From Mesohalobacter halotolerans (GTDB lineage Bacteria; Bacteroidota; Bacteroidia; Flavobacteriales; Flavobacteriaceae), in NCBI RefSeq assembly GCF_006120725.1, contig NZ_SWMU01000005.1, positions 1 to 64,000 of the forward strand: a DNA stretch of 64,000 nt. Reading direction: 5' to 3'. Positions 1-64,000 of the stretch are shown one piece after another; within the stretch, counting starts at the first letter, position 1; each line of letters starts with the position of its first letter. The notes beneath the pieces were generated by a model. That model saw nothing but the letters and a program-made list of their open reading frames with translations, made no database searches and was not told where the DNA came from. The position numbers and the translations under genes were made by a program.

Positions 1-224
1 CTTGGAATATCACGGGATTATCCAATCAACCTAACGCAAAAATTTATATCTTTGACCGTTATGGTAAATTACTGAAACAACTCAGTCCGACAGGCGAAGG
101 TTGGGACGGTACCTTTAACGGGAGTAACATGCCATCACAGGATTACTGGTTTAGGGTGGAGTTTATAGAACCCACAACCGGGAATCCAAGTACTTTTAAA
201 TCACATTTTACGTTGAAACGGTAG
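1..224 (+). CDS. C-terminal fragment of a secreted protein with a type IX secretion (type B, gliding-associated) sorting domain
   Basis: The open frame enters from the left edge (first full codon at 3) and ends at a TAG at 222-224, giving 73 residues. The fragment contains IYIFDRYGKLLKQL, then GWDGTFNGSNMPSQDYWFRV and a final FTLKR. This is the pattern of the type B C-terminal domain (gliding motility-associated, CHU_C-like) that sends proteins through the type IX secretion system to the cell surface. The passenger part lies outside the window, so the function of the whole protein is unknown. A strong hairpin follows 25 bp downstream. The family call rests on the conserved DR.G, WDG.ynG and DYW-F patterns; I am confident of the domain, not of the protein's role. 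Confidence 0.85.
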   Translation, partial: WNITGLSNQPNAKIYIFDRYGKLLKQLSPTGEGWDGTFNGSNMPSQDYWFRVEFIEPTTGNPSTFKSHFTLKR

Positions 225-248
225 AACACATAAAAACATAAACCCATA

Positions 249-278
249 AAAAAACCAGCTTCTTTAAGCTGGTTTTTT
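249..278. terminator. Bidirectional intrinsic terminator between the convergent T9SS-domain gene and typA
   Basis: A 13-bp perfect inverted repeat (arms 249-261 and 266-278, loop CTTT) has a GC core CCAGCTT/AAGCTGG flanked by six A on the left and six T on the right. It can therefore terminate transcripts from either side. It lies between the stop codons of two convergent genes, as expected. Confidence 0.9.
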
Positions 279-297
279 GTTTGAGTCATAATTGACA

Positions 298-2094
298 TTA
301 GACGATTTTATTTCGTTTTCTTTCGGTTTCTTTGAGATAGATTTTTCTCAATCTTAAATGATTGGGCGTGACTTCTACATATTCGTCTTTTTGAATATAT
401 TCCAAAGCTTCTTCTAAAGAGAATTTTTTAGCGGGTACTATTTTAGCCTTATCATCAGCACCGGAAGAACGCACGTTAGACAACTTTTTAGTTTTGGTCA
501 CATTGACGGTTAAGTCATCTTGTCTAGAATTTTCACCAATGACCTGTCCTTCATAAATATCTTCTCCGGGATCGACAAAAAACTTACCTCTGTCCTGAAG
601 TTTATCGATAGAATAAGGAATAGCTTTACCTTTCTCCATAGAAATTAAAGAGCCATTCAGTCGTTGAGGGATATCTCCTTTAAGTGGTTGAAATTCTTTA
701 AAGCGATGGGCCATGATAGCCTCTCCGGCTGTTGCTGTAAGCAGTTGATTTCTTAAACCAATGATACCTCGAGATGGTATCATAAATTCAATGACCATAC
801 GTTCCCCTTTGGTGACCATGCTTAACATTTCACCTTTTCTTTGGGTGACCATCTCAACAGCTTTACCTGAAAGATGCTCCGGTAGGTCGATGGTTAATTC
901 TTCAATTGGTTCACAGGGTTCTCCGTCGATTGTTTTGATAATGACTTGAGGTTGACCAATTTGAAGCTCATAGCCTTCTCTACGCATGGTTTCTATGAGA
1001 ACGGATAAATGCATCACGCCACGTCCATATACAATAAACTTATCAGCATTATCGGTTTCTTCAACTCGTAAAGCTAGGTTTTTCTCAAGTTCTTTAATCA
1101 GGCGTTCTTTGATGTGTCTAGAGGTTACAAACTTACCATCTTTTCCAAAAAAAGGTGAATCATTAATCGTGAACAACATACTCATGGTCGGCTCATCGAT
1201 TTTAATTTTTGATAAAGCTTCAGGGTTTTCAACATCTGCAATGGTGTCTCCAATTTCAAAATTTTCTAAACCGACTATGGCACATATATCTCCAGCTTGT
1301 ACTTCATCAACTTTTCGTTTTCCTAGACCTTCAAAGACATAAAGTTCTTTAATCTTAGTTTTTTGAATAGAATCGTCTCTTTTGACTAAAACAACAGGCA
1401 TTCCAGTTTTGAGTTGTCCGCGTTGTAGTCTACCAATAGCGATTCTACCTGTATAAGATGAAAAATCTAAAGATGTAATCAGCATTTGAAGGTTGCCCTC
1501 TTTGACTCTAGGCGGTTCAATATGCTCGACAACCATATCTAATAATGGTTCTATAGAATCGGTTTTTACTTCAGGGTCTTCACTCATCCAGTTGTTGAGT
1601 GCCGAACCGTACACAGTGGGAAAATCGAGTTGCCACTCTTCAGCGCCAAGCTCAAACATCAGGTCAAAAACCTTCTCATGAACCTCTTCAGGGGTACAGT
1701 TGGGTTTATCCACTTTATTGATCACCACACAGGGTTTCAAACCTAAATCGATGGCTTTTTGTAATACAAAACGCGTTTGTGGCATAGGGCCTTCGAAGGC
1801 ATCTACAAGTAGCAAAACACCATCTGCCATATTAAGTACTCGTTCTACTTCTCCACCAAAATCGGCGTGACCAGGAGTGTCTATAATATTAATTTTGGTG
1901 TCTTTATACATTACAGACACATTTTTGGAAATGATAGTAATGCCGCGTTCCCGTTCTTGATCATTACTGTCTAAAATAAGCTCACCTGTATCTTGGTTAT
2001 CTCTAAAGAGTTTACAATGATGCATAATTTTGTCAACAAGTGTAGTTTTACCGTGGTCGACGTGAGCAATAATAGCAATGTTTCTTAAGTTCAT
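298..2094 (-). CDS. typA: Ribosome-associated translational GTPase TypA/BipA
   Basis: The 598-aa protein is a translation-factor GTPase of the EF-G/LepA type that binds 70S ribosomes and supports ribosome assembly, stress and cold adaptation. Visible motifs are the P-loop AHVDHGKTT at residues 10-18, the switch ERERGITI at 47-54, [12 protein letters not shown] from 72 and NKVD near 126. After the G domain come a beta-barrel domain, EF-G-like domains III and V, and the TypA-specific C-terminus. Its length is usual for the family (about 600-615). It is transcribed alone; a TACATTTG box lies 20 nt upstream of the ATG. Its 3' end faces the hairpin at 249-278. The call is secure because LepA and EF-G differ in length and in C-terminal domains. 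Confidence 0.97.
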
Positions 2095-2114
2095 AACTCA
2101 GTTTTAAAAAGTTG

Positions 2115-2122
2115 CAAATGTA
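2115..2122 (-). promoter_or_regulatory. Bacteroidetes-type -7 promoter box for typA
   Basis: Read on the minus strand the bases are TACATTTG, a full match to TAnnTTTG. The box ends 20 nt before the typA ATG. No clear -33 TTG is present at the usual distance. Confidence 0.55.
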
Positions 2123-2182
2123 CTTCATTAAATCTGAATAGAAACCTTTTTGCAATTTATATAATTAATACTAAGCTAATGC

Positions 2183-3616
2183 TTATTTACCAGGAGGTGT
2201 TTTATCGATGAAAGTCTTATATTGTTCGTACCGCTTAAAAATCTCTTTCACATATTTGTAGGGCTCTTTTGCTCTGACATATCCATATTTTATAAAATCC
2301 TTTTTGTAATATTCTGGCTTGTTGAGTTTAAGAAGGGCGTCTTCTGCATTTTTATCCCATTTTAAGGGGTCTAAATCTAAGTGAGCAGCTAAACGTTGTG
2401 CATCTTTAATATGATAAAGACCAGCATTATAAGAGGCGAGCGTAAATTTTATGCGCTGTATAGAATCTGGAATGGTTTCATGGGCTTGCCACATTTGAGA
2501 TAAATAACGTGTTCCACCTCGGAGACTTTGTTCAGGGTCGGTTGGATTTGTTATTTTGAGTTCTTCAGCAGTTTTAGGCATAATTTGCATCAGACCTGAA
2601 GCACCGGCCCAAGACTTGTTTGAAGGCCTAAACTGTGATTCTTGATAAACGATTGAGGCAATAAGCCGCCAATCCCAACCAATTTCAGTTGCATATTTTT
2701 GTATTAGATCATCGTAAGGACTTATTTTTTGTTCGTTTAAACTATAAAACTCACTTTTTACCCGTTTTCTAAATGACCTTCTATTTTTAAAATATTTATT
2801 GTAGATGACATGGTAATCGACTGTTTTTTTGGCTCTTTTTAGCCAATGGTTCAAGGTGTCTTTTAGTTGCTCAGAATTTTTTCTAAGCCCCCAAGCTATT
2901 CTTTGGGAGAAGCTCATTTTGGTTGAAATATCTAAAATTGGGTAGTCTGAAGCGTATATAGAAGCGACATTTTGATCGACGATACTGTATTTTATTTTGC
3001 CTTCTGCTACATTTTTAAAAATTTCGTCTGTAGTCATTTGACCCGGAATAGTGTCTATGTAAATTTTCCCACCTATTTCTTCTGATAAGTTAAGTAATCT
3101 CTGCGCATATGATGAGTTTCGTTTTACTGAGACAGTATCTCCTATTAATTCTACTGGATTTGTGATGAGTTGCTCTTTTATGTTGTGTAGCTTCATTCTT
3201 CTCCAGTTTTCTGGTTTTTTTTGAATGAGCACTTGATGGGATAGGTACAAAGGGATACTAAAGTCAATTTTCTTTTGTCGTTCTTCTGTTATAGTATAAC
3301 CATAAGCAATAATATCGCCTTCATTTTTATTGAGCATTTTAATGAGGTCGTTTTCATCTTTTGCAATTACTATTTCGAGCTCAAGGTTTAAATCTTCGGC
3401 AAATTTTTTAAGGATTTCATACTCAAATCCCATTGGTCTTCCTCTGTATAAGAAATAGGTAGTACCACTATATGTGGTAATAGCCCTTATTCTTCCACTT
3501 TCAACAATATCTTTAAACTTTCGATTCTTACTGAGTTCAGTTCCATTGAAAGTATTATCATCGTTGCAGGATAACAAGATTAAAAGTATAAGGCTAAAAA
3601 AAATCTTAAGTCTCAT
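2183..3616 (-). CDS. MltF-like lipoprotein lytic transglycosylase (solute-binding domain plus SLT domain)
   Basis: The 477-aa protein has a lipoprotein signal peptide with lipobox LLSC (Cys17). A periplasmic solute-binding family 3-like domain follows at about residues 38-275, then a soluble lytic transglycosylase domain from about 300. The catalytic Glu is Glu326 in VYQESQF, followed by GLMQIMPKTAEEL and ASYNAG. This is the architecture of membrane-bound lytic murein transglycosylase F, which cleaves peptidoglycan glycan strands with formation of 1,6-anhydroMurNAc. In MltF the N-terminal domain controls activity in response to muropeptides; whether that holds here is inference. It lies 15 bp downstream of another lipoprotein gene (3632-4804), so the two are probably one operon acting at the cell envelope. 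Confidence 0.88.
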   Translation of the reverse strand: MRLKIFFSLILLILLSCNDDNTFNGTELSKNRKFKDIVESGRIRAITTYSGTTYFLYRGRPMGFEYEILKKFAEDLNLELEIVIAKDENDLIKMLNKNEGDIIAYGYTITEERQKKIDFSIPLYLSHQVLIQKKPENWRRMKLHNIKEQLITNPVELIGDTVSVKRNSSYAQRLLNLSEEIGGKIYIDTIPGQMTTDEIFKNVAEGKIKYSIVDQNVASIYASDYPILDISTKMSFSQRIAWGLRKNSEQLKDTLNHWLKRAKKTVDYHVIYNKYFKNRRSFRKRVKSEFYSLNEQKISPYDDLIQKYATEIGWDWRLIASIVYQESQFRPSNKSWAGASGLMQIMPKTAEELKITNPTDPEQSLRGGTRYLSQMWQAHETIPDSIQRIKFTLASYNAGLYHIKDAQRLAAHLDLDPLKWDKNAEDALLKLNKPEYYKKDFIKYGYVRAKEPYKYVKEIFKRYEQYKTFIDKTPPGK

Positions 3617-3631
3617 ATTGCTGTCATTGAT

Positions 3632-4804
3632 TTATCTTATAGGATGTCTTTTTAATATAGACTTTAGTTTTATTTTGACATCCTCTGAGGCATCAAAAAG
3701 CATCTGCTCATGACTTGGAAATGGAACAGCTTTATTGTTTAGTAATAATTTTTGTTCCTCGCTTAAAGCTCTTTCGTCTCCATTAAAACTAGCAAAAGTA
3801 TTCTCAAACACAAACTGGCTATCGAGCTTAAAATCATTTATTTTTTGCCCCGTATTCATATTGATGTAATCGACTTGTGCAGCTATAGAAACAGTTTTGT
3901 TTTGAGAAACTGTCGTTAAAAGACCACTAGCTTTTATGTTTTTCTCTATTGTTAGTTCATTGCCAAGGCTATCTGTTTTTATTTCACCATTTCTGTTGGT
4001 TTGAATTTCTGTGATTTTAACTGTCTTTTCTATACTTTTTTCTCTTTCTATGATACGTTCTGGAGAAAATAAAATGTTTTCAAAAATTAAATTAATTTGA
4101 AACTGGTACGGATTACCATCTTTTTTGTTGGCATGGTATACTGTCCACTGGTCATCCAGTCCATAGGTGTTAAAGTCTAAAATATCAGACTCTAAACTTT
4201 CAGGAATACTCACATCTGTGTCGTTGTAGGCTTTAACAAAAACAAAGTTTTTTCCTAAAAAACTGGCTTCATCCAATAATTGATTTGTGTTTTTGTAATC
4301 AGGTGCTATTTGATTGAGTTGATTAAGGATATCAAAAGCTGTTCTGTAAGATTGTTTTTCTCCTTTTTGCATGTAGGATTGCCCCTGTTTATATAAATAC
4401 TCAGCATACTTTTTTTTGGCTAAGATTAATTCAGAGGAGATATCTTTAAATTTAAACTTTACTTTTTTGTCATTCTTATAAAGTGGTAAAAAAGGCTTTA
4501 TAGACCTTTGTGTCCTGTAAAGATCTAAATAATTCTCATATACTTTTTTTTCAACTTGAGCGGTTGGGTCTTTCTGTAAGAGTTTGATGTTTTTGAGTTT
4601 ATCGTCTTGGTATTTTTTGAAGGCTTGTTCTAAAATTACGATTTGCTCTGCTGTTTTTTTATTGTCTTTTCCTTTTTGTATCTGTTTGATAGCTAGATTT
4701 ATAGCCTTATCATATTCTCCGGAAAGCATGGCTTTTTTAACTCTCTTGGTAGAGTTACAACTTACCATTATTGTAAGTAGAATGAGCAAGAAAAGTTTTT
4801 TCAT
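3632..4804 (-). CDS. Predicted lipoprotein of unknown function
   Basis: This is a 390-aa protein with a clear lipoprotein signal (MKKLFLLILLTIMVSC, Cys16). Residues about 22-175 are rich in Lys/Glu helices with spacing that resembles tetratricopeptide-like repeats (AMLSGEYDKAINLAIKQIQK and later SYMQKGEKQSYRTAFDILNQ). The second half is beta-rich, with no motif I recognise. It precedes the MltF-like transglycosylase gene by 15 bp on the same strand, so a cell-wall role such as partner or regulator of the transglycosylase is possible, but this is inference from position only. A TATGTTTG box lies 14 nt upstream of the ATG. I do not recognise the family by name. Confidence 0.8.
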   Translation of the reverse strand: MKKLFLLILLTIMVSCNSTKRVKKAMLSGEYDKAINLAIKQIQKGKDNKKTAEQIVILEQAFKKYQDDKLKNIKLLQKDPTAQVEKKVYENYLDLYRTQRSIKPFLPLYKNDKKVKFKFKDISSELILAKKKYAEYLYKQGQSYMQKGEKQSYRTAFDILNQLNQIAPDYKNTNQLLDEASFLGKNFVFVKAYNDTDVSIPESLESDILDFNTYGLDDQWTVYHANKKDGNPYQFQINLIFENILFSPERIIEREKSIEKTVKITEIQTNRNGEIKTDSLGNELTIEKNIKASGLLTTVSQNKTVSIAAQVDYINMNTGQKINDFKLDSQFVFENTFASFNGDERALSEEQKLLLNNKAVPFPSHEQMLFDASEDVKIKLKSILKRHPIR

Positions 4805-4818
4805 TATTTGGTTTTATT

Positions 4819-4826
4819 CAAACATA
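4819..4826 (-). promoter_or_regulatory. -7 promoter box for the lipoprotein/lytic transglycosylase operon
   Basis: The minus-strand sequence TATGTTTG matches TAnnTTTG and ends 14 nt before the ATG at 4804. It is the only consensus match in the gap between this operon and queA. Confidence 0.5.
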
Positions 4827-4975
4827 CATATTTTAATTGAACATAAAAAAACTAAAAGCGTTATCACCTATTCTGAATTTACATTTACAAATGATATGTG
4901 TTTATAATAAGACATAATTTTGGCTTAACTGATGGTTTTACATATTGTAAATTCTTACGCTCTATTATAAGGAAT

Positions 4976-5002
4976 AAAAAAAGGCCAGCATTAAGCTGGC
5001 CT
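4976..5002 (-). terminator. Intrinsic terminator downstream of queA
   Basis: Arms AGGCCAGC (4982-4989) and GCTGGCCT (4995-5002) form an 8-bp GC-rich stem with a 5-nt loop. The A run on the plus strand (4976-4982) is a T run in the minus-strand direction, so the terminator works for queA. Confidence 0.9.
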
Positions 5003-5028
5003 ATAGAATTTTTGGATAGGAGATGGTT

Positions 5029-6084
5029 TTATAAAATTAACATCGCATCACCGTAAGAATAAAACCTGTATTTTTCTTTTACAGCTTCTTTATAAGCTTT
5101 TTCCATAAGTTCATGCCCCATAAATGCAGATACCATCATTAATAGTGTTGATTTTGGCATGTGAAAATTAGTGACCATACAATTGGCAATTCTAAAATCG
5201 TAAGGTGGGAAGATATATTTGTTTGTCCAACCTTCAAAATCGTTTAAAGTATTATCTGAATTTACAGCGCTTTCTATAGTTCTCATCACTGTTGTGCCTA
5301 CTGCACATACTTTTTTTCTTTCCTTTTTAGCTTTGTTAACAATCTTTGTAGCTTCAAGTTCTATCTTTACTTTTTCGCTATCCATTTTGTGCTTGGATAA
5401 ATCTTCAACTTCAACAGGGTTAAATGTGCCTAAACCAATATGAAGCGTCACTTCGGCAAAATTTATACCTTTAATTTCTAAACGCTTCATTAGATGTTTA
5501 GAAAAGTGCAACCCCGCTGTAGGTGCTGCAACAGCGCCTTCTTCTTTGGCATAAATGGTTTGATACCGCTCTTCGTCTTCTGGTTCAACCGGTCTGCTGA
5601 TATATTTCGGTATTGGGGTTTCGCCGAGTTCGAATAATTTTTTTCTGAATTCTTCATAGGAACCATCAAAGAGAAAACGCAAAGTTCTTCCTCTAGAGGT
5701 TGTATTGTCAATAACTTCCGCAACAAGATCGTCATCATCTCCAAAGTAAAGTTTATTACCTATTCTGATTTTTCTCGCCGGATCAACCAGGACATCCCAA
5801 AGCCTGGTATCTGGATTAAGCTCTCTGAGTAAAAACACTTCAATTCTAGCACCTGTTTTTTCCTTGTTTCCGTAAAGTCTCGCTGGAAATACTTTGGTGT
5901 TGTTGAAAATAAGGACATCATCATCATCAAAATAGTTGATAAGGTCTTTAAAAATTTTATGTTCTATTTTTCCTGTATCGCGATGTACAACCATCAGTCG
6001 AGACTCATCTCTGTGATCTGCCGGATGTTCTGCTAAAAGTTCTTTAGGAAGTTCAAAGTCAAATTGAGATAATTTCATGCCCAT
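5029..6084 (-). CDS. queA: S-adenosylmethionine:tRNA ribosyltransferase-isomerase
   Basis: This 351-aa protein is QueA, which transfers and isomerises the ribosyl part of S-adenosylmethionine onto preQ1-modified tRNA to make epoxyqueuosine at the wobble position of GUN anticodons. Family signatures are [23 protein letters not shown] at the N-terminus, VFPARLYG, the central [20 protein letters not shown]-like [13 protein letters not shown] and the late [17 protein letters not shown]. Length is normal. Translation may start at the first ATG or two codons later (MKLSQFDF); I keep the first. It is monocistronic, with a TATATTTG box 22 nt upstream and a terminator right after the stop codon. Confidence 0.97.
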
Positions 6085-6106
6085 AGTGAAGTGATTTTAA
6101 AAGTTG

Positions 6107-6114
6107 CAAATATA
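6107..6114 (-). promoter_or_regulatory. -7 promoter box for queA
   Basis: Read on the minus strand this is TATATTTG, a full TAnnTTTG match, 22 nt before the queA start codon. Confidence 0.55.
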
Positions 6115-6197
6115 ATCTTATCACTATACCGTTGTCAAGTGTTTTAGCGTTTAATTTTATAAATTGCATAAATAAGTATAAAATATATTTCGAAACG

Positions 6198-6229
6198 TTT
6201 GTAATTTGTTTTAAAAGGTCTTAATTTTG
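6198..6229 (+). promoter_or_regulatory. Promoter of the rpmB-rpmG operon
   Basis: TAATTTTG (6222-6229) matches TAnnTTTG. A TTTG at 6198-6201 lies 20 nt upstream, the usual spacing for the -33 element of Bacteroidetes. The rpmB ATG follows 25 nt after the box. This is the best two-part promoter in the window. Confidence 0.65.
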
Positions 6230-6254
6230 CACTCCGTTTTAAAATAATAAAATC

Positions 6255-6494
6255 ATGTCTAGAGTTTGTGAACTTACCGGTAAAAGAGCAATGACAGGAA
6301 ATAATGTTTCTCATGCTATGAACAGGAGAAAACGTAAATTTAACGTCAATCTCATTAAAAAGCGTTTTTACATTCCGGAAGAAGACAAATGGATCACTTT
6401 AAAAGTATCTACGTCGGCGCTTAAAAATATTAACAAAAAGGGAATTTCTGCTGTTTTAAAAGAGGCAAGACAAAAAGGATTTTTAAAGAAGTAA
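6255..6494 (+). CDS. rpmB: 50S ribosomal protein L28
   Basis: The 79-aa basic protein starts MSRVCELTGKRAMTGNNVSHAMNRRKRKF, the L28 signature, and contains WITLKVSTSALKNINKKG. It is a structural protein of the large ribosomal subunit. Length is usual for Bacteroidetes L28. It is first in a three-gene unit with rpmG 12 bp downstream and a DUF4295 gene after that, ended by a strong terminator at 6869-6898. Confidence 0.98.
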   Translation: MSRVCELTGKRAMTGNNVSHAMNRRKRKFNVNLIKKRFYIPEEDKWITLKVSTSALKNINKKGISAVLKEARQKGFLKK

Positions 6495-6506
6495 AAATTA
6501 ATAATC

Positions 6507-6689
6507 ATGGCAAAAAGAGGGAACAGAGTTCAGGTAATTTTAGAATGTACCGAACATAAAAATTCTGGTAAACCAGGAACTTCACGATATATCACAACTA
6601 AGAATAAGCGTAATACACCAGATAGAATTGAGCTCAAAAAGTACAATCCTATCTTGAGAAAAATGACAGTTCATAAAGAAATTAAATAA
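6507..6689 (+). CDS. rpmG: 50S ribosomal protein L33
   Basis: The 60-aa protein [18 protein letters not shown] continues with [24 protein letters not shown], the L33 pattern. Only one Cys remains (in LECTEH), so the four-Cys zinc ribbon of some L33 forms is absent; this is a zinc-independent type. It sits between rpmB and the DUF4295 gene in the order that is conserved in Bacteroidetes. Confidence 0.97.
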
Positions 6690-6695
6690 AAAGTT

Positions 6696-6848
6696 ATGGC
6701 TAAGAAATCAGTAGCAAGTATACAAACTGGAAGCAAAAGGCTCACTAAAGCAGTTAAAATGGTCAAGTCCGAAAAAACAGGAGCTTATACTTTTGTTGAA
6801 CAAATTATGACACCTGAAGATGTTAATAATTTTTTAAATAAAAAATAA
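6696..6848 (+). CDS. DUF4295 family small basic protein
   Basis: This is a 50-residue ORF, ATG at 6696 and TAA at 6846-6848, beginning MAKKSVASIQTGSKRL and ending EDVNNFLNKK. It starts 6 bp after the rpmG stop codon and is followed 20 bp later by the operon terminator. Sequence and position match the DUF4295 family, known only from Bacteroidetes and always found after L28-L33. The strongly basic N-terminal half and the ribosomal-operon setting suggest a ribosome-bound protein, but the function is inferred, not shown here. Confidence 0.9.
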   Translation: MAKKSVASIQTGSKRLTKAVKMVKSEKTGAYTFVEQIMTPEDVNNFLNKK

Positions 6849-6868
6849 TTTGTAAAACATACCACAAC

Positions 6869-6898
6869 AAGCCGTTATCATCATAACGGCTTTTTTTG
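6869..6898 (+). terminator. Intrinsic terminator of the rpmB-rpmG-DUF4295 operon
   Basis: A perfect stem with core GCCGTTAT (6871-6878) and ATAACGGC (6883-6890), loop CATC, is followed by seven T. It separates the ribosomal protein operon from ftsY. Confidence 0.92.
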
Positions 6899-6958
6899 TT
6901 TCAAGTCATGGTAAGAACTAAATAATTATCTTTACCTGTTGCTTTAATATAAATACAC

Positions 6959-7903
6959 ATGGGAATTTTTAAAAAAATATTCAACAAGGATAAAAAAGAA
7001 GACTTAGATGAAGGTCTTGAAAAAACAAAATCTAGTTTTTTAAACAAATTGTCTAAAGCTGTTGCCGGTAAATCTAAAGTAGATGCAGCTGTCTTAGACG
7101 ATTTAGAAGAAGTATTGATATCCAGCGATGTCGGTGTTGCTACCACTATAAAAATTATTGACAGAATAGAAGACAGAGTTGCCAAAGATAAATACCTCGG
7201 CACGGAAGAACTCAATAAAATACTAAGAGAAGAAATTGCCAGCCTGTTAGCAGAAAATGAACATAAACTAGATGATGATGATGAAAAAAAACCCTATGTC
7301 ATTATGGTTGTCGGGGTCAATGGTGTCGGTAAAACTACAACCATTGGTAAACTCGCTACTTTATTTAAAAATCAAGGACTTTCTGTAGTATTAGGCGCTG
7401 CAGATACGTTTAGAGCAGCTGCTGTGGAACAATTAGATATTTGGTCAAAACGTGTAGAAGTTCCAATAGTAAAACAAAAAATGGGTAGTGATCCCGCATC
7501 AGTAGCTTATGATACTGTACAAAGTGCGGTTAAGAAAAATGTTGATGTTGTTTTAATAGATACAGCAGGGCGTTTACACAACAAAGTCAATTTGATGAAT
7601 GAATTGACAAAAATTAAGCGCGTCATGCAGAAAGTCGTCAAGCATGCACCCAATGAAGTTTTACTAGTTTTAGATGGTTCCACCGGGCAAAATGCCTTTG
7701 AGCAAGCCAAACAGTTTACTGCAGCTACAGAAGTGACTTCGCTAGCGGTGACCAAGTTAGATGGTACTGCAAAAGGCGGTGTGGTTATTGGTATAAGCGA
7801 TCAATTTAAAGTCCCAGTTAAATATATTGGGATAGGGGAAAAAGCGACCGACCTTCAATTGTTTGATAAACAAGTTTTTGTAGACTCATTTTTTAGTCAA
7901 TAA
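6959..7903 (+). CDS. ftsY: Signal recognition particle receptor FtsY
   Basis: The 314-aa SRP-family GTPase docks ribosome-SRP complexes at the inner membrane for co-translational insertion. An N domain (about residues 20-95) leads into the G domain, with P-loop GVNGVGKTTTIGKLA, the GAADTFRAAAVEQL insertion box, DTAGR, and TKLDGTAKGG near the C-terminus. The long acidic A domain of E. coli FtsY is missing: only a short Lys/Asp-rich stretch follows MGIFKKIFNKDKKEDLDEG, which may form the amphipathic membrane-targeting helix. It is followed 1 bp later by a small membrane protein gene and then rimO, probably one operon. Confidence 0.97.
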   Translation: MGIFKKIFNKDKKEDLDEGLEKTKSSFLNKLSKAVAGKSKVDAAVLDDLEEVLISSDVGVATTIKIIDRIEDRVAKDKYLGTEELNKILREEIASLLAENEHKLDDDDEKKPYVIMVVGVNGVGKTTTIGKLATLFKNQGLSVVLGAADTFRAAAVEQLDIWSKRVEVPIVKQKMGSDPASVAYDTVQSAVKKNVDVVLIDTAGRLHNKVNLMNELTKIKRVMQKVVKHAPNEVLLVLDGSTGQNAFEQAKQFTAATEVTSLAVTKLDGTAKGGVVIGISDQFKVPVKYIGIGEKATDLQLFDKQVFVDSFFSQ

Positions 7904-7904
7904 T

Positions 7905-8204
7905 ATGTCAGATAAACCAGCACCATTTACAGATTCAAGAAATAAACTTACCATTTATAAAATTACTGTGATTTACGCCGCGTTTTATGTATTAATGAAA
8001 GTATATTCTATTGTAGTCGAAAGTCTTTGGGTTTTACCTAATCTCATTATAAGCTTACCGGTAGTCATTGTAGGAATTGTAGCTTGGTGGCATTTGAAGA
8101 AAAACAAGACGTTTTGGTGGTTTATTATAATATCCATAATTGTCGTGAGCGCAGTTCGATATTTTGAAGCGGATTGGGTAGTGTGGTTAAATCAAAATTT
8201 ATAA
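7905..8204 (+). CDS. Small predicted inner-membrane protein
   Basis: This 99-aa protein has three probable transmembrane segments: about residues 22-42 (VIYAAFYVLMKVYSIVVES), 44-64 (VLPNLIISLPVVIVGIVAWW) and 70-88 (FWWFIIISIIVVSAVRYF). There is no signal peptide and no catalytic motif. The gene begins 1 bp after the ftsY stop codon and ends 2 bp before the likely rimO ATG, so translation of the three is probably coupled. I do not recognise a named family. A role in membrane protein biogenesis would fit its link to ftsY, but this is inference from position. Confidence 0.8.
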   Translation: MSDKPAPFTDSRNKLTIYKITVIYAAFYVLMKVYSIVVESLWVLPNLIISLPVVIVGIVAWWHLKKNKTFWWFIIISIIVVSAVRYFEADWVVWLNQNL

Positions 8205-8206
8205 GT

Positions 8207-9508
8207 ATGCGAACAAAATCGCTTAAAAAAAATAAAATCAATTTAGTGACTTTAGGTTGTAGTAAAAACATCTACGATTCTGAAGTGATTATGGGGCAAC
8301 TTAAAGCCAACGGGAAAGATGTTGCTCACGAGCAGGAAGGCAATATTGTGGTAATCAATACTTGTGGCTTTATAAATAATGCTAAAGAGCAATCTGTCAA
8401 TACAATTTTAAATTACGTCGATCTTAAGCAAGAAGGAAAAATCGATAAAGTTTTTGTCACAGGCTGCTTATCTGAACGTTACAAGCCAGATTTACAAAAA
8501 GAAATCCCAGACGTTGATGATTATTTTGGTACGACCGATTTGCCATTACTACTAAAAGCTTTAGGCGCAGATTATAAGCATGAACTAGTTGGAGAACGCT
8601 TAACGACTACACCCAAAAATTTTGCTTACTTAAAAATAGCAGAAGGCTGTGACAGGCCTTGTTCTTTTTGTGCTATACCTTTAATGCGAGGCAAGCATAA
8701 GTCTAAACCGATCGAGCAGTTAGTCCAGGAGGCAACAAAGTTGGCGGCCAATGGTGTAAAAGAACTGATATTGATTGCTCAAGATTTAACCTATTATGGA
8801 CTAGATCTTTATAAAAAACGCAACTTGGCTGAATTACTCACTGCCCTAACCAAAATTGAAGGCATAGAGTGGATCAGGCTGCATTACGCATTCCCGACAG
8901 GTTTTCCGAAAGATGTTTTGGACGTAATCCGTGAAGAACCTAAAGTATGCAATTATATTGATATTCCACTTCAGCATATTTCTGATGATATTTTAAAATC
9001 AATGCGTCGTGGAACAACACATAAAAAAACCACTAAGCTGTTAAATTTATTTAGAGAAAAAGTCCCCGGTATTTGTATAAGAACGACGCTTATTGTAGGC
9101 TATCCCGGTGAAACTGAAGCGCAGTTTGAAGAACTTAAAACCTGGGTAAAAGCCATGCGATTTGAGCGCCTTGGCGTATTTACTTATTCGCACGAAGAAG
9201 ATACACATGCCTACAATCTTGAGGACGATGTGCCTGAAGATGTAAAAATGAAACGCGCTAATGAAATCATGGAAATCCAATCTCAAATTTCCTGGGAACA
9301 AAATCAAGATAAAATTGGCAAAACCTTCAAATGTGTGATTGATAGAAAAGAAGGGAATTACTTTGTAGGTCGAACAGAATTTGACTCACCCGATGTAGAC
9401 AATGAAGTTTTAATTGATGCCGAAAAACACTATGTAAAAATAGGAGACTTTTGTCAAATCAAAATTGAAGAGGCTCATGATTTTGACTTATATGGACACC
9501 CTGTTTGA
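8207..9508 (+). CDS. rimO: Ribosomal protein S12 methylthiotransferase RimO
   Basis: The radical-SAM enzyme adds a methylthio group to the conserved Asp of ribosomal protein S12. The protein has 433 aa from the ATG at 8207. Its N-terminal UPF0004 domain carries the three Cys of the auxiliary Fe-S cluster (TLGCSKN, NTCGFI, TGCLSER). The radical SAM motif is CDRPCSFC with AIPLMRGKHKSKP, and a TRAM domain closes the protein (residues about 370-433). I chose 8207 rather than an upstream ATG at 8174 because the latter would overlap the preceding gene by 31 bp and add residues absent from the family. It is the third gene after ftsY. Confidence 0.95.
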   Translation: MRTKSLKKNKINLVTLGCSKNIYDSEVIMGQLKANGKDVAHEQEGNIVVINTCGFINNAKEQSVNTILNYVDLKQEGKIDKVFVTGCLSERYKPDLQKEIPDVDDYFGTTDLPLLLKALGADYKHELVGERLTTTPKNFAYLKIAEGCDRPCSFCAIPLMRGKHKSKPIEQLVQEATKLAANGVKELILIAQDLTYYGLDLYKKRNLAELLTALTKIEGIEWIRLHYAFPTGFPKDVLDVIREEPKVCNYIDIPLQHISDDILKSMRRGTTHKKTTKLLNLFREKVPGICIRTTLIVGYPGETEAQFEELKTWVKAMRFERLGVFTYSHEEDTHAYNLEDDVPEDVKMKRANEIMEIQSQISWEQNQDKIGKTFKCVIDRKEGNYFVGRTEFDSPDVDNEVLIDAEKHYVKIGDFCQIKIEEAHDFDLYGHPV

Positions 9509-9555
9509 GATGTTACAAAATCCTTAACAAGTGTTTTCAATATTACCTATAAGCC

Positions 9556-9563
9556 TATATTTG
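9556..9563 (+). promoter_or_regulatory. -7 promoter box for bshC
   Basis: TATATTTG is a full TAnnTTTG match located 14 nt before the bshC ATG and 48 nt after the rimO stop codon. Confidence 0.5.
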
Positions 9564-9577
9564 TTTAAAAAATTGAA

Positions 9578-11218
9578 ATGGATGACTGTTTAAATTATGA
9601 GCAAACCCAAAGGTTTTCAAATTTAATTTTAGATTACATCAATCAAAAGTCATCCCTTTCTTCCTTTTATCATCGATTTCCGGATACCCAGAATTTTAAA
9701 TCTCAAATCTTAGAAAAACAAGCTCAATATAATAATGAACACAGAGCTGTTTTAGTCGATGTTTTAAACCGACAATACCAAGGATTTAAAGTATCTGATT
9801 CTACCCAAAATCATATAGATACCCTTCATCAAGAGAATACATTTACAATCACAACTGGTCATCAATTGAATTTGTTCACCGGGCCTTTATATACATTTTA
9901 CAAGATAATCACTGTGCTGAAAACTTGTGAGCAAATGAAAAGCCGTTATCCTCAATATAATTTTGTACCTATATTTTGGTTAGCCTCTGAAGATCATGAT
10001 TTTGAAGAAATCAATCATTTTTATTTTGAAAACCAAAAAATTAATTGGTCTAAAAAAGCTTCTGGCGCTGTCGGAGAATTAGAAACCGATGGCTTAAAAT
10101 CTGTCTTAGAAATTTTTGACAAAGCCTTACCTCAAACTGAGTTAGCAAATCAACTCAAAGGCTTGTTTAGAGAGGCTTACTTAAACCACAAAAGCTTATC
10201 TCAAGCGAGTATTTATTTATACAACAATCTCTTTGGTTCAAAAGGTTTAGTAGTTTTAGAGCCGAACCAAAAGCCATTAAAATCTTGCTTTAAACATCAA
10301 ATTAAAGCTGAGTTGTTACAGCAGATAACTTTTAAAAAAGTCAATTCGACATCTAAAGCTCTAAAAGCACAAAATTATCACGAGCAAGTTACGCCTAGAG
10401 AAGTCAATTTATTTTATAAAGATAAAAATTTAAGAGAGCGACTTATATTAAAAAATGGGACGTACTTTGTAAATTCAACTCAATTAGCATTTTCAAAAGA
10501 ACAAATCTTAAAAGAAGTCAAAAACAATCCAGAAAAATTTTCGCCTAACGCCTTGATGCGACCCTTGTATCAAGAAGTTTTGTTGCCAAACCTGTCTTAT
10601 GTTGGCGGTGCTGGTGAGCTAGCTTACTGGTTGCAACTAAAGTCTACATTTAACTCGTTTGATGTCCCTTTTCCTATGCTTCAAATGCGCAATTCAGCCT
10701 TGCTTTTATCAGGAAAAACTAAAGGAAAGCTCGAAAGGCTCAATTTAGATATCAACGATTTATTTCAATCTAAAATAGAATTAAAAAATCAACAGACTAG
10801 AAAGATATCTGAAATTGATATCGATTTTTCATCACAAAAAACTCATCTTTCAAAACAGTTTGAAGCACTTTACAAAATAGCAGAACAAACAGATAAAAGT
10901 TTTTTAAATGCCGTTGCAGCACAGGAGCAAAAGCAACACAACGGTTTAGATAAACTTGAAAAACGACTGCTCAAAGCCCAACGACGAAAGCTAGCCGATG
11001 GAATTGATCGTTCTGTTCGATTACAAGACAAATTATTTCCAAAAGGTCAACTTCAAGAAAGAATTATTAATTTCTCTGAATTGTACCTGACTTATGGAAA
11101 ACAATTTATATCGCTATTATACACAGAATTTGAACCTTTAGAGTTTAAGTTTTCTATTATAAAACTTGAGACCAAACTAAGTTCAATTAATCATAAGTTT
11201 GTTTCAAATTGTATTTAA
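9578..11218 (+). CDS. bshC: Bacillithiol biosynthesis cysteine-adding enzyme BshC
   Basis: BshC joins cysteine to glucosaminyl-malate in the last step of bacillithiol synthesis; bacillithiol is the low-molecular-weight thiol of many Firmicutes and Bacteroidetes. The 546-aa protein has the family landmarks LSSFYHRFPD near the N-terminus, FTITTGHQLNLFTGPLYTFYKIITVL, FVPIFWLASEDHDFEEINHFYF and LPNLSYVGGAGELAYWLQLKS, followed by the Lys/Gln-rich coiled-coil segment (residues about 395-475) typical of BshC. bshA and bshB are not in the window; the PIG-L protein at 20240-22729 is secreted and much longer than BshB, so I do not count it. Length is near the usual 530. Confidence 0.95.
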   Translation: MDDCLNYEQTQRFSNLILDYINQKSSLSSFYHRFPDTQNFKSQILEKQAQYNNEHRAVLVDVLNRQYQGFKVSDSTQNHIDTLHQENTFTITTGHQLNLFTGPLYTFYKIITVLKTCEQMKSRYPQYNFVPIFWLASEDHDFEEINHFYFENQKINWSKKASGAVGELETDGLKSVLEIFDKALPQTELANQLKGLFREAYLNHKSLSQASIYLYNNLFGSKGLVVLEPNQKPLKSCFKHQIKAELLQQITFKKVNSTSKALKAQNYHEQVTPREVNLFYKDKNLRERLILKNGTYFVNSTQLAFSKEQILKEVKNNPEKFSPNALMRPLYQEVLLPNLSYVGGAGELAYWLQLKSTFNSFDVPFPMLQMRNSALLLSGKTKGKLERLNLDINDLFQSKIELKNQQTRKISEIDIDFSSQKTHLSKQFEALYKIAEQTDKSFLNAVAAQEQKQHNGLDKLEKRLLKAQRRKLADGIDRSVRLQDKLFPKGQLQERIINFSELYLTYGKQFISLLYTEFEPLEFKFSIIKLETKLSSINHKFVSNCI

Positions 11219-11255
11219 AATTAGATTTAAGCAGGTTCTTCTCACTTTCTATCTC

Positions 11256-11263
11256 TAAATTTG
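11256..11263 (+). promoter_or_regulatory. -7 promoter box for the PLP decarboxylase gene
   Basis: TAAATTTG matches TAnnTTTG and lies 19 nt before the ATG at 11283. Confidence 0.5.
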
Positions 11264-11282
11264 TAATCTAAATAATTTTATA

Positions 11283-12659
11283 ATGAAAAGCATGCACGCG
11301 CTGGATATTGAGCTGGTCGAAATGACGCTTGATATCATGAAATATGCTGTCAATCGCATATCAAATACCAATCCTGAATTAGGATCTCCAAAAAAAGAAG
11401 AGCTGCTCGATAAACTTGTTGGTACGACCATAACCGAAGATGGAATTGGTGGCGAAAAAGCCTTTCATTTGTTTAAAGATATTTTGGTAAAAGCAGCTGT
11501 ACCAGTAGATCACCCTAGACATTTGGCTTTTGTGCCAGCAGCACCAACACGGGCAGCAACCTTATTTGATTTGGTAACTTCAGCTTCAAGTATTCACGGC
11601 GCTTATTGGATGACCGGAGCAGGTGGTATTTATTGCGAAAACCAAGCTATGAAATGGTTAGTTTCCCTTACAGGTTTACCAAGGACCTCTTTTGGTGTTT
11701 TTACAAGTGGTGGCACCGCTGCAAACTTATCAGCAATGATTGCCGGGAGAGAATATTGGCGCAGTTTAAATGAAGAAAATAAAGCTTACAAAGCTTTATT
11801 GATCACCTCAGCTGGTGCTCATTCTTCTATTAAATCAATGGCTCAAGTGATAGATGCTGACATTATTTTAGTAGATGATGGAGAAGATGGTAGACTGACT
11901 GGCGACTTATTACACAATAAAATAAAAAGTTTAAGTAAAGTTGACCGTAAACGCCTTTTTGCTGTAATCGCTACAGGCGGGACGACCAATGCTGGAATTA
12001 TAGACGAGCTTGACACTATAGCTGAAGTTTGCGAAAAAGAGCATCTTTGGTTTCACGTTGACGCGGCATATGGTGGTGGAGCTCTAGCAGCACCCTCAGT
12101 TCGCCACTTGTTTAATGGTATCGAAAAAGCCGATAGTATTACTATTGATCCACATAAATGGTTGTTTTCCCCTTACGATTGTGGTGCAGTAATTTATAAA
12201 AACTTGAATCTTGCTAAAAAAGCCCATTCTCAAAAAGGGGCTTATCTCGATATTTTTAAAGATGAAGGTGCTCAAGGCTTTAATCCCGCAGATTATCAAA
12301 TTCAATTAACCCGAAGACTTCGCGGTCTTCCTCTTTGGTTTTCATTGGCTACACACGGCACAAAACGCTATCAAGATGCTATTGAAAGAGGATTAGAACT
12401 AGCACAGTATGCTGCAAAAACCATCGATTCTATGTCGCATGTCAGCATGATTAGACCACTCGGATTGTCTTGTGTGTTATTTGAAAGAAACAATTGGTCT
12501 GCAGATGATTATAAAAACTGGACTTACGATAACCACAAAAAAGGCTTTGCTTTGGTTACACCTACCAAATGGAAAGGCCAAACCATATCCAGATTTTGTT
12601 TTATCAATCCAGACACTACAGAAGAAGATATCCTCAAAATATTAGAAAGTATGAAATAA
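11283..12659 (+). CDS. Group II pyridoxal-phosphate-dependent decarboxylase
   Basis: The 458-aa fold-type I PLP enzyme belongs to the glutamate / aromatic-amino-acid / diaminobutyrate decarboxylase group. Key parts are GVFTSGGTAANLSAMIAGRE (phosphate-binding turn), the Asp that holds the PLP ring in WFHVDAAYGGG (Asp260), and the Schiff-base Lys292 in SITIDPHKWLFSPYDCGAV. The C-terminal small domain with LTRRLRGLPLWFSL is also typical. The substrate cannot be read from the sequence: L-2,4-diaminobutyrate, tyrosine and other amino acids are used by relatives. It is monocistronic. Its stop codon is 1 bp from that of the convergent DUF2911 gene, leaving no room for a terminator between them. Confidence 0.88.
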   Translation: MKSMHALDIELVEMTLDIMKYAVNRISNTNPELGSPKKEELLDKLVGTTITEDGIGGEKAFHLFKDILVKAAVPVDHPRHLAFVPAAPTRAATLFDLVTSASSIHGAYWMTGAGGIYCENQAMKWLVSLTGLPRTSFGVFTSGGTAANLSAMIAGREYWRSLNEENKAYKALLITSAGAHSSIKSMAQVIDADIILVDDGEDGRLTGDLLHNKIKSLSKVDRKRLFAVIATGGTTNAGIIDELDTIAEVCEKEHLWFHVDAAYGGGALAAPSVRHLFNGIEKADSITIDPHKWLFSPYDCGAVIYKNLNLAKKAHSQKGAYLDIFKDEGAQGFNPADYQIQLTRRLRGLPLWFSLATHGTKRYQDAIERGLELAQYAAKTIDSMSHVSMIRPLGLSCVLFERNNWSADDYKNWTYDNHKKGFALVTPTKWKGQTISRFCFINPDTTEEDILKILESMK

Positions 12660-12660
12660 A

Positions 12661-13188
12661 TTAGTAGACAGGAACTTCAACATAAGTGTCGTCCCAACCT
12701 AATAATAGATGATATCCTTTGTCTGCTTTTTTGCTTGTAATCGAAAAGGTTTCTACAGTCGCTGCTGTAGTTTTGGGGTTAACTTCTACGCGCACAACAT
12801 CCTTGGAGCTATCATATTGATATGCTCCCCATAAATTGACATCTTCATTGATGATGACTGTCCATTTATCTTTATTTGGGATAGTAAACAGAGAGTAAGT
12901 TCCAGCTTCTAAAGTTTTGCCGCCAAACTCTACATCCTTGTAAAATGTAATTTCGGTAGCCTCATTGGCTCCTGTTCTCCATACTTTACCATATGGAACC
13001 AAATCTCCAAAAATATTTCTACCTTTTTTTTGAGGTCTACTATAAATTACCCTCATGAAAGATTGATTGTTGTCAGTTCTAACGATTACCGCATCCATAG
13101 GACTAACGTCGACTTTAGGGAATTCTTGGGCTTGCAAAGAATTAAAGCCAAAAGCAACCACAAATAATAAAAGAAATTTAATTTTCAT
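12661..13188 (-). CDS. Secreted DUF2911 family protein
   Basis: This 175-aa protein has a signal peptide (MKIKFLLLFVVAFGFNSLQAQ, cleavage near residue 20-21). The DUF2911 core follows: SRPQKKGRNIFGDLVPYGKVWRTGANEATEI, then FGGKTLEAGTYSLFTIP and WTVIINEDVNLWGAYQYD. The family is common in Bacteroidetes, predicted periplasmic or outer-envelope, with no known activity. No lipobox is present. It is transcribed towards the PLP decarboxylase gene and away from gyrB. Confidence 0.88.
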   Translation of the reverse strand: MKIKFLLLFVVAFGFNSLQAQEFPKVDVSPMDAVIVRTDNNQSFMRVIYSRPQKKGRNIFGDLVPYGKVWRTGANEATEITFYKDVEFGGKTLEAGTYSLFTIPNKDKWTVIINEDVNLWGAYQYDSSKDVVRVEVNPKTTAATVETFSITSKKADKGYHLLLGWDDTYVEVPVY

Positions 13189-13326
13189 AAGTTTTTTTTC
13201 AATGATAACTCAAAATAAAATCGCACAGCGTTTAGGAGATGTTAAATTGTGAATATTTAACATTTTTTTGTTGATAAATACTTGTTTAAAGTGGCTTGAT
13301 TTTTCCCTGTAAACAATGGGTTTGCT

Positions 13327-13334
13327 TATATTTG
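13327..13334 (+). promoter_or_regulatory. -7 promoter box for gyrB
   Basis: TATATTTG matches TAnnTTTG and lies 27 nt before the gyrB ATG. Confidence 0.5.
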
Positions 13335-13355
13335 TCTGTTATGAACAAATATTAA

Positions 13356-15302
<1,947 letters not shown>

Positions 15303-15395
15303 TATTAATTAGGGAAAAATATAAATTAATTGTTTTTAGGATAAATTAACTCTGGCTTAATCATAAAATATTTTAAAACAATTAAATTTAAATTG

Positions 15396-16418
15396 ATGAA
15401 ACAATTAGCTACAATTTTATTTTTGGTTTCAACTATAATCTGTTCTGCGCAAAATAGTATTGAAGACCTTTTAGTCGCTGGGGTGGAAGATGGACAACAA
15501 TTTAGCCAAAGCTATTTTTCTCCAGCTACAGATGCCATTGTGTATGGCATGAGTTCTGGTTGGTTTAACACTGCAAAGAGTAAAAAGTTTTTACGATTTG
15601 AGATTTCTGCTATCGGAAACCTATCTTTTACAGATAGTAATAGTCAATCTTTCCAACTCAATACTGCTGATTATAATAATTTATCTTTTTCAACCGGACC
15701 AAACTCTCAGTCTGTTGCCACAGCATTAGGAGAAAACAATCCAGATATTGAAATGATTGTCAATGTGCAAGACCCAAACTCAAACCAATCAATACAAATA
15801 CCAATAACTTTACCACAAGGTATAGGCTCTGAGGGAATAAATTTTGTGCCTACAGGCTTTATTCAAGCTAGTATTGGATTGATTAAAGGGTTTGAGTTAA
15901 AAGCGAGATATCTCCCAGAGGTCAATAATAGAGATGTTGAATCTCAGTTTTACGGTTTTGGATTGCAAAATGAGTTAACTGAGTTAATTCCTTTTGATAA
16001 AGTTTTACCAATTAGAATCGCTGCTTTAGCAGGTTACACTAAATATAAAGGAAAATATAAGTTTAATGAAGACTCAAGTATTGTGTCAGGTGTAAATAGA
16101 CGCGTCGAATCTGAAGCGGAATCCTGGTTGTTTGGTGCTATAGTTTCCACCAAACTACCAGTCATAAATTTTTATGGCAGTGTTGGCTACATTACAGGCG
16201 ATGCTAAGACGAGTTTACTTGGACAGTACAATTTAGATACTGGAATCAATTCGGTAGATAACGAAGTATTGGTAGACCCTTTCAGTGTATCCTCTGATGT
16301 CAGTGGCGCAAGAGCAACTTTAGGCTTTAAGTTGAAATTAGCATTTTTTAGACTACATGCAGATTATTCGTTTCAAGAATTTAATACTGCATGTGTAGGT
16401 ATAAGTTTAGGAATATAA
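15396..16418 (+). CDS. Predicted outer-membrane-type protein, DUF6588-like
   Basis: The protein has 340 aa from the ATG at 15396; a TTG one codon earlier is an unlikely start. A signal peptide (MKQLATILFLVSTIICSAQ) is followed by a region with many alternating hydrophobic strands and aromatic ends (LRFEISAIGNLSFTD, GFELKARYLPEV, FKLKLAFFRLHADYSFQEF). This suggests a beta-barrel or periplasmic beta-rich protein. The opening SIEDLLVAGVEDGQQFSQSY with FNTAKSKK resembles the DUF6588 family of Bacteroidetes; that match is from memory. No function is known. It lies 93 bp after gyrB and 18 bp before mdh, so it may share a transcript with mdh. Confidence 0.75.
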   Translation: MKQLATILFLVSTIICSAQNSIEDLLVAGVEDGQQFSQSYFSPATDAIVYGMSSGWFNTAKSKKFLRFEISAIGNLSFTDSNSQSFQLNTADYNNLSFSTGPNSQSVATALGENNPDIEMIVNVQDPNSNQSIQIPITLPQGIGSEGINFVPTGFIQASIGLIKGFELKARYLPEVNNRDVESQFYGFGLQNELTELIPFDKVLPIRIAALAGYTKYKGKYKFNEDSSIVSGVNRRVESEAESWLFGAIVSTKLPVINFYGSVGYITGDAKTSLLGQYNLDTGINSVDNEVLVDPFSVSSDVSGARATLGFKLKLAFFRLHADYSFQEFNTACVGISLGI

Positions 16419-16436
16419 ATTTTAAAAATAGAAATT

Positions 16437-17357
16437 ATGAAAATTACAGTTGTAGGTGCAGGAGCAGTTGGTGCAAGCTGTGCTGAGTACATTGCGATTA
16501 AAAATTTTGCATCGGAAGTTGTTGTGTTAGACATCAAGGAAGGTTATGCAGAAGGTAAAGCTATGGACCTCATGCAAACAGCTTCACTTAATGGTTTTGA
16601 TACTAAAATTACAGGGTCTACAAACGACTATTCTAAAACTGCAAATTCTGATGTAGCAGTCATTACCAGTGGTGTTCCCCGTAAACCAGGTATGACCCGA
16701 GAAGAATTAATCGGTATTAATGCTGGGATTGTCAAAGAGGTTTCATCAAACCTTGTAAAACATTCACCGGATGTGACTTTAATTGTGGTCAGTAATCCTA
16801 TGGATACGATGACGTATTTAGCTCATCAAAGTTCAGGCTTGCCTAAACATAAAATAATTGGTATGGGAGGTGCTTTAGACTCTGCGAGATTTAAATACCG
16901 ATTAGCAGAAGCATTAGAATGTCCAGCATCTGACGTTGACGGAATGGTAATTGGCGGCCATAGTGACACCGGAATGTTACCATTAACCCGTTTAGCCACC
17001 CGTAATAGTGTAAGAGTGACTGAATTCTTACCTGAAGATAGATTAGAACAAGTGAAAGAAGATACCAAAGTAGGTGGTGCTACATTAACAAAATTATTAG
17101 GTACAAGTGCCTGGTACGCACCAGGTGCTGCTGTGTCATCTATTGTCCAAGCTATTGCTTGTGACCAGAAAAAAATGTTCCCATGTTCCACTTTACTTGA
17201 TGGTGAGTATGGACTTAAAGATCTCTGTATCGGTGTTCCAGTGATTATTGGTAAAAATGGTATTGAAGTAGTTGTTGAAATTGATTTAAATGATGCTGAA
17301 AAAGCAAAACTTCACGAAAGTGCCGAAGGCGTTAAAAAAACTAATGGTTTGCTTTAA
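16437..17357 (+). CDS. mdh: Malate dehydrogenase
   Basis: The 306-aa NAD-dependent enzyme interconverts malate and oxaloacetate in the citric acid cycle. It is of the lactate-dehydrogenase-like (bacterial/thermophilic) MDH type. It shows VGAGAVGASCAEYIA (NAD-binding), LDIKEG, the substrate-binding Arg pair in PRKPGMTREELIGINAGI, SNPMDTMTY, GGALDSARFK, and the catalytic His in IGGHSDTGMLPLTRLA. Most relatives have GHGDT at this last site; here Ser replaces Gly, next to the catalytic His. Length is normal. It is followed by a clear terminator. Confidence 0.96.
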   Translation: MKITVVGAGAVGASCAEYIAIKNFASEVVVLDIKEGYAEGKAMDLMQTASLNGFDTKITGSTNDYSKTANSDVAVITSGVPRKPGMTREELIGINAGIVKEVSSNLVKHSPDVTLIVVSNPMDTMTYLAHQSSGLPKHKIIGMGGALDSARFKYRLAEALECPASDVDGMVIGGHSDTGMLPLTRLATRNSVRVTEFLPEDRLEQVKEDTKVGGATLTKLLGTSAWYAPGAAVSSIVQAIACDQKKMFPCSTLLDGEYGLKDLCIGVPVIIGKNGIEVVVEIDLNDAEKAKLHESAEGVKKTNGLL

Positions 17358-17383
17358 GCAATAAATCAACCCTTTATAATAAA

Positions 17384-17416
17384 ATCCGCTACCTGTTATC
17401 AGTAGCGGATTTTTTT
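17384..17416 (+). terminator. Intrinsic terminator of mdh
   Basis: Arms ATCCGCTAC (17384-17392) and GTAGCGGAT (17402-17410) form a perfect 9-bp stem, followed by a run of T to 17416. Confidence 0.92.
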
Positions 17417-17454
17417 GTATTTAAAATTAAAAATAACCTACTTAGTGCGGAATC

Positions 17455-17484
17455 GTGTTCATTGAGCGGAGTCTAAATGAACAC
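17455..17484. repeat. Short inverted repeat, probably a dispersed intergenic palindrome
   Basis: GTGTTCATT (17455-17463) and AATGAACAC (17476-17484) form a 9-bp perfect stem around the 12-nt loop GAGCGGAGTCTA. There is no T run on either strand, so it is not a typical terminator. The loop words resemble short intergenic repeats seen in flavobacterial genomes, which I state from general familiarity. It lies 4 bp from the stop codon of the oxidoreductase gene. Confidence 0.5.
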
Positions 17485-17488
17485 TCAC

Positions 17489-18460
17489 TTACCCATATTT
17501 CAAACCAATAATGTGTCTAATCTTATCTAAATGTGAAATCAGATCTTTTGAAAATTCAAAAGACATTTCGGGGCTTTCGGTTAATCCCTTGTCTAAACAC
17601 TCTTGTACATGAGCAATTTCAAAATGATAACCTTTGGCCTGATAATTAAAATCTTTTGCCGTTGTTTTATCGGGTTTGTTTATAATGAGCTTATCTGTTT
17701 CGTGAAAACGCGGTCCTAGTTTTATATTGGCTTTTTCAAATTTGATAAATGCATAATTGTCTCTGGTCTGTTCAAAACTGCAAAATAAGTCAGCTTCTAC
17801 ATTATTATCATATTTAAAATAAATTTGCGTTTCTAGATCGACACCTGTTGACGACATTTTACTTTTAGCTTTAATATGATTAGGATGTCCTAAAAGTTTT
17901 AATGCCAAATAAACTGGATAAATGCCTATATCTAAAAGCGCACCACCACCTAATTCTGGGTTAAATAAGCGTTTGTCCGGATCGAAAGGCGCTTTAAAAC
18001 AAAACTCAGCTTGTAGACTTTTAATTTTACCAAACGTATTATTATTTTGATATTGTTTAAGAGTTTTAATCGTTGGCATAAAATTAGTCCACAAGGCTTC
18101 CATCAAAAAAACATTGTTTTGTTGAGCAACCTCAATCATTTCCTCAACTTCAGACAAATTCATACCGAAAGCTTTTTCGCACAATACGGCTTTGCCGGAC
18201 TTAAGTACTGCAATTGTATTCGCTTTATGAAAAACGTGTGGTGTAGCCACATAAATAACATCAACATTTTCATCTTGTATTAAGGTGTCATAACTCCCAT
18301 AAGCTTTTGGGGCTTGGTACTTTTGAGCAAATTCATCAGCTTTATTTTGAGTACGTGAACCTACGGCGTAGAGTTTAGCATTCGGTACAGTTTGAAGGTC
18401 TTTGGCAAACTGATGAGCAATTTTACCGAGCCCTAAAATTCCCCAATGATAAGTTTTCAT
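17489..18460 (-). CDS. Gfo/Idh/MocA family NAD(P)-dependent oxidoreductase
   Basis: The 323-aa protein has an N-terminal Rossmann fold (YHWGILGLGKIAHQFAKDL, then YAVGSRTQNKADEFA), the VIYVATPHVFHKA segment, and the family EKAFGMNLSEVEEM signature (consensus EKP). The C-terminal alpha/beta domain has GGGALLDIGIYPVYLALKLLG. Members oxidise or reduce sugars, inositols and related cyclic polyols, or open-chain dehydro-sugars; the substrate is not visible. The ATG overlaps the end of the symporter gene by 4 nt (ATGA), so it is the last gene of the deacetylase-symporter operon. This suggests it acts on a compound that the symporter imports. Confidence 0.9.
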   Translation of the reverse strand: MKTYHWGILGLGKIAHQFAKDLQTVPNAKLYAVGSRTQNKADEFAQKYQAPKAYGSYDTLIQDENVDVIYVATPHVFHKANTIAVLKSGKAVLCEKAFGMNLSEVEEMIEVAQQNNVFLMEALWTNFMPTIKTLKQYQNNNTFGKIKSLQAEFCFKAPFDPDKRLFNPELGGGALLDIGIYPVYLALKLLGHPNHIKAKSKMSSTGVDLETQIYFKYDNNVEADLFCSFEQTRDNYAFIKFEKANIKLGPRFHETDKLIINKPDKTTAKDFNYQAKGYHFEIAHVQECLDKGLTESPEMSFEFSKDLISHLDKIRHIIGLKYG

Positions 18461-20136
18461 GATTTTTGGTTTAAAGTTTGAATGAGTAGAGCAATGCTAA
18501 TGACTAGCGCACAGCCAAATAGATTTAACCACAAATACGGCATGATGTCAAAATAATAGCCAAAAATCACAATAATTTGGGTTATGACAGCTGCCCAGAA
18601 TGTAGCTGAAGATTTTACAAATTTAATGAAAAATGCCAAAAGGAAAATCCCTAAAACATTACCGTAAAATATTGAACCAATAATATTGACCAGTTCAATT
18701 AAATTGTCAAACAATGGTGCTAAGCAAGCCACAGTTATGGCAACTACACCCCAGAGTAGCGTAAATAGTTTTGAGATGTTCACAAAATGAATATCCGTTT
18801 TGGTAGTTTTCACGTTTCTCCTATACAGGTCAATAGCTGTGGTAGACGCTAACGCATTTAATTCTGATGCCGTTGAGGACATCGCAGCAGAAAGTATAGC
18901 AGCAAGAAGTAACCCAATCAAACCTCGAGGTAAATTATGGAGTATAAAATGGATAAACACATAATCGGTATCATTGGTCTCTACGGTGTCATCGGCTAGA
19001 TTTATAAGGGTTTTGGCTTCTTCCCTAAGTTCTTTTTCCTTAAAATTTGCATTGGCAAGTTGAACTTTAAGGTTTTCAAATTTAGTTTCTGAAATCCCTT
19101 TAGTGTTCATCTGGCTAAACAATGTTTTTTTATGCTCAAAATTGTGTTCTAGTCTCTGGTTGATATCCTGATAATCAGTTTTGTACTCACTCTGGTTAAC
19201 TGCGATTTCAGCAGCGGGATTAAAGTTAAGTGGAGCAGTATTAAATTGGTAAAACACAAAAACCATAATACCTACAAGCAGAATAAAAAACTGCATTGGT
19301 ACTTTAAGTAGTCCATTAAAAAGCATTCCAACCTGACTTTGCTTTACTGATTTGGCTGTTAAATACCGCTGAACTTGACTTTGGTCTGTACCGAAATACG
19401 AGAGTGCTAAAAATGTCCCACCAATTAATCCACTCCAAACCGTATAGCGTTGATTAAAGTCAAAGTCAAAATTTAAAATTTCCATTTTACCACTAGAAGC
19501 AGCGATCTCTAGTGCATTATTAAAGTTAATATTTTCGGGCAAATAACTTAGAATCACAAAAAAAGCGATTACCATACCAGAGAAAATAATTGCCATTTGT
19601 TGTTTTTGTGTCACACTTACAGCTCGAGTACCGCCGGAAACCGTATAGACAATCACCAAAATTCCAATGATGATATTAAGCGTAAATAAGTCCCAGCCTA
19701 AAACAGCTGAAAGTATAATTGCCGGCGCAAAAATGGTAATGCCAGCGGATAGTCCACGTTGCGTTAGAAAGAGCAGAGCTGTAAGTGTTCGGGTTTTTTT
19801 GTCAAAACGGCTTTCAAGATATTCATAAGCGGTATAAACTTTTAAGCGATGATAAATAGGAATAAAAACCATGCAAATAATGACCATTGCAATGGGTAAG
19901 CCAAAGTAAAATTGAACAAAACCCATACCGTCATCATAAGCTTGACCTGGTGTAGATAAAAACGTAATAGCACTGGCCTGAGTAGCCATTACAGAAATCC
20001 CAACGGTCCACCATCTTGCATCATTTCCACTTTTGATATAGTCTTGTACGTTTTGACTTTTTTTGGTTTTATAGGTGCCATATATCACTATAAAAGCAAT
20101 GCTGACAACCATAACAATGATATCAATATAATGCAT
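18457..20136 (-). CDS. Sodium:solute symporter (SSS family)
   Basis: This 559-aa membrane protein has about 13 hydrophobic segments and SSS-family features: ATQASAITFLSTPGQAYDDGMGFVQFYFGLP, AYEYLESRFDKKTRTLTALLFLTQRGLSAG, YTVSGGTRAVSVTQKQQ and the late SAAMSSTASELNALASTTAIDLYRR. It is probably a Na+-coupled importer for a sugar or similar organic solute. Between membrane segments, residues about 310-375 form a hydrophilic Lys/Glu/Asn-rich helical insert that many SSS proteins lack. A 35-aa membrane protein gene lies 3 bp upstream and the oxidoreductase overlaps the 3' end. The substrate is unknown; the genomic link to a secreted deacetylase points to an (amino)sugar. Confidence 0.9.
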   Translation of the reverse strand: MHYIDIIVMVVSIAFIVIYGTYKTKKSQNVQDYIKSGNDARWWTVGISVMATQASAITFLSTPGQAYDDGMGFVQFYFGLPIAMVIICMVFIPIYHRLKVYTAYEYLESRFDKKTRTLTALLFLTQRGLSAGITIFAPAIILSAVLGWDLFTLNIIIGILVIVYTVSGGTRAVSVTQKQQMAIIFSGMVIAFFVILSYLPENINFNNALEIAASSGKMEILNFDFDFNQRYTVWSGLIGGTFLALSYFGTDQSQVQRYLTAKSVKQSQVGMLFNGLLKVPMQFFILLVGIMVFVFYQFNTAPLNFNPAAEIAVNQSEYKTDYQDINQRLEHNFEHKKTLFSQMNTKGISETKFENLKVQLANANFKEKELREEAKTLINLADDTVETNDTDYVFIHFILHNLPRGLIGLLLAAILSAAMSSTASELNALASTTAIDLYRRNVKTTKTDIHFVNISKLFTLLWGVVAITVACLAPLFDNLIELVNIIGSIFYGNVLGIFLLAFFIKFVKSSATFWAAVITQIIVIFGYYFDIMPYLWLNLFGCALVISIALLIQTLNQKS

Positions 20137-20139
20137 AGT

Positions 20140-20247
20140 CTAGTTTAATGCAGTCATTAACCAATACATCAATGCAATGTAGATGAGGTTTGCTACCAAA
20201 ACAATGGTATAAAAACGTTTCCACCGATATGACTTTGTTTTACTCAT
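20140..20247 (-). CDS. 35-aa single-pass membrane protein, possible small symporter subunit
   Basis: This is a short ORF starting MSKTKSYRWKRFYTIV and ending YWLMTALN. A basic N-terminus (eight Lys/Arg/Tyr in the first dozen residues) is followed by one transmembrane helix of about 21 residues. The ATG at 20245-20247 overlaps the PIG-L stop codon (ATGAGTAA, 8-nt overlap), and its TAG is 3 bp before the symporter ATG. That arrangement indicates translational coupling of all three. Some SSS transporters have a small partner membrane protein encoded immediately upstream (as in the DUF4212 or YhdT-PanF and YjcH-ActP pairs). By analogy this could be such a subunit; sequence identity to those families is not claimed. 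Confidence 0.65.
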   Translation of the reverse strand: MSKTKSYRWKRFYTIVLVANLIYIALMYWLMTALN

Positions 20248-22729
20248 TTGAATTGATTGAAAGCATGTTGGACAATAATCTGAACGCGCCAGGAACACCG
20301 GCAGGTATTTGTCTAAAAAGACTCAAGCCAGTGTAAATATAGTAACCATCACCGTATGGTGCAACAAGTAAACTGCCTTTTGTTGGTTTATCGTCATAGT
20401 CTTGAATTTTTAAGATAGGCTGAAAGGCTTTGTCCCATTGGTCTGGAAAATATAGTCCGCGCTCTTGTACCCAACCCTTAAAGTCTTCTGAAGTAATTTG
20501 ATTTGGGTAATTCAGCAATTTATGGGTTTTATCTATAAATTGAACTTCTGCTGTTTCGTCGGTTACTCTGTTACGATATAAATTTAATTTTAAAGGAGAA
20601 ATTTCATCAGTAAGCAATCCATAGGTTGTGGTATATTGTGTAATTAATGTTCCACCTTGCTTGACATAATCAAACAAAATTTCATTTTTTGAAATGAGCT
20701 GTTCTTCTGTATTAAATGCTCTGATGCCTAAGATAATAGCATCAAATTGCTTTAAAATTTTAGGACTATAAGTATTTTTTAGATCTATAAATTCAACATT
20801 GTACCCCAGGCTTTTTAAATTGTCCGGTATTTTATCGCCTGCGCCCTTAATGTAACCAACATTCTTTACACCTTTATCAACTTTAATATTTACCAAAGTG
20901 CTTTTGGCATCTTGCGTAAAAACTTGTTTGGGAATGTGTTTATAATCTAAAGTATTTATCTGTTTAGAAAATATTTTATTTGCTGAATGAACTTCAATTT
21001 TAACATCGATTTTTTCAGTGTTTTCAGGAGGTTTAATTTTAAAATCAAAAGTTTTTGTTTCTGCGATTTCAGATAAATTGACGTCAAAATATTGGGGTTC
21101 CACTTTCCAGGATTCCGGTAAGTCTAAAGTGAGTTGACCATTAAAGGATTTGGTGTAAGATTTTATTTGAACTCTAAAATTATTTGGATTCCCATTTTTA
21201 AAAACAGCAACATCTTTTAGTGGCTTGATAGAAATCTTTGGAAGAATTTCAAAATCTTCAAAAACTTCACCATCTACAGGGTCATTGTATTTATAAACCA
21301 AGTCAGAATAGAAAGTAATTCTTGTATTTTCAATTTTTAAACTAAAACCTAATTGATAAGGGTTCGGCGTTTCAGGCAAACCTAATAGGTCTCTTTCTTC
21401 AACTTGGTAAAGTCCTTTTTTAGGCGGTAAGTTTAACCAATAGGGTAAAGTATTTTTAGAGTGAATATCAACATTAAAGGTATTATAAACTGCTTGATTA
21501 TTTTTTAAACTTGTTTTATGAGTAAGTAAACTTTTCGAATTCATTTCAATACCTAAGAGGTTAACATCAATTGGACTTCTATTGATGATTTCTGTATTAA
21601 TTTTCAAATTTTGATTGGCATTTGCATAGGGCGATTCACTTACACTTTCAATATACAAACCTAGACAAGCTTTGATAATGGCTTTAACTTGTTGTGTTTT
21701 AACGCGTTTCCAGTGTAGGTTATCTAAATTTTGAATCAGTTTATAAACCTGGAGCAAATCAGGGATGCTGTGATAGGGTTTAGAAAAATTGTAATCAGCA
21801 ATAATCTTATCAACAAGTTGTTGTATGGATTGCCCACCTTTCACACGATTCCAAGACGTGTCAATACCTTCAAAAATATTTTGATTTTGCGGTAAATCAC
21901 CCTTGATGATTTCAAGATATTCTAATTGTTCGCCGCGTTTTGGCGTGTTACCAAAGGCTTGAGACTTATGTTGACTTCGGCTAAGAGAGGCAATTTCTGA
22001 ATTGGATAGGCCTAAATCAGGGTAATATTGACCAATATCAAAGGCAATAAGATTTGATTTATCAGCATCCTTAAAAGCTTTTCGACTACCATAAAACCAC
22101 CAAGAAGTATTAAAAAACAAGCGCTTAGGTTGCCAAGTTGAAGTAGATTTCAATTGGCTTTTAAATTGTTCTGGATCTGGAGCTAAATCAAAAGCCTCTA
22201 CACTTAGCATAGCAGAAGCTGTGTGATGACCGTGAGTGGTGCCAGGTGTGCGGTGATCGAAACGGTTGATAATCACATCAGGTTTGAGGTGACGTATTGT
22301 CCAAACCATATCGTTAATTATACTGTCTTTGTTCCAGATATTTAAGGTTTCTTCAGGCGATTTGGAATAGCCAAAGTCAATGGCACGTGTAAAGCGTTGA
22401 TGACCACCATCAATAGAACGTGCTTTAAGTAGCTCTTGCGTTCGAATGAGTCCTAAGGCTTCTTTTAAATCTGAGCCTAAAAGATTTTGACCACCGTCAC
22501 CTCTTGTAAGAGCTAGGTAATACGTTTGTGCATGAGTTTGGTTTGAAAAATAAGATATCAAACGTGTATTTTCATCATCAGGATGAGCAGCAATATAAAG
22601 AACAGTGCCGAGAAAGTTTAATTTTTTTAAATCTCTAAAAATCTCAACAGCATTGGGTTTAGAAGGCGTTTGGCCAGATAAAAACGTAAAATAACAACAT
22701 GATAAAAGAAGCCAAAACCTTGATTTCAT
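20240..22729 (-). CDS. Secreted large PIG-L/LmbE family deacetylase
   Basis: The 829-aa protein has a signal peptide (MKSRFWLLLSCCYFTFLSGQ). The N-terminal PIG-L domain (residues about 35-300) contains the zinc site HPDDE at 49-53 and HGHH at 166-169. These enzymes hydrolyse N-acetyl groups of GlcNAc-type sugars with a bound metal. The remaining about 500 residues include beta-sandwich-like segments and a C-terminal domain resembling a class I glutamine-amidotransferase-like/ThuA fold (FDAIILGIRAFNTEEQL, YVKQGGTLITQYTTTYG). The sequence is too large and is secreted, so it is not the bacillithiol enzyme BshB. It is first in the operon with the small membrane protein, the Na+ symporter and the MocA oxidoreductase. 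Confidence 0.88.
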   Translation of the reverse strand: MKSRFWLLLSCCYFTFLSGQTPSKPNAVEIFRDLKKLNFLGTVLYIAAHPDDENTRLISYFSNQTHAQTYYLALTRGDGGQNLLGSDLKEALGLIRTQELLKARSIDGGHQRFTRAIDFGYSKSPEETLNIWNKDSIINDMVWTIRHLKPDVIINRFDHRTPGTTHGHHTASAMLSVEAFDLAPDPEQFKSQLKSTSTWQPKRLFFNTSWWFYGSRKAFKDADKSNLIAFDIGQYYPDLGLSNSEIASLSRSQHKSQAFGNTPKRGEQLEYLEIIKGDLPQNQNIFEGIDTSWNRVKGGQSIQQLVDKIIADYNFSKPYHSIPDLLQVYKLIQNLDNLHWKRVKTQQVKAIIKACLGLYIESVSESPYANANQNLKINTEIINRSPIDVNLLGIEMNSKSLLTHKTSLKNNQAVYNTFNVDIHSKNTLPYWLNLPPKKGLYQVEERDLLGLPETPNPYQLGFSLKIENTRITFYSDLVYKYNDPVDGEVFEDFEILPKISIKPLKDVAVFKNGNPNNFRVQIKSYTKSFNGQLTLDLPESWKVEPQYFDVNLSEIAETKTFDFKIKPPENTEKIDVKIEVHSANKIFSKQINTLDYKHIPKQVFTQDAKSTLVNIKVDKGVKNVGYIKGAGDKIPDNLKSLGYNVEFIDLKNTYSPKILKQFDAIILGIRAFNTEEQLISKNEILFDYVKQGGTLITQYTTTYGLLTDEISPLKLNLYRNRVTDETAEVQFIDKTHKLLNYPNQITSEDFKGWVQERGLYFPDQWDKAFQPILKIQDYDDKPTKGSLLVAPYGDGYYIYTGLSLFRQIPAGVPGAFRLLSNMLSINSNE

Positions 22730-22742
22730 AAATTTTTAATCC

Positions 22743-22750
22743 CAAATATA
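22743..22750 (-). promoter_or_regulatory. -7 promoter box for the PIG-L/symporter operon
   Basis: On the minus strand the bases are TATATTTG, a full TAnnTTTG match, 13 nt before the ATG at 22729. Confidence 0.55.
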
Positions 22751-22870
22751 ATAGCTTTAATTGAGTTGGATTAAACTTAAGTTTTCTTTAACTTAATTCA
22801 GCAACAGGTCTAATTAAAACTGTATTTAATAATATATGTGATAATAAAATAGTCGTCTCAATAAATTATT

Positions 22871-22878
22871 TACTTTTG
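22871..22878 (+). promoter_or_regulatory. -7 promoter box for pyrR-pyrB
   Basis: TACTTTTG matches TAnnTTTG and lies 25 nt before the pyrR ATG. The resulting 5' leader would be about 20 nt, too short for an antiterminator/terminator pair. Confidence 0.5.
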
Positions 22879-22903
22879 TAAAACACTGACGCACCAGATA
22901 TAC

Positions 22904-23452
22904 ATGGGTAAGAAAAAGTTACTAAATCAAAAAGAAATCGATATTATTTTAAATCGATTGGCTTGCCAACTGATAGAGAATCACGATGATTTTAAAGAAA
23001 CTGTTGTCATAGGATTACAGCCACGAGGTGTGTTTTTAAGCCAAAGACTACAACAATTACTTTATACAGTATATCAGATTGAGCATATCGACTTTGGAAA
23101 ACTCGATATTACTTTTTATAGGGATGATTTTATGCGTGGAAATAAGGTATTACAAGCCAATAAAACAGATATCGATTTTATCGTAGAAAACAAAAAGGTC
23201 GTTTTTGTAGATGACGTGCTCTACACCGGTAGAAGTATCCGTTCTGCATTAACAGCCATTCAATCGTTTGGACGCCCACAATCGATAGAACTATTAACCT
23301 TAATTGATCGTCGTTTTAGTCGTCATTTGCCCATTCAACCAGATTATAAAGGTAGACAGGTTGATGCTATAAACCGTGAACGGGTCATTGTATCTTGGGA
23401 AGAGAACGATGGTGAAGACGCCGTATATTTAACACAAGATCGTAATGAGTGA
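22904..23452 (+). CDS. pyrR: Bifunctional pyrimidine regulator / uracil phosphoribosyltransferase PyrR
   Basis: The 182-aa type I phosphoribosyltransferase carries the PRPP-binding loop VVFVDDVLYTGRSIRSALTAI. The N-terminal LNQKEIDIILNRLACQLIE and VVIGLQPRGVFLSQRL are in the PyrR order, and RRFSRHLPIQPDYKGRQVDAI is the PyrR signature. In Bacillus PyrR binds pyr mRNA and causes attenuation in response to UMP; it also makes UMP from uracil. The operon leader here looks too short for that attenuator, so regulation may differ. pyrB overlaps the 3' end by 8 nt (ATGAGTGA), so the two are co-translated. Confidence 0.95.
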   Translation: MGKKKLLNQKEIDIILNRLACQLIENHDDFKETVVIGLQPRGVFLSQRLQQLLYTVYQIEHIDFGKLDITFYRDDFMRGNKVLQANKTDIDFIVENKKVVFVDDVLYTGRSIRSALTAIQSFGRPQSIELLTLIDRRFSRHLPIQPDYKGRQVDAINRERVIVSWEENDGEDAVYLTQDRNE

Positions 23453-24392
23453 ATTAAGTGTAAATCATTTATTAGGCATAAAACATATCAGCGCTGCTGA
23501 TATTCAACTTATTTTTGAAACAGCAGACCATTTTAAAGAAGTCATTAATCGACCTATAAGGAAAGTTCCATCGCTCAGAGATGTTACTATAGCTAATTTA
23601 TTTTTTGAAAATAGTACACGAACGCGATTATCTTTTGAATTAGCAGAAAAACGTTTAAGTGCTGATGTTGTTAATTTTTCTGCCTCTTCTTCATCTGTAA
23701 ATAAAGGAGAAACACTCATTGATACCGTAAATAATATACTAGCGATGAAAGTAGACATGGTGGTGATGAGGCATCCCAATCCCGGTGCAGGTGTATTCCT
23801 CTCTAAACATGTTGACGCTTCAATTGTTAATGCTGGAGATGGTACACACGAACACCCAACTCAAGCCCTTTTAGACACCTATTCTATACGTGAAAAATTA
23901 GGTGAAGTCAAGGGCAAAAAAATTGTGATTGTAGGCGATATATTGCATTCAAGAGTCGCTTTGAGTAATATTTTTTGTCTTCAGAAACTCGGTGCAGAAG
24001 TAAAGGTTTGTGGACCGAACACTCTAATTCCACAGCATATTAAAAGCCTTGGTGTTGAGGTTGAACACAATCTTGACCAAGCTTTACAGTGGTGTGATGT
24101 GGCCAACATGTTGAGAGTGCAAAATGAAAGGATGAGCACACGTTATTTTCCCTCTACTCGTGAATATGTAGCTCAGTTTGGTTTAGACAAACAGCGTTTA
24201 GAACAAATAAATAAATCTATCGTGATAATGCACCCTGGACCAATAAATCGAGGTGTTGAAATATCAAGTGATATTGCAGATTCTCATCATGCTATCATTT
24301 TAAATCAAGTTGAAAATGGTGTAGCCATTCGAATGGCAATTTTATACCTATTGGCTTCGAAGCTTAAGCATTATTCAGCTGAAACTTTATAG
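23445..24392 (+). CDS. pyrB: Aspartate carbamoyltransferase catalytic subunit
   Basis: The 315-aa enzyme makes N-carbamoyl-aspartate, the committed step of pyrimidine synthesis. Visible are the carbamoyl-phosphate loop FENSTRTRLSFELAEKRL, SSSVNKGETLIDT, MRHPNPGAG, DGTHEHPTQALLD, VGDILHSRVALSN and the C-terminal MHPGPINRGVEIS. Length is that of the trimer-forming class without a PyrI regulatory chain. It overlaps pyrR and is followed 5 bp later by an unknown gene and rnz, probably the same transcript. Confidence 0.97.
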   Translation: MSELSVNHLLGIKHISAADIQLIFETADHFKEVINRPIRKVPSLRDVTIANLFFENSTRTRLSFELAEKRLSADVVNFSASSSSVNKGETLIDTVNNILAMKVDMVVMRHPNPGAGVFLSKHVDASIVNAGDGTHEHPTQALLDTYSIREKLGEVKGKKIVIVGDILHSRVALSNIFCLQKLGAEVKVCGPNTLIPQHIKSLGVEVEHNLDQALQWCDVANMLRVQNERMSTRYFPSTREYVAQFGLDKQRLEQINKSIVIMHPGPINRGVEISSDIADSHHAIILNQVENGVAIRMAILYLLASKLKHYSAETL

Positions 24393-24397
24393 GACTT

Positions 24398-24730
24398 ATG
24401 CAAAGTATTAAAAAAGAAAACTACATCATACTAAAAGACGATAAAGACGATGCAAAGGATTTTGCTAAGTTTATTTATGGTTTATTAGATCAATTTAAAT
24501 CAGACAACTTGGTCATTGATATTTTAAAATATGGTAAGCTAACTTTAGACGAACTGCTAGCTTATTTAAAACCTTCCTTAAAGCATTACAAAAACAACAA
24601 ATCGTTTATTATTGTAAACGATACCATTGTCATAGACGATGTCCCTGAAGAACTAAGAGTTGTACCCACACTTCAAGAAGCTGAAGACATGATCCAAATG
24701 GAAGAAATAGAACGAGATTTAGGTTTTTAG
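24398..24730 (+). CDS. Uncharacterised 110-aa protein between pyrB and rnz
   Basis: This is a soluble 110-aa acidic protein with no signal peptide and no membrane segment. It opens MQSIKKENYIILKDDKDDAKDFAKF and includes KSFIIVNDTIVIDDVPEELRVVPTLQEAEDMIQMEEIERDLGF at its end. The alternating strand/helix pattern (YIILKD, NLVIDIL, SFIIVND) suggests a small alpha/beta fold, perhaps STAS-like, but I do not recognise a family with certainty. The stop codon is directly followed by the rnz ATG with no gap, and pyrB ends 5 bp upstream. The tight coupling to rnz suggests a partner or helper in RNA processing; this is inference only. Confidence 0.75.
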   Translation: MQSIKKENYIILKDDKDDAKDFAKFIYGLLDQFKSDNLVIDILKYGKLTLDELLAYLKPSLKHYKNNKSFIIVNDTIVIDDVPEELRVVPTLQEAEDMIQMEEIERDLGF

Positions 24731-25648
24731 ATGAGCTCGCCATTAAAAATCCATATTCTAGGATGTCATTCTGCAACACCAAAAGCCAATGCCTTTCCAA
24801 CTGCTCAAGTGGTAGAGATAAGAAGTCAGTTGATACTCGTAGATTGCGGTGAAGGCACACAAGTTAGACTTCGTCAAAACCGCATCAAGTTTAACCAGAT
24901 TAAACACATCTTAATTTCGCATTTACACGGTGATCATTTTTATGGTTTGATTGGGTTTTTATCGACTTTAAGTTTGCTCAACCGTCAAGCACCACTTCAA
25001 ATATTTGCACCAAAAGGTGCAGAAGAGATTATCAGGCTTCAACTTAAGCTTTCAAAATCTTATCTCAGCTATCCTTTAAAAATTCAAGCCTTAGAATCTT
25101 CAGCATCAGAAACTATTATTGATAATTCTAAATTTACAGTAAAAACTATCCCTTTAGATCATCGGGTTTACACCAATGGTTTTTTGATTATTGAGAAAGC
25201 AGGAGACAGAAAACTTAATATCGATAAAGCTGAACAATATCCTATTGATAAAGCATATTATAAAAAAATTGTAAAAGGCGCAGATATCGTTTTAGATGAT
25301 GGTAGAAGAATCCCCAACGAAGAGTTAACTTTTCCTGCAGAACTCCCCAAGTCTTATGCCTATTGTAGCGATACAGCTTTTAAACTTGACATCGTGCCAA
25401 TTATAAGAAAAGCTACAGCTTTGTATCACGAATCCACATTTTTAGAAATTAACGAAGATCTCTGTGCTAAAACAAAACACTCTACAGCCAAACAGGCTGG
25501 TATTATTGCTTCAAAAGCAGAAGTAGGCCACTTAATACTCGGTCACTATTCAGCGCGATATAAAAATCTAAATGCATTTAAAACAGAAGCAGAATCAGTT
25601 TTTAATCCGGTTTCATTGGCTGAAAGTGGTAAAACATTTGTATTTTAA
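24731..25648 (+). CDS. rnz: Ribonuclease Z
   Basis: The 305-aa metallo-beta-lactamase-fold endonuclease removes 3' trailers of tRNA precursors that lack encoded CCA. The zinc motif SHLHGDHFYGL contains H64, H66, D68 and H69. VDCGEGTQVRL precedes it, the substrate-binding PxKG-like FAPKGAEEI follows, and a later Asp (YCSDTAF) and His (LILGHYSARY) complete the site. Length matches the short bacterial form. The gene starts immediately after the stop codon of the 110-aa gene. Its stop codon overlaps that of the convergent NlpC/P60 gene by 4 nt. Confidence 0.96.
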   Translation: MSSPLKIHILGCHSATPKANAFPTAQVVEIRSQLILVDCGEGTQVRLRQNRIKFNQIKHILISHLHGDHFYGLIGFLSTLSLLNRQAPLQIFAPKGAEEIIRLQLKLSKSYLSYPLKIQALESSASETIIDNSKFTVKTIPLDHRVYTNGFLIIEKAGDRKLNIDKAEQYPIDKAYYKKIVKGADIVLDDGRRIPNEELTFPAELPKSYAYCSDTAFKLDIVPIIRKATALYHESTFLEINEDLCAKTKHSTAKQAGIIASKAEVGHLILGHYSARYKNLNAFKTEAESVFNPVSLAESGKTFVF

Positions 25649-26391
25649 ATATGCTTTATCACTCGAAGTTGGTGTGAATAATTTTTGGTTTCAGCATTAA
25701 AAATTCCTGTATGGTCTAAACGGTCTATGCGGACTTTCCCGTGGGCATGAATGATATAGTTGTTTTTCATCAAAATTCCAACGTGAATAATTTTTCCTTC
25801 TTCATTATCAAAAAATGCTAAATCACCAGGTTGAGCCTCTTCTATAAAACTTAAATTTTCACCTTGTTGTGCTTGTTGAGAAGAATCTCGACGCAGTTGA
25901 ATCCCACATGATTTATAAACCATCTGTGTAAAACCACTGCAATCTATACCAAACGGACTCATGCCACCCCATATATATGGCGCATTAAGGTAGAGTAGTG
26001 CTGTAGGGACGAGTTTGTCGCGATGTATTTTACCATTGCTCAGGTTGACATCAAAATCGTAGTTTAGCTCCAGTAAGCCATTTACAGATGAACCCAAAAC
26101 TACCGGTATAAGTTGCTTATCAGGGCTTTGGACATATTCAACAAGATCTGTGGAGCATTTTAAAAGTTGAGATTTGATTTTTTTAAATTGCTGTAAATTA
26201 ATAACTAGACATTGTTTAGAATCTATCCAACCTTCATAAGCATCAAAAGCATTTCTGATTTTAGTCCATTTTTTGGTCTGTTCTAAAATTTCAAACACAT
26301 CCCCAAATAAGAGCTGTGTCACCATTTCTGAGGCATCATTTGCATCTGCTCTAACGGGAACGAGACTAAGGTGACAACAACCGTAAGCCAT
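25645..26391 (-). CDS. C40 family (NlpC/P60) peptidase with SH3-like domains
   Basis: This is a 248-aa cysteine peptidase of the type that cuts gamma-D-Glu/meso-diaminopimelate bonds in peptidoglycan fragments (YkfC/dipeptidyl-peptidase VI-like). SH3-like regions occupy about residues 1-110 (EMVTQLLFGDVFEILEQTKKWTKIRNAFDAYEGWI). The C40 domain contains the nucleophile Cys in PFGIDCSGFTQMVYKSCGI, His in GKIIHVGILMKNNYIIHAHG, and LRRDSSQQAQQG. There is no signal peptide, so it may be cytoplasmic and used in muropeptide recycling. It lies 14 bp downstream of the thiolase gene on the same strand. Confidence 0.9.
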   Translation of the reverse strand: MAYGCCHLSLVPVRADANDASEMVTQLLFGDVFEILEQTKKWTKIRNAFDAYEGWIDSKQCLVINLQQFKKIKSQLLKCSTDLVEYVQSPDKQLIPVVLGSSVNGLLELNYDFDVNLSNGKIHRDKLVPTALLYLNAPYIWGGMSPFGIDCSGFTQMVYKSCGIQLRRDSSQQAQQGENLSFIEEAQPGDLAFFDNEEGKIIHVGILMKNNYIIHAHGKVRIDRLDHTGIFNAETKNYSHQLRVIKHI

Positions 26392-26405
26392 GGGCTAAAA
26401 TTAAT

Positions 26406-27578
26406 TTAACGTTCAAATACCATAGCTGAAGCACCACCACCACCATTACAAATAGCTGCTGCACCATACTTGGCATCATTTTGTTTTAAAATGTGCAATA
26501 AAGTTATAATAATTCTCACGCCCGAGCAACCCAACGGATGACCGAGTGAAACGGCACCACCATTAACGTTTACATTGGCATCAGAAAGGCCTAATAATTT
26601 CATATTGGCTAAGCCCACAACAGAAAAGGCTTCGTTAAATTCAAAATAATTAATGTCTTTTAAATCGAGTTTAGCTTTTTTGAGGGCTAGTGGTAAAGCT
26701 TTAGCTGGTGCAGTTGTAAAATGCTCAGGTTTTTGTGCAGCATCGGCATAACTTCTTATCGTCGCGAGTGACTTTAAATTGAGATCGTCTGCTTTTTCTC
26801 TACTCATTAAAACTACAGCACCGGCACCATCATTGATAGTTGAAGAGTTGGCCGCAGTGGCAGTGCCATCTTTACTAAAAGCCGGTCTTAACTTATTGAC
26901 CTTGTCAAATTTGATATTTTTAAATTCTTCGTCTTCACTAACTACAATGGGTTCGCCTCGGCGTTGTGGGACTTCTACAGGAACAACTTCTTCATCAAAT
27001 TTTCCAGATTCCCATGCTTGGGCTGAACGCTTATACGATTGAATGGCAAAAGCATCTTGGTCTTCTCGAGAAAAATTGTGATCTGCGGCACACAAATCTG
27101 CGCATGTTCCCATGGCTTGATTGTCATAAGCGTCAGACAATCCATCTCTCTGCATACCGTCAACTATTTTGGTAGGGCCAAATTTATGACCATTTCTTAA
27201 ATGCAGGTAATGCGGAATCTGGCTCATGCTTTCCATGCCGCCTGCCACTATAATGTCAGTATCTCCGAGTGCAATACTTTGAGCCGCTTGCATCACAGAT
27301 TTCATGCCACTGGCACAAACTTTATTGACGGTCGTGCAGGGCACTGTGTCTGGAATTCCGGCTCCAAGAGCAGCTTGACGTGCAGGAGCCTGACCATTGT
27401 TGGCTTGAACCACATTACCCATTAAGACCTCCTGTACGAGTTTTGCATCTAAATTTACTTTATCTAAAGCGCCTTTGATGGCTGCTGAACCTAATTGAGT
27501 TGCTGGAACTGTAGATAAACTTCCAAGAAAACTCCCAATAGGAGTCCTAGCTGCACTAACGATAACAACTTCTTTCAT
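26406..27578 (-). CDS. Acetyl-CoA C-acyltransferase (thiolase)
   Basis: The 390-aa thiolase-fold enzyme condenses two acetyl-CoA to acetoacetyl-CoA or runs the reverse thiolytic step. The nucleophile Cys is in TTVNKVCASGMKSVMQAAQSI. The conserved NEAF motif is in YFEFNEAFSVVGLANMKLL, the His in NVNGGAVSLGHPLGCSGVRI, and the second Cys in AAICNGGGGASAMVFER. It is closer to biosynthetic acetyl-CoA acetyltransferases (length about 390) than to long FadA proteins. No other beta-oxidation gene is adjacent, so its pathway is not settled. The start MKEVVIVSAARTPIGSF is standard. Confidence 0.94.
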   Translation of the reverse strand: MKEVVIVSAARTPIGSFLGSLSTVPATQLGSAAIKGALDKVNLDAKLVQEVLMGNVVQANNGQAPARQAALGAGIPDTVPCTTVNKVCASGMKSVMQAAQSIALGDTDIIVAGGMESMSQIPHYLHLRNGHKFGPTKIVDGMQRDGLSDAYDNQAMGTCADLCAADHNFSREDQDAFAIQSYKRSAQAWESGKFDEEVVPVEVPQRRGEPIVVSEDEEFKNIKFDKVNKLRPAFSKDGTATAANSSTINDGAGAVVLMSREKADDLNLKSLATIRSYADAAQKPEHFTTAPAKALPLALKKAKLDLKDINYFEFNEAFSVVGLANMKLLGLSDANVNVNGGAVSLGHPLGCSGVRIIITLLHILKQNDAKYGAAAICNGGGGASAMVFER

Positions 27579-27697
27579 TTTAAAACTTTTTATAAAAATT
27601 CAATAGTTGTAAAATTAAATAAAATATAATTATTGAACTCATATATGGGCTGAGATTAAGGATTTTTTAAAGTTTAAGAGTAAAAATTTTCAATTGC

Positions 27698-28267
27698 TTA
27701 ATTGAGATAATCAATAAATTTTTGCAGCGCCAGACCTCGATGACTGATTTTGTTTTTAGTTTTAGGCTGTAAGTCGGCGAAAGTTTGTGTATAACCTTGG
27801 GGTTTAAAAATGGGATCGTAACCAAAACCGGCACTGCCACTGGCTGTTTTGGTGATTTTGCCTTTACATAGGCCTGTAAACAATATATTGTCATTTTTAG
27901 TTTTTAAGGCGATGACGGTTTTAAAATAGGCACTACGGTCTTCGACATTTAGGAGGTTTTTCAAAAGCTTTTGAATATTGGCTTGAGCATCTTTTTGTTG
28001 ACCAGCATAACGGGCAGAGTAGACACCAGGCTCGCCATTAAGTTGGTTGACAAATAAACCGGTATCGTCTGCAAAGCATGGTAGATTATAGTTTTTAAAC
28101 ACATATTCAGCTTTGAGTTGAGCGTTGCCTTCTATGGTGTTGGCAGTTTCTGCTATGTCTTCGTGACAGTTAATGTCGTTTAGTGAAAGTAGCTCGATAG
28201 ATTGAGGTAATATGGCTTGAACTTCATTAAATTTGTTTTGATTATGGGTAGCAAAGACCAGTTGCAT
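27698..28267 (-). CDS. rdgB: Non-canonical purine NTP pyrophosphatase (RdgB/HAM1)
   Basis: The 189-aa house-cleaning enzyme hydrolyses dITP, ITP and XTP to monophosphates so that deaminated purines stay out of DNA and RNA. The N-terminal LVFATHNQNKFNEVQAIL, the catalytic FADDTGLFVNQLNGEPGVYSARYAG, and GSAGFGYDPIF with SHRGLALQKF at the end are family hallmarks. Length is normal. It begins 2 bp after the stop of the acyl-CoA-binding-like gene and is the last gene of the rsfS-ftsH-LUD-cdsA-psd run. Confidence 0.96.
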   Translation of the reverse strand: MQLVFATHNQNKFNEVQAILPQSIELLSLNDINCHEDIAETANTIEGNAQLKAEYVFKNYNLPCFADDTGLFVNQLNGEPGVYSARYAGQQKDAQANIQKLLKNLLNVEDRSAYFKTVIALKTKNDNILFTGLCKGKITKTASGSAGFGYDPIFKPQGYTQTFADLQPKTKNKISHRGLALQKFIDYLN

Positions 28268-28269
28268 AG

Positions 28270-28575
28270 TTATGCTTTTAAGAAATCATCACCGAGATAC
28301 TTTACGGCAAGCTTGACGTATTTAATTTTTGCTTGTTTAACAGAAAGATGTCTTACTTGAAATAAGGCATTCATTTTAAAGGCACTTACCAATTGTGCAC
28401 CATTGTGTGGATGATGTTTGAGTTCTATATTAAATTCTTTAGTCGCATGCTTGTAATAGGCATAAAAGTAAAGCAATGTATCTTGTTTAAATCTATGCTG
28501 AGTTTCACTCACCGCCTTGTATGCCTTGTGAAAGGCAAGTTCTACTTCTTTTCCTTTTAACTTACTCAAATCCAT
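28270..28575 (-). CDS. Acyl-CoA-binding-protein-like small protein
   Basis: The 101-aa soluble helical protein has the ACBP order of motifs: ELAFHKAYKAVSE, then LLYFYAYYKHATKEF (compare the family LxLYxxYKQAT), then LVSAFKMNALFQV (compare KWxAW), then SVKQAKIKYVKLAVKYL (compare AxxxYIxxV). It is therefore most likely a diverged member that binds medium/long-chain acyl-CoA. The gene lies 1 bp after psd and 2 bp before rdgB, next to two phospholipid-synthesis genes, which fits a role in supplying or buffering acyl-CoA. The family call is from pattern memory and should be tested with a profile search. Confidence 0.7.
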   Translation of the reverse strand: MDLSKLKGKEVELAFHKAYKAVSETQHRFKQDTLLYFYAYYKHATKEFNIELKHHPHNGAQLVSAFKMNALFQVRHLSVKQAKIKYVKLAVKYLGDDFLKA

Positions 28576-28576
28576 A

Positions 28577-29230
28577 TTAATTGATTGAGGCGATTGGCGT
28601 TAAACCCCCTTTGACTGTTTGATTAATTTCAACTTCAATTGTTGATGTTAGAGGCAAAAAGAGATCAACTCGGGATCCAAATTTTATAAAACCAGAGTCT
28701 TCACATTGAATGGCTTTACCACCGGTTTTGGCATAGTTTACGATTCTTCTGGCAACAGCACCTGCAATTTGGCGATAGGCGATATCACCAAATTTTTCTG
28801 TTTTTAGTGCCACAGTCGTTCTTTCATTTTCGGTACTAGATTTCGGATGCCAAGCGACCAAATATTTTCCTTTGTGGTATTTGCTATAATAAATTTCGCC
28901 AGTCAATGGATACCTTGTCACATGGACGTTGAGTGGTGACATAAAAATAGAAACTTGAATACATTTAGCATTTAAGATTTCATCTTCAAATACTTCCTCT
29001 ATCACCACCACTTTGCCATCGACCGGGGCAAAAGCTTTGTTGCTTTTACGGTCAAAATTCCGTTTAGGATTTCTAAAAAATTGAGCAATTAATATGAAAA
29101 TGATAAGCGTAACACCAAAAATAATGTATTGTAAAACATTGATTTTGATAAAGTTAACGCTGAGTAAATTAATGGCTATAATTGAGATTAAAGCGATGAC
29201 TAAAATTTGTTGACCTTCTCTATGAAACAT
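28577..29230 (-). CDS. psd: Phosphatidylserine decarboxylase family protein
   Basis: The 217-aa protein makes phosphatidylethanolamine from phosphatidylserine. An N-terminal membrane anchor (residues about 10-50, two hydrophobic helices) is followed by NRKSNKAFAPVDGKVVVIEE, the SPLNVHVTRYPLTGEI region, and the C-terminal self-cleavage site in IKFGSRVDLFLP. There the chain is cut between Gly and Ser and the Ser becomes the pyruvoyl cofactor. It is the short (PSD-A/archaeal-like) class. The ATG lies inside the end of cdsA (11-nt overlap), linking phospholipid steps in one transcript. Confidence 0.93.
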   Translation of the reverse strand: MFHREGQQILVIALISIIAINLLSVNFIKINVLQYIIFGVTLIIFILIAQFFRNPKRNFDRKSNKAFAPVDGKVVVIEEVFEDEILNAKCIQVSIFMSPLNVHVTRYPLTGEIYYSKYHKGKYLVAWHPKSSTENERTTVALKTEKFGDIAYRQIAGAVARRIVNYAKTGGKAIQCEDSGFIKFGSRVDLFLPLTSTIEVEINQTVKGGLTPIASIN

Positions 29231-30023
29231 GATTAATTACAAATAAAAAACCAAATACAAATGTACTTGAAAAAATGATACTATCCATACGATCAAAAAC
29301 ACCGCCGTGACCAGGCATGATTTTTCCACTGTCTTTTACCAAGGCTTTTCGTTTAAATTTCGACTGTACTAAATCGCCTAAATTCCCAAAGACAGAAACT
29401 AATATGCCAACGACAACCCAGTTGTAAAAGCTTAGGGTTTGATTAAAATAACTTATCAAAATACCGCCAATGATTGTAAATGTAAAACCTGCCAAAAATC
29501 CCTCAACTGTTTTTTTGGGAGATATTTTTGCAAATAATTTTTGTTTTCCAAAGTGTTTACCAATTAAAAATGCGAATGAGTCATTTATCCACATTAATAT
29601 AAAAACATATAGTAAAATATAAGTATTGTAGTCAGGATACAACTTTGGTATAAGGGTCAAAAACACCATTGAAGGTACAATATACATTAAAGTAATCAAA
29701 TGTTTTTTCTGTCTAAACGCATTTCTTCCCTTAAGCGAAAATAAATCTCTAAGGAGTAACAATTTCACAAATAAACAGGCGATGATAAACAAAAAAGTAA
29801 TTTCATCATTAACATTAAAATAATTAAAAAAAATCAAGGCTATTGGAAAGACAAAATATGAAACATAATTTTTAAAATTGAGTAAATTTTGAAGCTCAAA
29901 AAGACAAATCAATCCAAAAATTATAAATAAAATATTTGTAGCTAATTTACCAGACCATAAAGCTAAAATGATAGCAGCGGCATAAATAACCCCGGATACA
30001 ATTCTGGTAAAAAGTTCATTCAT
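29220..30023 (-). CDS. cdsA: Phosphatidate cytidylyltransferase
   Basis: The 267-aa integral membrane enzyme makes CDP-diacylglycerol from phosphatidate and CTP. It has about seven or eight hydrophobic segments and the signature near the C-terminus: KRKALVKDSGKIMPGHGGVFDRMDSIIFSS. Earlier, INDSFAFLIGKHFGKQKLFAKISPKKTVEGFLAGF is the second conserved block. It precedes psd with an 11-nt overlap and follows the LUD gene by 4 bp. Confidence 0.96.
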   Translation of the reverse strand: MNELFTRIVSGVIYAAAIILALWSGKLATNILFIIFGLICLFELQNLLNFKNYVSYFVFPIALIFFNYFNVNDEITFLFIIACLFVKLLLLRDLFSLKGRNAFRQKKHLITLMYIVPSMVFLTLIPKLYPDYNTYILLYVFILMWINDSFAFLIGKHFGKQKLFAKISPKKTVEGFLAGFTFTIIGGILISYFNQTLSFYNWVVVGILVSVFGNLGDLVQSKFKRKALVKDSGKIMPGHGGVFDRMDSIIFSSTFVFGFLFVINHVS

Positions 30024-30027
30024 TAAG

Positions 30028-30630
30028 TTACAAATCTTCTAAGAGCAACAAATATAAGTTTTTTTGTGTGCTCCCGTAACTTAAGAAGTCAGAATCGGTT
30101 TTTTCTTCAAATGTTTTTAAAGTTGTGATGCTTGCCGGAATTCCAGACAGGTGTTTTTTCTTAATCGATTGAAGCCCTTCACCAAGACTTTCCAAAAGTT
30201 GGCTTGTGGTAGCATATACAATAAAATTATGGGGTAAATAGACAAGCTTACCTTCTCCAATTTGTTTAGCACAAACCATTATTGCTCCGGTATTAGCTAT
30301 CAAATATTCACAATTGCTTACTAAGATTTCCGCATTTTTCTCAGAAGTAAATTCAAGGTCAAGATCTTTTAAGTAGGTTTGATCTTGATCAATTTGATGA
30401 GAGTAAACCGATTGGGCTAGCCAATCATTTTCTTTTAAAATGGCATTAAAGTTATCCAGTAGTTCTGACTTGTTTTCACAATAGATAAATTTTCCGCCAT
30501 TTTTTTTAAAGTTAATCATGAATAGTTCGTCTATAGGTGGTTTTGTGTTAGGCATAAACTTATTATTATCAGCTTCTTTGTCGGCTGATGCTTTTGGTTT
30601 AAGCCCTAATAGACGTTTTAAAAAGTTCAT
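30028..30630 (-). CDS. LUD domain (LutC/YkgG-like) protein
   Basis: This is a 200-aa protein with a LUD-type fold: FKKNGGKFIYCENKSELLDNFNAIL, then ILVSNCEYLIANTGAIMVCAKQIGEGKLVYLPHNFIVYATTSQLLESL, and a final STQKNLYLLLLEDL. LutC members belong to the LutABC lactate oxidation complex, but lutA and lutB are not here. A short Lys-rich N-terminus precedes the domain (MNFLKRLLGLKPKASADKEAD). In this setting, between ftsH and cdsA, its job is unknown; the stand-alone LUD gene beside ftsH recurs in Flavobacteria to my knowledge. Role not assigned. Confidence 0.8.
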   Translation of the reverse strand: MNFLKRLLGLKPKASADKEADNNKFMPNTKPPIDELFMINFKKNGGKFIYCENKSELLDNFNAILKENDWLAQSVYSHQIDQDQTYLKDLDLEFTSEKNAEILVSNCEYLIANTGAIMVCAKQIGEGKLVYLPHNFIVYATTSQLLESLGEGLQSIKKKHLSGIPASITTLKTFEEKTDSDFLSYGSTQKNLYLLLLEDL

Positions 30631-30646
30631 AAATCTTTTACTTCAA

Positions 30647-32794
30647 TCAATTCTTTTTGGGTATTTCTTTGTCTTTTGGTTTATCAGAATTATCATCAGA
30701 CTTTACAACAGAATTTTCATCGGTATTTGCAGATGATTTTTTGGGGTCCGAATTATTTTCTGAATGATTGTCTAAAGATTTTTTATTTTCAGATTTATCT
30801 TGACCGTTTTGTTTATGCTTTGGCGTTATCATTTCAGGTTTTTTGAAAGGTCTTTTGCCAAAAATATCTTCCATATCGTCCTTGAAAATTACTTCTTTTT
30901 CAAAGAGTAAATTGGCCAATTTTTCTAATTTATCTTTATTTTTTTGAAGGATATATAAGGCTCTCTGGTATTGTTTTTCAATCATTTTAGAGATTTCCTT
31001 ATCAATAATTTCAGAGGTTTTTTCACTGTATGGTTTTGTAAAATTATAGTCGGCCTGACCAGAAGAATCGTAATAAGTTAAATTTCCAACTTTATCGTTT
31101 AGGCCATAAATAGTCACCATTGCTTTAGCTTGTTTGGTCACTTTTTCCAGGTCGCTTAAAGCACCAGTTGAAATTTTGTTAAAAATGATTTTTTCAGCTG
31201 CACGACCACCCATGGCTGCACACATCTCGTCTAGCATTTGTTCGGTTCTTACGATTAGTCTTTCTTCAGGTAAGTACCAAGCAGCACCAAGCGACTGCCC
31301 TCTTGGGACAATAGTCACCTTAACAAGGGGCGCGGCATGTTCAAGTAGCCAACTCACAGTAGCATGACCCGCCTCGTGGTAGGCAATAGCTTTCTTTTCT
31401 TCGAGGGTCATGATTTTATTTTTCTTTTCGAGCCCACCTATTATTCGGTCTACGGCATCTAGGAAGTCTTGTCGGGTAACTTGTTTATTTCCTTTTCTTG
31501 CAGCAATTAAAGCTGATTCATTACACACATTGGCTATATCGGCTCCGGAAAATCCTGGAGTTTGTTTCGCTAAAAATTCAGTATCTATGTCGCTACCTAT
31601 TTTCTTTAGCGGTCTTAAGTGAACTTCAAAAATTTCTTTTCGCTCTCTGATATCAGGTAAGTCTACATAAATTTGTCGGTCAAATCTTCCAGCTCTCATT
31701 AATGCTTTATCTAAAACATCGGCACGGTTGGTTGCAGCTAAAACAATGACATTAGCATTATTGCCAAAACCATCCATTTCTGTTAATAGCTGATTTAAAG
31801 TATTTTCACGTTCATCATTGGAACCCGAAAAGTTACTTTTTCCTCGAGATCGACCTATAGCGTCTATTTCATCTATAAAAATAATAGATGGGGATTTCTC
31901 TTTGGCTTGTTTAAATAAATCTCTTACACGAGAAGCACCAACACCGACAAACATTTCAACAAAATCAGAACCCGATAAGGAGAAAAATGGGACATTAGCT
32001 TCACCGGCGACTGCTCGTGCTAGTAAGGTTTTACCAGTTCCAGGAGGACCAACAAGTAAAGCCCCCTTAGGAATTTTACCACCGAGGTTGGTATATTTTT
32101 CAGGAAATTTCAAGAAATCTACAATTTCTTGAACTTCTTCTTTAGCGCCTTCAAGTCCAGCGACATCTTTAAATGAGGTTTTGATGTCTGTTTTTTCGTC
32201 AAATAATTTGGCTTTGGATTTACCAATATTAAAGATTTGCCCACCTGGACCACCACCAGCGCCACCACTCATTCTTCTCATAATAAAAATCCATATTCCT
32301 ATAATGAGTACAAAAGGGAGTAGAGTTATCAATATATCGCTAAACAGGGTATCTTCTTTATCGAAGTTGACTTCGGTTTCTAAGTTGTATTCATCTTTAA
32401 TGTCTTTGACATTTTTTTCAAAGAGTTGCAAGTCTCCGAATTCAAATTGATAATCCGGCGAATTGGCACCGGGAAAAACATTATCGTTGCTCTTACCTTT
32501 GTGTTCTGGTTGAGATTTTGCTTCATTAGAGAGATAAACTTCAGCTCTTCCGGCATTTTTTATAATGACCACTTTTTTAAAATCGCCATCTTTGAGGTAA
32601 CTCTCAAATTGTGCAATACTGATATCTTTAGCGCCACTTCCAAAACCATTTCCTACAAAAAATTGGAGTCCAAAAAATAGGACGACAATACCAATAATGA
32701 CATACAGATTGTATCCCGGTTTTTTAGGATTTGGTTTTTTCGAATTTTTTGGGGTCCTGTTCTTTGGGGGTGTATTTGATGTTTTATTAGCCAT
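30647..32794 (-). CDS. ftsH: ATP-dependent zinc metalloprotease FtsH
   Basis: This 715-aa membrane AAA+ protease degrades unassembled or damaged membrane proteins and some soluble regulators. Transmembrane helices lie near residues 31-47 and 153-171 around a periplasmic domain. The AAA module has Walker A GPPGTGKT at 249-256, Walker B IIFIDEID and the arginine finger region [10 protein letters not shown]. The zinc protease motif HEAGH is at 473-477. A C-terminal extension of about 60 residues is very rich in Asn, Asp, Ser and Lys and is probably disordered. It follows rsfS by 18 bp and starts the ftsH-LUD-cdsA-psd order. Confidence 0.98.
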
Positions 32795-32812
32795 CTACTT
32801 CTTCATCTAAAA

Positions 32813-33175
32813 TTAATAATTAGTCTCAATTTGGGTGATTTTTGCATCACCCCATAAACCTTCTAAATCGTAAAATTCTCTAGCTTGATGTTGAAAAACG
32901 TGAACGACAATATTAACGTAGTCCATCAAAACCCATTGAGAATTGCCATGACCTTCTATATGCCAGGGTTTGTCTTTCAGGTTTTTACTCACATGTTTTT
33001 GAACGGAATTAACTATGGCATCAACTTGTGTATTTGAACTACCTGTGCAAAGGACGAAATAATCACAAACATTATTGTCGATATCTCTCAAGTCTAATAA
33101 CTGTATATCATCACCTTTTACATTCTCAATTCCTTCAATAATTAATGTTATGAGCTGGTTATTGTCGTTTGTCAA
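32813..33175 (-). CDS. rsfS: Ribosomal silencing factor RsfS
   Basis: The 120-aa protein of the RsfS/YbeB/Iojap family binds ribosomal protein L14 and blocks subunit joining when nutrients run low. Motifs are DIQLLDLRDIDNNVCDYFVLCTGSSNTQVDAIVNSV, KPWHIEGHGNSQWVLMDYVNIVVHVF and REFYDLEGLWGDAK. Length is usual. It is first in a minus-strand run with ftsH, with a TATTTTTG box 25 nt upstream, and is divergent from birA. Confidence 0.96.
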   Translation of the reverse strand: MTNDNNQLITLIIEGIENVKGDDIQLLDLRDIDNNVCDYFVLCTGSSNTQVDAIVNSVQKHVSKNLKDKPWHIEGHGNSQWVLMDYVNIVVHVFQHQAREFYDLEGLWGDAKITQIETNY

Positions 33176-33200
33176 TGCTATATTTTAAATTTTGTTGATA

Positions 33201-33208
33201 CAAAAATA
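33201..33208 (-). promoter_or_regulatory. -7 promoter box for rsfS-ftsH
   Basis: The minus-strand sequence TATTTTTG matches TAnnTTTG and ends 25 nt before the rsfS ATG. Confidence 0.45.
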
Positions 33209-33278
33209 AGTTTTTTTAACGAAAATTGTCTTGACTTAACAAAACATTATTCAATGATGATTATGTAGCATTCTTGTT

Positions 33279-33286
33279 TAAATTTG
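33279..33286 (+). promoter_or_regulatory. -7 promoter box for birA
   Basis: TAAATTTG matches TAnnTTTG and lies 17 nt before the ATG at 33304. It lies downstream of the in-frame TTG at 33274, which argues against that upstream start. Confidence 0.5.
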
Positions 33287-33303
33287 CTCCTAAATCAATT
33301 TAT

Positions 33304-34032
33304 ATGAATATTGTCAAAGTTGATGCCACAACCTCTACAAATGCTTTAGCAAAGGTTTTAAATAAAGACAAAACAGAAAACGCTTTTTGTGTTTCTGCAG
33401 AATTTCAAACTGAAGGTCGTGGTCAGCTCAACAGCCAATGGCAAAGTTCAAGGTCTGAAAACCTTATGTTTACAGTCGTTTTTAACGACTTAGACCTTGA
33501 GATTGAAAATCAATTTGTTCTCAATGCTATGGTTTGCTTACGAATTTTAAAAGTATTGAAATCTAACAATATCCCAAATATAAGGTTTAAATGGCCTAAC
33601 GACATTTTGTCAGACCAGTTTAAAATTTGTGGCATTTTAATCGAAAACACCTTAAACAAAAATTTGATTAAATCCAGTTATGTTGGAGTCGGGTTAAATG
33701 TCAATCAAAGTTATTTTGAAAATTTGCCACAAGCCTCTTCATTAAAAAATATAATCCAAGAGTCTGTTGATCGTCATCAATTGCTTCAAGCCCTTATTGA
33801 AGAATTGGAAACTATTCCCGAGGCATTAAAAACATATTCACCACAACATATTATCAATACTTACAAGCAAAATTTATATAACTTTGAGAGGGATTCAATA
33901 TTTACACTAGCCAGTGGAGAGTCGCATACCGGTAAGATTACGGATGTTCAATTAGATGGTAAATTGTGTGTTGAATTCAAATCCCGAAAGCAATCTTACT
34001 TTAACCATAAAGAAATCAGCCAACAGTATTGA
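33304..34032 (+). CDS. birA: Biotin--[acetyl-CoA-carboxylase] ligase
   Basis: The 242-aa enzyme (from the ATG at 33304) activates biotin as biotinyl-AMP and attaches it to the biotin carboxyl carrier protein. It consists of the ligase core and a short C-terminal domain: VDATTSTNALAKVL, the biotin-binding SAEFQTEGRGQLNSQWQSSRSENLMFTVVF (compare GRGRxGRxW), FKWPNDIL, and KICGILIENTLNKNLIKSSYVGVGLNVNQ. There is no N-terminal helix-turn-helix, so it is not the DNA-binding BirA repressor type. It is monocistronic and divergent from rsfS. Confidence 0.94.
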   Translation: MNIVKVDATTSTNALAKVLNKDKTENAFCVSAEFQTEGRGQLNSQWQSSRSENLMFTVVFNDLDLEIENQFVLNAMVCLRILKVLKSNNIPNIRFKWPNDILSDQFKICGILIENTLNKNLIKSSYVGVGLNVNQSYFENLPQASSLKNIIQESVDRHQLLQALIEELETIPEALKTYSPQHIINTYKQNLYNFERDSIFTLASGESHTGKITDVQLDGKLCVEFKSRKQSYFNHKEISQQY

Positions 34033-34106
34033 TCATAACTTGAACATTTGTGTGGCTTTGAGTTTGAGGTGGGTGTTGAAAAATGAGTAGGGTATTCTAT
34101 TCAAAA

Positions 34107-34137
34107 GATTGCTTCGTCGTTCCTCCTCGCAATGACG
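34107..34137. repeat. Single half-site of the GC-rich dispersed palindromic repeat family
   Basis: GATTGCTTCGTC, then GTTCCT, then CCTCGCAATGACG lies in the 127-bp gap between birA and the SRPBCC gene. It is closely related to the right arm of the repeats between trpB and trpA (GACTGCTTCGTC ... CCTCGCAGTGACG). No left arm is present here, so this looks like a partial copy. The rest of the gap shows nothing else clear. Confidence 0.7.
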
Positions 34138-34159
34138 TATTTTGAGCTTTATTGTAAAT

Positions 34160-34558
34160 TTAAGCCATGATCTTATTGAAATTTTCAGATAAAGCATGAA
34201 TAAATTTGTTGATCGGCGATTTGATCATCATGGCCATCATGGCGTTAAATTCTCCTTCAAATTTCAATTGAAATGCAGTTTTATCGTCGCTTACGGCGTC
34301 AAAATGTGCCGTTAGGCTGAAAGGAAATTTGCCACCATCAGCCACTAAGACTATTCTACCAAATTCTTCTTTTTCCTTGAAGGCTAACTGAATAACCGGC
34401 ATACCTTTGAGTTGAAATAAAAAGCTATCTTCGGTTAAAACCTCAAATTTTTCTACACCATCAGGCATGATGTTAAGATAGTTGTCAGCTTTAGACAGGT
34501 AAGTAAAAAGTTCTTTTTGAGATTTATTGATGGTGATTTTTGGAGTTTCTAAATTCAT
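34160..34558 (-). CDS. SRPBCC/START-like small protein
   Basis: The 132-aa protein has the SRPBCC (polyketide cyclase/Bet v1-like) pattern: an N-terminal strand, then INKSQKELFTYLSKADNYLNIMPDGVEKFEV, then strands ending in the C-terminal helix NKFIHALSENFNKIMA. Such folds bind hydrophobic ligands, but no ligand is predictable. It follows pyrE by 14 bp on the same strand and is likely co-transcribed with it; a link to pyrimidine metabolism is not evident. Confidence 0.8.
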   Translation of the reverse strand: MNLETPKITINKSQKELFTYLSKADNYLNIMPDGVEKFEVLTEDSFLFQLKGMPVIQLAFKEKEEFGRIVLVADGGKFPFSLTAHFDAVSDDKTAFQLKFEGEFNAMMAMMIKSPINKFIHALSENFNKIMA

Positions 34559-34572
34559 AAGTTTGTTTAAGA

Positions 34573-35223
34573 TTAATTACTTGATTCCCATGCTTTGGGA
34601 TTCAAATGCCATGTTTTTAAGAGGTTAAGTTCATCCCGATTTAAGTATCTGGTATCAAATGCTTTTTGAATCAAATGCTCATAATTACTTAAAGTATTCA
34701 ATTGAATTTTAGCATCCTCAAAGTTTTTGACGGCTTCATCAAAGCCATATGAAAATATAGCAAGCAGTCCTTTGATATTGGCTTGAGCTTCATTTTTTAG
34801 GGCTTTTACAGCGTTTAAACTGCTTTGTCCTGTACTGATTAAATCTTCGATAACAACAACATTTTGATGGGGTTCGAGTTGGCCTTCAATTTGGTTTTGA
34901 CGTCCGTGAGACTTAGGTTGAGGTCGCACATACACAAATGGTAAGCTCAAAGCATCTGCGACTAAAGCCCCAATGCCAATAGCACCTGTGGCCACACCGG
35001 CTATGATATCGGGTTTGCCGTAAAGTTGTTCAACTTGTTTAGCCATTTCACCCTTGATGTAGTTACGAATTGGCGGATAGGACAAAACGATTCGGTTGTC
35101 ACAATAAATTGGAGACTTTATACCGCTAGACCATGTAAAGGGGTCTTGTGGTTTCAATTTTATTGCGTTTATTTGTAAAAGTAATTCTGCAGTTTCTTGG
35201 GCTGTATTGTCATCTAAAATCAT
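34573..35223 (-). CDS. pyrE: Orotate phosphoribosyltransferase
   Basis: The 216-aa enzyme forms orotidine 5'-phosphate from orotate and PRPP. The start MILDDNTAQETAELLLQINAIKLKPQDPFTWSSGIKSPIYCDNR fits the family. Then come VATGAIGIGALVADALSLPFVYVRPQPKSHGRQNQIEGQL and the PRPP loop VVVIEDLISTGQSSLNAV. Length is normal. The ATG is separated from the divergent NUDIX ATG by only 8 bp, and its TACATTTG box lies over the NUDIX start codon. The SRPBCC gene follows in the same operon. Confidence 0.96.
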   Translation of the reverse strand: MILDDNTAQETAELLLQINAIKLKPQDPFTWSSGIKSPIYCDNRIVLSYPPIRNYIKGEMAKQVEQLYGKPDIIAGVATGAIGIGALVADALSLPFVYVRPQPKSHGRQNQIEGQLEPHQNVVVIEDLISTGQSSLNAVKALKNEAQANIKGLLAIFSYGFDEAVKNFEDAKIQLNTLSNYEHLIQKAFDTRYLNRDELNLLKTWHLNPKAWESSN

Positions 35224-35228
35224 AAGTG

Positions 35229-35236
35229 CAAATGTA
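35229..35236 (-). promoter_or_regulatory. -7 promoter box for pyrE, overlapping the NUDIX start codon
   Basis: The minus-strand sequence TACATTTG matches TAnnTTTG. Only 5 nt separate it from the pyrE ATG, so transcription would begin at or very near that ATG. On the plus strand the same bases include the ATG (35232-35234) of the NUDIX gene. Confidence 0.45.
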
Positions 35237-35855
35237 TAAAGTTTTTGTCAATGATGTGCCAATAATTTTGTCAACGCAAAAGAAAGTTGGCACAAAATAT
35301 ACTTCTTTTCCTATAAAACATGTTGACATTGAAAAACTTATTCAAGATATCGTCAATAAAAAAATCTACTACGTCAATCTGTATCACAAAAAAGAGGAAA
35401 AGTTATTGAAGCATTTGAAAAAAAAATTGAAATTGATCACAGCAGCTGGCGGAATGGTATTTAATCCTAAAAAAGAGATATTATTTATTTACAGGAAAGG
35501 CCGATGGGATTTACCAAAAGGGAAAGTGGACAAAGGCGAAAGCCTTGAGGATGCGGCCATAAGAGAAGTCTGGGAAGAAACTGGGGTTGAAAATTTAGAA
35601 ATTAAGCGCTTTATTGATACCACATACCATATCTTAAAACGCAATGGTAAATACAAGCTCAAAGAAACCTATTGGTATGAGATGTTTTCAAACTATAATG
35701 GTGAATTAGTCCCTGAAACCTCAGAAGGCATCAAAAAAGTCAAATGGAAAAATTTTGAAAAATCTCAAAAAGCCCTGCATAAATCTTATGAAAACATCAA
35801 ACTATTGTTCCCTTCAGAATATTTAATCAAACACCCGAAAGATCGGGTATCTTAA
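35232..35855 (+). CDS. NUDIX hydrolase
   Basis: The protein has 207 aa from the ATG at 35232; a GTG two codons earlier is less likely. The C-terminal part (residues about 70-205) is a NUDIX domain with the complete box GKVDKGESLEDAAIREVWEETGV (GX5EX7REUXEEXGU). The first 65 residues are a separate domain (VFVNDVPIILSTQKKVGTKYTSFPI) often seen fused in Flavobacterial members. NUDIX enzymes hydrolyse nucleoside diphosphates linked to another group; the substrate is not visible. It is divergent from pyrE across an 8-bp gap and convergent with the M14 peptidase gene (33-nt overlap of 3' ends). Confidence 0.9.
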   Translation: MYKVFVNDVPIILSTQKKVGTKYTSFPIKHVDIEKLIQDIVNKKIYYVNLYHKKEEKLLKHLKKKLKLITAAGGMVFNPKKEILFIYRKGRWDLPKGKVDKGESLEDAAIREVWEETGVENLEIKRFIDTTYHILKRNGKYKLKETYWYEMFSNYNGELVPETSEGIKKVKWKNFEKSQKALHKSYENIKLLFPSEYLIKHPKDRVS

Positions 35856-37556
35856 ATGGGCTTTTTCATATAGTGGACTTTGTTGGTATAGCCAATTAAG
35901 TTGGGCATAAGCGTTATTTCTAAAATTTTCATCGCTTGCTTTTTTCATGATAAAATCCAGTTTGACATCAGGGTTATTTTTTAAAAATTCCTCAGCATAA
36001 TCTTCAAATACATAAGCCGAAAAGCCTTCTTTACGTTGTAAAATCGAATCGAAGAAATTCCAATTGAAAAACGAGTCTTTTAATTCTGGTTCTAAAACTT
36101 CAATCACGTATTTTCTAGCGCTTTGATGAGTTGGAACTAGCCAGTCGCCTTTTTTTAAATCAACAGAATCTTTTACAGTTGTTACTTTGGTTTTGTAATG
36201 CAAATAATGGCCTTCATAAGGCGAATTGACAGTTTTATAATCTTTTATGCGGTAGCAATCAACCTTTATTAAAGTGTCTTTCTTAAGTTGTTGCATTTTT
36301 ACTTGGTTGATGTTGAGTTTCTCAATAATTTTTGTCCATGCTGATTTGACTATGTAATAATCCGGAATTCGAATGGAATCTAGAGCTTTGTAGTGATTGA
36401 AATATTTAACGGGTTTTACAAAAGGCTGTGTCGTGTCGTATTTTAGACGTTTTTGATTCGTAATCTCACTGTTGATGTATTCGGCTTCAAAACCTTTAAA
36501 ATCTAAAATTTCAAATTGCGTAGAATCGACTACATAATTAAATTTATAAAATTCATCTTTTTTGAAGTTTTTAAAATTGTTTTGCCTAGATAATTTGATG
36601 TTGTCTTCATGAATTGACGATAGTTCAATAATACTTTCCAACATTGATTTTGTTTTATAAACGCGTTCATCGTAAGGTTTAAGCATGTGAGTTTCTATCA
36701 TCAATCCTAAAGTATTCCACAAACTCGTGTAACCTGTTGAGTATCGCGGTGAATCTAAAAACTGACTAAAACCCGCTTCAGGTGTTCGTCCAAATACATT
36801 GACATAGGGTGTAATAAGTAGTTTTTTATCGTTTAGATTTTGTTCTAAGTTTGGTTTAAAATCATTTTCAATAAAATTACCTAAGCTGTGCCCGAGTCGG
36901 TTGTGTTGCGTTAATAAGTGGGTTAAAGTATATTGATAATCAGCGCCATTGCTCACATGGGTTTCAACATACACATCGGGATTGATGGAATGATAAATTT
37001 TAGCAAAAGCTTCCATATTTTTAGTGTTCATTTTGATAAAATCCCGATTCAAATCATAATTTTTGGCATTCCCGCGAAAGCCATAAGCTTTTGGGCCGTT
37101 TTGATTGGCTCTCGTCGTGCTGTTGCGGTTGAGCATCCCACCGAGATTATAAGCTGGAATAAGGTGAAGAATTACGTTGTCAGAGAAATCATTTTTTTTA
37201 TTGATGATATCCCGCAATAGCAACATACTGGCATCAATTCCATCGGGTTCACCGGGATGAATGCCGTTATTGATTAAAAGATGCAAAGCATTGTCATCAG
37301 CTTTTGGCGATTTATATGTGACCAAATATAGTGGTAAACCGATATCGGTTTGACCGAAGGTTTGTAGCTTGACATTAGCCGAATTTTCTTCTGCAGATTT
37401 GTAGAAGGCTATCATTTCATCGTAGGTAGCGGTTTCTTGACCTTTGGAATATTCAAACCGGATTTTATAATCAAACTTTTTTGATTTTGTGTTGTCACAA
37501 GAGTAGAGTAGTAATAATGTTGTAAGTAAAAGAAAAAGCCTAATTTTTACCATCAT
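35823..37556 (-). CDS. M14 family zinc carboxypeptidase, lipoprotein
   Basis: The protein has 577 aa from the ATG at 37556; one codon later is equally possible. The longer ORF start 30 nt upstream would place residues before the signal peptide. The signal VKIRLFLLLTTLLLLYSC ends in a lipobox. The zinc site appears as HPGEPDG (His and Glu) and, after NYDLNRDFIKMNTKNMEAF, His in YVETHVSNGADYQYTLTH. A probable catalytic Glu is in GLMIETHML. The C-terminal 250 residues carry no motif I know. It is probably a surface- or periplasm-anchored peptidase acting on peptide or peptidoglycan substrates. It lies divergent from a TonB-dependent receptor. Confidence 0.85.
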   Translation of the reverse strand: MMVKIRLFLLLTTLLLLYSCDNTKSKKFDYKIRFEYSKGQETATYDEMIAFYKSAEENSANVKLQTFGQTDIGLPLYLVTYKSPKADDNALHLLINNGIHPGEPDGIDASMLLLRDIINKKNDFSDNVILHLIPAYNLGGMLNRNSTTRANQNGPKAYGFRGNAKNYDLNRDFIKMNTKNMEAFAKIYHSINPDVYVETHVSNGADYQYTLTHLLTQHNRLGHSLGNFIENDFKPNLEQNLNDKKLLITPYVNVFGRTPEAGFSQFLDSPRYSTGYTSLWNTLGLMIETHMLKPYDERVYKTKSMLESIIELSSIHEDNIKLSRQNNFKNFKKDEFYKFNYVVDSTQFEILDFKGFEAEYINSEITNQKRLKYDTTQPFVKPVKYFNHYKALDSIRIPDYYIVKSAWTKIIEKLNINQVKMQQLKKDTLIKVDCYRIKDYKTVNSPYEGHYLHYKTKVTTVKDSVDLKKGDWLVPTHQSARKYVIEVLEPELKDSFFNWNFFDSILQRKEGFSAYVFEDYAEEFLKNNPDVKLDFIMKKASDENFRNNAYAQLNWLYQQSPLYEKAHLRYPIFRVFD

Positions 37557-37565
37557 ATAAAATCT

Positions 37566-37573
37566 TAGATTTG
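37566..37573 (+). promoter_or_regulatory. -7 promoter box for the TonB-dependent receptor gene
   Basis: TAGATTTG matches TAnnTTTG. It lies 17 nt before the in-frame TTG at 37591, within the 13-27 nt spacing of the other genes here. It overlaps the alternative GTG start at 37573, which argues that the TTG is used. Confidence 0.45.
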
Positions 37574-37590
37574 TGGAAAAATACAATATA

Positions 37591-39642
37591 TTGAAATTAT
37601 TTACTGGTTTTTTAGTCCTTTTATCGTTTTTTCATGCTTTTTCACAAGACAAGGTTTCTGATACTACACAACTTGAAACCGTGACCTTAAAAACAAAAAC
37701 ATCTCAACTTTCAAACTTTATCACGACTTCAGTGTCTTCAAAAGATATTCAGTCTAACAATTCAGTCATCATAACCCCCATTTTAAATCAAATCCCCGGC
37801 GTGTTGATGCAACAAGGGGCTTTAAATACCAATCGGATTACCATTCGTGGGATTGGAGCGCGATCACAATTTTCTACAAATAGGCTCAAACTTTACATCA
37901 ACGATGTTCCTCTGACCAATGCCAATGGGATATCAGTAATTGACGATATTGATTTGAATAGTTTGGGACAGCTCAGCGTTATCAAGGGTCCAAAATCTTC
38001 AATTTTGGGCGCTAATTTGGGTGGCAATATCATTTTAAAAACCCAAAGCAAAGAAAACACTGTCGGCGCAATGACAGGAGTAGGAAGTTATGACCGTTAT
38101 CAACTGGGTTTTAATATCGCTGAAAATTTAGGGCAAACGCAAATACAAGCTTATGCCAATCACATTCAGTCGCATGAATATAGAGATAATGCCGATTACG
38201 AAAGACAAAATTTTACGCTGTTATCTACTACAGATATAAATTCGTCCTGGCAATGGCAGAATTTGTTGCTATTTACTCGGCTTAAAGCCTTTATTCCAAG
38301 TTCTTTATCATTGACAGATTTTGAAAATAATCCTCAAAAAGCCGCAGATAACTGGAATGCCGCAGCTGGTTTTGAATCCTATGACAAATTGTTCTTAGCC
38401 TCAACTTTAAGTCATAAGTTTAACAATTCTAACCAATGGATAACTTCAATTGCATTTAATGTTCGCGATGCCTTCGAGCCAAGACCTTTTGATATATTGG
38501 ATGAAAAAGAAATGGGGCTCAGTTTGCGAAGTCGATTGCAACACAATTTTCTATGGAATGCCAAACCCTTAGTAACTCAAATCGGATTTGAATGGCAAAC
38601 CGATTGGTATGAAGCTCAAAATTTTGATAATCTTTTTCGAAATACTCCTGAGCGCAGAAGCATCCAAGGTGCTTTGGTCAATGCATTTGATCAAAACCGT
38701 ATGCGCTTTAATGCTTTTATGACGGCCAGTTATAATTTTGATGAAACCTTTGAGGTTGCAGCAGGTTTAAATCTCAACTTTGCCCATTACAAAACCGATG
38801 ATCAATTTCTTAACGATGGTTTAAACCAAAGTGGCGATTTGCAATACGAGCCTAAATTGCTGCCTAATCTCAATTTCTCTTATAATCTTAAGGAAAATTT
38901 TAATGTGTTTGCCAATTACAGTATGGGTACCGCCACGCCAAGCATTGATGAAAGCCTTGATGATGAAGGGTTTTTTAATGCAAACCTTCAACCTTCTTTT
39001 GGACATAATGTCGAGTTAGGAAGCCGATGGGTGTCTAACCAAAAAACTTTTGATATTCAATTGACTATTTTTAGAATGTATGTTGAAGATTTAATTGTGG
39101 CCAGACGTGTTGAAGAAGACCGTTTTGTGGGTATTAATGCCGGACAAACCCAGCATACAGGTATAGAATTTTCAGCGAATTTTAAAAAGCCTTTATCTGA
39201 AAATTTAATTTTCAAAGGCTTTGTTAATGTGGTTTTAAACGATTTTGAATTTACAGACTTTAAAGATAATGACAATGACTTTTCAGGCAACCAAATCCCG
39301 GCTATACCCGAATACGATTTGAATTTTGGGTTTCAGCTGATTTATCAAAACGATTGGTCGTTTAGGCTAGATACTGAGTGGGTTGGACGAATGCCGTTAG
39401 ATGATGCCAATACACTTTACACCGAAAGCTATGAACTTTTAAATTTGAACTTGAGTCGCCGGGTCCAATGGTTTAATACGTCATCTCAAATGAGTTTTGG
39501 AGTTAATAATGCTCTAGATAAAGATTATGCTGCCAGTGTGTTGCCCAATGCCGTTGGATTTGGTGGTTCGGAACCCCGATATTTTTATCCGGGTATGCCA
39601 CGTCAATTTTATTTCAAAGTTTTGGTTAATTATGGGTTGTAG
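37591..39642 (+). CDS. TonB-dependent outer-membrane receptor
   Basis: The protein has 683 aa from a TTG start (residues then read MKLFTGFLVLLSFFHAFSQ, a good signal peptide). A GTG at 37573 would give 689 aa but overlaps the promoter box; no ATG is available nearby. A plug domain occupies about residues 40-150 (ITPILNQIPGVLMQQGALNTNRITIRGIGARSQ, then VIKGPKSSILGANLGGNIIL). A 22-strand beta barrel ends in the aromatic C-terminus RQFYFKVLVNYGL. No carboxypeptidase-regulatory N-domain and no SusD partner are present. This is more like a siderophore or metal receptor than a SusC; the ligand is unknown. It is divergent from the M14 peptidase gene. Confidence 0.9.
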   Translation: MKLFTGFLVLLSFFHAFSQDKVSDTTQLETVTLKTKTSQLSNFITTSVSSKDIQSNNSVIITPILNQIPGVLMQQGALNTNRITIRGIGARSQFSTNRLKLYINDVPLTNANGISVIDDIDLNSLGQLSVIKGPKSSILGANLGGNIILKTQSKENTVGAMTGVGSYDRYQLGFNIAENLGQTQIQAYANHIQSHEYRDNADYERQNFTLLSTTDINSSWQWQNLLLFTRLKAFIPSSLSLTDFENNPQKAADNWNAAAGFESYDKLFLASTLSHKFNNSNQWITSIAFNVRDAFEPRPFDILDEKEMGLSLRSRLQHNFLWNAKPLVTQIGFEWQTDWYEAQNFDNLFRNTPERRSIQGALVNAFDQNRMRFNAFMTASYNFDETFEVAAGLNLNFAHYKTDDQFLNDGLNQSGDLQYEPKLLPNLNFSYNLKENFNVFANYSMGTATPSIDESLDDEGFFNANLQPSFGHNVELGSRWVSNQKTFDIQLTIFRMYVEDLIVARRVEEDRFVGINAGQTQHTGIEFSANFKKPLSENLIFKGFVNVVLNDFEFTDFKDNDNDFSGNQIPAIPEYDLNFGFQLIYQNDWSFRLDTEWVGRMPLDDANTLYTESYELLNLNLSRRVQWFNTSSQMSFGVNNALDKDYAASVLPNAVGFGGSEPRYFYPGMPRQFYFKVLVNYGL

Positions 39643-39700
39643 AATTGATTTAAAAATACGCATTCCAAAATACTCAATAAAAATAAGCCGAAATTTTTTG

Positions 39701-39708
39701 TATATTTG
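39701..39708 (+). promoter_or_regulatory. -7 promoter box for the toxin-antitoxin pair
   Basis: TATATTTG matches TAnnTTTG and lies 16 nt before the antitoxin ATG. Confidence 0.5.
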
Positions 39709-39724
39709 ATAAAAGTCTAAGACC

Positions 39725-39952
39725 ATGAATTTAGAAGCTCGTAAAATTGAATTTATACAAGAGTTTTTGCAACTCCAAAGTGCTGAAACTATATCTAAGT
39801 TAGAAAAAATTCTACTAAATGAAAAAAGTGGCACTCCAGTTTTTGAGCCCATGACTCAAGAAGAGTTGGAAAGCAGAATAGCACAATCTGAATCAGATTT
39901 TAAAAATAATCGCTTCAAATACAGCTCTCAACTTCAAGCTAAATACGATTAA
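39725..39952 (+). CDS. Putative antitoxin of a type II toxin-antitoxin pair
   Basis: The 75-aa acidic protein MNLEARKIEFIQEFLQLQSAETISKLEKILLNEK continues with a Gln/Glu-rich tail (MTQEELESRIAQSESDFKNNRFKYSSQ). It resembles the short helical antitoxins (addiction-module component type) found in front of RelE/ParE toxins in Bacteroidetes. It lacks a recognisable DNA-binding domain. The toxin gene starts 3 bp after its stop codon, so the pair is co-expressed. Family identity is inferred from size, composition and position. Confidence 0.8.
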   Translation: MNLEARKIEFIQEFLQLQSAETISKLEKILLNEKSGTPVFEPMTQEELESRIAQSESDFKNNRFKYSSQLQAKYD

Positions 39953-39955
39953 AAA

Positions 39956-40267
39956 ATGAGAGTCGTATGGTCTGAGTTAGCTGAAAACGAACTTGATAAA
40001 ATTTATGATTACTACGTAAAAGAAGCGAGTATTGAGATAGCCAAAAAAATAGCTATTGGCATTATCAAAGAAACAGAAAAACTCATTAAACTTCCACTTA
40101 TCGGACAAGAAGAAGAATTACTTTCTCATAGAAAATTTAATTACAGATATTTAATTTATAAAAATTATAAGATCATTTATCATGTTGATTTAAATAATAA
40201 ATTCATAAAAATAAGTGATGTATTTGATACTCGGCAAAATCCATCAAAACTTAATCGAAATCAATAA
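39956..40267 (+). CDS. RelE/ParE superfamily toxin
   Basis: The 103-aa basic protein begins MRVVWSELAENELDKIYDYYVKEAS, the ParE/RelE N-terminus. It continues with LIKLPLIGQEEELLSHRKFNYRYLIYKNYKIIYHVDLNNKFIKISDVFDTRQNP, with the conserved RYLI-YKI-Y-V and DVFD-R-P end. Such toxins either cut mRNA at the ribosome (RelE) or poison gyrase (ParE); residues visible here do not settle which. It directly follows the antitoxin gene. The 46 bp to pdxH carry no clear terminator. Confidence 0.88.
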   Translation: MRVVWSELAENELDKIYDYYVKEASIEIAKKIAIGIIKETEKLIKLPLIGQEEELLSHRKFNYRYLIYKNYKIIYHVDLNNKFIKISDVFDTRQNPSKLNRNQ

Positions 40268-40312
40268 ATTCAAAAACACTAATTTTAAGACTTTAGTTCA
40301 ATTTTATAAAGT

Positions 40313-40957
40313 ATGCCAAACAATTTAGAAAACTACCGAAAATCCTATAATAAATCAGCCTTGATTCGTTCTGAATTAGAACAGAACCCATTTCAACAAT
40401 TCAGAAAGTGGTTTGTGGAAGTCGATGAAGCGGGAAATGTAGATGAAGCCAATGCGATGACCATCAGCACGATTGGTCAAGACGGTTTTCCAAAATCTAG
40501 AGTAGTTTTACTCAAATCTTATGATGAAAATGGCTTTGTGTTTTATACCAACTACGGAAGCGAAAAAGGGCGAGCCATTTTAAACAACCCTAATGTATGT
40601 TTGTCGTTTTTTTGGCCACATGCCGAACGTCAAATTATCATCAAAGGTAAAGCTGAAAAAATAACAGAAGAAGCCTCCATACGTTATTTTCAATCCCGTC
40701 CTAAAGGCAGTCAGTTAGGCGCCTTGGTTTCTCCACAAAGTCAAGAGATTGAAAATCGAAAAGTGTTAGAAGACAGACTCAAAAATTTAGAGCAAAAATA
40801 CGCTGACAAATCTGTTGAAAAACCCAAAGACTGGGGTGGATTTTGTGTTGAGCCGGTATCTTTTGAATTTTGGCAAGGTCGTCCCAACCGTTTACACGAT
40901 AGATTTCTTTACCAACTCGACAATTTAGACTGGAATATAAAACGATTAGCACCATAA
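40313..40957 (+). CDS. pdxH: Pyridoxamine 5'-phosphate oxidase
   Basis: The 214-aa FMN enzyme oxidises pyridoxine or pyridoxamine 5'-phosphate to pyridoxal 5'-phosphate. It shows ENYRKSYNKSALIRSELEQNPFQQFRKWF, PKSRVVLLKSYDENGFVFYTNYGSEKGR, WPHAERQIIIKGKAEKI, RPKGSQLGALVSPQSQ and the C-terminal WQGRPNRLHDRFLY with RLAP. Length is normal. It heads the pdxH-sixA-ppk1-ppx run, with 3 bp before the next gene. Confidence 0.97.
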   Translation: MPNNLENYRKSYNKSALIRSELEQNPFQQFRKWFVEVDEAGNVDEANAMTISTIGQDGFPKSRVVLLKSYDENGFVFYTNYGSEKGRAILNNPNVCLSFFWPHAERQIIIKGKAEKITEEASIRYFQSRPKGSQLGALVSPQSQEIENRKVLEDRLKNLEQKYADKSVEKPKDWGGFCVEPVSFEFWQGRPNRLHDRFLYQLDNLDWNIKRLAP

Positions 40958-40960
40958 ATT

Positions 40961-41449
40961 ATGTCCAAAACTTTAGTATTAATGCGACACGGAAAATCAT
41001 CCTGGAAAGATAATTTGCCAGATGATGAACGGCTTTTAAAAAAGCGCGCTTATAAAGATATTGAGCATGTCGCTTCAGCTTTTAAACATTGTTTAGATAA
41101 AGATTTTGTCTTTAAATCCAGCTATGCAGAACGGGCAGAAAGCACCGCAAAGCACTTTTTAAAACAACTGGGAATTCCAGAAACACATCTGCATATAGAA
41201 TCTGATTTATATACTTTTGATGAGTCGAGTTTAAAGGCATTCCTTTATACTGTAGATGATTCTTTAGATAACCTTATGTTGTTTGGTCATAATCCAGCGT
41301 TTACTAATCTTGCCAATGCACTTGGTGATCAGTATTTTGATAACTTACCGACTTCTGGTTTAGTCATGATGCATTTCAAAAATTCATCTTGGAAAGATTT
41401 GGCATCTGGTAAAACAATATTACATTTATTTCCTAAAAATTTACGGTAA
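40961..41449 (+). CDS. SixA-like histidine phosphatase
   Basis: The 162-aa member of the histidine phosphatase (phosphoglycerate-mutase-like) family has the RHGK motif in LVLMRHGKSSWKDNLPDDERLLKKRAYKD, then SYAERAESTAKHF and the second catalytic His in LMLFGHNPAFTNLANAL. SixA removes phosphate from histidine phosphotransfer domains; whether this protein does so is not shown. It lies between pdxH and ppk1 with a 1-nt overlap of its stop with the ppk1 ATG, linking it to polyphosphate metabolism by position. Confidence 0.88.
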   Translation: MSKTLVLMRHGKSSWKDNLPDDERLLKKRAYKDIEHVASAFKHCLDKDFVFKSSYAERAESTAKHFLKQLGIPETHLHIESDLYTFDESSLKAFLYTVDDSLDNLMLFGHNPAFTNLANALGDQYFDNLPTSGLVMMHFKNSSWKDLASGKTILHLFPKNLR

Positions 41450-43521
41450 TGTCTCAAGACCAGTTTCACAATCGAGAACTAAGTTGGTTAGCTTTTAATG
41501 CCAGAGTTTTACAAGAGGCTTCAGACCCTAATGTACCATTACTCGAGCGATTGCGATTTCTCGGTATATTTTCTAACAATTTAGACGAGTTTTTCAGAGT
41601 GCGTTATGCTACCATTAAGCGTATAGATATGGCTGGTAAAGCGGGTAAGAAAGTACTCGGTGGTTATAAAGCTTCAAGATTACTCAAAGAAATCACCCAA
41701 ATTGTGATTAAACACCAAACCGAAAGTCTTGAGATATTAAGTGAAATTCAAAACAAATTGCAAGATCATAATATCCATATTGTCGACGAAACCCAAGTTG
41801 GCGTTCAACACCAGGCTTTTTTAAAGCGGTATTTTTTAGAAAAAGTCAGTCCCGCTTTAGTGACAATAATGCTAAACGACATTGAGAAGGTGCCTAATCT
41901 TAAAGATTCTGCAGCATATCTAGCGGTAAAACTTGTCCAGAAACTTCCAGATGGCAGCCTTAAAAACCGATATACGTTGGTTCAAATCCCAACGAGTTTG
42001 AATCGTTTTGTGGTTTTACCAGCTGAGGGCGATAACCAATATGTGATATTGTTAGATGATTTAATTCGATACAACCTTGATGTTATTTTTAACATTTTTG
42101 AATACGAAAGCATTTCGGCTCATATGATTAAAATAACGCGAGATGCTGAATTGGATCTAGAAGGTGATTTAGGTAAAAGTTATATTGAAAAACTCATGAG
42201 CAGTGTTAAAGATCGTCGAGAAGGTGATCCAGTACGCTTTGTTTACGATAAAACGATAGATCAGGACACTTTAGATTTTTTGTTGCTCAAACTTGGCATA
42301 GACAATACAGACAGTTTAATTCCAGGTGGACGCTATCACAACCGAAGAGACTACATGAAATTTCCCGACTTGGGTGCTAAGCATTTGTTGTACGAAAAAA
42401 TTGAACCTCTACCTGTACCTGGATTAAAGCTACAAGGGAGCTTGTTTAAAAAAATTGCTGAAAAAGATTACTTACAATTTGCCCCATACCAAACCTTTTC
42501 TTACACTGTAAAATTTTTGCGAGAAGCTGCTCTAGATCCCAATGTAAAATCTATAAAAATTACCATTTACAGATTAGCTGATGTTTCTCATATTGCCAGT
42601 TCACTAATCAATGCGGCTAAAAACGGGAAGCAAGTTACTGTTTCCATAGAATTACAAGCTCGATTTGACGAGGCCAACAATGTGAAATACTCAGAGAAAA
42701 TGCAGCGTGAAGGTGTTAAAATTATCTTTGGAGTTACAGGCTTAAAAGTGCATGCTAAATCTTGCGTGATCGACCGTATAGAACATGGTAAAGTAAAACG
42801 ATACGGCTTTATAAGTACCGGTAACTTTAATGAAAATACAGCTAAAATTTATACAGATTATACTTTATTTACCAGCCATAGCGGTATTTTAAAAGATATC
42901 AACAAAGTCTTTGACTTTTTTGAAGTCAATTATAAAATCAAGAATTACAAACACCTCATCGTTTCACCACATTACACAAGAAATTTTTTCTACAAGAAAA
43001 TAGATGAACAAATCAAGTTAGTTAAAGCAGGAAAAGAATGTGGTATGATGTTGAAAATGAATAGTCTATCAGATTATTTAATGATAAGTAAACTTTACGA
43101 AGCCAGCCGTGCAGGTGTAAAAATCAAATTGATAGTGAGAGGAATTTGCTGCTTGATACCTGAGGTAAAAGGTATGAGTGAAAACATCAAGGCCATTAGT
43201 ATCGTTGATAAATTTTTAGAGCATCCTCGACTGTATATTTTTAAAACACCCGACAAAACTGATGTTTACATTTCCTCAGCAGATTTAATGACCAGAAATC
43301 TTGATCACCGCGTTGAGATTACTTGCCCGATCTACGACGAAAATATTAAAACAGAATTGATAAATACGTTTAATATTTGTTGGAAAGATAATGTGAAAGC
43401 TCGTAACCTGGCGTCACATGATAAAAATGAATATGAAAGAAATGATAAAGAGGCCTACAGAAGTCAGTTTAAAATGTATGATTATTATAAAAATAAGCTT
43501 AATTCAAAACCAAATAATTAG
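41449..43521 (+). CDS. ppk1: Polyphosphate kinase 1
   Basis: The 690-aa enzyme makes inorganic polyphosphate reversibly from ATP. The N-terminal domain FHNRELSWLAFNARVLQEASDPNVPLLERLRFLGIFSNNLDEFFRVR is the PPK1 hallmark. The catalytic domains carry the phospholipase D-like His motifs GLKVHAKSCVIDR and LDHRVEITCPIYD, with YGFISTGNFNENTAKIYTDYTLFT between. Length is typical. It overlaps the sixA stop codon by 1 nt and the ppx start by 1 nt. Confidence 0.97.
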   Translation: MSQDQFHNRELSWLAFNARVLQEASDPNVPLLERLRFLGIFSNNLDEFFRVRYATIKRIDMAGKAGKKVLGGYKASRLLKEITQIVIKHQTESLEILSEIQNKLQDHNIHIVDETQVGVQHQAFLKRYFLEKVSPALVTIMLNDIEKVPNLKDSAAYLAVKLVQKLPDGSLKNRYTLVQIPTSLNRFVVLPAEGDNQYVILLDDLIRYNLDVIFNIFEYESISAHMIKITRDAELDLEGDLGKSYIEKLMSSVKDRREGDPVRFVYDKTIDQDTLDFLLLKLGIDNTDSLIPGGRYHNRRDYMKFPDLGAKHLLYEKIEPLPVPGLKLQGSLFKKIAEKDYLQFAPYQTFSYTVKFLREAALDPNVKSIKITIYRLADVSHIASSLINAAKNGKQVTVSIELQARFDEANNVKYSEKMQREGVKIIFGVTGLKVHAKSCVIDRIEHGKVKRYGFISTGNFNENTAKIYTDYTLFTSHSGILKDINKVFDFFEVNYKIKNYKHLIVSPHYTRNFFYKKIDEQIKLVKAGKECGMMLKMNSLSDYLMISKLYEASRAGVKIKLIVRGICCLIPEVKGMSENIKAISIVDKFLEHPRLYIFKTPDKTDVYISSADLMTRNLDHRVEITCPIYDENIKTELINTFNICWKDNVKARNLASHDKNEYERNDKEAYRSQFKMYDYYKNKLNSKPNN

Positions 43522-44411
43522 TGCTCAGTATTAAAAAATACGCTGCCATAGATATCGGTTCGAACGCTGTGAGGTTATTGATCTCAACGATAACAGAACC
43601 AGACAACAAGCCAGTTACATTCAAAAAAACCTCGCTGGTGAGAGTGCCTATCCGTTTAGGACAGGATGTGTTTGTTAACGATTATATATCAGATTACAAT
43701 TTGTCTAGAATGAAACAAACCCTGAAAGCCTTTCAATTGTTGATGAATTGTCATAAGGTTGAAAAATACCGGGCGTGCGCAACATCAGCTATGCGCGATG
43801 CCAAAAACTCCAGAACTTTAGTTGAAGACATCAAAAAAGACACCGATATAGATATAGAAATTATAGATGGAAACGACGAGGCTGCTATCATTGCGGCTAC
43901 CGATCTTCACGAACTGATTCAGACCGAAAAATCTTATATTTATGTTGATGTCGGTGGTGGCTCTACAGAAATTACCATCTATTCTAATGGACATACCGTT
44001 ATCTCTAAATCTTTTAATCTCGGAACGGTGAGATTACTTAATAATCTTGTGTCAGAAAATGATTGGGAAGAATTTAGAAATTGGATTAAACAAAGCACAA
44101 AACAGTTTCCTAAAATAGAAATGATAGGATCCGGCGGAAATATTAATCACATATTTAAAGCCAGTGCAAAAAAGACAGGTAAGCCTTTATCCTTTTTCTA
44201 TTTGAGTTCTTATTTTCAACTGCTTAATTCTTTAACTTATGAAGAACGTATAGCTCAGTTAAATATGAATCAAGATAGAGCAGATGTGATTGTGCCGGCA
44301 ACAGAGATTTATCTTACGGCTATGAAATACAGTAAAGCTAGAAACGTTCACGTCCCTAAAATTGGCTTATCAGATGGAATTATTAAATCAATGTATAACG
44401 GCAATAATTAA
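43521..44411 (+). CDS. Ppx/GppA-family phosphatase
   Basis: The 296-aa actin-fold phosphatase degrades polyphosphate or pppGpp. The phosphate loops are KYAAIDIGSNAVRLLISTI at the start and YVDVGGGSTEITIYSNG near residue 140. It is the short form, lacking the C-terminal HD domain of E. coli Ppx. Translation starts at GTG (43521) that shares its G with the TAG stop of ppk1; there is no in-frame ATG before the first motif. Placement after ppk1 favours exopolyphosphatase. The gap to the convergent receptor gene (55 bp) shows no good terminator. Confidence 0.92.
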   Translation: MLSIKKYAAIDIGSNAVRLLISTITEPDNKPVTFKKTSLVRVPIRLGQDVFVNDYISDYNLSRMKQTLKAFQLLMNCHKVEKYRACATSAMRDAKNSRTLVEDIKKDTDIDIEIIDGNDEAAIIAATDLHELIQTEKSYIYVDVGGGSTEITIYSNGHTVISKSFNLGTVRLLNNLVSENDWEEFRNWIKQSTKQFPKIEMIGSGGNINHIFKASAKKTGKPLSFFYLSSYFQLLNSLTYEERIAQLNMNQDRADVIVPATEIYLTAMKYSKARNVHVPKIGLSDGIIKSMYNGNN

Positions 44412-44466
44412 TTTTATAAAATTATTATTTTATTTTATCGATTTACATAAAATAACATAAGCTAGA

Positions 44467-46989
44467 CTAATATCCACCATCACCACCGTAATCTCCGTCT
44501 CTTTGCCCTTCATTACGTTCTTTATTTTGGTTAAAGCGGTATATAAAAGTAGCTGAAATTTGTCGCTCTCGCCACTGAAAATTACTCTCACGAGTAAATG
44601 TAGGAGCTGTTGTAATACGATCTCTAATTCTACTATTAAATAAATCCCTAACATTAACAGATATTGTCGCATTATCATTTAAAATATCTTTACTCAAGGC
44701 CAGGTTAACACTCGTAATAGATTTTGTTTTGGTTTGGGCATTTTCAAATGGCCCTTGATAATTGACATTAGTTTGCCATTGGATTTTATAAGGTAATTCC
44801 ACCTTTGCGCTAAATCTGGAAGTAATACTGTTATTGGTAACGCCAAAATCTTGTCCGTTAAAAAATCCGTCCGTTTCAAACCTGAATCCATTCACACTCC
44901 AATTGATATTTAACCATTCTGTTGCATTATAAAGCGCACCAACTTCAAATCCCATTCTTTGATTAGTAGAGAGGTTTATAGGTATAGATCTAATAATCAC
45001 AAGACCATCTGCTGTTGTGCCAACCTCTTCATCTATCCGCTCAAAGGCATCGGTTTCTCTCTGATAATAGACTGAGGTAGTTAGTGTAAATTTTTCATCC
45101 CATCGTTTTAAATATCCTAAATCTACTGCGTTTGCAAAAGCGGGTCTCAGACTAGGGTTGCCTTGAAAAATATTGGTTCTACTGGATAATGATGGAGTAG
45201 GATTGAGATACCAACCTCTTGGTCTATTAATTCTTCTATTGTAACCTAGCGTAAAATTTTCATCTTCGCCTAGTTCATAAATTAAATTTAAAGTAGGAAA
45301 TAAACCATCAAACTTATTGTCAAAATTTAAATCGACATCTTCCCCTAATAATTCTTCAAAAACACTCAAATCAAAGTCTGAAGTCGTTTTACCCTGAAGT
45401 TGTGTATATTCATACCTTAGTCCTAACAGAAAGGAAAAATCCCCAAACTTATCGCCGTATTGAGCGTATACAGCATAAACATTTTCATCAAATTCAAAAT
45501 CGTTAGTTAATACTGTATCAACTTGAACCTCGTTTTCTTCGGTTTCAAATTCTCTAAAAAACGGCTCTTTGTTGTTTTCAAGATTAATTCTGAATCCAGC
45601 TTCAAATTGAGATTCGCCCATAGGTCTTACATAATCTGCTTGAAGTAAATATTCAGTTTGATCTTCCCTTTCTATGACGGATTCATCAGGAATAAATTGA
45701 TCTTCACCGTTAATAACATCTTCAGTAATAATAGTAGGAGCGTATTCACTGTCTTCAGAGTATTGAAATTCCGTATCCAATTCATGCCCGTCATTATCAA
45801 ATTTTTTATTGAAGTTAAGAGAAACTTGATAAGATTCTTCATCTTCAATTTCTTTTTCTTGCCTTAACCTCTCATTGATAAATTCCCCTTCATTAAATGT
45901 CGATGTAAAATTATTGGTCAGATCGTCGTCTTCTCCGGTTCTTCCAAAATAACTTGCTGTGATTGAAGTATTATAATCAAAAAAATATGTCGCACCTATA
46001 TTGAAATTAAAGTCTTTTCTATTTCTATTATATGAACGGTCTTCAATTACTCGGTCAAACTCTCTATCTGGATTATCGTTGCTAAAATTACTTTCAAATG
46101 ATGCATTACCAGGCGGTTTTCTATGTGAGTAGCCGATATTGCCAAAGAAATTAAATTGTTCTGTTCTCCAGTTAAGATTTGCTGCGGCGCGATTGTTTAA
46201 CGGTGTTCCAGTTTGAAGTCTTACAGAACCATTAAAGCCTAAAGTTTTATCACGTTTAAGCACAATGTTTATAATACCGGCTGTACCTTGAGCATCATAA
46301 CGTGCAGAAGGGCTTGTAATCACTTCTACTTTTTCTATGGCATCTGCGGGAAGTTGCTGTAAGACATCTGTATTTCCAAAGCCAGCCAGAGCAGATGGCT
46401 TTCCATTAATTAATATTCTAACATTTTCATTACCTCTTAAACTAATTCCGCCCTCGATATCAACACTTACTGAGGGCACATTTTCAAGTGCTTCTGTGAC
46501 GGTTCCACCAGCAACCGTAAGATCTTTACCCAAGGTATATATTTTTTTGTCAAGCCTGACATCTAATTTTGTTGTTTCGGAAATCACATTGACTTCGTCT
46601 AATTCACTTGCCTTAAACTTTAAGCTTATTTCACCTAAATCTTTATCAGCGTTTACTTTAATTTTCTTGAATGTTTTGGTCTCATATGAAATATATTCAA
46701 ACCTGATATCATAAATACCTTCTATGATTTTTACAGAAAATTTGCCATCAAAATCTGTAACAGTACTTTTGACTAATGTTTCAGTACCTGGTTTAAATAT
46801 TCCAACTGTAGCATACTCAAGAGGTTGTTTTTGTTCCTGGTCGATTAACCTTCCGGTAATTTTATATTTATCAAGCTCAAAGCTATTATTAATTTCATTT
46901 TTATTTAAAATATCAGCTTTAGACTTGTAATTCTGAGCAATAAGATTAATATTTAAAAAAATCAGTAAACAGCCTGTTAAATACTTCAT
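44467..46989 (-). CDS. TonB-dependent receptor with N-terminal carboxypeptidase-regulatory-like domain
   Basis: The 840-aa outer-membrane protein has a signal peptide near residues 1-18. A regulatory-like beta-sandwich domain follows at about 38-125 (TGRLIDQEQKQPLEYATVGIF, TDFDGKFSVKIIEGIYDIRFEYISYETKTFK). A plug domain comes next (GGTVTEALENVPSVSVDIEGGISLRGNENVRILINGKPSALAGF, VEVITSPSARYDAQGTAGIINIVLKRD). A barrel of the OMP_b-brl_3 type closes the protein. Acidic loops and a C-terminal DGDYGGDGGY tail are notable. The ligand is unknown. It is monocistronic and lies between ppx and the trp operon on the opposite strand. Confidence 0.9.
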   Translation of the reverse strand: MKYLTGCLLIFLNINLIAQNYKSKADILNKNEINNSFELDKYKITGRLIDQEQKQPLEYATVGIFKPGTETLVKSTVTDFDGKFSVKIIEGIYDIRFEYISYETKTFKKIKVNADKDLGEISLKFKASELDEVNVISETTKLDVRLDKKIYTLGKDLTVAGGTVTEALENVPSVSVDIEGGISLRGNENVRILINGKPSALAGFGNTDVLQQLPADAIEKVEVITSPSARYDAQGTAGIINIVLKRDKTLGFNGSVRLQTGTPLNNRAAANLNWRTEQFNFFGNIGYSHRKPPGNASFESNFSNDNPDREFDRVIEDRSYNRNRKDFNFNIGATYFFDYNTSITASYFGRTGEDDDLTNNFTSTFNEGEFINERLRQEKEIEDEESYQVSLNFNKKFDNDGHELDTEFQYSEDSEYAPTIITEDVINGEDQFIPDESVIEREDQTEYLLQADYVRPMGESQFEAGFRINLENNKEPFFREFETEENEVQVDTVLTNDFEFDENVYAVYAQYGDKFGDFSFLLGLRYEYTQLQGKTTSDFDLSVFEELLGEDVDLNFDNKFDGLFPTLNLIYELGEDENFTLGYNRRINRPRGWYLNPTPSLSSRTNIFQGNPSLRPAFANAVDLGYLKRWDEKFTLTTSVYYQRETDAFERIDEEVGTTADGLVIIRSIPINLSTNQRMGFEVGALYNATEWLNINWSVNGFRFETDGFFNGQDFGVTNNSITSRFSAKVELPYKIQWQTNVNYQGPFENAQTKTKSITSVNLALSKDILNDNATISVNVRDLFNSRIRDRITTAPTFTRESNFQWRERQISATFIYRFNQNKERNEGQRDGDYGGDGGY

Positions 46990-47142
46990 GTTTTCGTTTT
47001 GTATTTGGACTGTATCAATTCTCTTTGGTAAAATGAAGTCTAGTTAAAGTTGAGTTAAGAGGTTTTTGAACATCATAAATAAATTAACATTATTTATTTT
47101 AAAAAAAAATAGTTCTGATGGCCTACAATTCAAAATCATAAT

Positions 47143-47150
47143 TATATTTG
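47143..47150 (+). promoter_or_regulatory. -7 promoter box of the trp operon
   Basis: TATATTTG is a full TAnnTTTG match. Only 4 nt separate it from the leader-peptide ATG, so the mRNA would start at or near that ATG. A good -33 TTG is not present. Confidence 0.55.
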
Positions 47151-47154
47151 TGGT

Positions 47155-47211
47155 ATGATTTTTAATAATAAAACAAACTGGTGGTGGTCACACACATTTT
47201 TTATGTCGTGA
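47155..47211 (+). CDS. trpL: Trp operon leader peptide with three tandem Trp codons
   Basis: The ORF reads MIFNNKTNWWWSHTFFMS (18 residues), with TGG TGG TGG at 47179-47187 and the TGA stop at 47209-47211. It lies between the promoter box and trpE and has the composition expected of an attenuator leader: translation would stall here when charged tRNA-Trp is scarce. Three Trp in 18 residues, side by side, is far from chance. Its stop codon lies inside the 5' arm of the antiterminator (47204-47212). Confidence 0.9.
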   Translation: MIFNNKTNWWWSHTFFMS

Positions 47212-47253
47212 GATGCTACTTTTATTATAAATATTAAGCCTGTCCTCACGACA
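47204..47253 (+). promoter_or_regulatory. Antiterminator of the trp attenuator
   Basis: TGTCGTGAG at 47204-47212 is the exact reverse complement of CTCACGACA at 47245-47253 (9 bp, no mismatch). The 3' arm uses the loop and the first four bases of the right arm of the terminator, so the two structures exclude each other. A ribosome stalled at the Trp codons leaves 47204-47212 free and the antiterminator can form; a ribosome at the stop codon covers it and the terminator forms. The sequence is directly seen; the mechanism is inferred by analogy with E. coli trpL. Confidence 0.88.
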
Positions 47254-47265
47254 GGCTTTTTTTTT
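47236..47265 (+). terminator. Intrinsic terminator of the trp attenuator
   Basis: Arms AAGCCTGTC (47236-47244) and GACAGGCTT (47250-47258) make a perfect 9-bp stem with loop CTCAC, followed by T at 47257-47265. The trpE ATG follows 14 nt after the T run. Confidence 0.94.
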
Positions 47266-47279
47266 GAATTTTATTGACA

Positions 47280-48683
47280 ATGAAATATACTTTAAAAACC
47301 TCTTATCAACAACAACTAGCTGATGTTCTAACGCCAGTGAGTGTTTATTTGAAACTGCGCGATGAATTTCCTAACAGTATTTTACTAGAAAGTAGCGACT
47401 ATCATGCCAGTGATAACAGTTTTTCTTATATCTGCTGTAATCCTATAGCTTTAATCAAATTGCAAAATAATGTATTGACAACATCTTATCCTGACGGACA
47501 TACGCAAGAGATTCAATTAAACGCAAACGAAAACCTGACCTCGCATATCAGTGATTTTAAGGCGAGTTTTATAACAGATAATTTGGATTTTAAATTTATT
47601 TATAACGGTCTTTTTGGTTTTACGGCTTATGACGCCGTTTCTCACTTTGAAGAAATAGATATCACCAAAAAAGAGGGCGATTTAGATATTCCGGATTTGT
47701 ACTATGCGGTATATCAAAACATTATTGCTATCAACCACTTTAATAATGAAGTCTACATTTTTGAACACCTTAGCCCACATTGTAAAAGTCAAAAGCAAAA
47801 TATTTTACAATTACTTCAAAATCAAAGTTTAGCGACATATCATTTTTCAAAAGTTTCAGAACCAATTTCCAGTCTTGAAGATGATGAATACATCGATATG
47901 GTTAAGAAAGCCAAAGCGCATTGTCAACGTGGAGATGTGTTTCAATTGGTCTTGTCACGTCGGTTTGAACAAGCGTTTGAAGGCGATGAATTTGAAGTCT
48001 ATCGCAGTTTAAGGCATATCAATCCATCGCCTTACCTGTTTTATTTTGATTATGGAAACTTCAAAATATTTGGCAGTTCTCCGGAAGCTCAATTGGTTAT
48101 TGATAAGCAAATGGCTGAAATTCATCCCATCGCCGGTACTTTTAAACGTACCGGAAACGACGAGAAAGATCGAAAAATTGCTGAAGAACTCGCCGCAGAC
48201 CCTAAAGAAAATGCCGAACACGTCATGCTGGTCGATTTAGCCAGAAATGATTTGAGTAGACATGGTAAAGAGGTAAGCGTACAAACCTATAAAGACATTC
48301 AGTTTTTTTCTCATGTGATTCATTTGGTCAGTAAAGTGACCGCTCAATTGGACGATACTGTCCAAAGTTTTGATTTAGTGGCCGACACTTTTCCCGCAGG
48401 AACTTTAAGTGGTGCCCCAAAACCTATGGCGCTAAAACTCATAGAAAAATATGAAACCGTCAATAGAAATGCTTACGGTGGAGCTATTGGCTTTATGGAC
48501 TTTAAGGGGAATTATAATCACGCTATTATCATTCGCTCTTTTGTGAGTAAAAACCATCACTTGTTTTACCAAGCTGGCGCTGGGATTGTAGCCGACTCAA
48601 AACCTAAAAATGAATTACAAGAAGTGTATAATAAGTTAAAAGCACTCACAAAAGCCATAAACCATGCAGAAAATCAATCTTAA
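47280..48683 (+). CDS. trpE: Anthranilate synthase component I
   Basis: The protein has 467 aa from the ATG at 47280; an in-frame TTG two codons earlier is rejected. It converts chorismate to anthranilate, using ammonia from TrpG. The chorismate-binding domain has QRGDVFQLVLSRRF, FYFDYGNFKIFGSSPEAQL, HPIAGTFKRTGND, AEHVMLVDLARNDLSRHGKEV, FPAGTLSGAPKPMAL and the C-terminal YQAGAGIVADSKPKNE. The N-terminal ILLESSD (LLES at 35-38) matches the tryptophan-binding site of feedback-inhibited TrpE. First structural gene of the operon, behind the attenuator. Confidence 0.97.
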   Translation: MKYTLKTSYQQQLADVLTPVSVYLKLRDEFPNSILLESSDYHASDNSFSYICCNPIALIKLQNNVLTTSYPDGHTQEIQLNANENLTSHISDFKASFITDNLDFKFIYNGLFGFTAYDAVSHFEEIDITKKEGDLDIPDLYYAVYQNIIAINHFNNEVYIFEHLSPHCKSQKQNILQLLQNQSLATYHFSKVSEPISSLEDDEYIDMVKKAKAHCQRGDVFQLVLSRRFEQAFEGDEFEVYRSLRHINPSPYLFYFDYGNFKIFGSSPEAQLVIDKQMAEIHPIAGTFKRTGNDEKDRKIAEELAADPKENAEHVMLVDLARNDLSRHGKEVSVQTYKDIQFFSHVIHLVSKVTAQLDDTVQSFDLVADTFPAGTLSGAPKPMALKLIEKYETVNRNAYGGAIGFMDFKGNYNHAIIIRSFVSKNHHLFYQAGAGIVADSKPKNELQEVYNKLKALTKAINHAENQS

Positions 48684-48699
48684 TAAAAGGTCAATATAA

Positions 48700-49266
48700 A
48701 TGAAAAAAATATTAGTTATAGACAATTACGATTCTTTTGTATACAATCTCGTGCATTATCTCGAAGCCTTTGATGCACAAGTTGACGTTGTCAGAAATAA
48801 AAGTATCAATTTAGAAGCCGTCAAGAATTACGATAAAATTTTATTGTCACCAGGCCCTGGCATTCCGGATGAAGCCGGACAGCTTAAATCTATTATTAAG
48901 ACTTATTACAAGACGAAACCTATTTTAGGCGTTTGTTTAGGTCAACAAGCCATCACGGAAGTTTTTGGTGGACAACTTGAGAATTTGAAAACGGTTTACC
49001 ACGGCATTGCAACGGCCATTAAAATTACAGTAAAAGATGAAGTATTATATCAAAACCTTCCAGAGGAAATAGAAGTTGGTCGTTATCATTCTTGGGTAGT
49101 TCAAAATGCTTTACCTGAGGTTTTAGAAGCCACATCTGTAGATGATAAAGGAAATATTATGTCACTTCGACATAAACATTACAATGTTAAAGCTGTTCAA
49201 TATCATCCGGAGTCGGTGTTGACCCCACATGGTAAAACCATAATTCAAAACTGGTTAAATTCTTAA
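48700..49266 (+). CDS. trpG: Anthranilate synthase component II (glutamine amidotransferase)
   Basis: The 188-aa class I glutamine amidotransferase supplies ammonia to TrpE. It shows ILVIDNYDSFVYNLVHYL, LSPGPGIPDEAG (oxyanion strand), the nucleophile Cys in ILGVCLGQQAITEVFGG, and the His-Glu pair in VQYHPESVLTPHGK. It is separate from trpD, not fused as in E. coli. It lies 16 bp after trpE and 2 bp before trpD. Confidence 0.97.
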   Translation: MKKILVIDNYDSFVYNLVHYLEAFDAQVDVVRNKSINLEAVKNYDKILLSPGPGIPDEAGQLKSIIKTYYKTKPILGVCLGQQAITEVFGGQLENLKTVYHGIATAIKITVKDEVLYQNLPEEIEVGRYHSWVVQNALPEVLEATSVDDKGNIMSLRHKHYNVKAVQYHPESVLTPHGKTIIQNWLNS

Positions 49267-49268
49267 AT

Positions 49269-50267
49269 ATGAAAACCATTCTCAATAGACTTATCGCTCA
49301 TGAAACTTTGTCTAAAGACGAAGCCAAACAAATTTTAAAACAAATCTCTACCGAAGATTTTTCAGAAGTTCAAATCGCGGCTTTTCTCACGGTTTTCATG
49401 ATGCGAAACATCACTTTAGATGAGCTAACAGGCTTTAGACAAGCTTTATTGGAACTGTGTCATGCTTTAGACTTTTCAGAATTTGACCCCATCGATTTGT
49501 GTGGCACCGGAGGTGACTCTAAAAACACTTTTAACATTTCCACTTTAGCTGCATTTGTAACGGCAGGTGCTGGTGTTCATGTAGCCAAACACGGTAATTA
49601 TGGGGTTTCATCTGTAAGTGGCTCTTCTAATGTGCTTGTGCTTTTGGGTTTAAAATTTCAGCAAGAGGAGTCGATTCATAAACATTGTTTGGACAAAGCC
49701 AATATCTGTATTTTGCATGCGCCTTTGTTTCATCCGGCGATGAAAACTGTGGCACCGGTGAGAAAATCCCTCGCCTTAAAAACCTTTTTTAATATGCTTG
49801 GGCCGATGGTCAATCCTTGTCAGCCACAAAAACAATTGGTCGGGGTTTACAGTTTGCAATTGTTGCGTTTGTATTCCTACCTCTACCAGAAAAACCATAA
49901 GGCGTATGCGATTGTACATGCTTTAGATGGCTATGATGAAATTTCATTGACCCAATCGGCAAAAGTGGTCACCCATCAAGAAGATCGGGTTTTAGAGCCT
50001 GAAGATTTTGGGCTCAAACGTCATTCACCGGAAGCAATTTTTGGTGGTAATTCCGTTAGGGAAGCCGCTGATATTTTTATGAATGTTTTACAAAATAAAT
50101 CCACACCTGAACAGCAACATGTGGTATGTGCAAATGCGGCTTTAGCCATTTCTGTATCAAAAGATATAGATTTAAAAACCGCTTTTGCTGAAGCCCGAGA
50201 ATCATTAAAATCCGGCCGGGCTTTAAAATCATTTAACCGATTAATTGAATTGAGTCAATCTATTTAA
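49269..50267 (+). CDS. trpD: Anthranilate phosphoribosyltransferase
   Basis: The 332-aa enzyme transfers phosphoribose from PRPP to anthranilate. Motifs are DLCGTGGDSKNTFNISTLAAFVTAGAGVHVAKHGNYGVSSVSGSSNVL, HPAMKTVAPVRKSLALKTFFNMLGPMVNPC and DGYDEISL. The loop usually written GNRSVSS reads GNYGVSS here. Length is normal. It starts 2 bp after trpG and ends 2 bp before trpC. Confidence 0.96.
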   Translation: MKTILNRLIAHETLSKDEAKQILKQISTEDFSEVQIAAFLTVFMMRNITLDELTGFRQALLELCHALDFSEFDPIDLCGTGGDSKNTFNISTLAAFVTAGAGVHVAKHGNYGVSSVSGSSNVLVLLGLKFQQEESIHKHCLDKANICILHAPLFHPAMKTVAPVRKSLALKTFFNMLGPMVNPCQPQKQLVGVYSLQLLRLYSYLYQKNHKAYAIVHALDGYDEISLTQSAKVVTHQEDRVLEPEDFGLKRHSPEAIFGGNSVREAADIFMNVLQNKSTPEQQHVVCANAALAISVSKDIDLKTAFAEARESLKSGRALKSFNRLIELSQSI

Positions 50268-50269
50268 CC

Positions 50270-51058
50270 ATGCATATTTTAGATGAAATATCAGCTTTTA
50301 AAAAGCGACTTTTAGACCACAAAAAACAGGCGGTGAGTATCAAAGATTTAGAGGCTATGCCCAACTTTAAGCGCCATTGTTTTGCTTTGACTGAACGGCT
50401 TAAAAACTCAGATTTTGGCATCATCGCCGAACACAAAAGACGTTCACCGAGCAAACCGCATCTCAACTTTAAAACCGATGTTTTTGATGTGGCTAAAACC
50501 TACGAAGTCGCCGGTGTCTCCGGAATGTCAGTATTAACCGAACAAAAGTATTTTGGGGGATCATTAGAGGATTTATTACTCTGCCGCTCTGCTTGTAATT
50601 TACCTTTATTGCGCAAAGATTTTATGGTTGATGAATACCAAATCATCGAAAGTAAAGCCTATGGCGCTGATGTCATTTTGCTCATCGCAGCTTGCTTAAA
50701 CCCGGCAGAAGTACAGCAATTTTCAAGCCTTGCCAAGCAACTCGGCATGCAAAGTATTTTAGAAGTGCACAATTTGGAAGAACTACAACAGTTTTTCTGT
50801 GAAAGCATTGACATCGTTGGTGTCAACAACCGTAACCTCAAAACTTTTGAAGTGGATTTACAAATCAGTAAAGCCTTAATCGAGCACATTCCTGAAAATG
50901 TTGTGAAAATATCAGAAAGCGGACTCAAACATCCTCAGGATATTTTAGATTTATCACAAATTGGCTATGATGGCTTTTTGTTGGGAGAACATTTTATGAC
51001 AACGGATAATCCTGGTCTTGCAGCTCAGAAATTCATCCAAACTTTAAAACAAAACTGA
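50270..51058 (+). CDS. trpC: Indole-3-glycerol-phosphate synthase
   Basis: The 262-aa TIM-barrel enzyme closes the indole ring. It has FGIIAEHKRRSPSKPHL (usually IIAEIKRxSPSKG), YEVAGVSGMSVLTEQKYFGGSLEDLLLCR, LLRKDFMVDEYQI, ILEVHNLEEL, VGVNNRNLKTFEVDL and KISESGLKHPQDIL. It is a stand-alone protein, not fused to TrpF. Confidence 0.96.
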   Translation: MHILDEISAFKKRLLDHKKQAVSIKDLEAMPNFKRHCFALTERLKNSDFGIIAEHKRRSPSKPHLNFKTDVFDVAKTYEVAGVSGMSVLTEQKYFGGSLEDLLLCRSACNLPLLRKDFMVDEYQIIESKAYGADVILLIAACLNPAEVQQFSSLAKQLGMQSILEVHNLEELQQFFCESIDIVGVNNRNLKTFEVDLQISKALIEHIPENVVKISESGLKHPQDILDLSQIGYDGFLLGEHFMTTDNPGLAAQKFIQTLKQN

Positions 51059-51062
51059 AATT

Positions 51063-51686
51063 ATGGTTGTAAAAGTTTGCGGGATGACAGCAATTAAAAA
51101 TTTAGAGGCTATTCAAACGGCTCAGCCAGATTATTTTGGTTTTATCTTTTATGATCAATCTCCAAGAGCAGTTCAACTGACTGACATGCCCAATTTTCAA
51201 CACATCAAAAAAATCGGCGTATTTGTCGATGAAGACATAGAATTTATTCTTGAAAACCATAAACAATTCAGGCTTGATGGTATTCAATTGCATGGTAATG
51301 AAAATTCGGTTTATATTGAAAAATTAAAAGCTAAATTGCCGACATCCATCGAAATATTCAAAGCCGTTTCCATCAAAAGTAAGTCTGATTTTGAAGTTAT
51401 CAAGACCTTTGAAGGCGTCGTCGATAAAATTATTTTAGACACCAAAACCCATTTAAAAGGTGGAAGCGGACAACAATTCGATTGGGCATTGTTAGAAAAC
51501 TACACTTTTGATATGCCGTTTTTATTAAGTGGTGGTATTGGACCAAATGATGCTGAACAAGTTCTAAAACTTTTTCATAAATATCCTGTAATGGCTGGTG
51601 TAGATATCAATTCAAAATTTGAAATTGAACCAGGAATAAAAAATATTAAACACATTAAAAAATTTATAAAGACCATAAAATCATGA
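51063..51686 (+). CDS. trpF: Phosphoribosylanthranilate isomerase
   Basis: The 207-aa TIM-barrel isomerase has the catalytic Cys in [15 protein letters not shown], then [24 protein letters not shown], the catalytic Asp in [19 protein letters not shown], and [15 protein letters not shown] with [16 protein letters not shown]. Its stop overlaps the trpB ATG by 4 nt, coupling the two. Confidence 0.96.
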
Positions 51687-52876
51687 TTAAGCACAAAACT
51701 TATCACGCTGATGCAAAAGGTTTCTACGGCCAATTTGGTGGTGCATTTATCCCGGAAATGTTGATGCCCAATGTTGATGAACTTCGGGAGAATTATTTAA
51801 AAATCATGGGACAAGATGATTTTCAAAAGGAATTTGATAGTTTGTTGAAAGATTATGTGGGTCGACCAACGCCTTTGTATTTTTCCAAACGATTAAGCGA
51901 GAAATATGAAACTCAAATCTATCTGAAACGTGAAGACTTGTGTCATACCGGTGCGCATAAAATCAATAATACCATCGGCCAAATTTTATTGGCGAAGCGA
52001 TTGGGTAAAAAACGTATCATCGCCGAAACCGGTGCTGGTCAGCATGGTGTGGCGACGGCTACGGTTTGTGCCTTGATGGGAATGCCCTGCGTAATTTATA
52101 TGGGAGCGATTGATATAAAACGCCAAGCGCCAAACGTCGCTCGAATGAAAATGCTAGGTGCAGAAGTTGTGCCGGCGAGGTCTGGGAGTAAAACCCTAAA
52201 AGATGCCACCAATGAAGCCATTAGAGATTGGATAAACAATCCCACTGACACCCATTACATCATCGGTTCGGTGGTAGGACCGCATCCTTTTCCGGATATG
52301 GTAGCACGATTTCAATCAGTGATCGCTAAAGAAGTTAAAAGCCAACTCAAAACCCAAAGCCATAAAGACAAACCGGATTATGTGATGGCTTGCGTTGGCG
52401 GTGGCAGTAATGCCGCCGGTATTTATTATGATTTTCTGGATGATAAAGATGTGGGTATCATTGCCGTAGAAGCAGCTGGAAAAGGGGTTTCTACAGGTGA
52501 GTCTGCAGCGACTTCTCAGCTGGGTAAGCAAGGCATTATTCATGGCAGTAAAACTTTGTTGATGCAAAGTGAAGATGGACAAATCACCGAACCTTATTCT
52601 ATTTCGGCTGGTTTAGATTACCCTGGAATTGGTCCGATGCATGCGCATTTATATGAATCAAAACGTGCAGAATTTATCAGCATCACCGACGATGAAGCCA
52701 TGCAAGCCGGCTGGGAATTGAGCCAGTTGGAAGGCATCATCCCTGCTATAGAAACTGCTCATGCCTTTGCTGTATTTAAGCATCGGCAATTTCAACCTGA
52801 TGATGTGGTAGTCGTGAATTTATCTGGTCGTGGTGATAAAGATTTAAAGACGTATATGGATTATTTTAAGTTATAG
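51683..52876 (+). CDS. trpB: Tryptophan synthase beta chain
   Basis: The 397-aa PLP enzyme joins indole and serine. PLP is held by Lys93 in [42 protein letters not shown]. The phosphate-binding loop is [18 protein letters not shown], and the C-terminal LSGRGDKDL is standard. It is the main trpB1 type. The 3' end is followed by 326 bp of repeats before trpA, unusual because the two subunit genes are normally adjacent or coupled. Confidence 0.97.
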
Positions 52877-53202
52877 GTATTAATAATGTTACCGTCACTG
52901 CGAGACCGACTTCATGAGGTCGCGGTAGTCTTGTGATTTTAAATGAGATTTGTTTTTAATACCAAGTTTAACTTAATTTCAAGAGACTGCTTCGTCATAA
53001 AATCCTCGCAGTGACGAAAAAAACATATAATATCGCAAATTACACCGTCACTGCGAGACCGAGTTTAGGAGGTCGCGGCAGTCTTTTAATAATTAGTTAG
53101 ATTTGTTTTAATTATTGAAATATAAATCATGAGACTGCACGCCTGACGGCATAGGCAGGCTTAGTCTCTCACTCCTTGCAGTGACGATTAAAAATATATA
53201 AA
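52877..53202. repeat. Two compound palindromic repeats between trpB and trpA
   Basis: Copy A spans 52893-53016 with outer arms CGTCACTGCGAG and CTCGCAGTGACG (perfect 12-bp inverted repeat). Copy B spans 53046-53186 with outer arms CGTCACTGCGAG and CTTGCAGTGACG. Inside each left arm, GAGACC ... GGTCGCGG makes a smaller hairpin; copy B also holds GCCTG ... CAGGC (about 53141-53160). The segments between arms are A/T-rich and differ. GC content is well above the neighbours. No ORF of note is present. This resembles families of dispersed intergenic palindromes; a partial relative lies at 34107-34137. Confidence 0.85.
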
Positions 53203-53970
53203 ATGAACAGAATAACATCAAAATTAAGAGAATCCAAAAAGCTGCTTTCAATTTACTTTACCGCAGGTTTTCCAAAACTTGAAGATACCGTTGAAATCAT
53301 CAAACGTTTGGAAGATGCCGGTGTCGATATGGTTGAAATCGGATTGCCTTACAGCGATCCACTTGCAGATGGACCGACTATACAACAAAGCTCAACTCAA
53401 GCTTTAAAAAATGGGATGTCATCTGTAAAACTTTTTGAGCAAATTCAAGATATTAGACAAGATGTGGAAATACCACTGATTGTTATGGGGTATTTTAACC
53501 CGATGTTGCAATATGGCGTGCGACAATTTTGTCAGGATGCTTCAGAGATTGGGATTGATGGGTTTATCATGCCGGATTTGCCTTATGAGTATTGGGCAGA
53601 ACATCATCAAAAAGATTATCAGGATTTTGACCTCAAGCATATTCAGCTCATCACGCCACAAACCTCTAAAGAACGCATTCATCAAATCGATAAACAAAGT
53701 AAAGATGCTTTTATCTATATGGTCAGTTCATCGGCGACTACCGGTAGCCAAAGCGGATTTGCAGATGAACAACTCAATTATTTTGAACGCATTGCCGATT
53801 ACAACTTGACAACTCCTCAGGTTGTGGGGTTTGGGATTAAGGATAACGCCACTTTTCAGCAAGCTACCACACATGCTAAAGGTGCTATTATTGGTAGTGC
53901 GTTTATCAAAATGTTGGAAAAGGATGGCGTGAACGGGATTGATGGGTTTGTAAAGTCGATTAGATCTTAA
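53203..53970 (+). CDS. trpA: Tryptophan synthase alpha chain
   Basis: The 255-aa TIM-barrel lyase splits indole-3-glycerol phosphate to indole. The catalytic Glu45 and Asp56 are in MVEIGLPYSDPLADGPTIQQSSTQAL. LSIYFTAGFPKLEDT, GFIMPDLPYEYW, LITPQTSKERI and VGFGIKDNATFQQ (phosphate loop) also fit. It is the last trp gene. Its 3' end overlaps the convergent pseudouridine synthase gene by 11 nt. Confidence 0.97.
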   Translation: MNRITSKLRESKKLLSIYFTAGFPKLEDTVEIIKRLEDAGVDMVEIGLPYSDPLADGPTIQQSSTQALKNGMSSVKLFEQIQDIRQDVEIPLIVMGYFNPMLQYGVRQFCQDASEIGIDGFIMPDLPYEYWAEHHQKDYQDFDLKHIQLITPQTSKERIHQIDKQSKDAFIYMVSSSATTGSQSGFADEQLNYFERIADYNLTTPQVVGFGIKDNATFQQATTHAKGAIIGSAFIKMLEKDGVNGIDGFVKSIRS

Positions 53971-54529
53971 ACTTGTCTCTGCATTCAACTTCACCAGGAG
54001 TCAAATTTCCTAAATATTCTAGGCCAATTCTTACTCTAACCAATCTAAGTGTCGGAAATCCTACTTTTGCTGTCATTTTTCTCACTTGTCTAAACTTACC
54101 TTCGGTCAGCGTAATGGAAAGCCACGAGGTTTCTTGACCACCTTGAGGTTTAATAGGATGTTGAGGTTCAGGAAGCTTAGGAGTTTTAATTTTATACGCT
54201 TTACAAGGTTTTGTTTTGTAATGTTTTCCATTGATACTTATATCTATGCCTGATTTTATGCTAAGTATTGCTTTTTCTGTAATAAGACCATTGACTTGCA
54301 CCCAATATTCTTTTTCAACACCACCTTTTAAAATTTTATACGATAATTTCCCATCGGTTGTTAAAAGCAGTAAACCTTCAGAGTTTTGATCTAATCTGCC
54401 AATTGGCATTGTGTCTGGATGAAAATTAAAGAGCTCACCCAGCAGTTTCTTATTTTTTCGTCGGGTTTGATTATTGATAAACTGACTTAAATAGCCTGAA
54501 GGTTTGTATAACTTATAATGAAAATGCAT
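53960..54529 (-). CDS. RluE-like 23S rRNA pseudouridine synthase
   Basis: The 189-aa protein of the RsuA/RluB/E/F family has the catalytic Asp in PIGRLDQNSEGLLLLTTDGKL and the signature LTEGKFRQVRKMTAKVGFPTLRLVRVRIG near the C-terminus. No S4 domain is present, as in RluE, which modifies U2457 of 23S rRNA. It begins HYKLYKPSGYLSQFINNQTRRKNKKLLGELFNF. The 3' end overlaps that of trpA by 11 nt. Confidence 0.9.
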   Translation of the reverse strand: MHFHYKLYKPSGYLSQFINNQTRRKNKKLLGELFNFHPDTMPIGRLDQNSEGLLLLTTDGKLSYKILKGGVEKEYWVQVNGLITEKAILSIKSGIDISINGKHYKTKPCKAYKIKTPKLPEPQHPIKPQGGQETSWLSITLTEGKFRQVRKMTAKVGFPTLRLVRVRIGLEYLGNLTPGEVECRDKFKI

Positions 54530-54594
54530 AACAGAGTTAAAACTTAAAAATTAATGTTTTTCATTCAAGTTTAATTGAAATATTAAATTATAAA

Positions 54595-54621
54595 CCAAAA
54601 ACCAAAAACCAAAAACCAAAA
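54595..54621. repeat. Short tandem repeat of a 7-nt unit CCAAAAA
   Basis: Four CC pairs occur exactly 7 nt apart (54595, 54602, 54609, 54616) in an otherwise A-rich stretch, 8 bp downstream of the stop codon of the TIGR02757 gene. It may arise by replication slippage. No regulatory role is visible. Confidence 0.8.
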
Positions 54622-54629
54622 ACTAGAAA

Positions 54630-55394
54630 TTAAAACCCTTCATAAACCCCAAGTCCAAACAAGGCAAAATCGTATTTTACAGGGTCTTTAGGGTCTAATT
54701 TTCGTAGGTTTTTATCCAATTCTTGAACGGCTTTAGCATCGTTTTGTTTACGCTTCAAAAGGCCTAATTGTCGAGCAACTCTTGCCGTGTGAACATCTAA
54801 GGGACAAGACAATAGAGCAGGAGACAGGTTTTGCCAAATACCAAAGTCCACATCGTTTTGATCTTGACGTACAAACCAACGCAACATCATGTTGAGTCGT
54901 TTTGCAGCCGAATTCTTTAAAGGATCGCTGATGTGTTTTTGAGTGCGTTTTGGGCAACCAAAAGCCATAAATTCTTGTTTGAAATGATGAATAGCAATTT
55001 GCAAGCCATCCTTATTTTGATGCTTGACAAATATCTCCTCTAAACTATTATAATTTTGATACAAAGCTTTTAGCGCAGTAAAGAAATACTTTAAATCTTC
55101 AGCATTAAATGTTCGATGCACAAAACCTTCACATGTTGTAAGATCTTTGTAGGTGTGATGCAGTATAAAATCATGTGGTGCATAATTCATGATTTGCAAC
55201 AATTTTTCTCCACTATTCAAAATGCTTTTTCGGTTGCCCCAAGCGATGGTCGCGATTAAAAAACCACTGATTTCTATATCTGCTTTTTTCTGAAATTGAT
55301 GTGGAATAGAAATCGGGTCGTCTTCTATGAAATCTGAGGTGTTATAAAAATCAGCTTTATAGTCTAAAAATGCTTTGAGTTTTTTTTTATTCAT
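54630..55394 (-). CDS. TIGR02757 family protein
   Basis: This is a 254-aa soluble, helical protein. It opens KLKAFLDYKADFYNTSDFIEDDPISIPHQFQKKADIEISGFLIATIAWGNRKSILNSGEKLLQIM, which I recognise as TIGR02757, a family shared by Bacteroidetes and a few others with no proven function. The C-terminal part (LSCPLDVHTARVARQLGLLKRKQNDAKAVQELDKNLRKLDPKDPVKYDFALFGLGV) looks like a HhH-GPD DNA-glycosylase-related fold, from the LDVHTARVARQLG pattern; this is my inference. It lies 3 bp downstream of the LolD-like gene. Confidence 0.85.
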   Translation of the reverse strand: MNKKKLKAFLDYKADFYNTSDFIEDDPISIPHQFQKKADIEISGFLIATIAWGNRKSILNSGEKLLQIMNYAPHDFILHHTYKDLTTCEGFVHRTFNAEDLKYFFTALKALYQNYNSLEEIFVKHQNKDGLQIAIHHFKQEFMAFGCPKRTQKHISDPLKNSAAKRLNMMLRWFVRQDQNDVDFGIWQNLSPALLSCPLDVHTARVARQLGLLKRKQNDAKAVQELDKNLRKLDPKDPVKYDFALFGLGVYEGF

Positions 55395-55397
55395 AAA

Positions 55398-56060
55398 TCA
55401 ACCGATAATCTTGCCGTCTTTCATCTCTAATTTTCTATCGGCCATATCCGCAAGGCCTTTGTTGTGTGTTACAATCACAAAGGTTTGATTAAATTCTTTG
55501 CGCAAATCAAAAAAGAGTTTATGCAATTGCTCGGCAGTAACCGAGTCAAGATTCCCAGAAGGCTCATCTGCAAGGATTACCGCAGGATTGTTGATGAGTG
55601 CGCGAGCAACAGCAACACGTTGTTGTTCACCGCCACTAAGCTCACTAGGTTTGTGATGCATACGATCTTTAAGGTTCAAAAATTCTAGAAGTTCTTGGGC
55701 TTTTTGTTCTGCATCTTTTTTTGAAGTTTTATTGATAAATGCTGGAATACAAACATTTTCAATGGCAGTAAATTCCGGTAACAATTGATGAAATTGAAAA
55801 ATAAAACCAATATTTTGATTTCTGAATTTGGCCAAAGCTTTGTTTTTAAGTTGAGCCACATCCACATCGTTAATTTCTATGCTAGTGTTTGGGTTGTTAT
55901 CAGCTTTTTCTAAAGTGCCAATAATTTGCAAAAGCGTTGTTTTTCCCGCACCGGAAGACCCCACAATAGACACGATTTCACCTTTTTTAATATGAATTGA
56001 CACATCATTGAGCACTTTTAGGTCGCCATAATGTTTATCAATGTGTTGCGCTTTTATCAT
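55398..56060 (-). CDS. ABC transporter ATP-binding protein, LolD/MacB-like
   Basis: The 220-aa ATPase has Walker [50 protein letters not shown] (Q-loop), the signature [16 protein letters not shown], and Walker [20 protein letters not shown] with the H-loop VTHNKGLA. It is of the lipoprotein-release (LolD) or antimicrobial-peptide (MacB-type) group. No membrane partner is adjacent, so its permease must be elsewhere. The TIGR02757 gene follows immediately. In the 225-bp gap upstream of the gene (56061-56285), a stretch at 56191-56217 looks like a decayed dispersed repeat. Confidence 0.9.
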
Positions 56061-56285
56061 AAGTTTTGTCTAATGAAAAGCGAAAATACAATTTTTGAAA
56101 GTAAAATTTTGGATGTCTCTAAAAATAAACGTTTAGAATGAAAGCCTGAGATATTGGAGATAATTCAACTGCAGATTTTATAGTCATTCTACAGCCACGA
56201 ATGCTGGAATAAATTTGTTGTGAAACTCGCTTTAATGTTTGTGGTATTTGAAAATCAAATGATTTATAAAACCTTGGCTAATCTC

Positions 56286-57740
56286 CTATACTTCCAAACT
56301 CACATAAGAATCATTTTTTGAGGGTAGTTCAGTTTGACCCATCAAATATTTGTCTACTTCTCTTGCAGCTTCTCGACCTTCTGAAATGGCCCAAACCACA
56401 AGAGATTGTCCGCGACGAGCATCTCCTGCAGCAAAAATCGAAGGATTTGAGGTTTGATAAGAATTGGCTTTAACCGTGCCAGCTTGGGTTTGCTCAATAT
56501 TTAAACTTTTTAAAAGTTGGTTTTCTGGTTGTGTAAAACCTATCGCTAATAAAGCCAATTCACAAGGAATTAAACGTTCAGTGCCTTCAATCTCTTGCAT
56601 TTTTTGTCGACCACTTTGGTTTACCCATTCTATATCTACAAGTTTGATATGGGTGAGTTTTCCATTTTTACCTATAAACTCTTTGGTTAAAACACTCCAT
56701 TGGCGCTCACCACCTTCTTCGTGTGAGGAAGAAGTTCTAAGTGTCATCGGCCAATTGGGCCATGGATCTTGTTCTGTTCGGCTGTTTGGAGGTTTGGGCA
56801 TAAGTTCTAATTGTAAAACGGTAGCTGCAGATTGTCGATGCGATGTGCCAATACAATCTGAACCGGTGTCGCCACCACCAATAACCACAACATTCTTATC
56901 TTGAGCAGTGATTTGATTTTCAATGTCTTGACCAGAAACTTTTTTGTTTTGTTGGGTTAAGAAATCCATCGCAAAATGGATACCATCTAAATCTCTTCCT
57001 TGAACAGGCAAGTCTCTAGGCACAGTTGAGCCCGTGCAAATGACAATGGCATCAAAATCTTCTTTGAGTTCGTCTGGATTGATGTTTTTGCCCACTTCGG
57101 CATTGACCTTAAAACGCACGCCTTCTTCATCCATGATGTTGATGCGGCGTTCAACCACCCATTTTTCCATTTTAAAATCCGGAATACCATAACTGAGTAA
57201 ACCGCCAATTTTATCATCACGTTCAAAAACGGTTACCCAATGGCCAGCTTTGTTGAGCTGGTCAGCAGCAGCTAATCCGGCTGGACCTGAGCCGATGACT
57301 GCGATTTTTTTATCGGTGCGATCTTCAGGCGGATCAGCTTTAATAAACCCTAATTCGTGTGCTTTTTCAGCTATGGTTTTTTCAATATGTTCAATGGCAA
57401 CTGGCGGTTTGTTAATGCCAAGCACGCAACTGGCTTCACATGGCGCCGGACAAATCCGACCTGTAAATTCCGGAAAATTGTTTGTAGAGTAGAGAATTGA
57501 AGTCGCTTCTTCCCAATTTTCTTCGTGCACGGCTTCATTAAATTCGGGTATGATATTGCCAAGCGGACAACCCGAATGGCAAAACGGAACACCACAATCC
57601 ATACATCTTGCGGCCTGAGTTTTGGTTTTTTCTTCAGGAAATTCTTCGTAAATTTCCTTAAAATCACCAACACGCACTTTTGGTGGTCTTGTTTCGGGTA
57701 ATTCTCTATCGTATTTTAAAAATCCGTCTTGTTCTTTCAT
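56286..57740 (-). CDS. gltD: Glutamate synthase small (beta) subunit
   Basis: The 484-aa FAD/NADPH and iron-sulfur subunit passes electrons to the large subunit for glutamate formation from glutamine and 2-oxoglutarate. Two Cys-rich clusters are seen near the N-terminus ([18 protein letters not shown] and [20 protein letters not shown]). The FAD site [15 protein letters not shown] and the NADPH site [19 protein letters not shown] follow. The ATG shares its A with the TAA stop of gltB (TAATG). Confidence 0.96.
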
Positions 57741-60700
57741 TAGGCTACTATTTTTTCCTGTGTCTTTTCATTTTTAGATTCTAAAATTCTTTTGAAGTCA
57801 TGTGGTATGACTTTAATAAATTTTAATTGATATTCATCAAAACGCTCTAAGATATGTTTTGCTTTTTTACTTTTAGTATAATAGTAATGATTTTCTATTA
57901 AGTGTTGTAGTTCTTCAATATCATTACTATTTGGCTGTTCTAAGCCTACCAAACCTTGATTACATTTATTTTCAAAACTATTATCTTCGTCTAAAATATA
58001 AGCGATTCCACCACTCATTCCTGCGGCAAAGTTTTGTCCAGTTTGTCCTAAAACTACTATACGACCGCCAGTCATATATTCACAAGCGTGGTCGCCAACA
58101 CCTTCAACAACGGCTTTTACACCGGAGTTTCTCACCCCAAAACGTTCTCCAGCCATCCCATTGATGTAGGCTTCACCAGAAGTCGCCCCGTAGAATGCTA
58201 CATTGCCAATTAAAATATTGTCATCAGCTTTAAAGCTTGAATTTTGAGGTGGATAAATGATGAGTTTACCACCTGAAAGCCCTTTTCCTAAATAGTCATT
58301 AGATTCTCCAGACACTTCAAAAGTAATACCTTTAGCAAGGAAAGCTCCAAAACTTTGGCCAGCAGAACCTTTAAATTTATAATGAAGTGTATCTTCTTTG
58401 AGGCCTTCTGCTTTAAATTTTTTGCTGACTTCGTGTGACAAAATAGCACCAACTGATCGGTTAATATTTTGAATTTTAAATTCAGCCTGAAGTGGTTTAA
58501 GGTTTTCAAAAACAGGTTTAGCTTGTTCTAAAAGTTTCCAATCTAATACCTCGTCCATTTCATAGTCTTGCTCAATTTGTTTGTATACTCCAATTTGTTC
58601 TGCAATATGTTCTTGATATAAAATTGGACTCAAGTCTAAATCTTTAAGTTTCCAAAATGGCACGTCTTTTCTTACCTTCATGACCTCTGAATGACCAACC
58701 ATGTCATTTACCGTTTTAAAGCCTAGTTGAGCCATAATTTCTCTTAAATCTTCAGCTAAAAATTTAAAGTAATTGACTACGTGGTCAGGATTGCCTTTAA
58801 AGAGTTTGCGCAGTTCAGGATTTTGAGTTGCGACGCCTACAGGACAAGTGTTGGTATGACATTTCCGCATCATGATACAACCCTCTACTACCAATGCTGC
58901 AGTAGAAATACCCCATTCTTCAGCTCCAAGTAAGGTCGCTATGGCAAGGTCTCGGCCAGTTCTAATTTGTCCATCAGCTTGAACGGTAATACGACTTCTC
59001 AAGTTATTTTTAACCAAAGTTTGATGTGCTTCTGCTAAACCGAGTTCCCAGGGCAATCCTGCATGCCTAATTGACGTGAGTGGCGAAGCTCCTGTGCCAC
59101 CGTCTGCGCCAGAGATTAAAACAACGTCAGCATTGGCTTTGGAAACGCCAGCAGCAACGGTGCCAACACCAGCTTGTGAAACCAGTTTAACATTTACACG
59201 AGCATGACGGTTGGCATTTTTTAAATCGAAAATGAGTTGCGCTAAATCTTCAATGGAATAGATATCGTGATGAGGCGGTGGTGATATTAAACCCACACCT
59301 GGCGTTGAATGTCTTACACGACCAATCCACTCATCGACTTTGTGGCCCGGTAATTGACCGCCTTCGCCTGGTTTTGCCCCTTGTGCCATTTTAATTTGCA
59401 ATTCATCAGCGTTGGCGAGATAATAACTGGTTACGCCAAAGCGTCCTGAGGCGACTTGTTTGATGGCGGAACGTTCCCAATCGCCGTTGGGCTTGACTTC
59501 AAATCGGGCTTCATCTTCGCCACCTTCGCCGCTATTGCTTTTGGCGCCAATACGGTTCATAGCAATGGCTAAAGTAGAATGCGCTTCATGTGAAATAGAG
59601 CCAAAAGACATAGCGCCTGTAGCAAATCGCTTCATGATATGTTCAGCAGGTTCAACTTCAGCAATCGGTATAGGTGTTCTTTTTTTAAATTCAAATAAAC
59701 CTCGTAAAGTCAAATTGTCCTTGAGTTGGTCATTGATTTTATGAGCAAATTTTTTGTAAAGAGAAAAATCATCTGTTCGTGTAGAATGTTGGAGCAGATG
59801 AATGGTCTCCGGATTAAACAGGTGTTTTTCTCCGCGTTGTTTCCATTGATAAACGCCGCCAACTTCCAACTTTTGATTGGTTTGTTTATGCGTTGGAAAA
59901 GCATGTCGGTGTCTAATTAAAACCTCTTTAGCTAAACCATCAAAATCAATCCCGTCTATTCTCGAAATGGTGCCTGTAAAACATTTTTCAATAACGGTTG
60001 AATGTAAGCCGAGGGCTTCAAAAATCTGTGCACTTTGGTAAGATTGTAAGGTGCTAATGCCCATTTTAGATAAAATCTTCAAAAGTCCATAGCCAATGGC
60101 TTTTTGATAATTTTTAATAGCGTTTTCTTTTGACAAACCTGGATTGAGTTTTCCTTTGTCGTGAAGGTGTTCAATAGATCGTATAGCTAGATACGGGTTG
60201 ACTGCACTGGCGCCATAACCGATAAGTGTGGCAAAATGATGGGTTTCCCGTGTATCGCCAGATTCTACGATAAGACCTGTTCGCGTTCTTAGGTTTTTGC
60301 GAACCAAATGTTGATGAATTGCACCTGTAGCCAATAAAGATGGAATAGGTGCGGTGTTTTTATCAATACCTTTATCAGAAATAATTAAGACTTTTTTGCC
60401 TTCAAGCGCTGCTTTTTCAGCCTCAATACAAATGGCATCTAAACCTTGTTTCAATCGTCCAGGCTGATTGTCTGCTTGAAATACAGCTTTAATAAAGGCG
60501 TAATCAAAACCTTTAGATTTCAGATGTTTAAATTTTTCAATATCAGCGTCAGTTAGGACGGGTTGAGAGATATGTATTTGTTTGGTATGCGCTTCGGTTT
60601 CTTCAAGAATATTTAGACTTTCGCCAACTCTAGTAAAGAGTGACATCACCATGCGTTCTCGTATTGGGTCAATAGGCGGATTGCTTACCTGAGCAAAAAG

Positions 60701-62254
60701 CTGTTTGAAATAATTTGCGATATGTTGACTTTGTTTGCTTAATATAGCCAAAGGTGTATCTGCGCCCATAGAACCAATCGGTTCGGTGCCACGTTCAGCC
60801 ATATCTGATAAAATAACTTTAAGTTCTTCTGAAGTATAACCGTAAGCCCGTTGACGCTTTAAAAGCGACTTTTCAGAGAGACGCTTTCTTTCAAATTTTG
60901 GTTCGGGTTGTAATCTGAGTTTTATTCTTTGATTAATGATCCATTGATAATAGGGTTTATCTTTTACGATGTTATTTTTAATCTCATCATCGTATAAAAT
61001 TTTATTTTGATTGAGGTCTGCTAAAATCATCCTGCCGGGTTGAAGTCTCCCTTTTTTAATAATATTTTCTGATTTTACGGGAAGCGCCCCAGCTTCTGAA
61101 GATAAAATCAATCGATTATCTGATGTTACACAATACCGTGCGGGTCTAAGTCCATTTCGGTCTAGCGTGGCGCCGAGGCGTTTGCCGTCGGTAAAAATAA
61201 GAGCCGCTGGACCATCCCAAGGCTCCATGAGCGAAGCGTGATATTTGTAAAAGGCTTTTCGTTCTTTGTCAATTGATTTATTGTCTTGCCAAGCTTCAGG
61301 AACAATCATCATCATCACATGCTCAAGCGGTCGACCTTCTAGCACTAACATTTCTATAATAGCGTCAAGGTTGGCCGAATCTGAATGTTCCGGGTTGGTT
61401 ACAGGTAATAATTTTTGAAGTTCCTCATCGCTAAAGACTTTAGATTTAAAGTTGGCTTCTTTAGATTTCATTTTAGTGACATTACCACGAATAGTATTGA
61501 TTTCGCCATTATGGGCAATAAAATGAAAGGGTTGGGCTAACTTCCAGTTTGGAAAAGTATTGGTTGAAAACCGAGAATGCACGATAGCAAAACCGGTTTT
61601 GAATTTTTTATTTTGCAGGTCTTTATAGTAGTATCTTAATTGATTGGTTCTGAGTTGGCCTTTATAAACAAGACTACGACAAGACATACTACAAACGTAG
61701 AAGGCTTTGTTATTGGCTTTTATTTTTTTGCCTATGATATGAGACGTAAAATTTCTCAACACAAAGAGTTTACGCTCAAGTTCAATTTCTGTTAAGTTGT
61801 CTTTGGGCTGAATAAAAATTTGCTTTATTAAAGGCTCAACTGGTTTTGCTCCTGTGCCAGGTATTTTATGATCAACGGGCACATCGCGATAGCCTAATAC
61901 ATTAAGGTTTAATTCTTTAGCGTTTTTTTCTAATAATTCAAGACTTTCATTGGCTACAGTTTTATGCTTAGATAAAAACAACATGCCTACACCAACAAAT
62001 TTATTTTCATCAGCTTTGATGTCAGCATCCTTTAATAATAGCGTTAGTAAAGTTTTGTTTAATTGAAAAGAAATTCCAGCACCATCTCCTGTTTCAGGAT
62101 CTGCGCCAGTGCCGCCGCGATGCTCCATATTTTCTAGCATGGTCAGGGCATCATCTAAGGTTTGGTGATTTTGGACACCATTTATGTTAACTATTGCCCC
62201 TATACCACAGCTGTCGTGCTCAAACGCAGTATTGTATAATGTTTTTTTAGTCAT
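57740..62254 (-). CDS. gltB: Glutamate synthase large (alpha) subunit
   Basis: The 1504-aa enzyme is the amidotransferase and synthase subunit of NADPH-GOGAT. A class II amidotransferase domain begins at Cys16 (EHDSCGIGAI, preceded by a short propeptide). A central domain follows, then an FMN domain with GEGGEDEARF and ISGADGGTGASPLTSI. The 3Fe-4S ligands are in CIMMRKCHTNTCPVG, and a C-terminal beta-helix domain (GXXGXXXG repeats) closes the chain. Length is normal. It is the first gene of the gltBD operon. The 432-bp upstream gap carries no consensus promoter box that I can find. Confidence 0.97.
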   Translation of the reverse strand: MTKKTLYNTAFEHDSCGIGAIVNINGVQNHQTLDDALTMLENMEHRGGTGADPETGDGAGISFQLNKTLLTLLLKDADIKADENKFVGVGMLFLSKHKTVANESLELLEKNAKELNLNVLGYRDVPVDHKIPGTGAKPVEPLIKQIFIQPKDNLTEIELERKLFVLRNFTSHIIGKKIKANNKAFYVCSMSCRSLVYKGQLRTNQLRYYYKDLQNKKFKTGFAIVHSRFSTNTFPNWKLAQPFHFIAHNGEINTIRGNVTKMKSKEANFKSKVFSDEELQKLLPVTNPEHSDSANLDAIIEMLVLEGRPLEHVMMMIVPEAWQDNKSIDKERKAFYKYHASLMEPWDGPAALIFTDGKRLGATLDRNGLRPARYCVTSDNRLILSSEAGALPVKSENIIKKGRLQPGRMILADLNQNKILYDDEIKNNIVKDKPYYQWIINQRIKLRLQPEPKFERKRLSEKSLLKRQRAYGYTSEELKVILSDMAERGTEPIGSMGADTPLAILSKQSQHIANYFKQLFAQVSNPPIDPIRERMVMSLFTRVGESLNILEETEAHTKQIHISQPVLTDADIEKFKHLKSKGFDYAFIKAVFQADNQPGRLKQGLDAICIEAEKAALEGKKVLIISDKGIDKNTAPIPSLLATGAIHQHLVRKNLRTRTGLIVESGDTRETHHFATLIGYGASAVNPYLAIRSIEHLHDKGKLNPGLSKENAIKNYQKAIGYGLLKILSKMGISTLQSYQSAQIFEALGLHSTVIEKCFTGTISRIDGIDFDGLAKEVLIRHRHAFPTHKQTNQKLEVGGVYQWKQRGEKHLFNPETIHLLQHSTRTDDFSLYKKFAHKINDQLKDNLTLRGLFEFKKRTPIPIAEVEPAEHIMKRFATGAMSFGSISHEAHSTLAIAMNRIGAKSNSGEGGEDEARFEVKPNGDWERSAIKQVASGRFGVTSYYLANADELQIKMAQGAKPGEGGQLPGHKVDEWIGRVRHSTPGVGLISPPPHHDIYSIEDLAQLIFDLKNANRHARVNVKLVSQAGVGTVAAGVSKANADVVLISGADGGTGASPLTSIRHAGLPWELGLAEAHQTLVKNNLRSRITVQADGQIRTGRDLAIATLLGAEEWGISTAALVVEGCIMMRKCHTNTCPVGVATQNPELRKLFKGNPDHVVNYFKFLAEDLREIMAQLGFKTVNDMVGHSEVMKVRKDVPFWKLKDLDLSPILYQEHIAEQIGVYKQIEQDYEMDEVLDWKLLEQAKPVFENLKPLQAEFKIQNINRSVGAILSHEVSKKFKAEGLKEDTLHYKFKGSAGQSFGAFLAKGITFEVSGESNDYLGKGLSGGKLIIYPPQNSSFKADDNILIGNVAFYGATSGEAYINGMAGERFGVRNSGVKAVVEGVGDHACEYMTGGRIVVLGQTGQNFAAGMSGGIAYILDEDNSFENKCNQGLVGLEQPNSNDIEELQHLIENHYYYTKSKKAKHILERFDEYQLKFIKVIPHDFKRILESKNEKTQEKIVA

Positions 62255-62686
62255 GTATGTCTATTTCAATTAAATAGTTAAAATTAAATAACAATACTAA
62301 TAAATACTACATTTTTCTTGCGTTTATGTCTTGTTAAATATTCAATTTTTGACATAAATATAATTATGCTTCCAAAAACTCAAAATATCCTAAAGAACAT
62401 GATCTAAACTGAGAAATATTCAATTAAAAAATCGCTTGTCCGATAAAATTGTTGATCAGTTTCAAAATATTTAGTGATTTTTCATTATACTCTTACACAT
62501 CTAGCATTGAGGCTTATTGTAGTTTAAAGGTGTTTATATGCAATATTTTAGGAGTAATCAACATTCTCATGTTGTTGTAAACCAAATATTATTACAGATA
62601 TTCAGTATTTACCCATTTGAGTTACCATAAAAAAACACCATATCTCAAATGAAATATGGTGTCGTATGTTTGTATAAATATATGGT
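62255..62686. other. 432-bp intergenic region between gltB and a lipoprotein gene
   Basis: The region is very A/T-rich and has no ORF above background on either strand. It must hold the gltBD promoter (reading left) and the terminator of the lipoprotein gene (62629-62662). I looked for TAnnTTTG on the minus strand and found only near-matches. No tRNA, riboswitch-like structure or repeat is evident. Confidence 0.6.
62629..62662 (-). terminator. Intrinsic terminator of the lipoprotein gene
   Basis: Arms ACACCATAT (62635-62643) and ATATGGTGT (62654-62662) form a perfect 9-bp stem with a 10-nt loop. The A run at 62629-62635 is a T run for the minus strand, so it terminates the gene at 62687-63217. 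Confidence 0.85.
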
Positions 62687-63217
62687 CTACATGCTCTCTT
62701 CAACCATCGTAGAATCGGTTTCTGGCATCATGATTTCCTGTTCAGCAGACTCATGAGTATAGACGAGCTTCCATTGATTATCTATATTTCTAAAAACCAT
62801 AGAAGCATTAAAATTGTTGAGATTCATTTTTACACCATCTTTGGATTCTCCTTTGGCCTTACCTTCAAATAAAGCGACAACAGTTTTATCATCAAACACA
62901 ACTATGGAAAGTTGGTCTTCCACAAAATTTATGCTTTTCATGCTAGCATACATTTCGTCAGTTTCTTTCATGTATTCATCATAACTATGGGCTCCAGTCA
63001 AGTCAACACCGATAAATTCTTCATTATTCCAATAGATTTTTTTAAAGTAATCGGTTCTTAATTCATTGGCAGATGTAGCAATGCTATCGACAATAGCCGT
63101 GATTTCACTTTTAATTTCGGCTTTGTCTTCATGGGTAAGTGCTTTATCTTTTGGAGGTGCAGTGCACGCAACGATTGATAAGGCAACAATTAATAGACAG
63201 ATAATTTTATTTTTCAT
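62687..63217 (-). CDS. NTF2-like fold lipoprotein
   Basis: The protein has 176 aa from the ATG at 63217 (MKNKIICLLIVALSIVAC, lipobox Cys18). A start 24 nt upstream would add eight residues before the signal and is rejected. After Cys18, the protein resembles the NTF2/SnoaL-like fold: helices with KAEIKSEITAIVDSIATSANELRTDYFKKIY, then strands DQLSIVVFDDKTVVALFEGKAKGESKDG, and the final NIDNQWKLVYTHESAEQ strand pair. Such proteins may bind small molecules or have catalytic roles; none is predictable. It is monocistronic with a terminator. Confidence 0.75.
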   Translation of the reverse strand: MKNKIICLLIVALSIVACTAPPKDKALTHEDKAEIKSEITAIVDSIATSANELRTDYFKKIYWNNEEFIGVDLTGAHSYDEYMKETDEMYASMKSINFVEDQLSIVVFDDKTVVALFEGKAKGESKDGVKMNLNNFNASMVFRNIDNQWKLVYTHESAEQEIMMPETDSTMVEESM

Positions 63218-63278
63218 AATGTTTAAATTGATTAGAATCAATAAATATACATAAATATTTCATAATCAATTAAATATG

Positions 63279-64000
63279 TTATAGTTTTTTCGTTGACGCT
63301 GTTTCCCAATCTAATGATTTTTTATATCTGTATATCGTATTTTCTTCATAGGGGTCTATACACAATAAGTATATCCATTCATTATCTAAAAGTTGTTTTA
63401 AATTTTCATTTTTACTTAATATGTTCTCAATTCTATTTTTTGGAGCGTGTATATAAACTGAAAGTCTTAAAGGTTGATGGTACAATTTATCGTCTGTTTC
63501 TTTGACCGATTGAAGTGGTAGGCCTATTTTAAGATCGCTACCATTGCCCATAACTACACCAAATTTCCCAGTTATATTATGGAATATTTTAGAACCACCA
63601 CCGTAATTTTCATTGTCTACTGAAGAGAAGTAATAATGATTGTTAATCCATTGAGTAACTACCATTGGACCCTGCATAATGCCTTCAAGAGCGCTTCCAT
63701 TGCTGTCCAGTTGCCATTCGTAAGAATGTAAGAAGCTATCTCCATTTAAGTTGAAATTTTTGGTTAGCTCTCTTGAACCAATTACAAACGCTTTGTTTTT
63801 TGCTAAGCCCCATTCTGGTCTTGTTTCAGACCAATCGTTTGTTTTTTGACGAGCAGTCATTATACTGTTTTGTTGAACAGACAAACGCTCTTTAGTCGCT
63901 GTAGTTTGTGCAGATTTTAAGTCTGTCTTTAATTTTTTCAATTTTTTTGCATGACTTTCAGGAACGTGTGAATCAAATAAAACAATTTCGTCGGTTGTAG
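63279..64000 (-). CDS. C-terminal part of a DabA-like (DUF2309, YbcC) inorganic carbon transporter subunit
   Basis: The frame enters from the right edge and ends at a TAA at 63279-63281; about 240 residues are visible. Motifs are EIVLFDSHVPESHAKK, GIMQGPMVVTQWINNHYYFSSVDNENYGGGSKIFHNITGKFGVVMGNGSDLKIGLPLQSV, and LYHQPLRLSVYIHAPKNRIENIL. In DabA these parts follow the beta-carbonic-anhydrase-like zinc domain, and DabA works with the NuoL-like membrane protein DabB to take up CO2/bicarbonate. The zinc site and the dabB gene are outside the window, so the complete system is inferred. An internal TTG (63941) is not the start. Confidence 0.85.
   Translation of the reverse strand, partial: TTDEIVLFDSHVPESHAKKLKKLKTDLKSAQTTATKERLSVQQNSIMTARQKTNDWSETRPEWGLAKNKAFVIGSRELTKNFNLNGDSFLHSYEWQLDSNGSALEGIMQGPMVVTQWINNHYYFSSVDNENYGGGSKIFHNITGKFGVVMGNGSDLKIGLPLQSVKETDDKLYHQPLRLSVYIHAPKNRIENILSKNENLKQLLDNEWIYLLCIDPYEENTIYRYKKSLDWETASTKKL

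Follow-up and report, generated by a model that had tools for sequence, protein, structure and literature searches.

A diverged ortholog of the Bacteroid-trp leader RNAs, and very probable ribosome-mediated trp attenuator, in Mesohalobacter halotolerans

In the trp leader of Escherichia coli, trpL (RF00513), a Shine-Dalgarno sequence lies in the 5' UTR, and the antiterminator (2:3) uses the 5' arm of the terminator. In Bacteroidetes, the Bacteroid-trp motif (RF01692) was presented by Weinberg et al. 2010 (PMC2864571) as a probable cis-regulatory RNA. Later papers place Bacteroid-trp by name upstream of the trp operon of Flavobacterium psychrophilum, where it was likened to the E. coli leader (PMC6414381), report clues of leader-peptide attenuation in the amino-acid operons of F. 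psychrophilum (PMC9723704), and consider that amino-acid attenuators probably arose in gammaproteobacteria (PMC3766115). In Sinorhizobium meliloti, the RNA of trpL/rnTrpL starts directly with the ATG of its Trp leader ORF (PMC7298713).

In this report, we describe a leader in a 64,000-nucleotide stretch of the genome of M. halotolerans (hereafter the window), which very probably acts as a ribosome-mediated trp attenuator before trpEGDCFBA and is orthologous to the Bacteroid-trp leader RNAs. Like Bacteroid-trp, it stands ahead of trpE, in the same phylum, and contains a Trp-codon leader; the RF01692 model, in contrast, stops at the terminator 5' arm, so that the antiterminator and part of the terminator fall outside it. 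Trp codons, a predicted antiterminator and a terminator are shared with E. coli trpL, as is a predicted 1:2 hairpin that is weak in the window alone; the window differs from E. coli trpL in that the antiterminator partner is predicted to be formed by the loop and 3' arm, not the 5' arm, and in that the leader is probably leaderless. In the latter respect it is like S. meliloti trpL/rnTrpL, an alphaproteobacterial system likened here by description and not by sequence. No description of this antiterminator partner or of a leaderless trp leader in Bacteroidota was found in the passages of the literature consulted.

The features are listed in Table 1. Machine checking bore out the parts that an earlier sequence-only reading of this DNA had named, namely the 18-codon leader ORF with its three TGG codons and TGA stop, the gene order trpE, G, D, C, F, B, A after the leader, the full complementarity (9/9) of 47204-47212 to 47245-47253, and the position of the stop codon inside the 5' antiterminator arm. 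The terminator arms it had proposed also pair completely (47236-47244 with 47250-47258, 9/9); the nine T it had placed after them need correction, as two lie within the 3' arm and seven beyond it. By sequence, an intrinsic terminator precedes trpE, the first structural gene, for which the best NCBIfam model was TIGR00564 (435.8 bits, under its cut-off of 517.7). Between trpB and trpA (52877-53202) lie about 325 nt with two repeat copies containing GTCACTGCGAGACCGA, at 52894 and 53047, which may be a mobile hairpin repeat within the operon.

Table 1. Features of the trp leader and downstream genes (positions in the window)
Feature	Position	Strand	Basis
-7 promoter box TATATTTG	47143..47150	+	sequence, matches TAHHTTTG
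Leader peptide ORF MIFNNKTNWWWSHTFFMS plus stop, 18 codons	47155..47211	+	sequence; kept in kin; probably leaderless
Three Trp codons (TGG x3), presumed stall site	47179..47187	+	sequence
Region 1, 5' side of predicted 1:2 (anti-antiterminator) hairpin, within leader ORF	47188..47197	+	fold
3' side of predicted 1:2 hairpin; includes region 2, overlaps stop	47203..47213	+	fold, conservation
Region 2, 5' antiterminator arm	47204-47212	+	sequence; stop inside
Leader stop TGA	47209-47211	+	machine-checked
Terminator 5' arm, outside antiterminator	47236..47244	+	sequence, fold, covariation
Antiterminator 3' partner CTCACGACA: loop plus first four bases of 3' arm	47245..47253	+	
Terminator loop	47245-47249	+	sequence
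Terminator 3' arm, running into T run	47250..47258	+	sequence, fold, covariation
T run, nine T	47257..47265	+	sequence
trpE, first gene of the putatively controlled operon	47280..48683	+	Pfam PF04715 over cut-off
trpG	48700-49266	+	over an NCBIfam cut-off
trpD	49269-50267	+	over an NCBIfam cut-off
trpC	50270-51058	+	over an NCBIfam cut-off
trpF	51063-51686	+	listed hits below their cut-offs
trpB	51683-52876	+	over an NCBIfam cut-off
trpA	53203-53970	+	over an NCBIfam cut-off

At the curated threshold, cmscan gave no match in the window. A permissive cmscan of 301 bases returned 27 matches, none of them strong, of which RF01692 had the top score (33.0 bits against a gathering cut-off of 49, E 0.035; 21.3 bits on the opposite strand) and RF00513, Trp_leader, the lowest E-value (0.027, with 22 bits against a cut-off of 41). 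RF01692 was over its cut-off in 12 of 19 kin loci, L094 reaching 66.8 bits, and below it in seven; among 60 relatives, 28 matched at E<=0.001 and 23 exceeded the cut-off. Within the genus, 19 of the 24 genomes with trpE matched at E<=0.001; under these stricter filters the model went unmatched in the genome of the window itself (G000) and in G013, G017, G023 and G026, all of which carry trpE. The window aligns end to end with the over-cut-off loci L094 and L089, from the same genus and the same place. As the window itself falls below the cut-off, its link to RF01692 rests on orthology with these kin and not on its own score. The sequence-only reading could not say whether such a flavobacterial arrangement had been described; the kind is already in Rfam, and the window is a diverged copy of it. 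Matches to another RNA, Flavo-1 (RF01705), were seen near the trp operon in L004 (4460-4540), L005 (4478-4558) and L111 (2938-3020, minus strand).

Kin were collected as 110 loci with TrpE relatives, the best 80 from named genomes and the best 30 from the window's own genome and 60 relatives; twelve of the loci, on the minus strand, were reversed for reading. Removal of two exact duplicates and of one member of a same-species pair (L112, same species as L082) left 107 distinct loci, the window's own included. Among these best-matching loci, a leader with consecutive Trp codons (WW) was found within 500 nt of trpE in 100 of 107, reading WWW in 96 and WW in four. In four more (L008, L009, L030 and L054) it lies at -519 to -578, beyond an inserted ORF that we take by eye to resemble the end of a GIY-YIG nuclease; these loci come from two Salegentibacter, a Flagellimonas and an uncultured relative. 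The upstream contig sequence was insufficient in L022 and L071, and one of the 107, L080, showed no WW leader upstream of trpE. By rule, a terminator followed in 99 of the 100 WW-leader loci; L093, with a T run of four, had none and is excluded from all counts of 99.

A profile model built from the kin loci hit 110 of 120 genomes at E<=1e-7, a count that disregards the downstream genes and comes from a model partly built from the same genomes. The 117 of 120 obtained at E<=0.01 was rejected as too generous, because five of eight weak or second hits inspected were not leaders (L190-L194) and three were W leaders (L195-L197). Apparent second attenuator copies in the window's own genome (G000 C5; window 4972-5093) were likewise discarded, being ordinary terminators by reading. 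One of the three W leaders, at L195:1222-2775 (G251), consists of a WWW leader and terminator ahead of a TrpB-like gene (NF009057, 710 bits) and not of trpE. In family f2, order-level relatives, L153 and L155 carry tandem WWW leader ORFs before trpE, each with its own terminator.

The -7 box TATATTTG of the window ends 4 nt before the leader ATG. In F. johnsoniae, many transcription starts lie 4 or 5 nt after a -7 element TAHHTTTG (PMC6847099); by this rule, the transcript of the window would start at 47155 or 47156, so that its 5' end would be the ATG or one base inside it. This spacing suggests that the leader mRNA is probably leaderless. Leaderless mRNAs are a small minority (5.5%) in F. 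psychrophilum (PMC9723704). A TAnnTTTG box stands 4-7 nt ahead of the leader ATG in 23 of 24 members of the window's genus, G007 being counted through a further-upstream in-frame ATG taken as start; several of these boxes read TATGTTTG, deviating from TAHHTTTG. The exception is the nearest relative (L084, G013), with 16 nt from box to ATG. The gap was bimodal over 101 rows, in which a box or near match was accepted and L112 and L082 were both included: 3-7 nt in 33 and 13-19 nt in 50, with other gaps in 10 and no box in eight. Among ATGs of any kind in the upstream regions of the genus, 38 of 710 had a box 3-7 nt ahead, many of them presumably the trp leaders themselves.

The earlier reading had proposed aligning relatives and looking for a conserved W-rich leader with compensatory changes in both stems. 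The refuting outcome it had named, relatives without the leader ORF or arms that do not covary, was not obtained, with one reservation about the antiterminator. The leader is kept, as described above, and the terminator covaries: among 59 aligned loci (of 86 references in a pool that omits L035, L072 and L095), changes on both sides occur at five of nine pairs, with 14 both-sided cells against 1.5 in shuffled data (0/500 shuffles). RNAalifold of the 59 loci returned the terminator as the only structure, a result that is no test of alternative helices. In the antiterminator, both-sided change was confined to a single pair of columns (63/121; nine cells against 2.9 shuffled, 0/500 shuffles), and the number of pairs so changed, one, is not above chance (1.1 shuffled). 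Its core is nearly invariant, each column of TCGTGA being at least 90% conserved over the same loci. Of the controls slid along the alignment, one had a covariation score of 0.052 (at +3), barely under the 0.056 of the antiterminator; paired cells in the slid controls reached at most 51.6%, against 80.9% in the antiterminator.

The choice of partner was examined locus by locus. In the window, the observed antiterminator helix was not equalled in any of 200 shuffles of the sequence lying between the Trp codons and the terminator, and pairing of the leader with the terminator 5' arm was no better than shuffled (p 0.625). In 89 of 99 loci, region 2 has its partner in the loop and the 3' arm together, and in 77 of the 99 the partner takes up 2-3 nt of that arm (the terminators have 8-17 pairs). 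Pairing with loop and 3' arm reached p<=0.05 in 76 of the 99 loci and p<=0.01 in 43, versus p<=0.05 in six for the 5' arm alone. Region 2 begins 14-22 nt past WWW in 96 of 99 loci, a spacing that depends on region 2 having been chosen by its pairing.

In a broader classification, each layout was called 3'-arm, 5'-arm (classic) or not significant. The loci of the kin set other than Pontibacter and L081, which we label Flavobacteriaceae-type, comprise 72 3'-arm, one 5'-arm and 16 not significant (89 loci). The classic layout was found in nine of nine Pontibacter loci, in L081 and in four of four units of family f18, whose fifth locus, L135, has no terminator by rule. A wider draw from the phylum gave 45 leader-terminator units, some of whose WW ORFs may be chance, from 43 of 47 fetched loci (the remaining four being L130, L132, L135 and L152). 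In the phylum draw, 14 loci of the window's family divided into 11 3'-arm and three not significant, and four more divergent genera of this family (g3, g4, g5 and g11) into one and three. Family f28, of another class, was 3'-arm in four of four with different letters (CTCAGTGA/TCACTGAG and CCCGGTGAAT/ATTCACCGGG). The other families were f22 (two 5'-arm, one 3'-arm, one not significant), f17 (one 5'-arm, two not significant), f19 (one 3'-arm, one not significant), f2 (two 3'-arm units, two not significant), f14 and f15 (one 5'-arm each), and f5, f13 and f23 (not significant). An antiterminator of loop plus 3' arm is thus predicted to be common in Flavobacteriaceae-type loci, with the classic form predicted for Pontibacter and some others.

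A two-state switch lacking the extra 1:2 stem of E. coli had been proposed for the window. This part is not supported: a 1:2 hairpin is predicted there at -4.8 kcal/mol (p 0.105 for the window by itself), and most kin are predicted to have one too, built from other letters. The ribosome-mediated WWW attenuator itself is supported by conservation in kin and by terminator covariation. Nor is the layout that of E. coli minus one stem, because the predicted antiterminator avoids the terminator 5' arm. Three of the kin gave -7.4 (L084, p 0.0), -6.9 (L085, p 0.005) and -6.2 kcal/mol (L086, p 0.03). Over 96 of the 99 loci, three with unusual spacing being omitted, the hairpin averaged -4.89 kcal/mol versus -1.89 for region-1 shuffles, no shuffled set having a mean below -2.30; individually, p<=0.05 was reached in 44 of 96 (median p 0.055). 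When the stretch from WWW to region 2 was folded, region 2 was hidden by the hairpin in most loci, although not in L095, where the fold gives no 1:2 hairpin because the selection rule picked another region 2. Region-1 sequences are diverse among kin (TTACG, TCTCGAA, AACGA, CACG and others). Per-sequence folds were used in place of column-wise covariation because the stem changes register between groups in the MAFFT alignment. The predicted hairpin is weak in the window alone and clear over the 96 loci.

Folds were also computed with a stall mask and a ribosome footprint, both assumptions, as static structures that exclude kinetics and pseudoknots. For the window, stability favours the terminator over the antiterminator (-13.4 versus -11.1), and at full length the terminator prevails in every state, with a probability of 0.93-0.99 even when stalled; a full-length stalled antiterminator above 0.5 was seen in one of the 89 Flavobacteriaceae-type loci. 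With RNA exposed up to 47254-47256, which would correspond to polymerase at the T run, the antiterminator probability was 0.94-0.81 stalled versus 0.33-0.00 free (0.81 and 0.00 at 47256). The advantage is narrow, as the stalled value drops to 0.24 at 47257 and 0.07 at 47258, and the free leader also stands at 0.75-0.86 at 47252-47253. Among the 89 loci, exposure of 6 nt of the 3' arm gave a mean antiterminator probability of 0.86 stalled and 0.03 free, and exposure of 8 nt gave 0.17 and 0.00; stalled values above 0.5 were found in 54 loci at 7 exposed nt, 15 at 8 and three at 9. Judged with 6 nt exposed, 83 of the 89 loci switch, whereas ten shuffled-leader sets treated alike gave 5.1 on average (range 2-9). 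The terminator is thus predicted to be favoured at equilibrium, and switching to be co-transcriptional only.

The sequence parts, their conservation, the terminator covariation and the predicted folds are the grounds from which we infer transcription start, stalling, termination and read-through. When Trp is plentiful, the ribosome would pass WWW to the TGA and mask region 2, the terminator (47236-47258) would fold, and transcription would stop ahead of trpE. When Trp-tRNA is scarce, a ribosome stalled on WWW would mask region 1 and release region 2 from the 1:2 hairpin; region 2 would then take the loop and upper 3' arm during transcription of the terminator, whose hairpin would not close in time, and trpEGDCFBA would be transcribed. 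If the leader were not translated, the 1:2 hairpin would sequester region 2 and the terminator would prevail. Of the features that define the attenuator class, consecutive Trp codons and, by sequence, a terminator are present in the window, and an alternative antiterminator that stalling would expose and a ribosome at the stop would cover is predicted, away from equilibrium.

A variant of attenuation, which we hold possible though rather unlikely, would act through a pseudoknot: region 2 would pair with the loop and the upper end of the 3' arm, and the five lower terminator pairs (47236-47240 with 47254-47258) would be kept, so that closure of the hairpin would be distorted and not prevented. 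The two helices share no letters (47245-47253 against 47236-47240/47254-47258), and the short stretch of 3' arm taken in 77 of 99 loci, from terminators of 8-17 pairs, is in keeping with such a model; a closed lower stem beside the T run might, however, still terminate. Control of trpE by the leader peptide through translation or Rho, and not intrinsic termination, is very improbable: leader peptides acting in either way occur in other bacteria, but here the leader is separated from trpE by a covarying 9-bp hairpin with nine T. Least credible is a plain intrinsic terminator preceded by a chance W-rich small ORF and serving no regulation, which would fit a terminator that is strong and prevails at full length in every state, and whose letters recur elsewhere with no W leader (L191), but which is opposed by the in-frame WWW of 96 of 100 distinct loci, by region 2 at 14-22 nt after WWW in 96 of 99 (picked by pairing), by switching folds in 83 of 89 loci versus 5.1 of 89 shuffled, and by W leaders with terminators, written in other letters, in further families and in a second class of the phylum. 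The L191 terminator (G299 C8:35269-35384), which includes TCACGA of the kin trp terminator, follows a different gene, which by eye may encode an outer-membrane receptor.

Returning to ribosome-mediated attenuation, these results do not newly reveal trp attenuation in flavobacteria; they are a correction and a refinement, as the curated RF01692 model passes over the window, along with several of its closest kin, and omits the switch. It is about an even chance, in our judgement, that the trp attenuators of Bacteroidota have two layouts, the classic one of 5' arm plus loop and one of loop and 3' arm, the latter decided by whichever helix is the first to form when polymerase moves past the loop, together with a leaderless leader in the window's genus. 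The putative loop/3'-arm switch of Flavobacteriaceae-type loci offers a case in which kinetic control could be tested against equilibrium control, and the probably leaderless leader peptide is directly testable; if true, the sensing ribosome in the window's genus must load on a bare 5' AUG.
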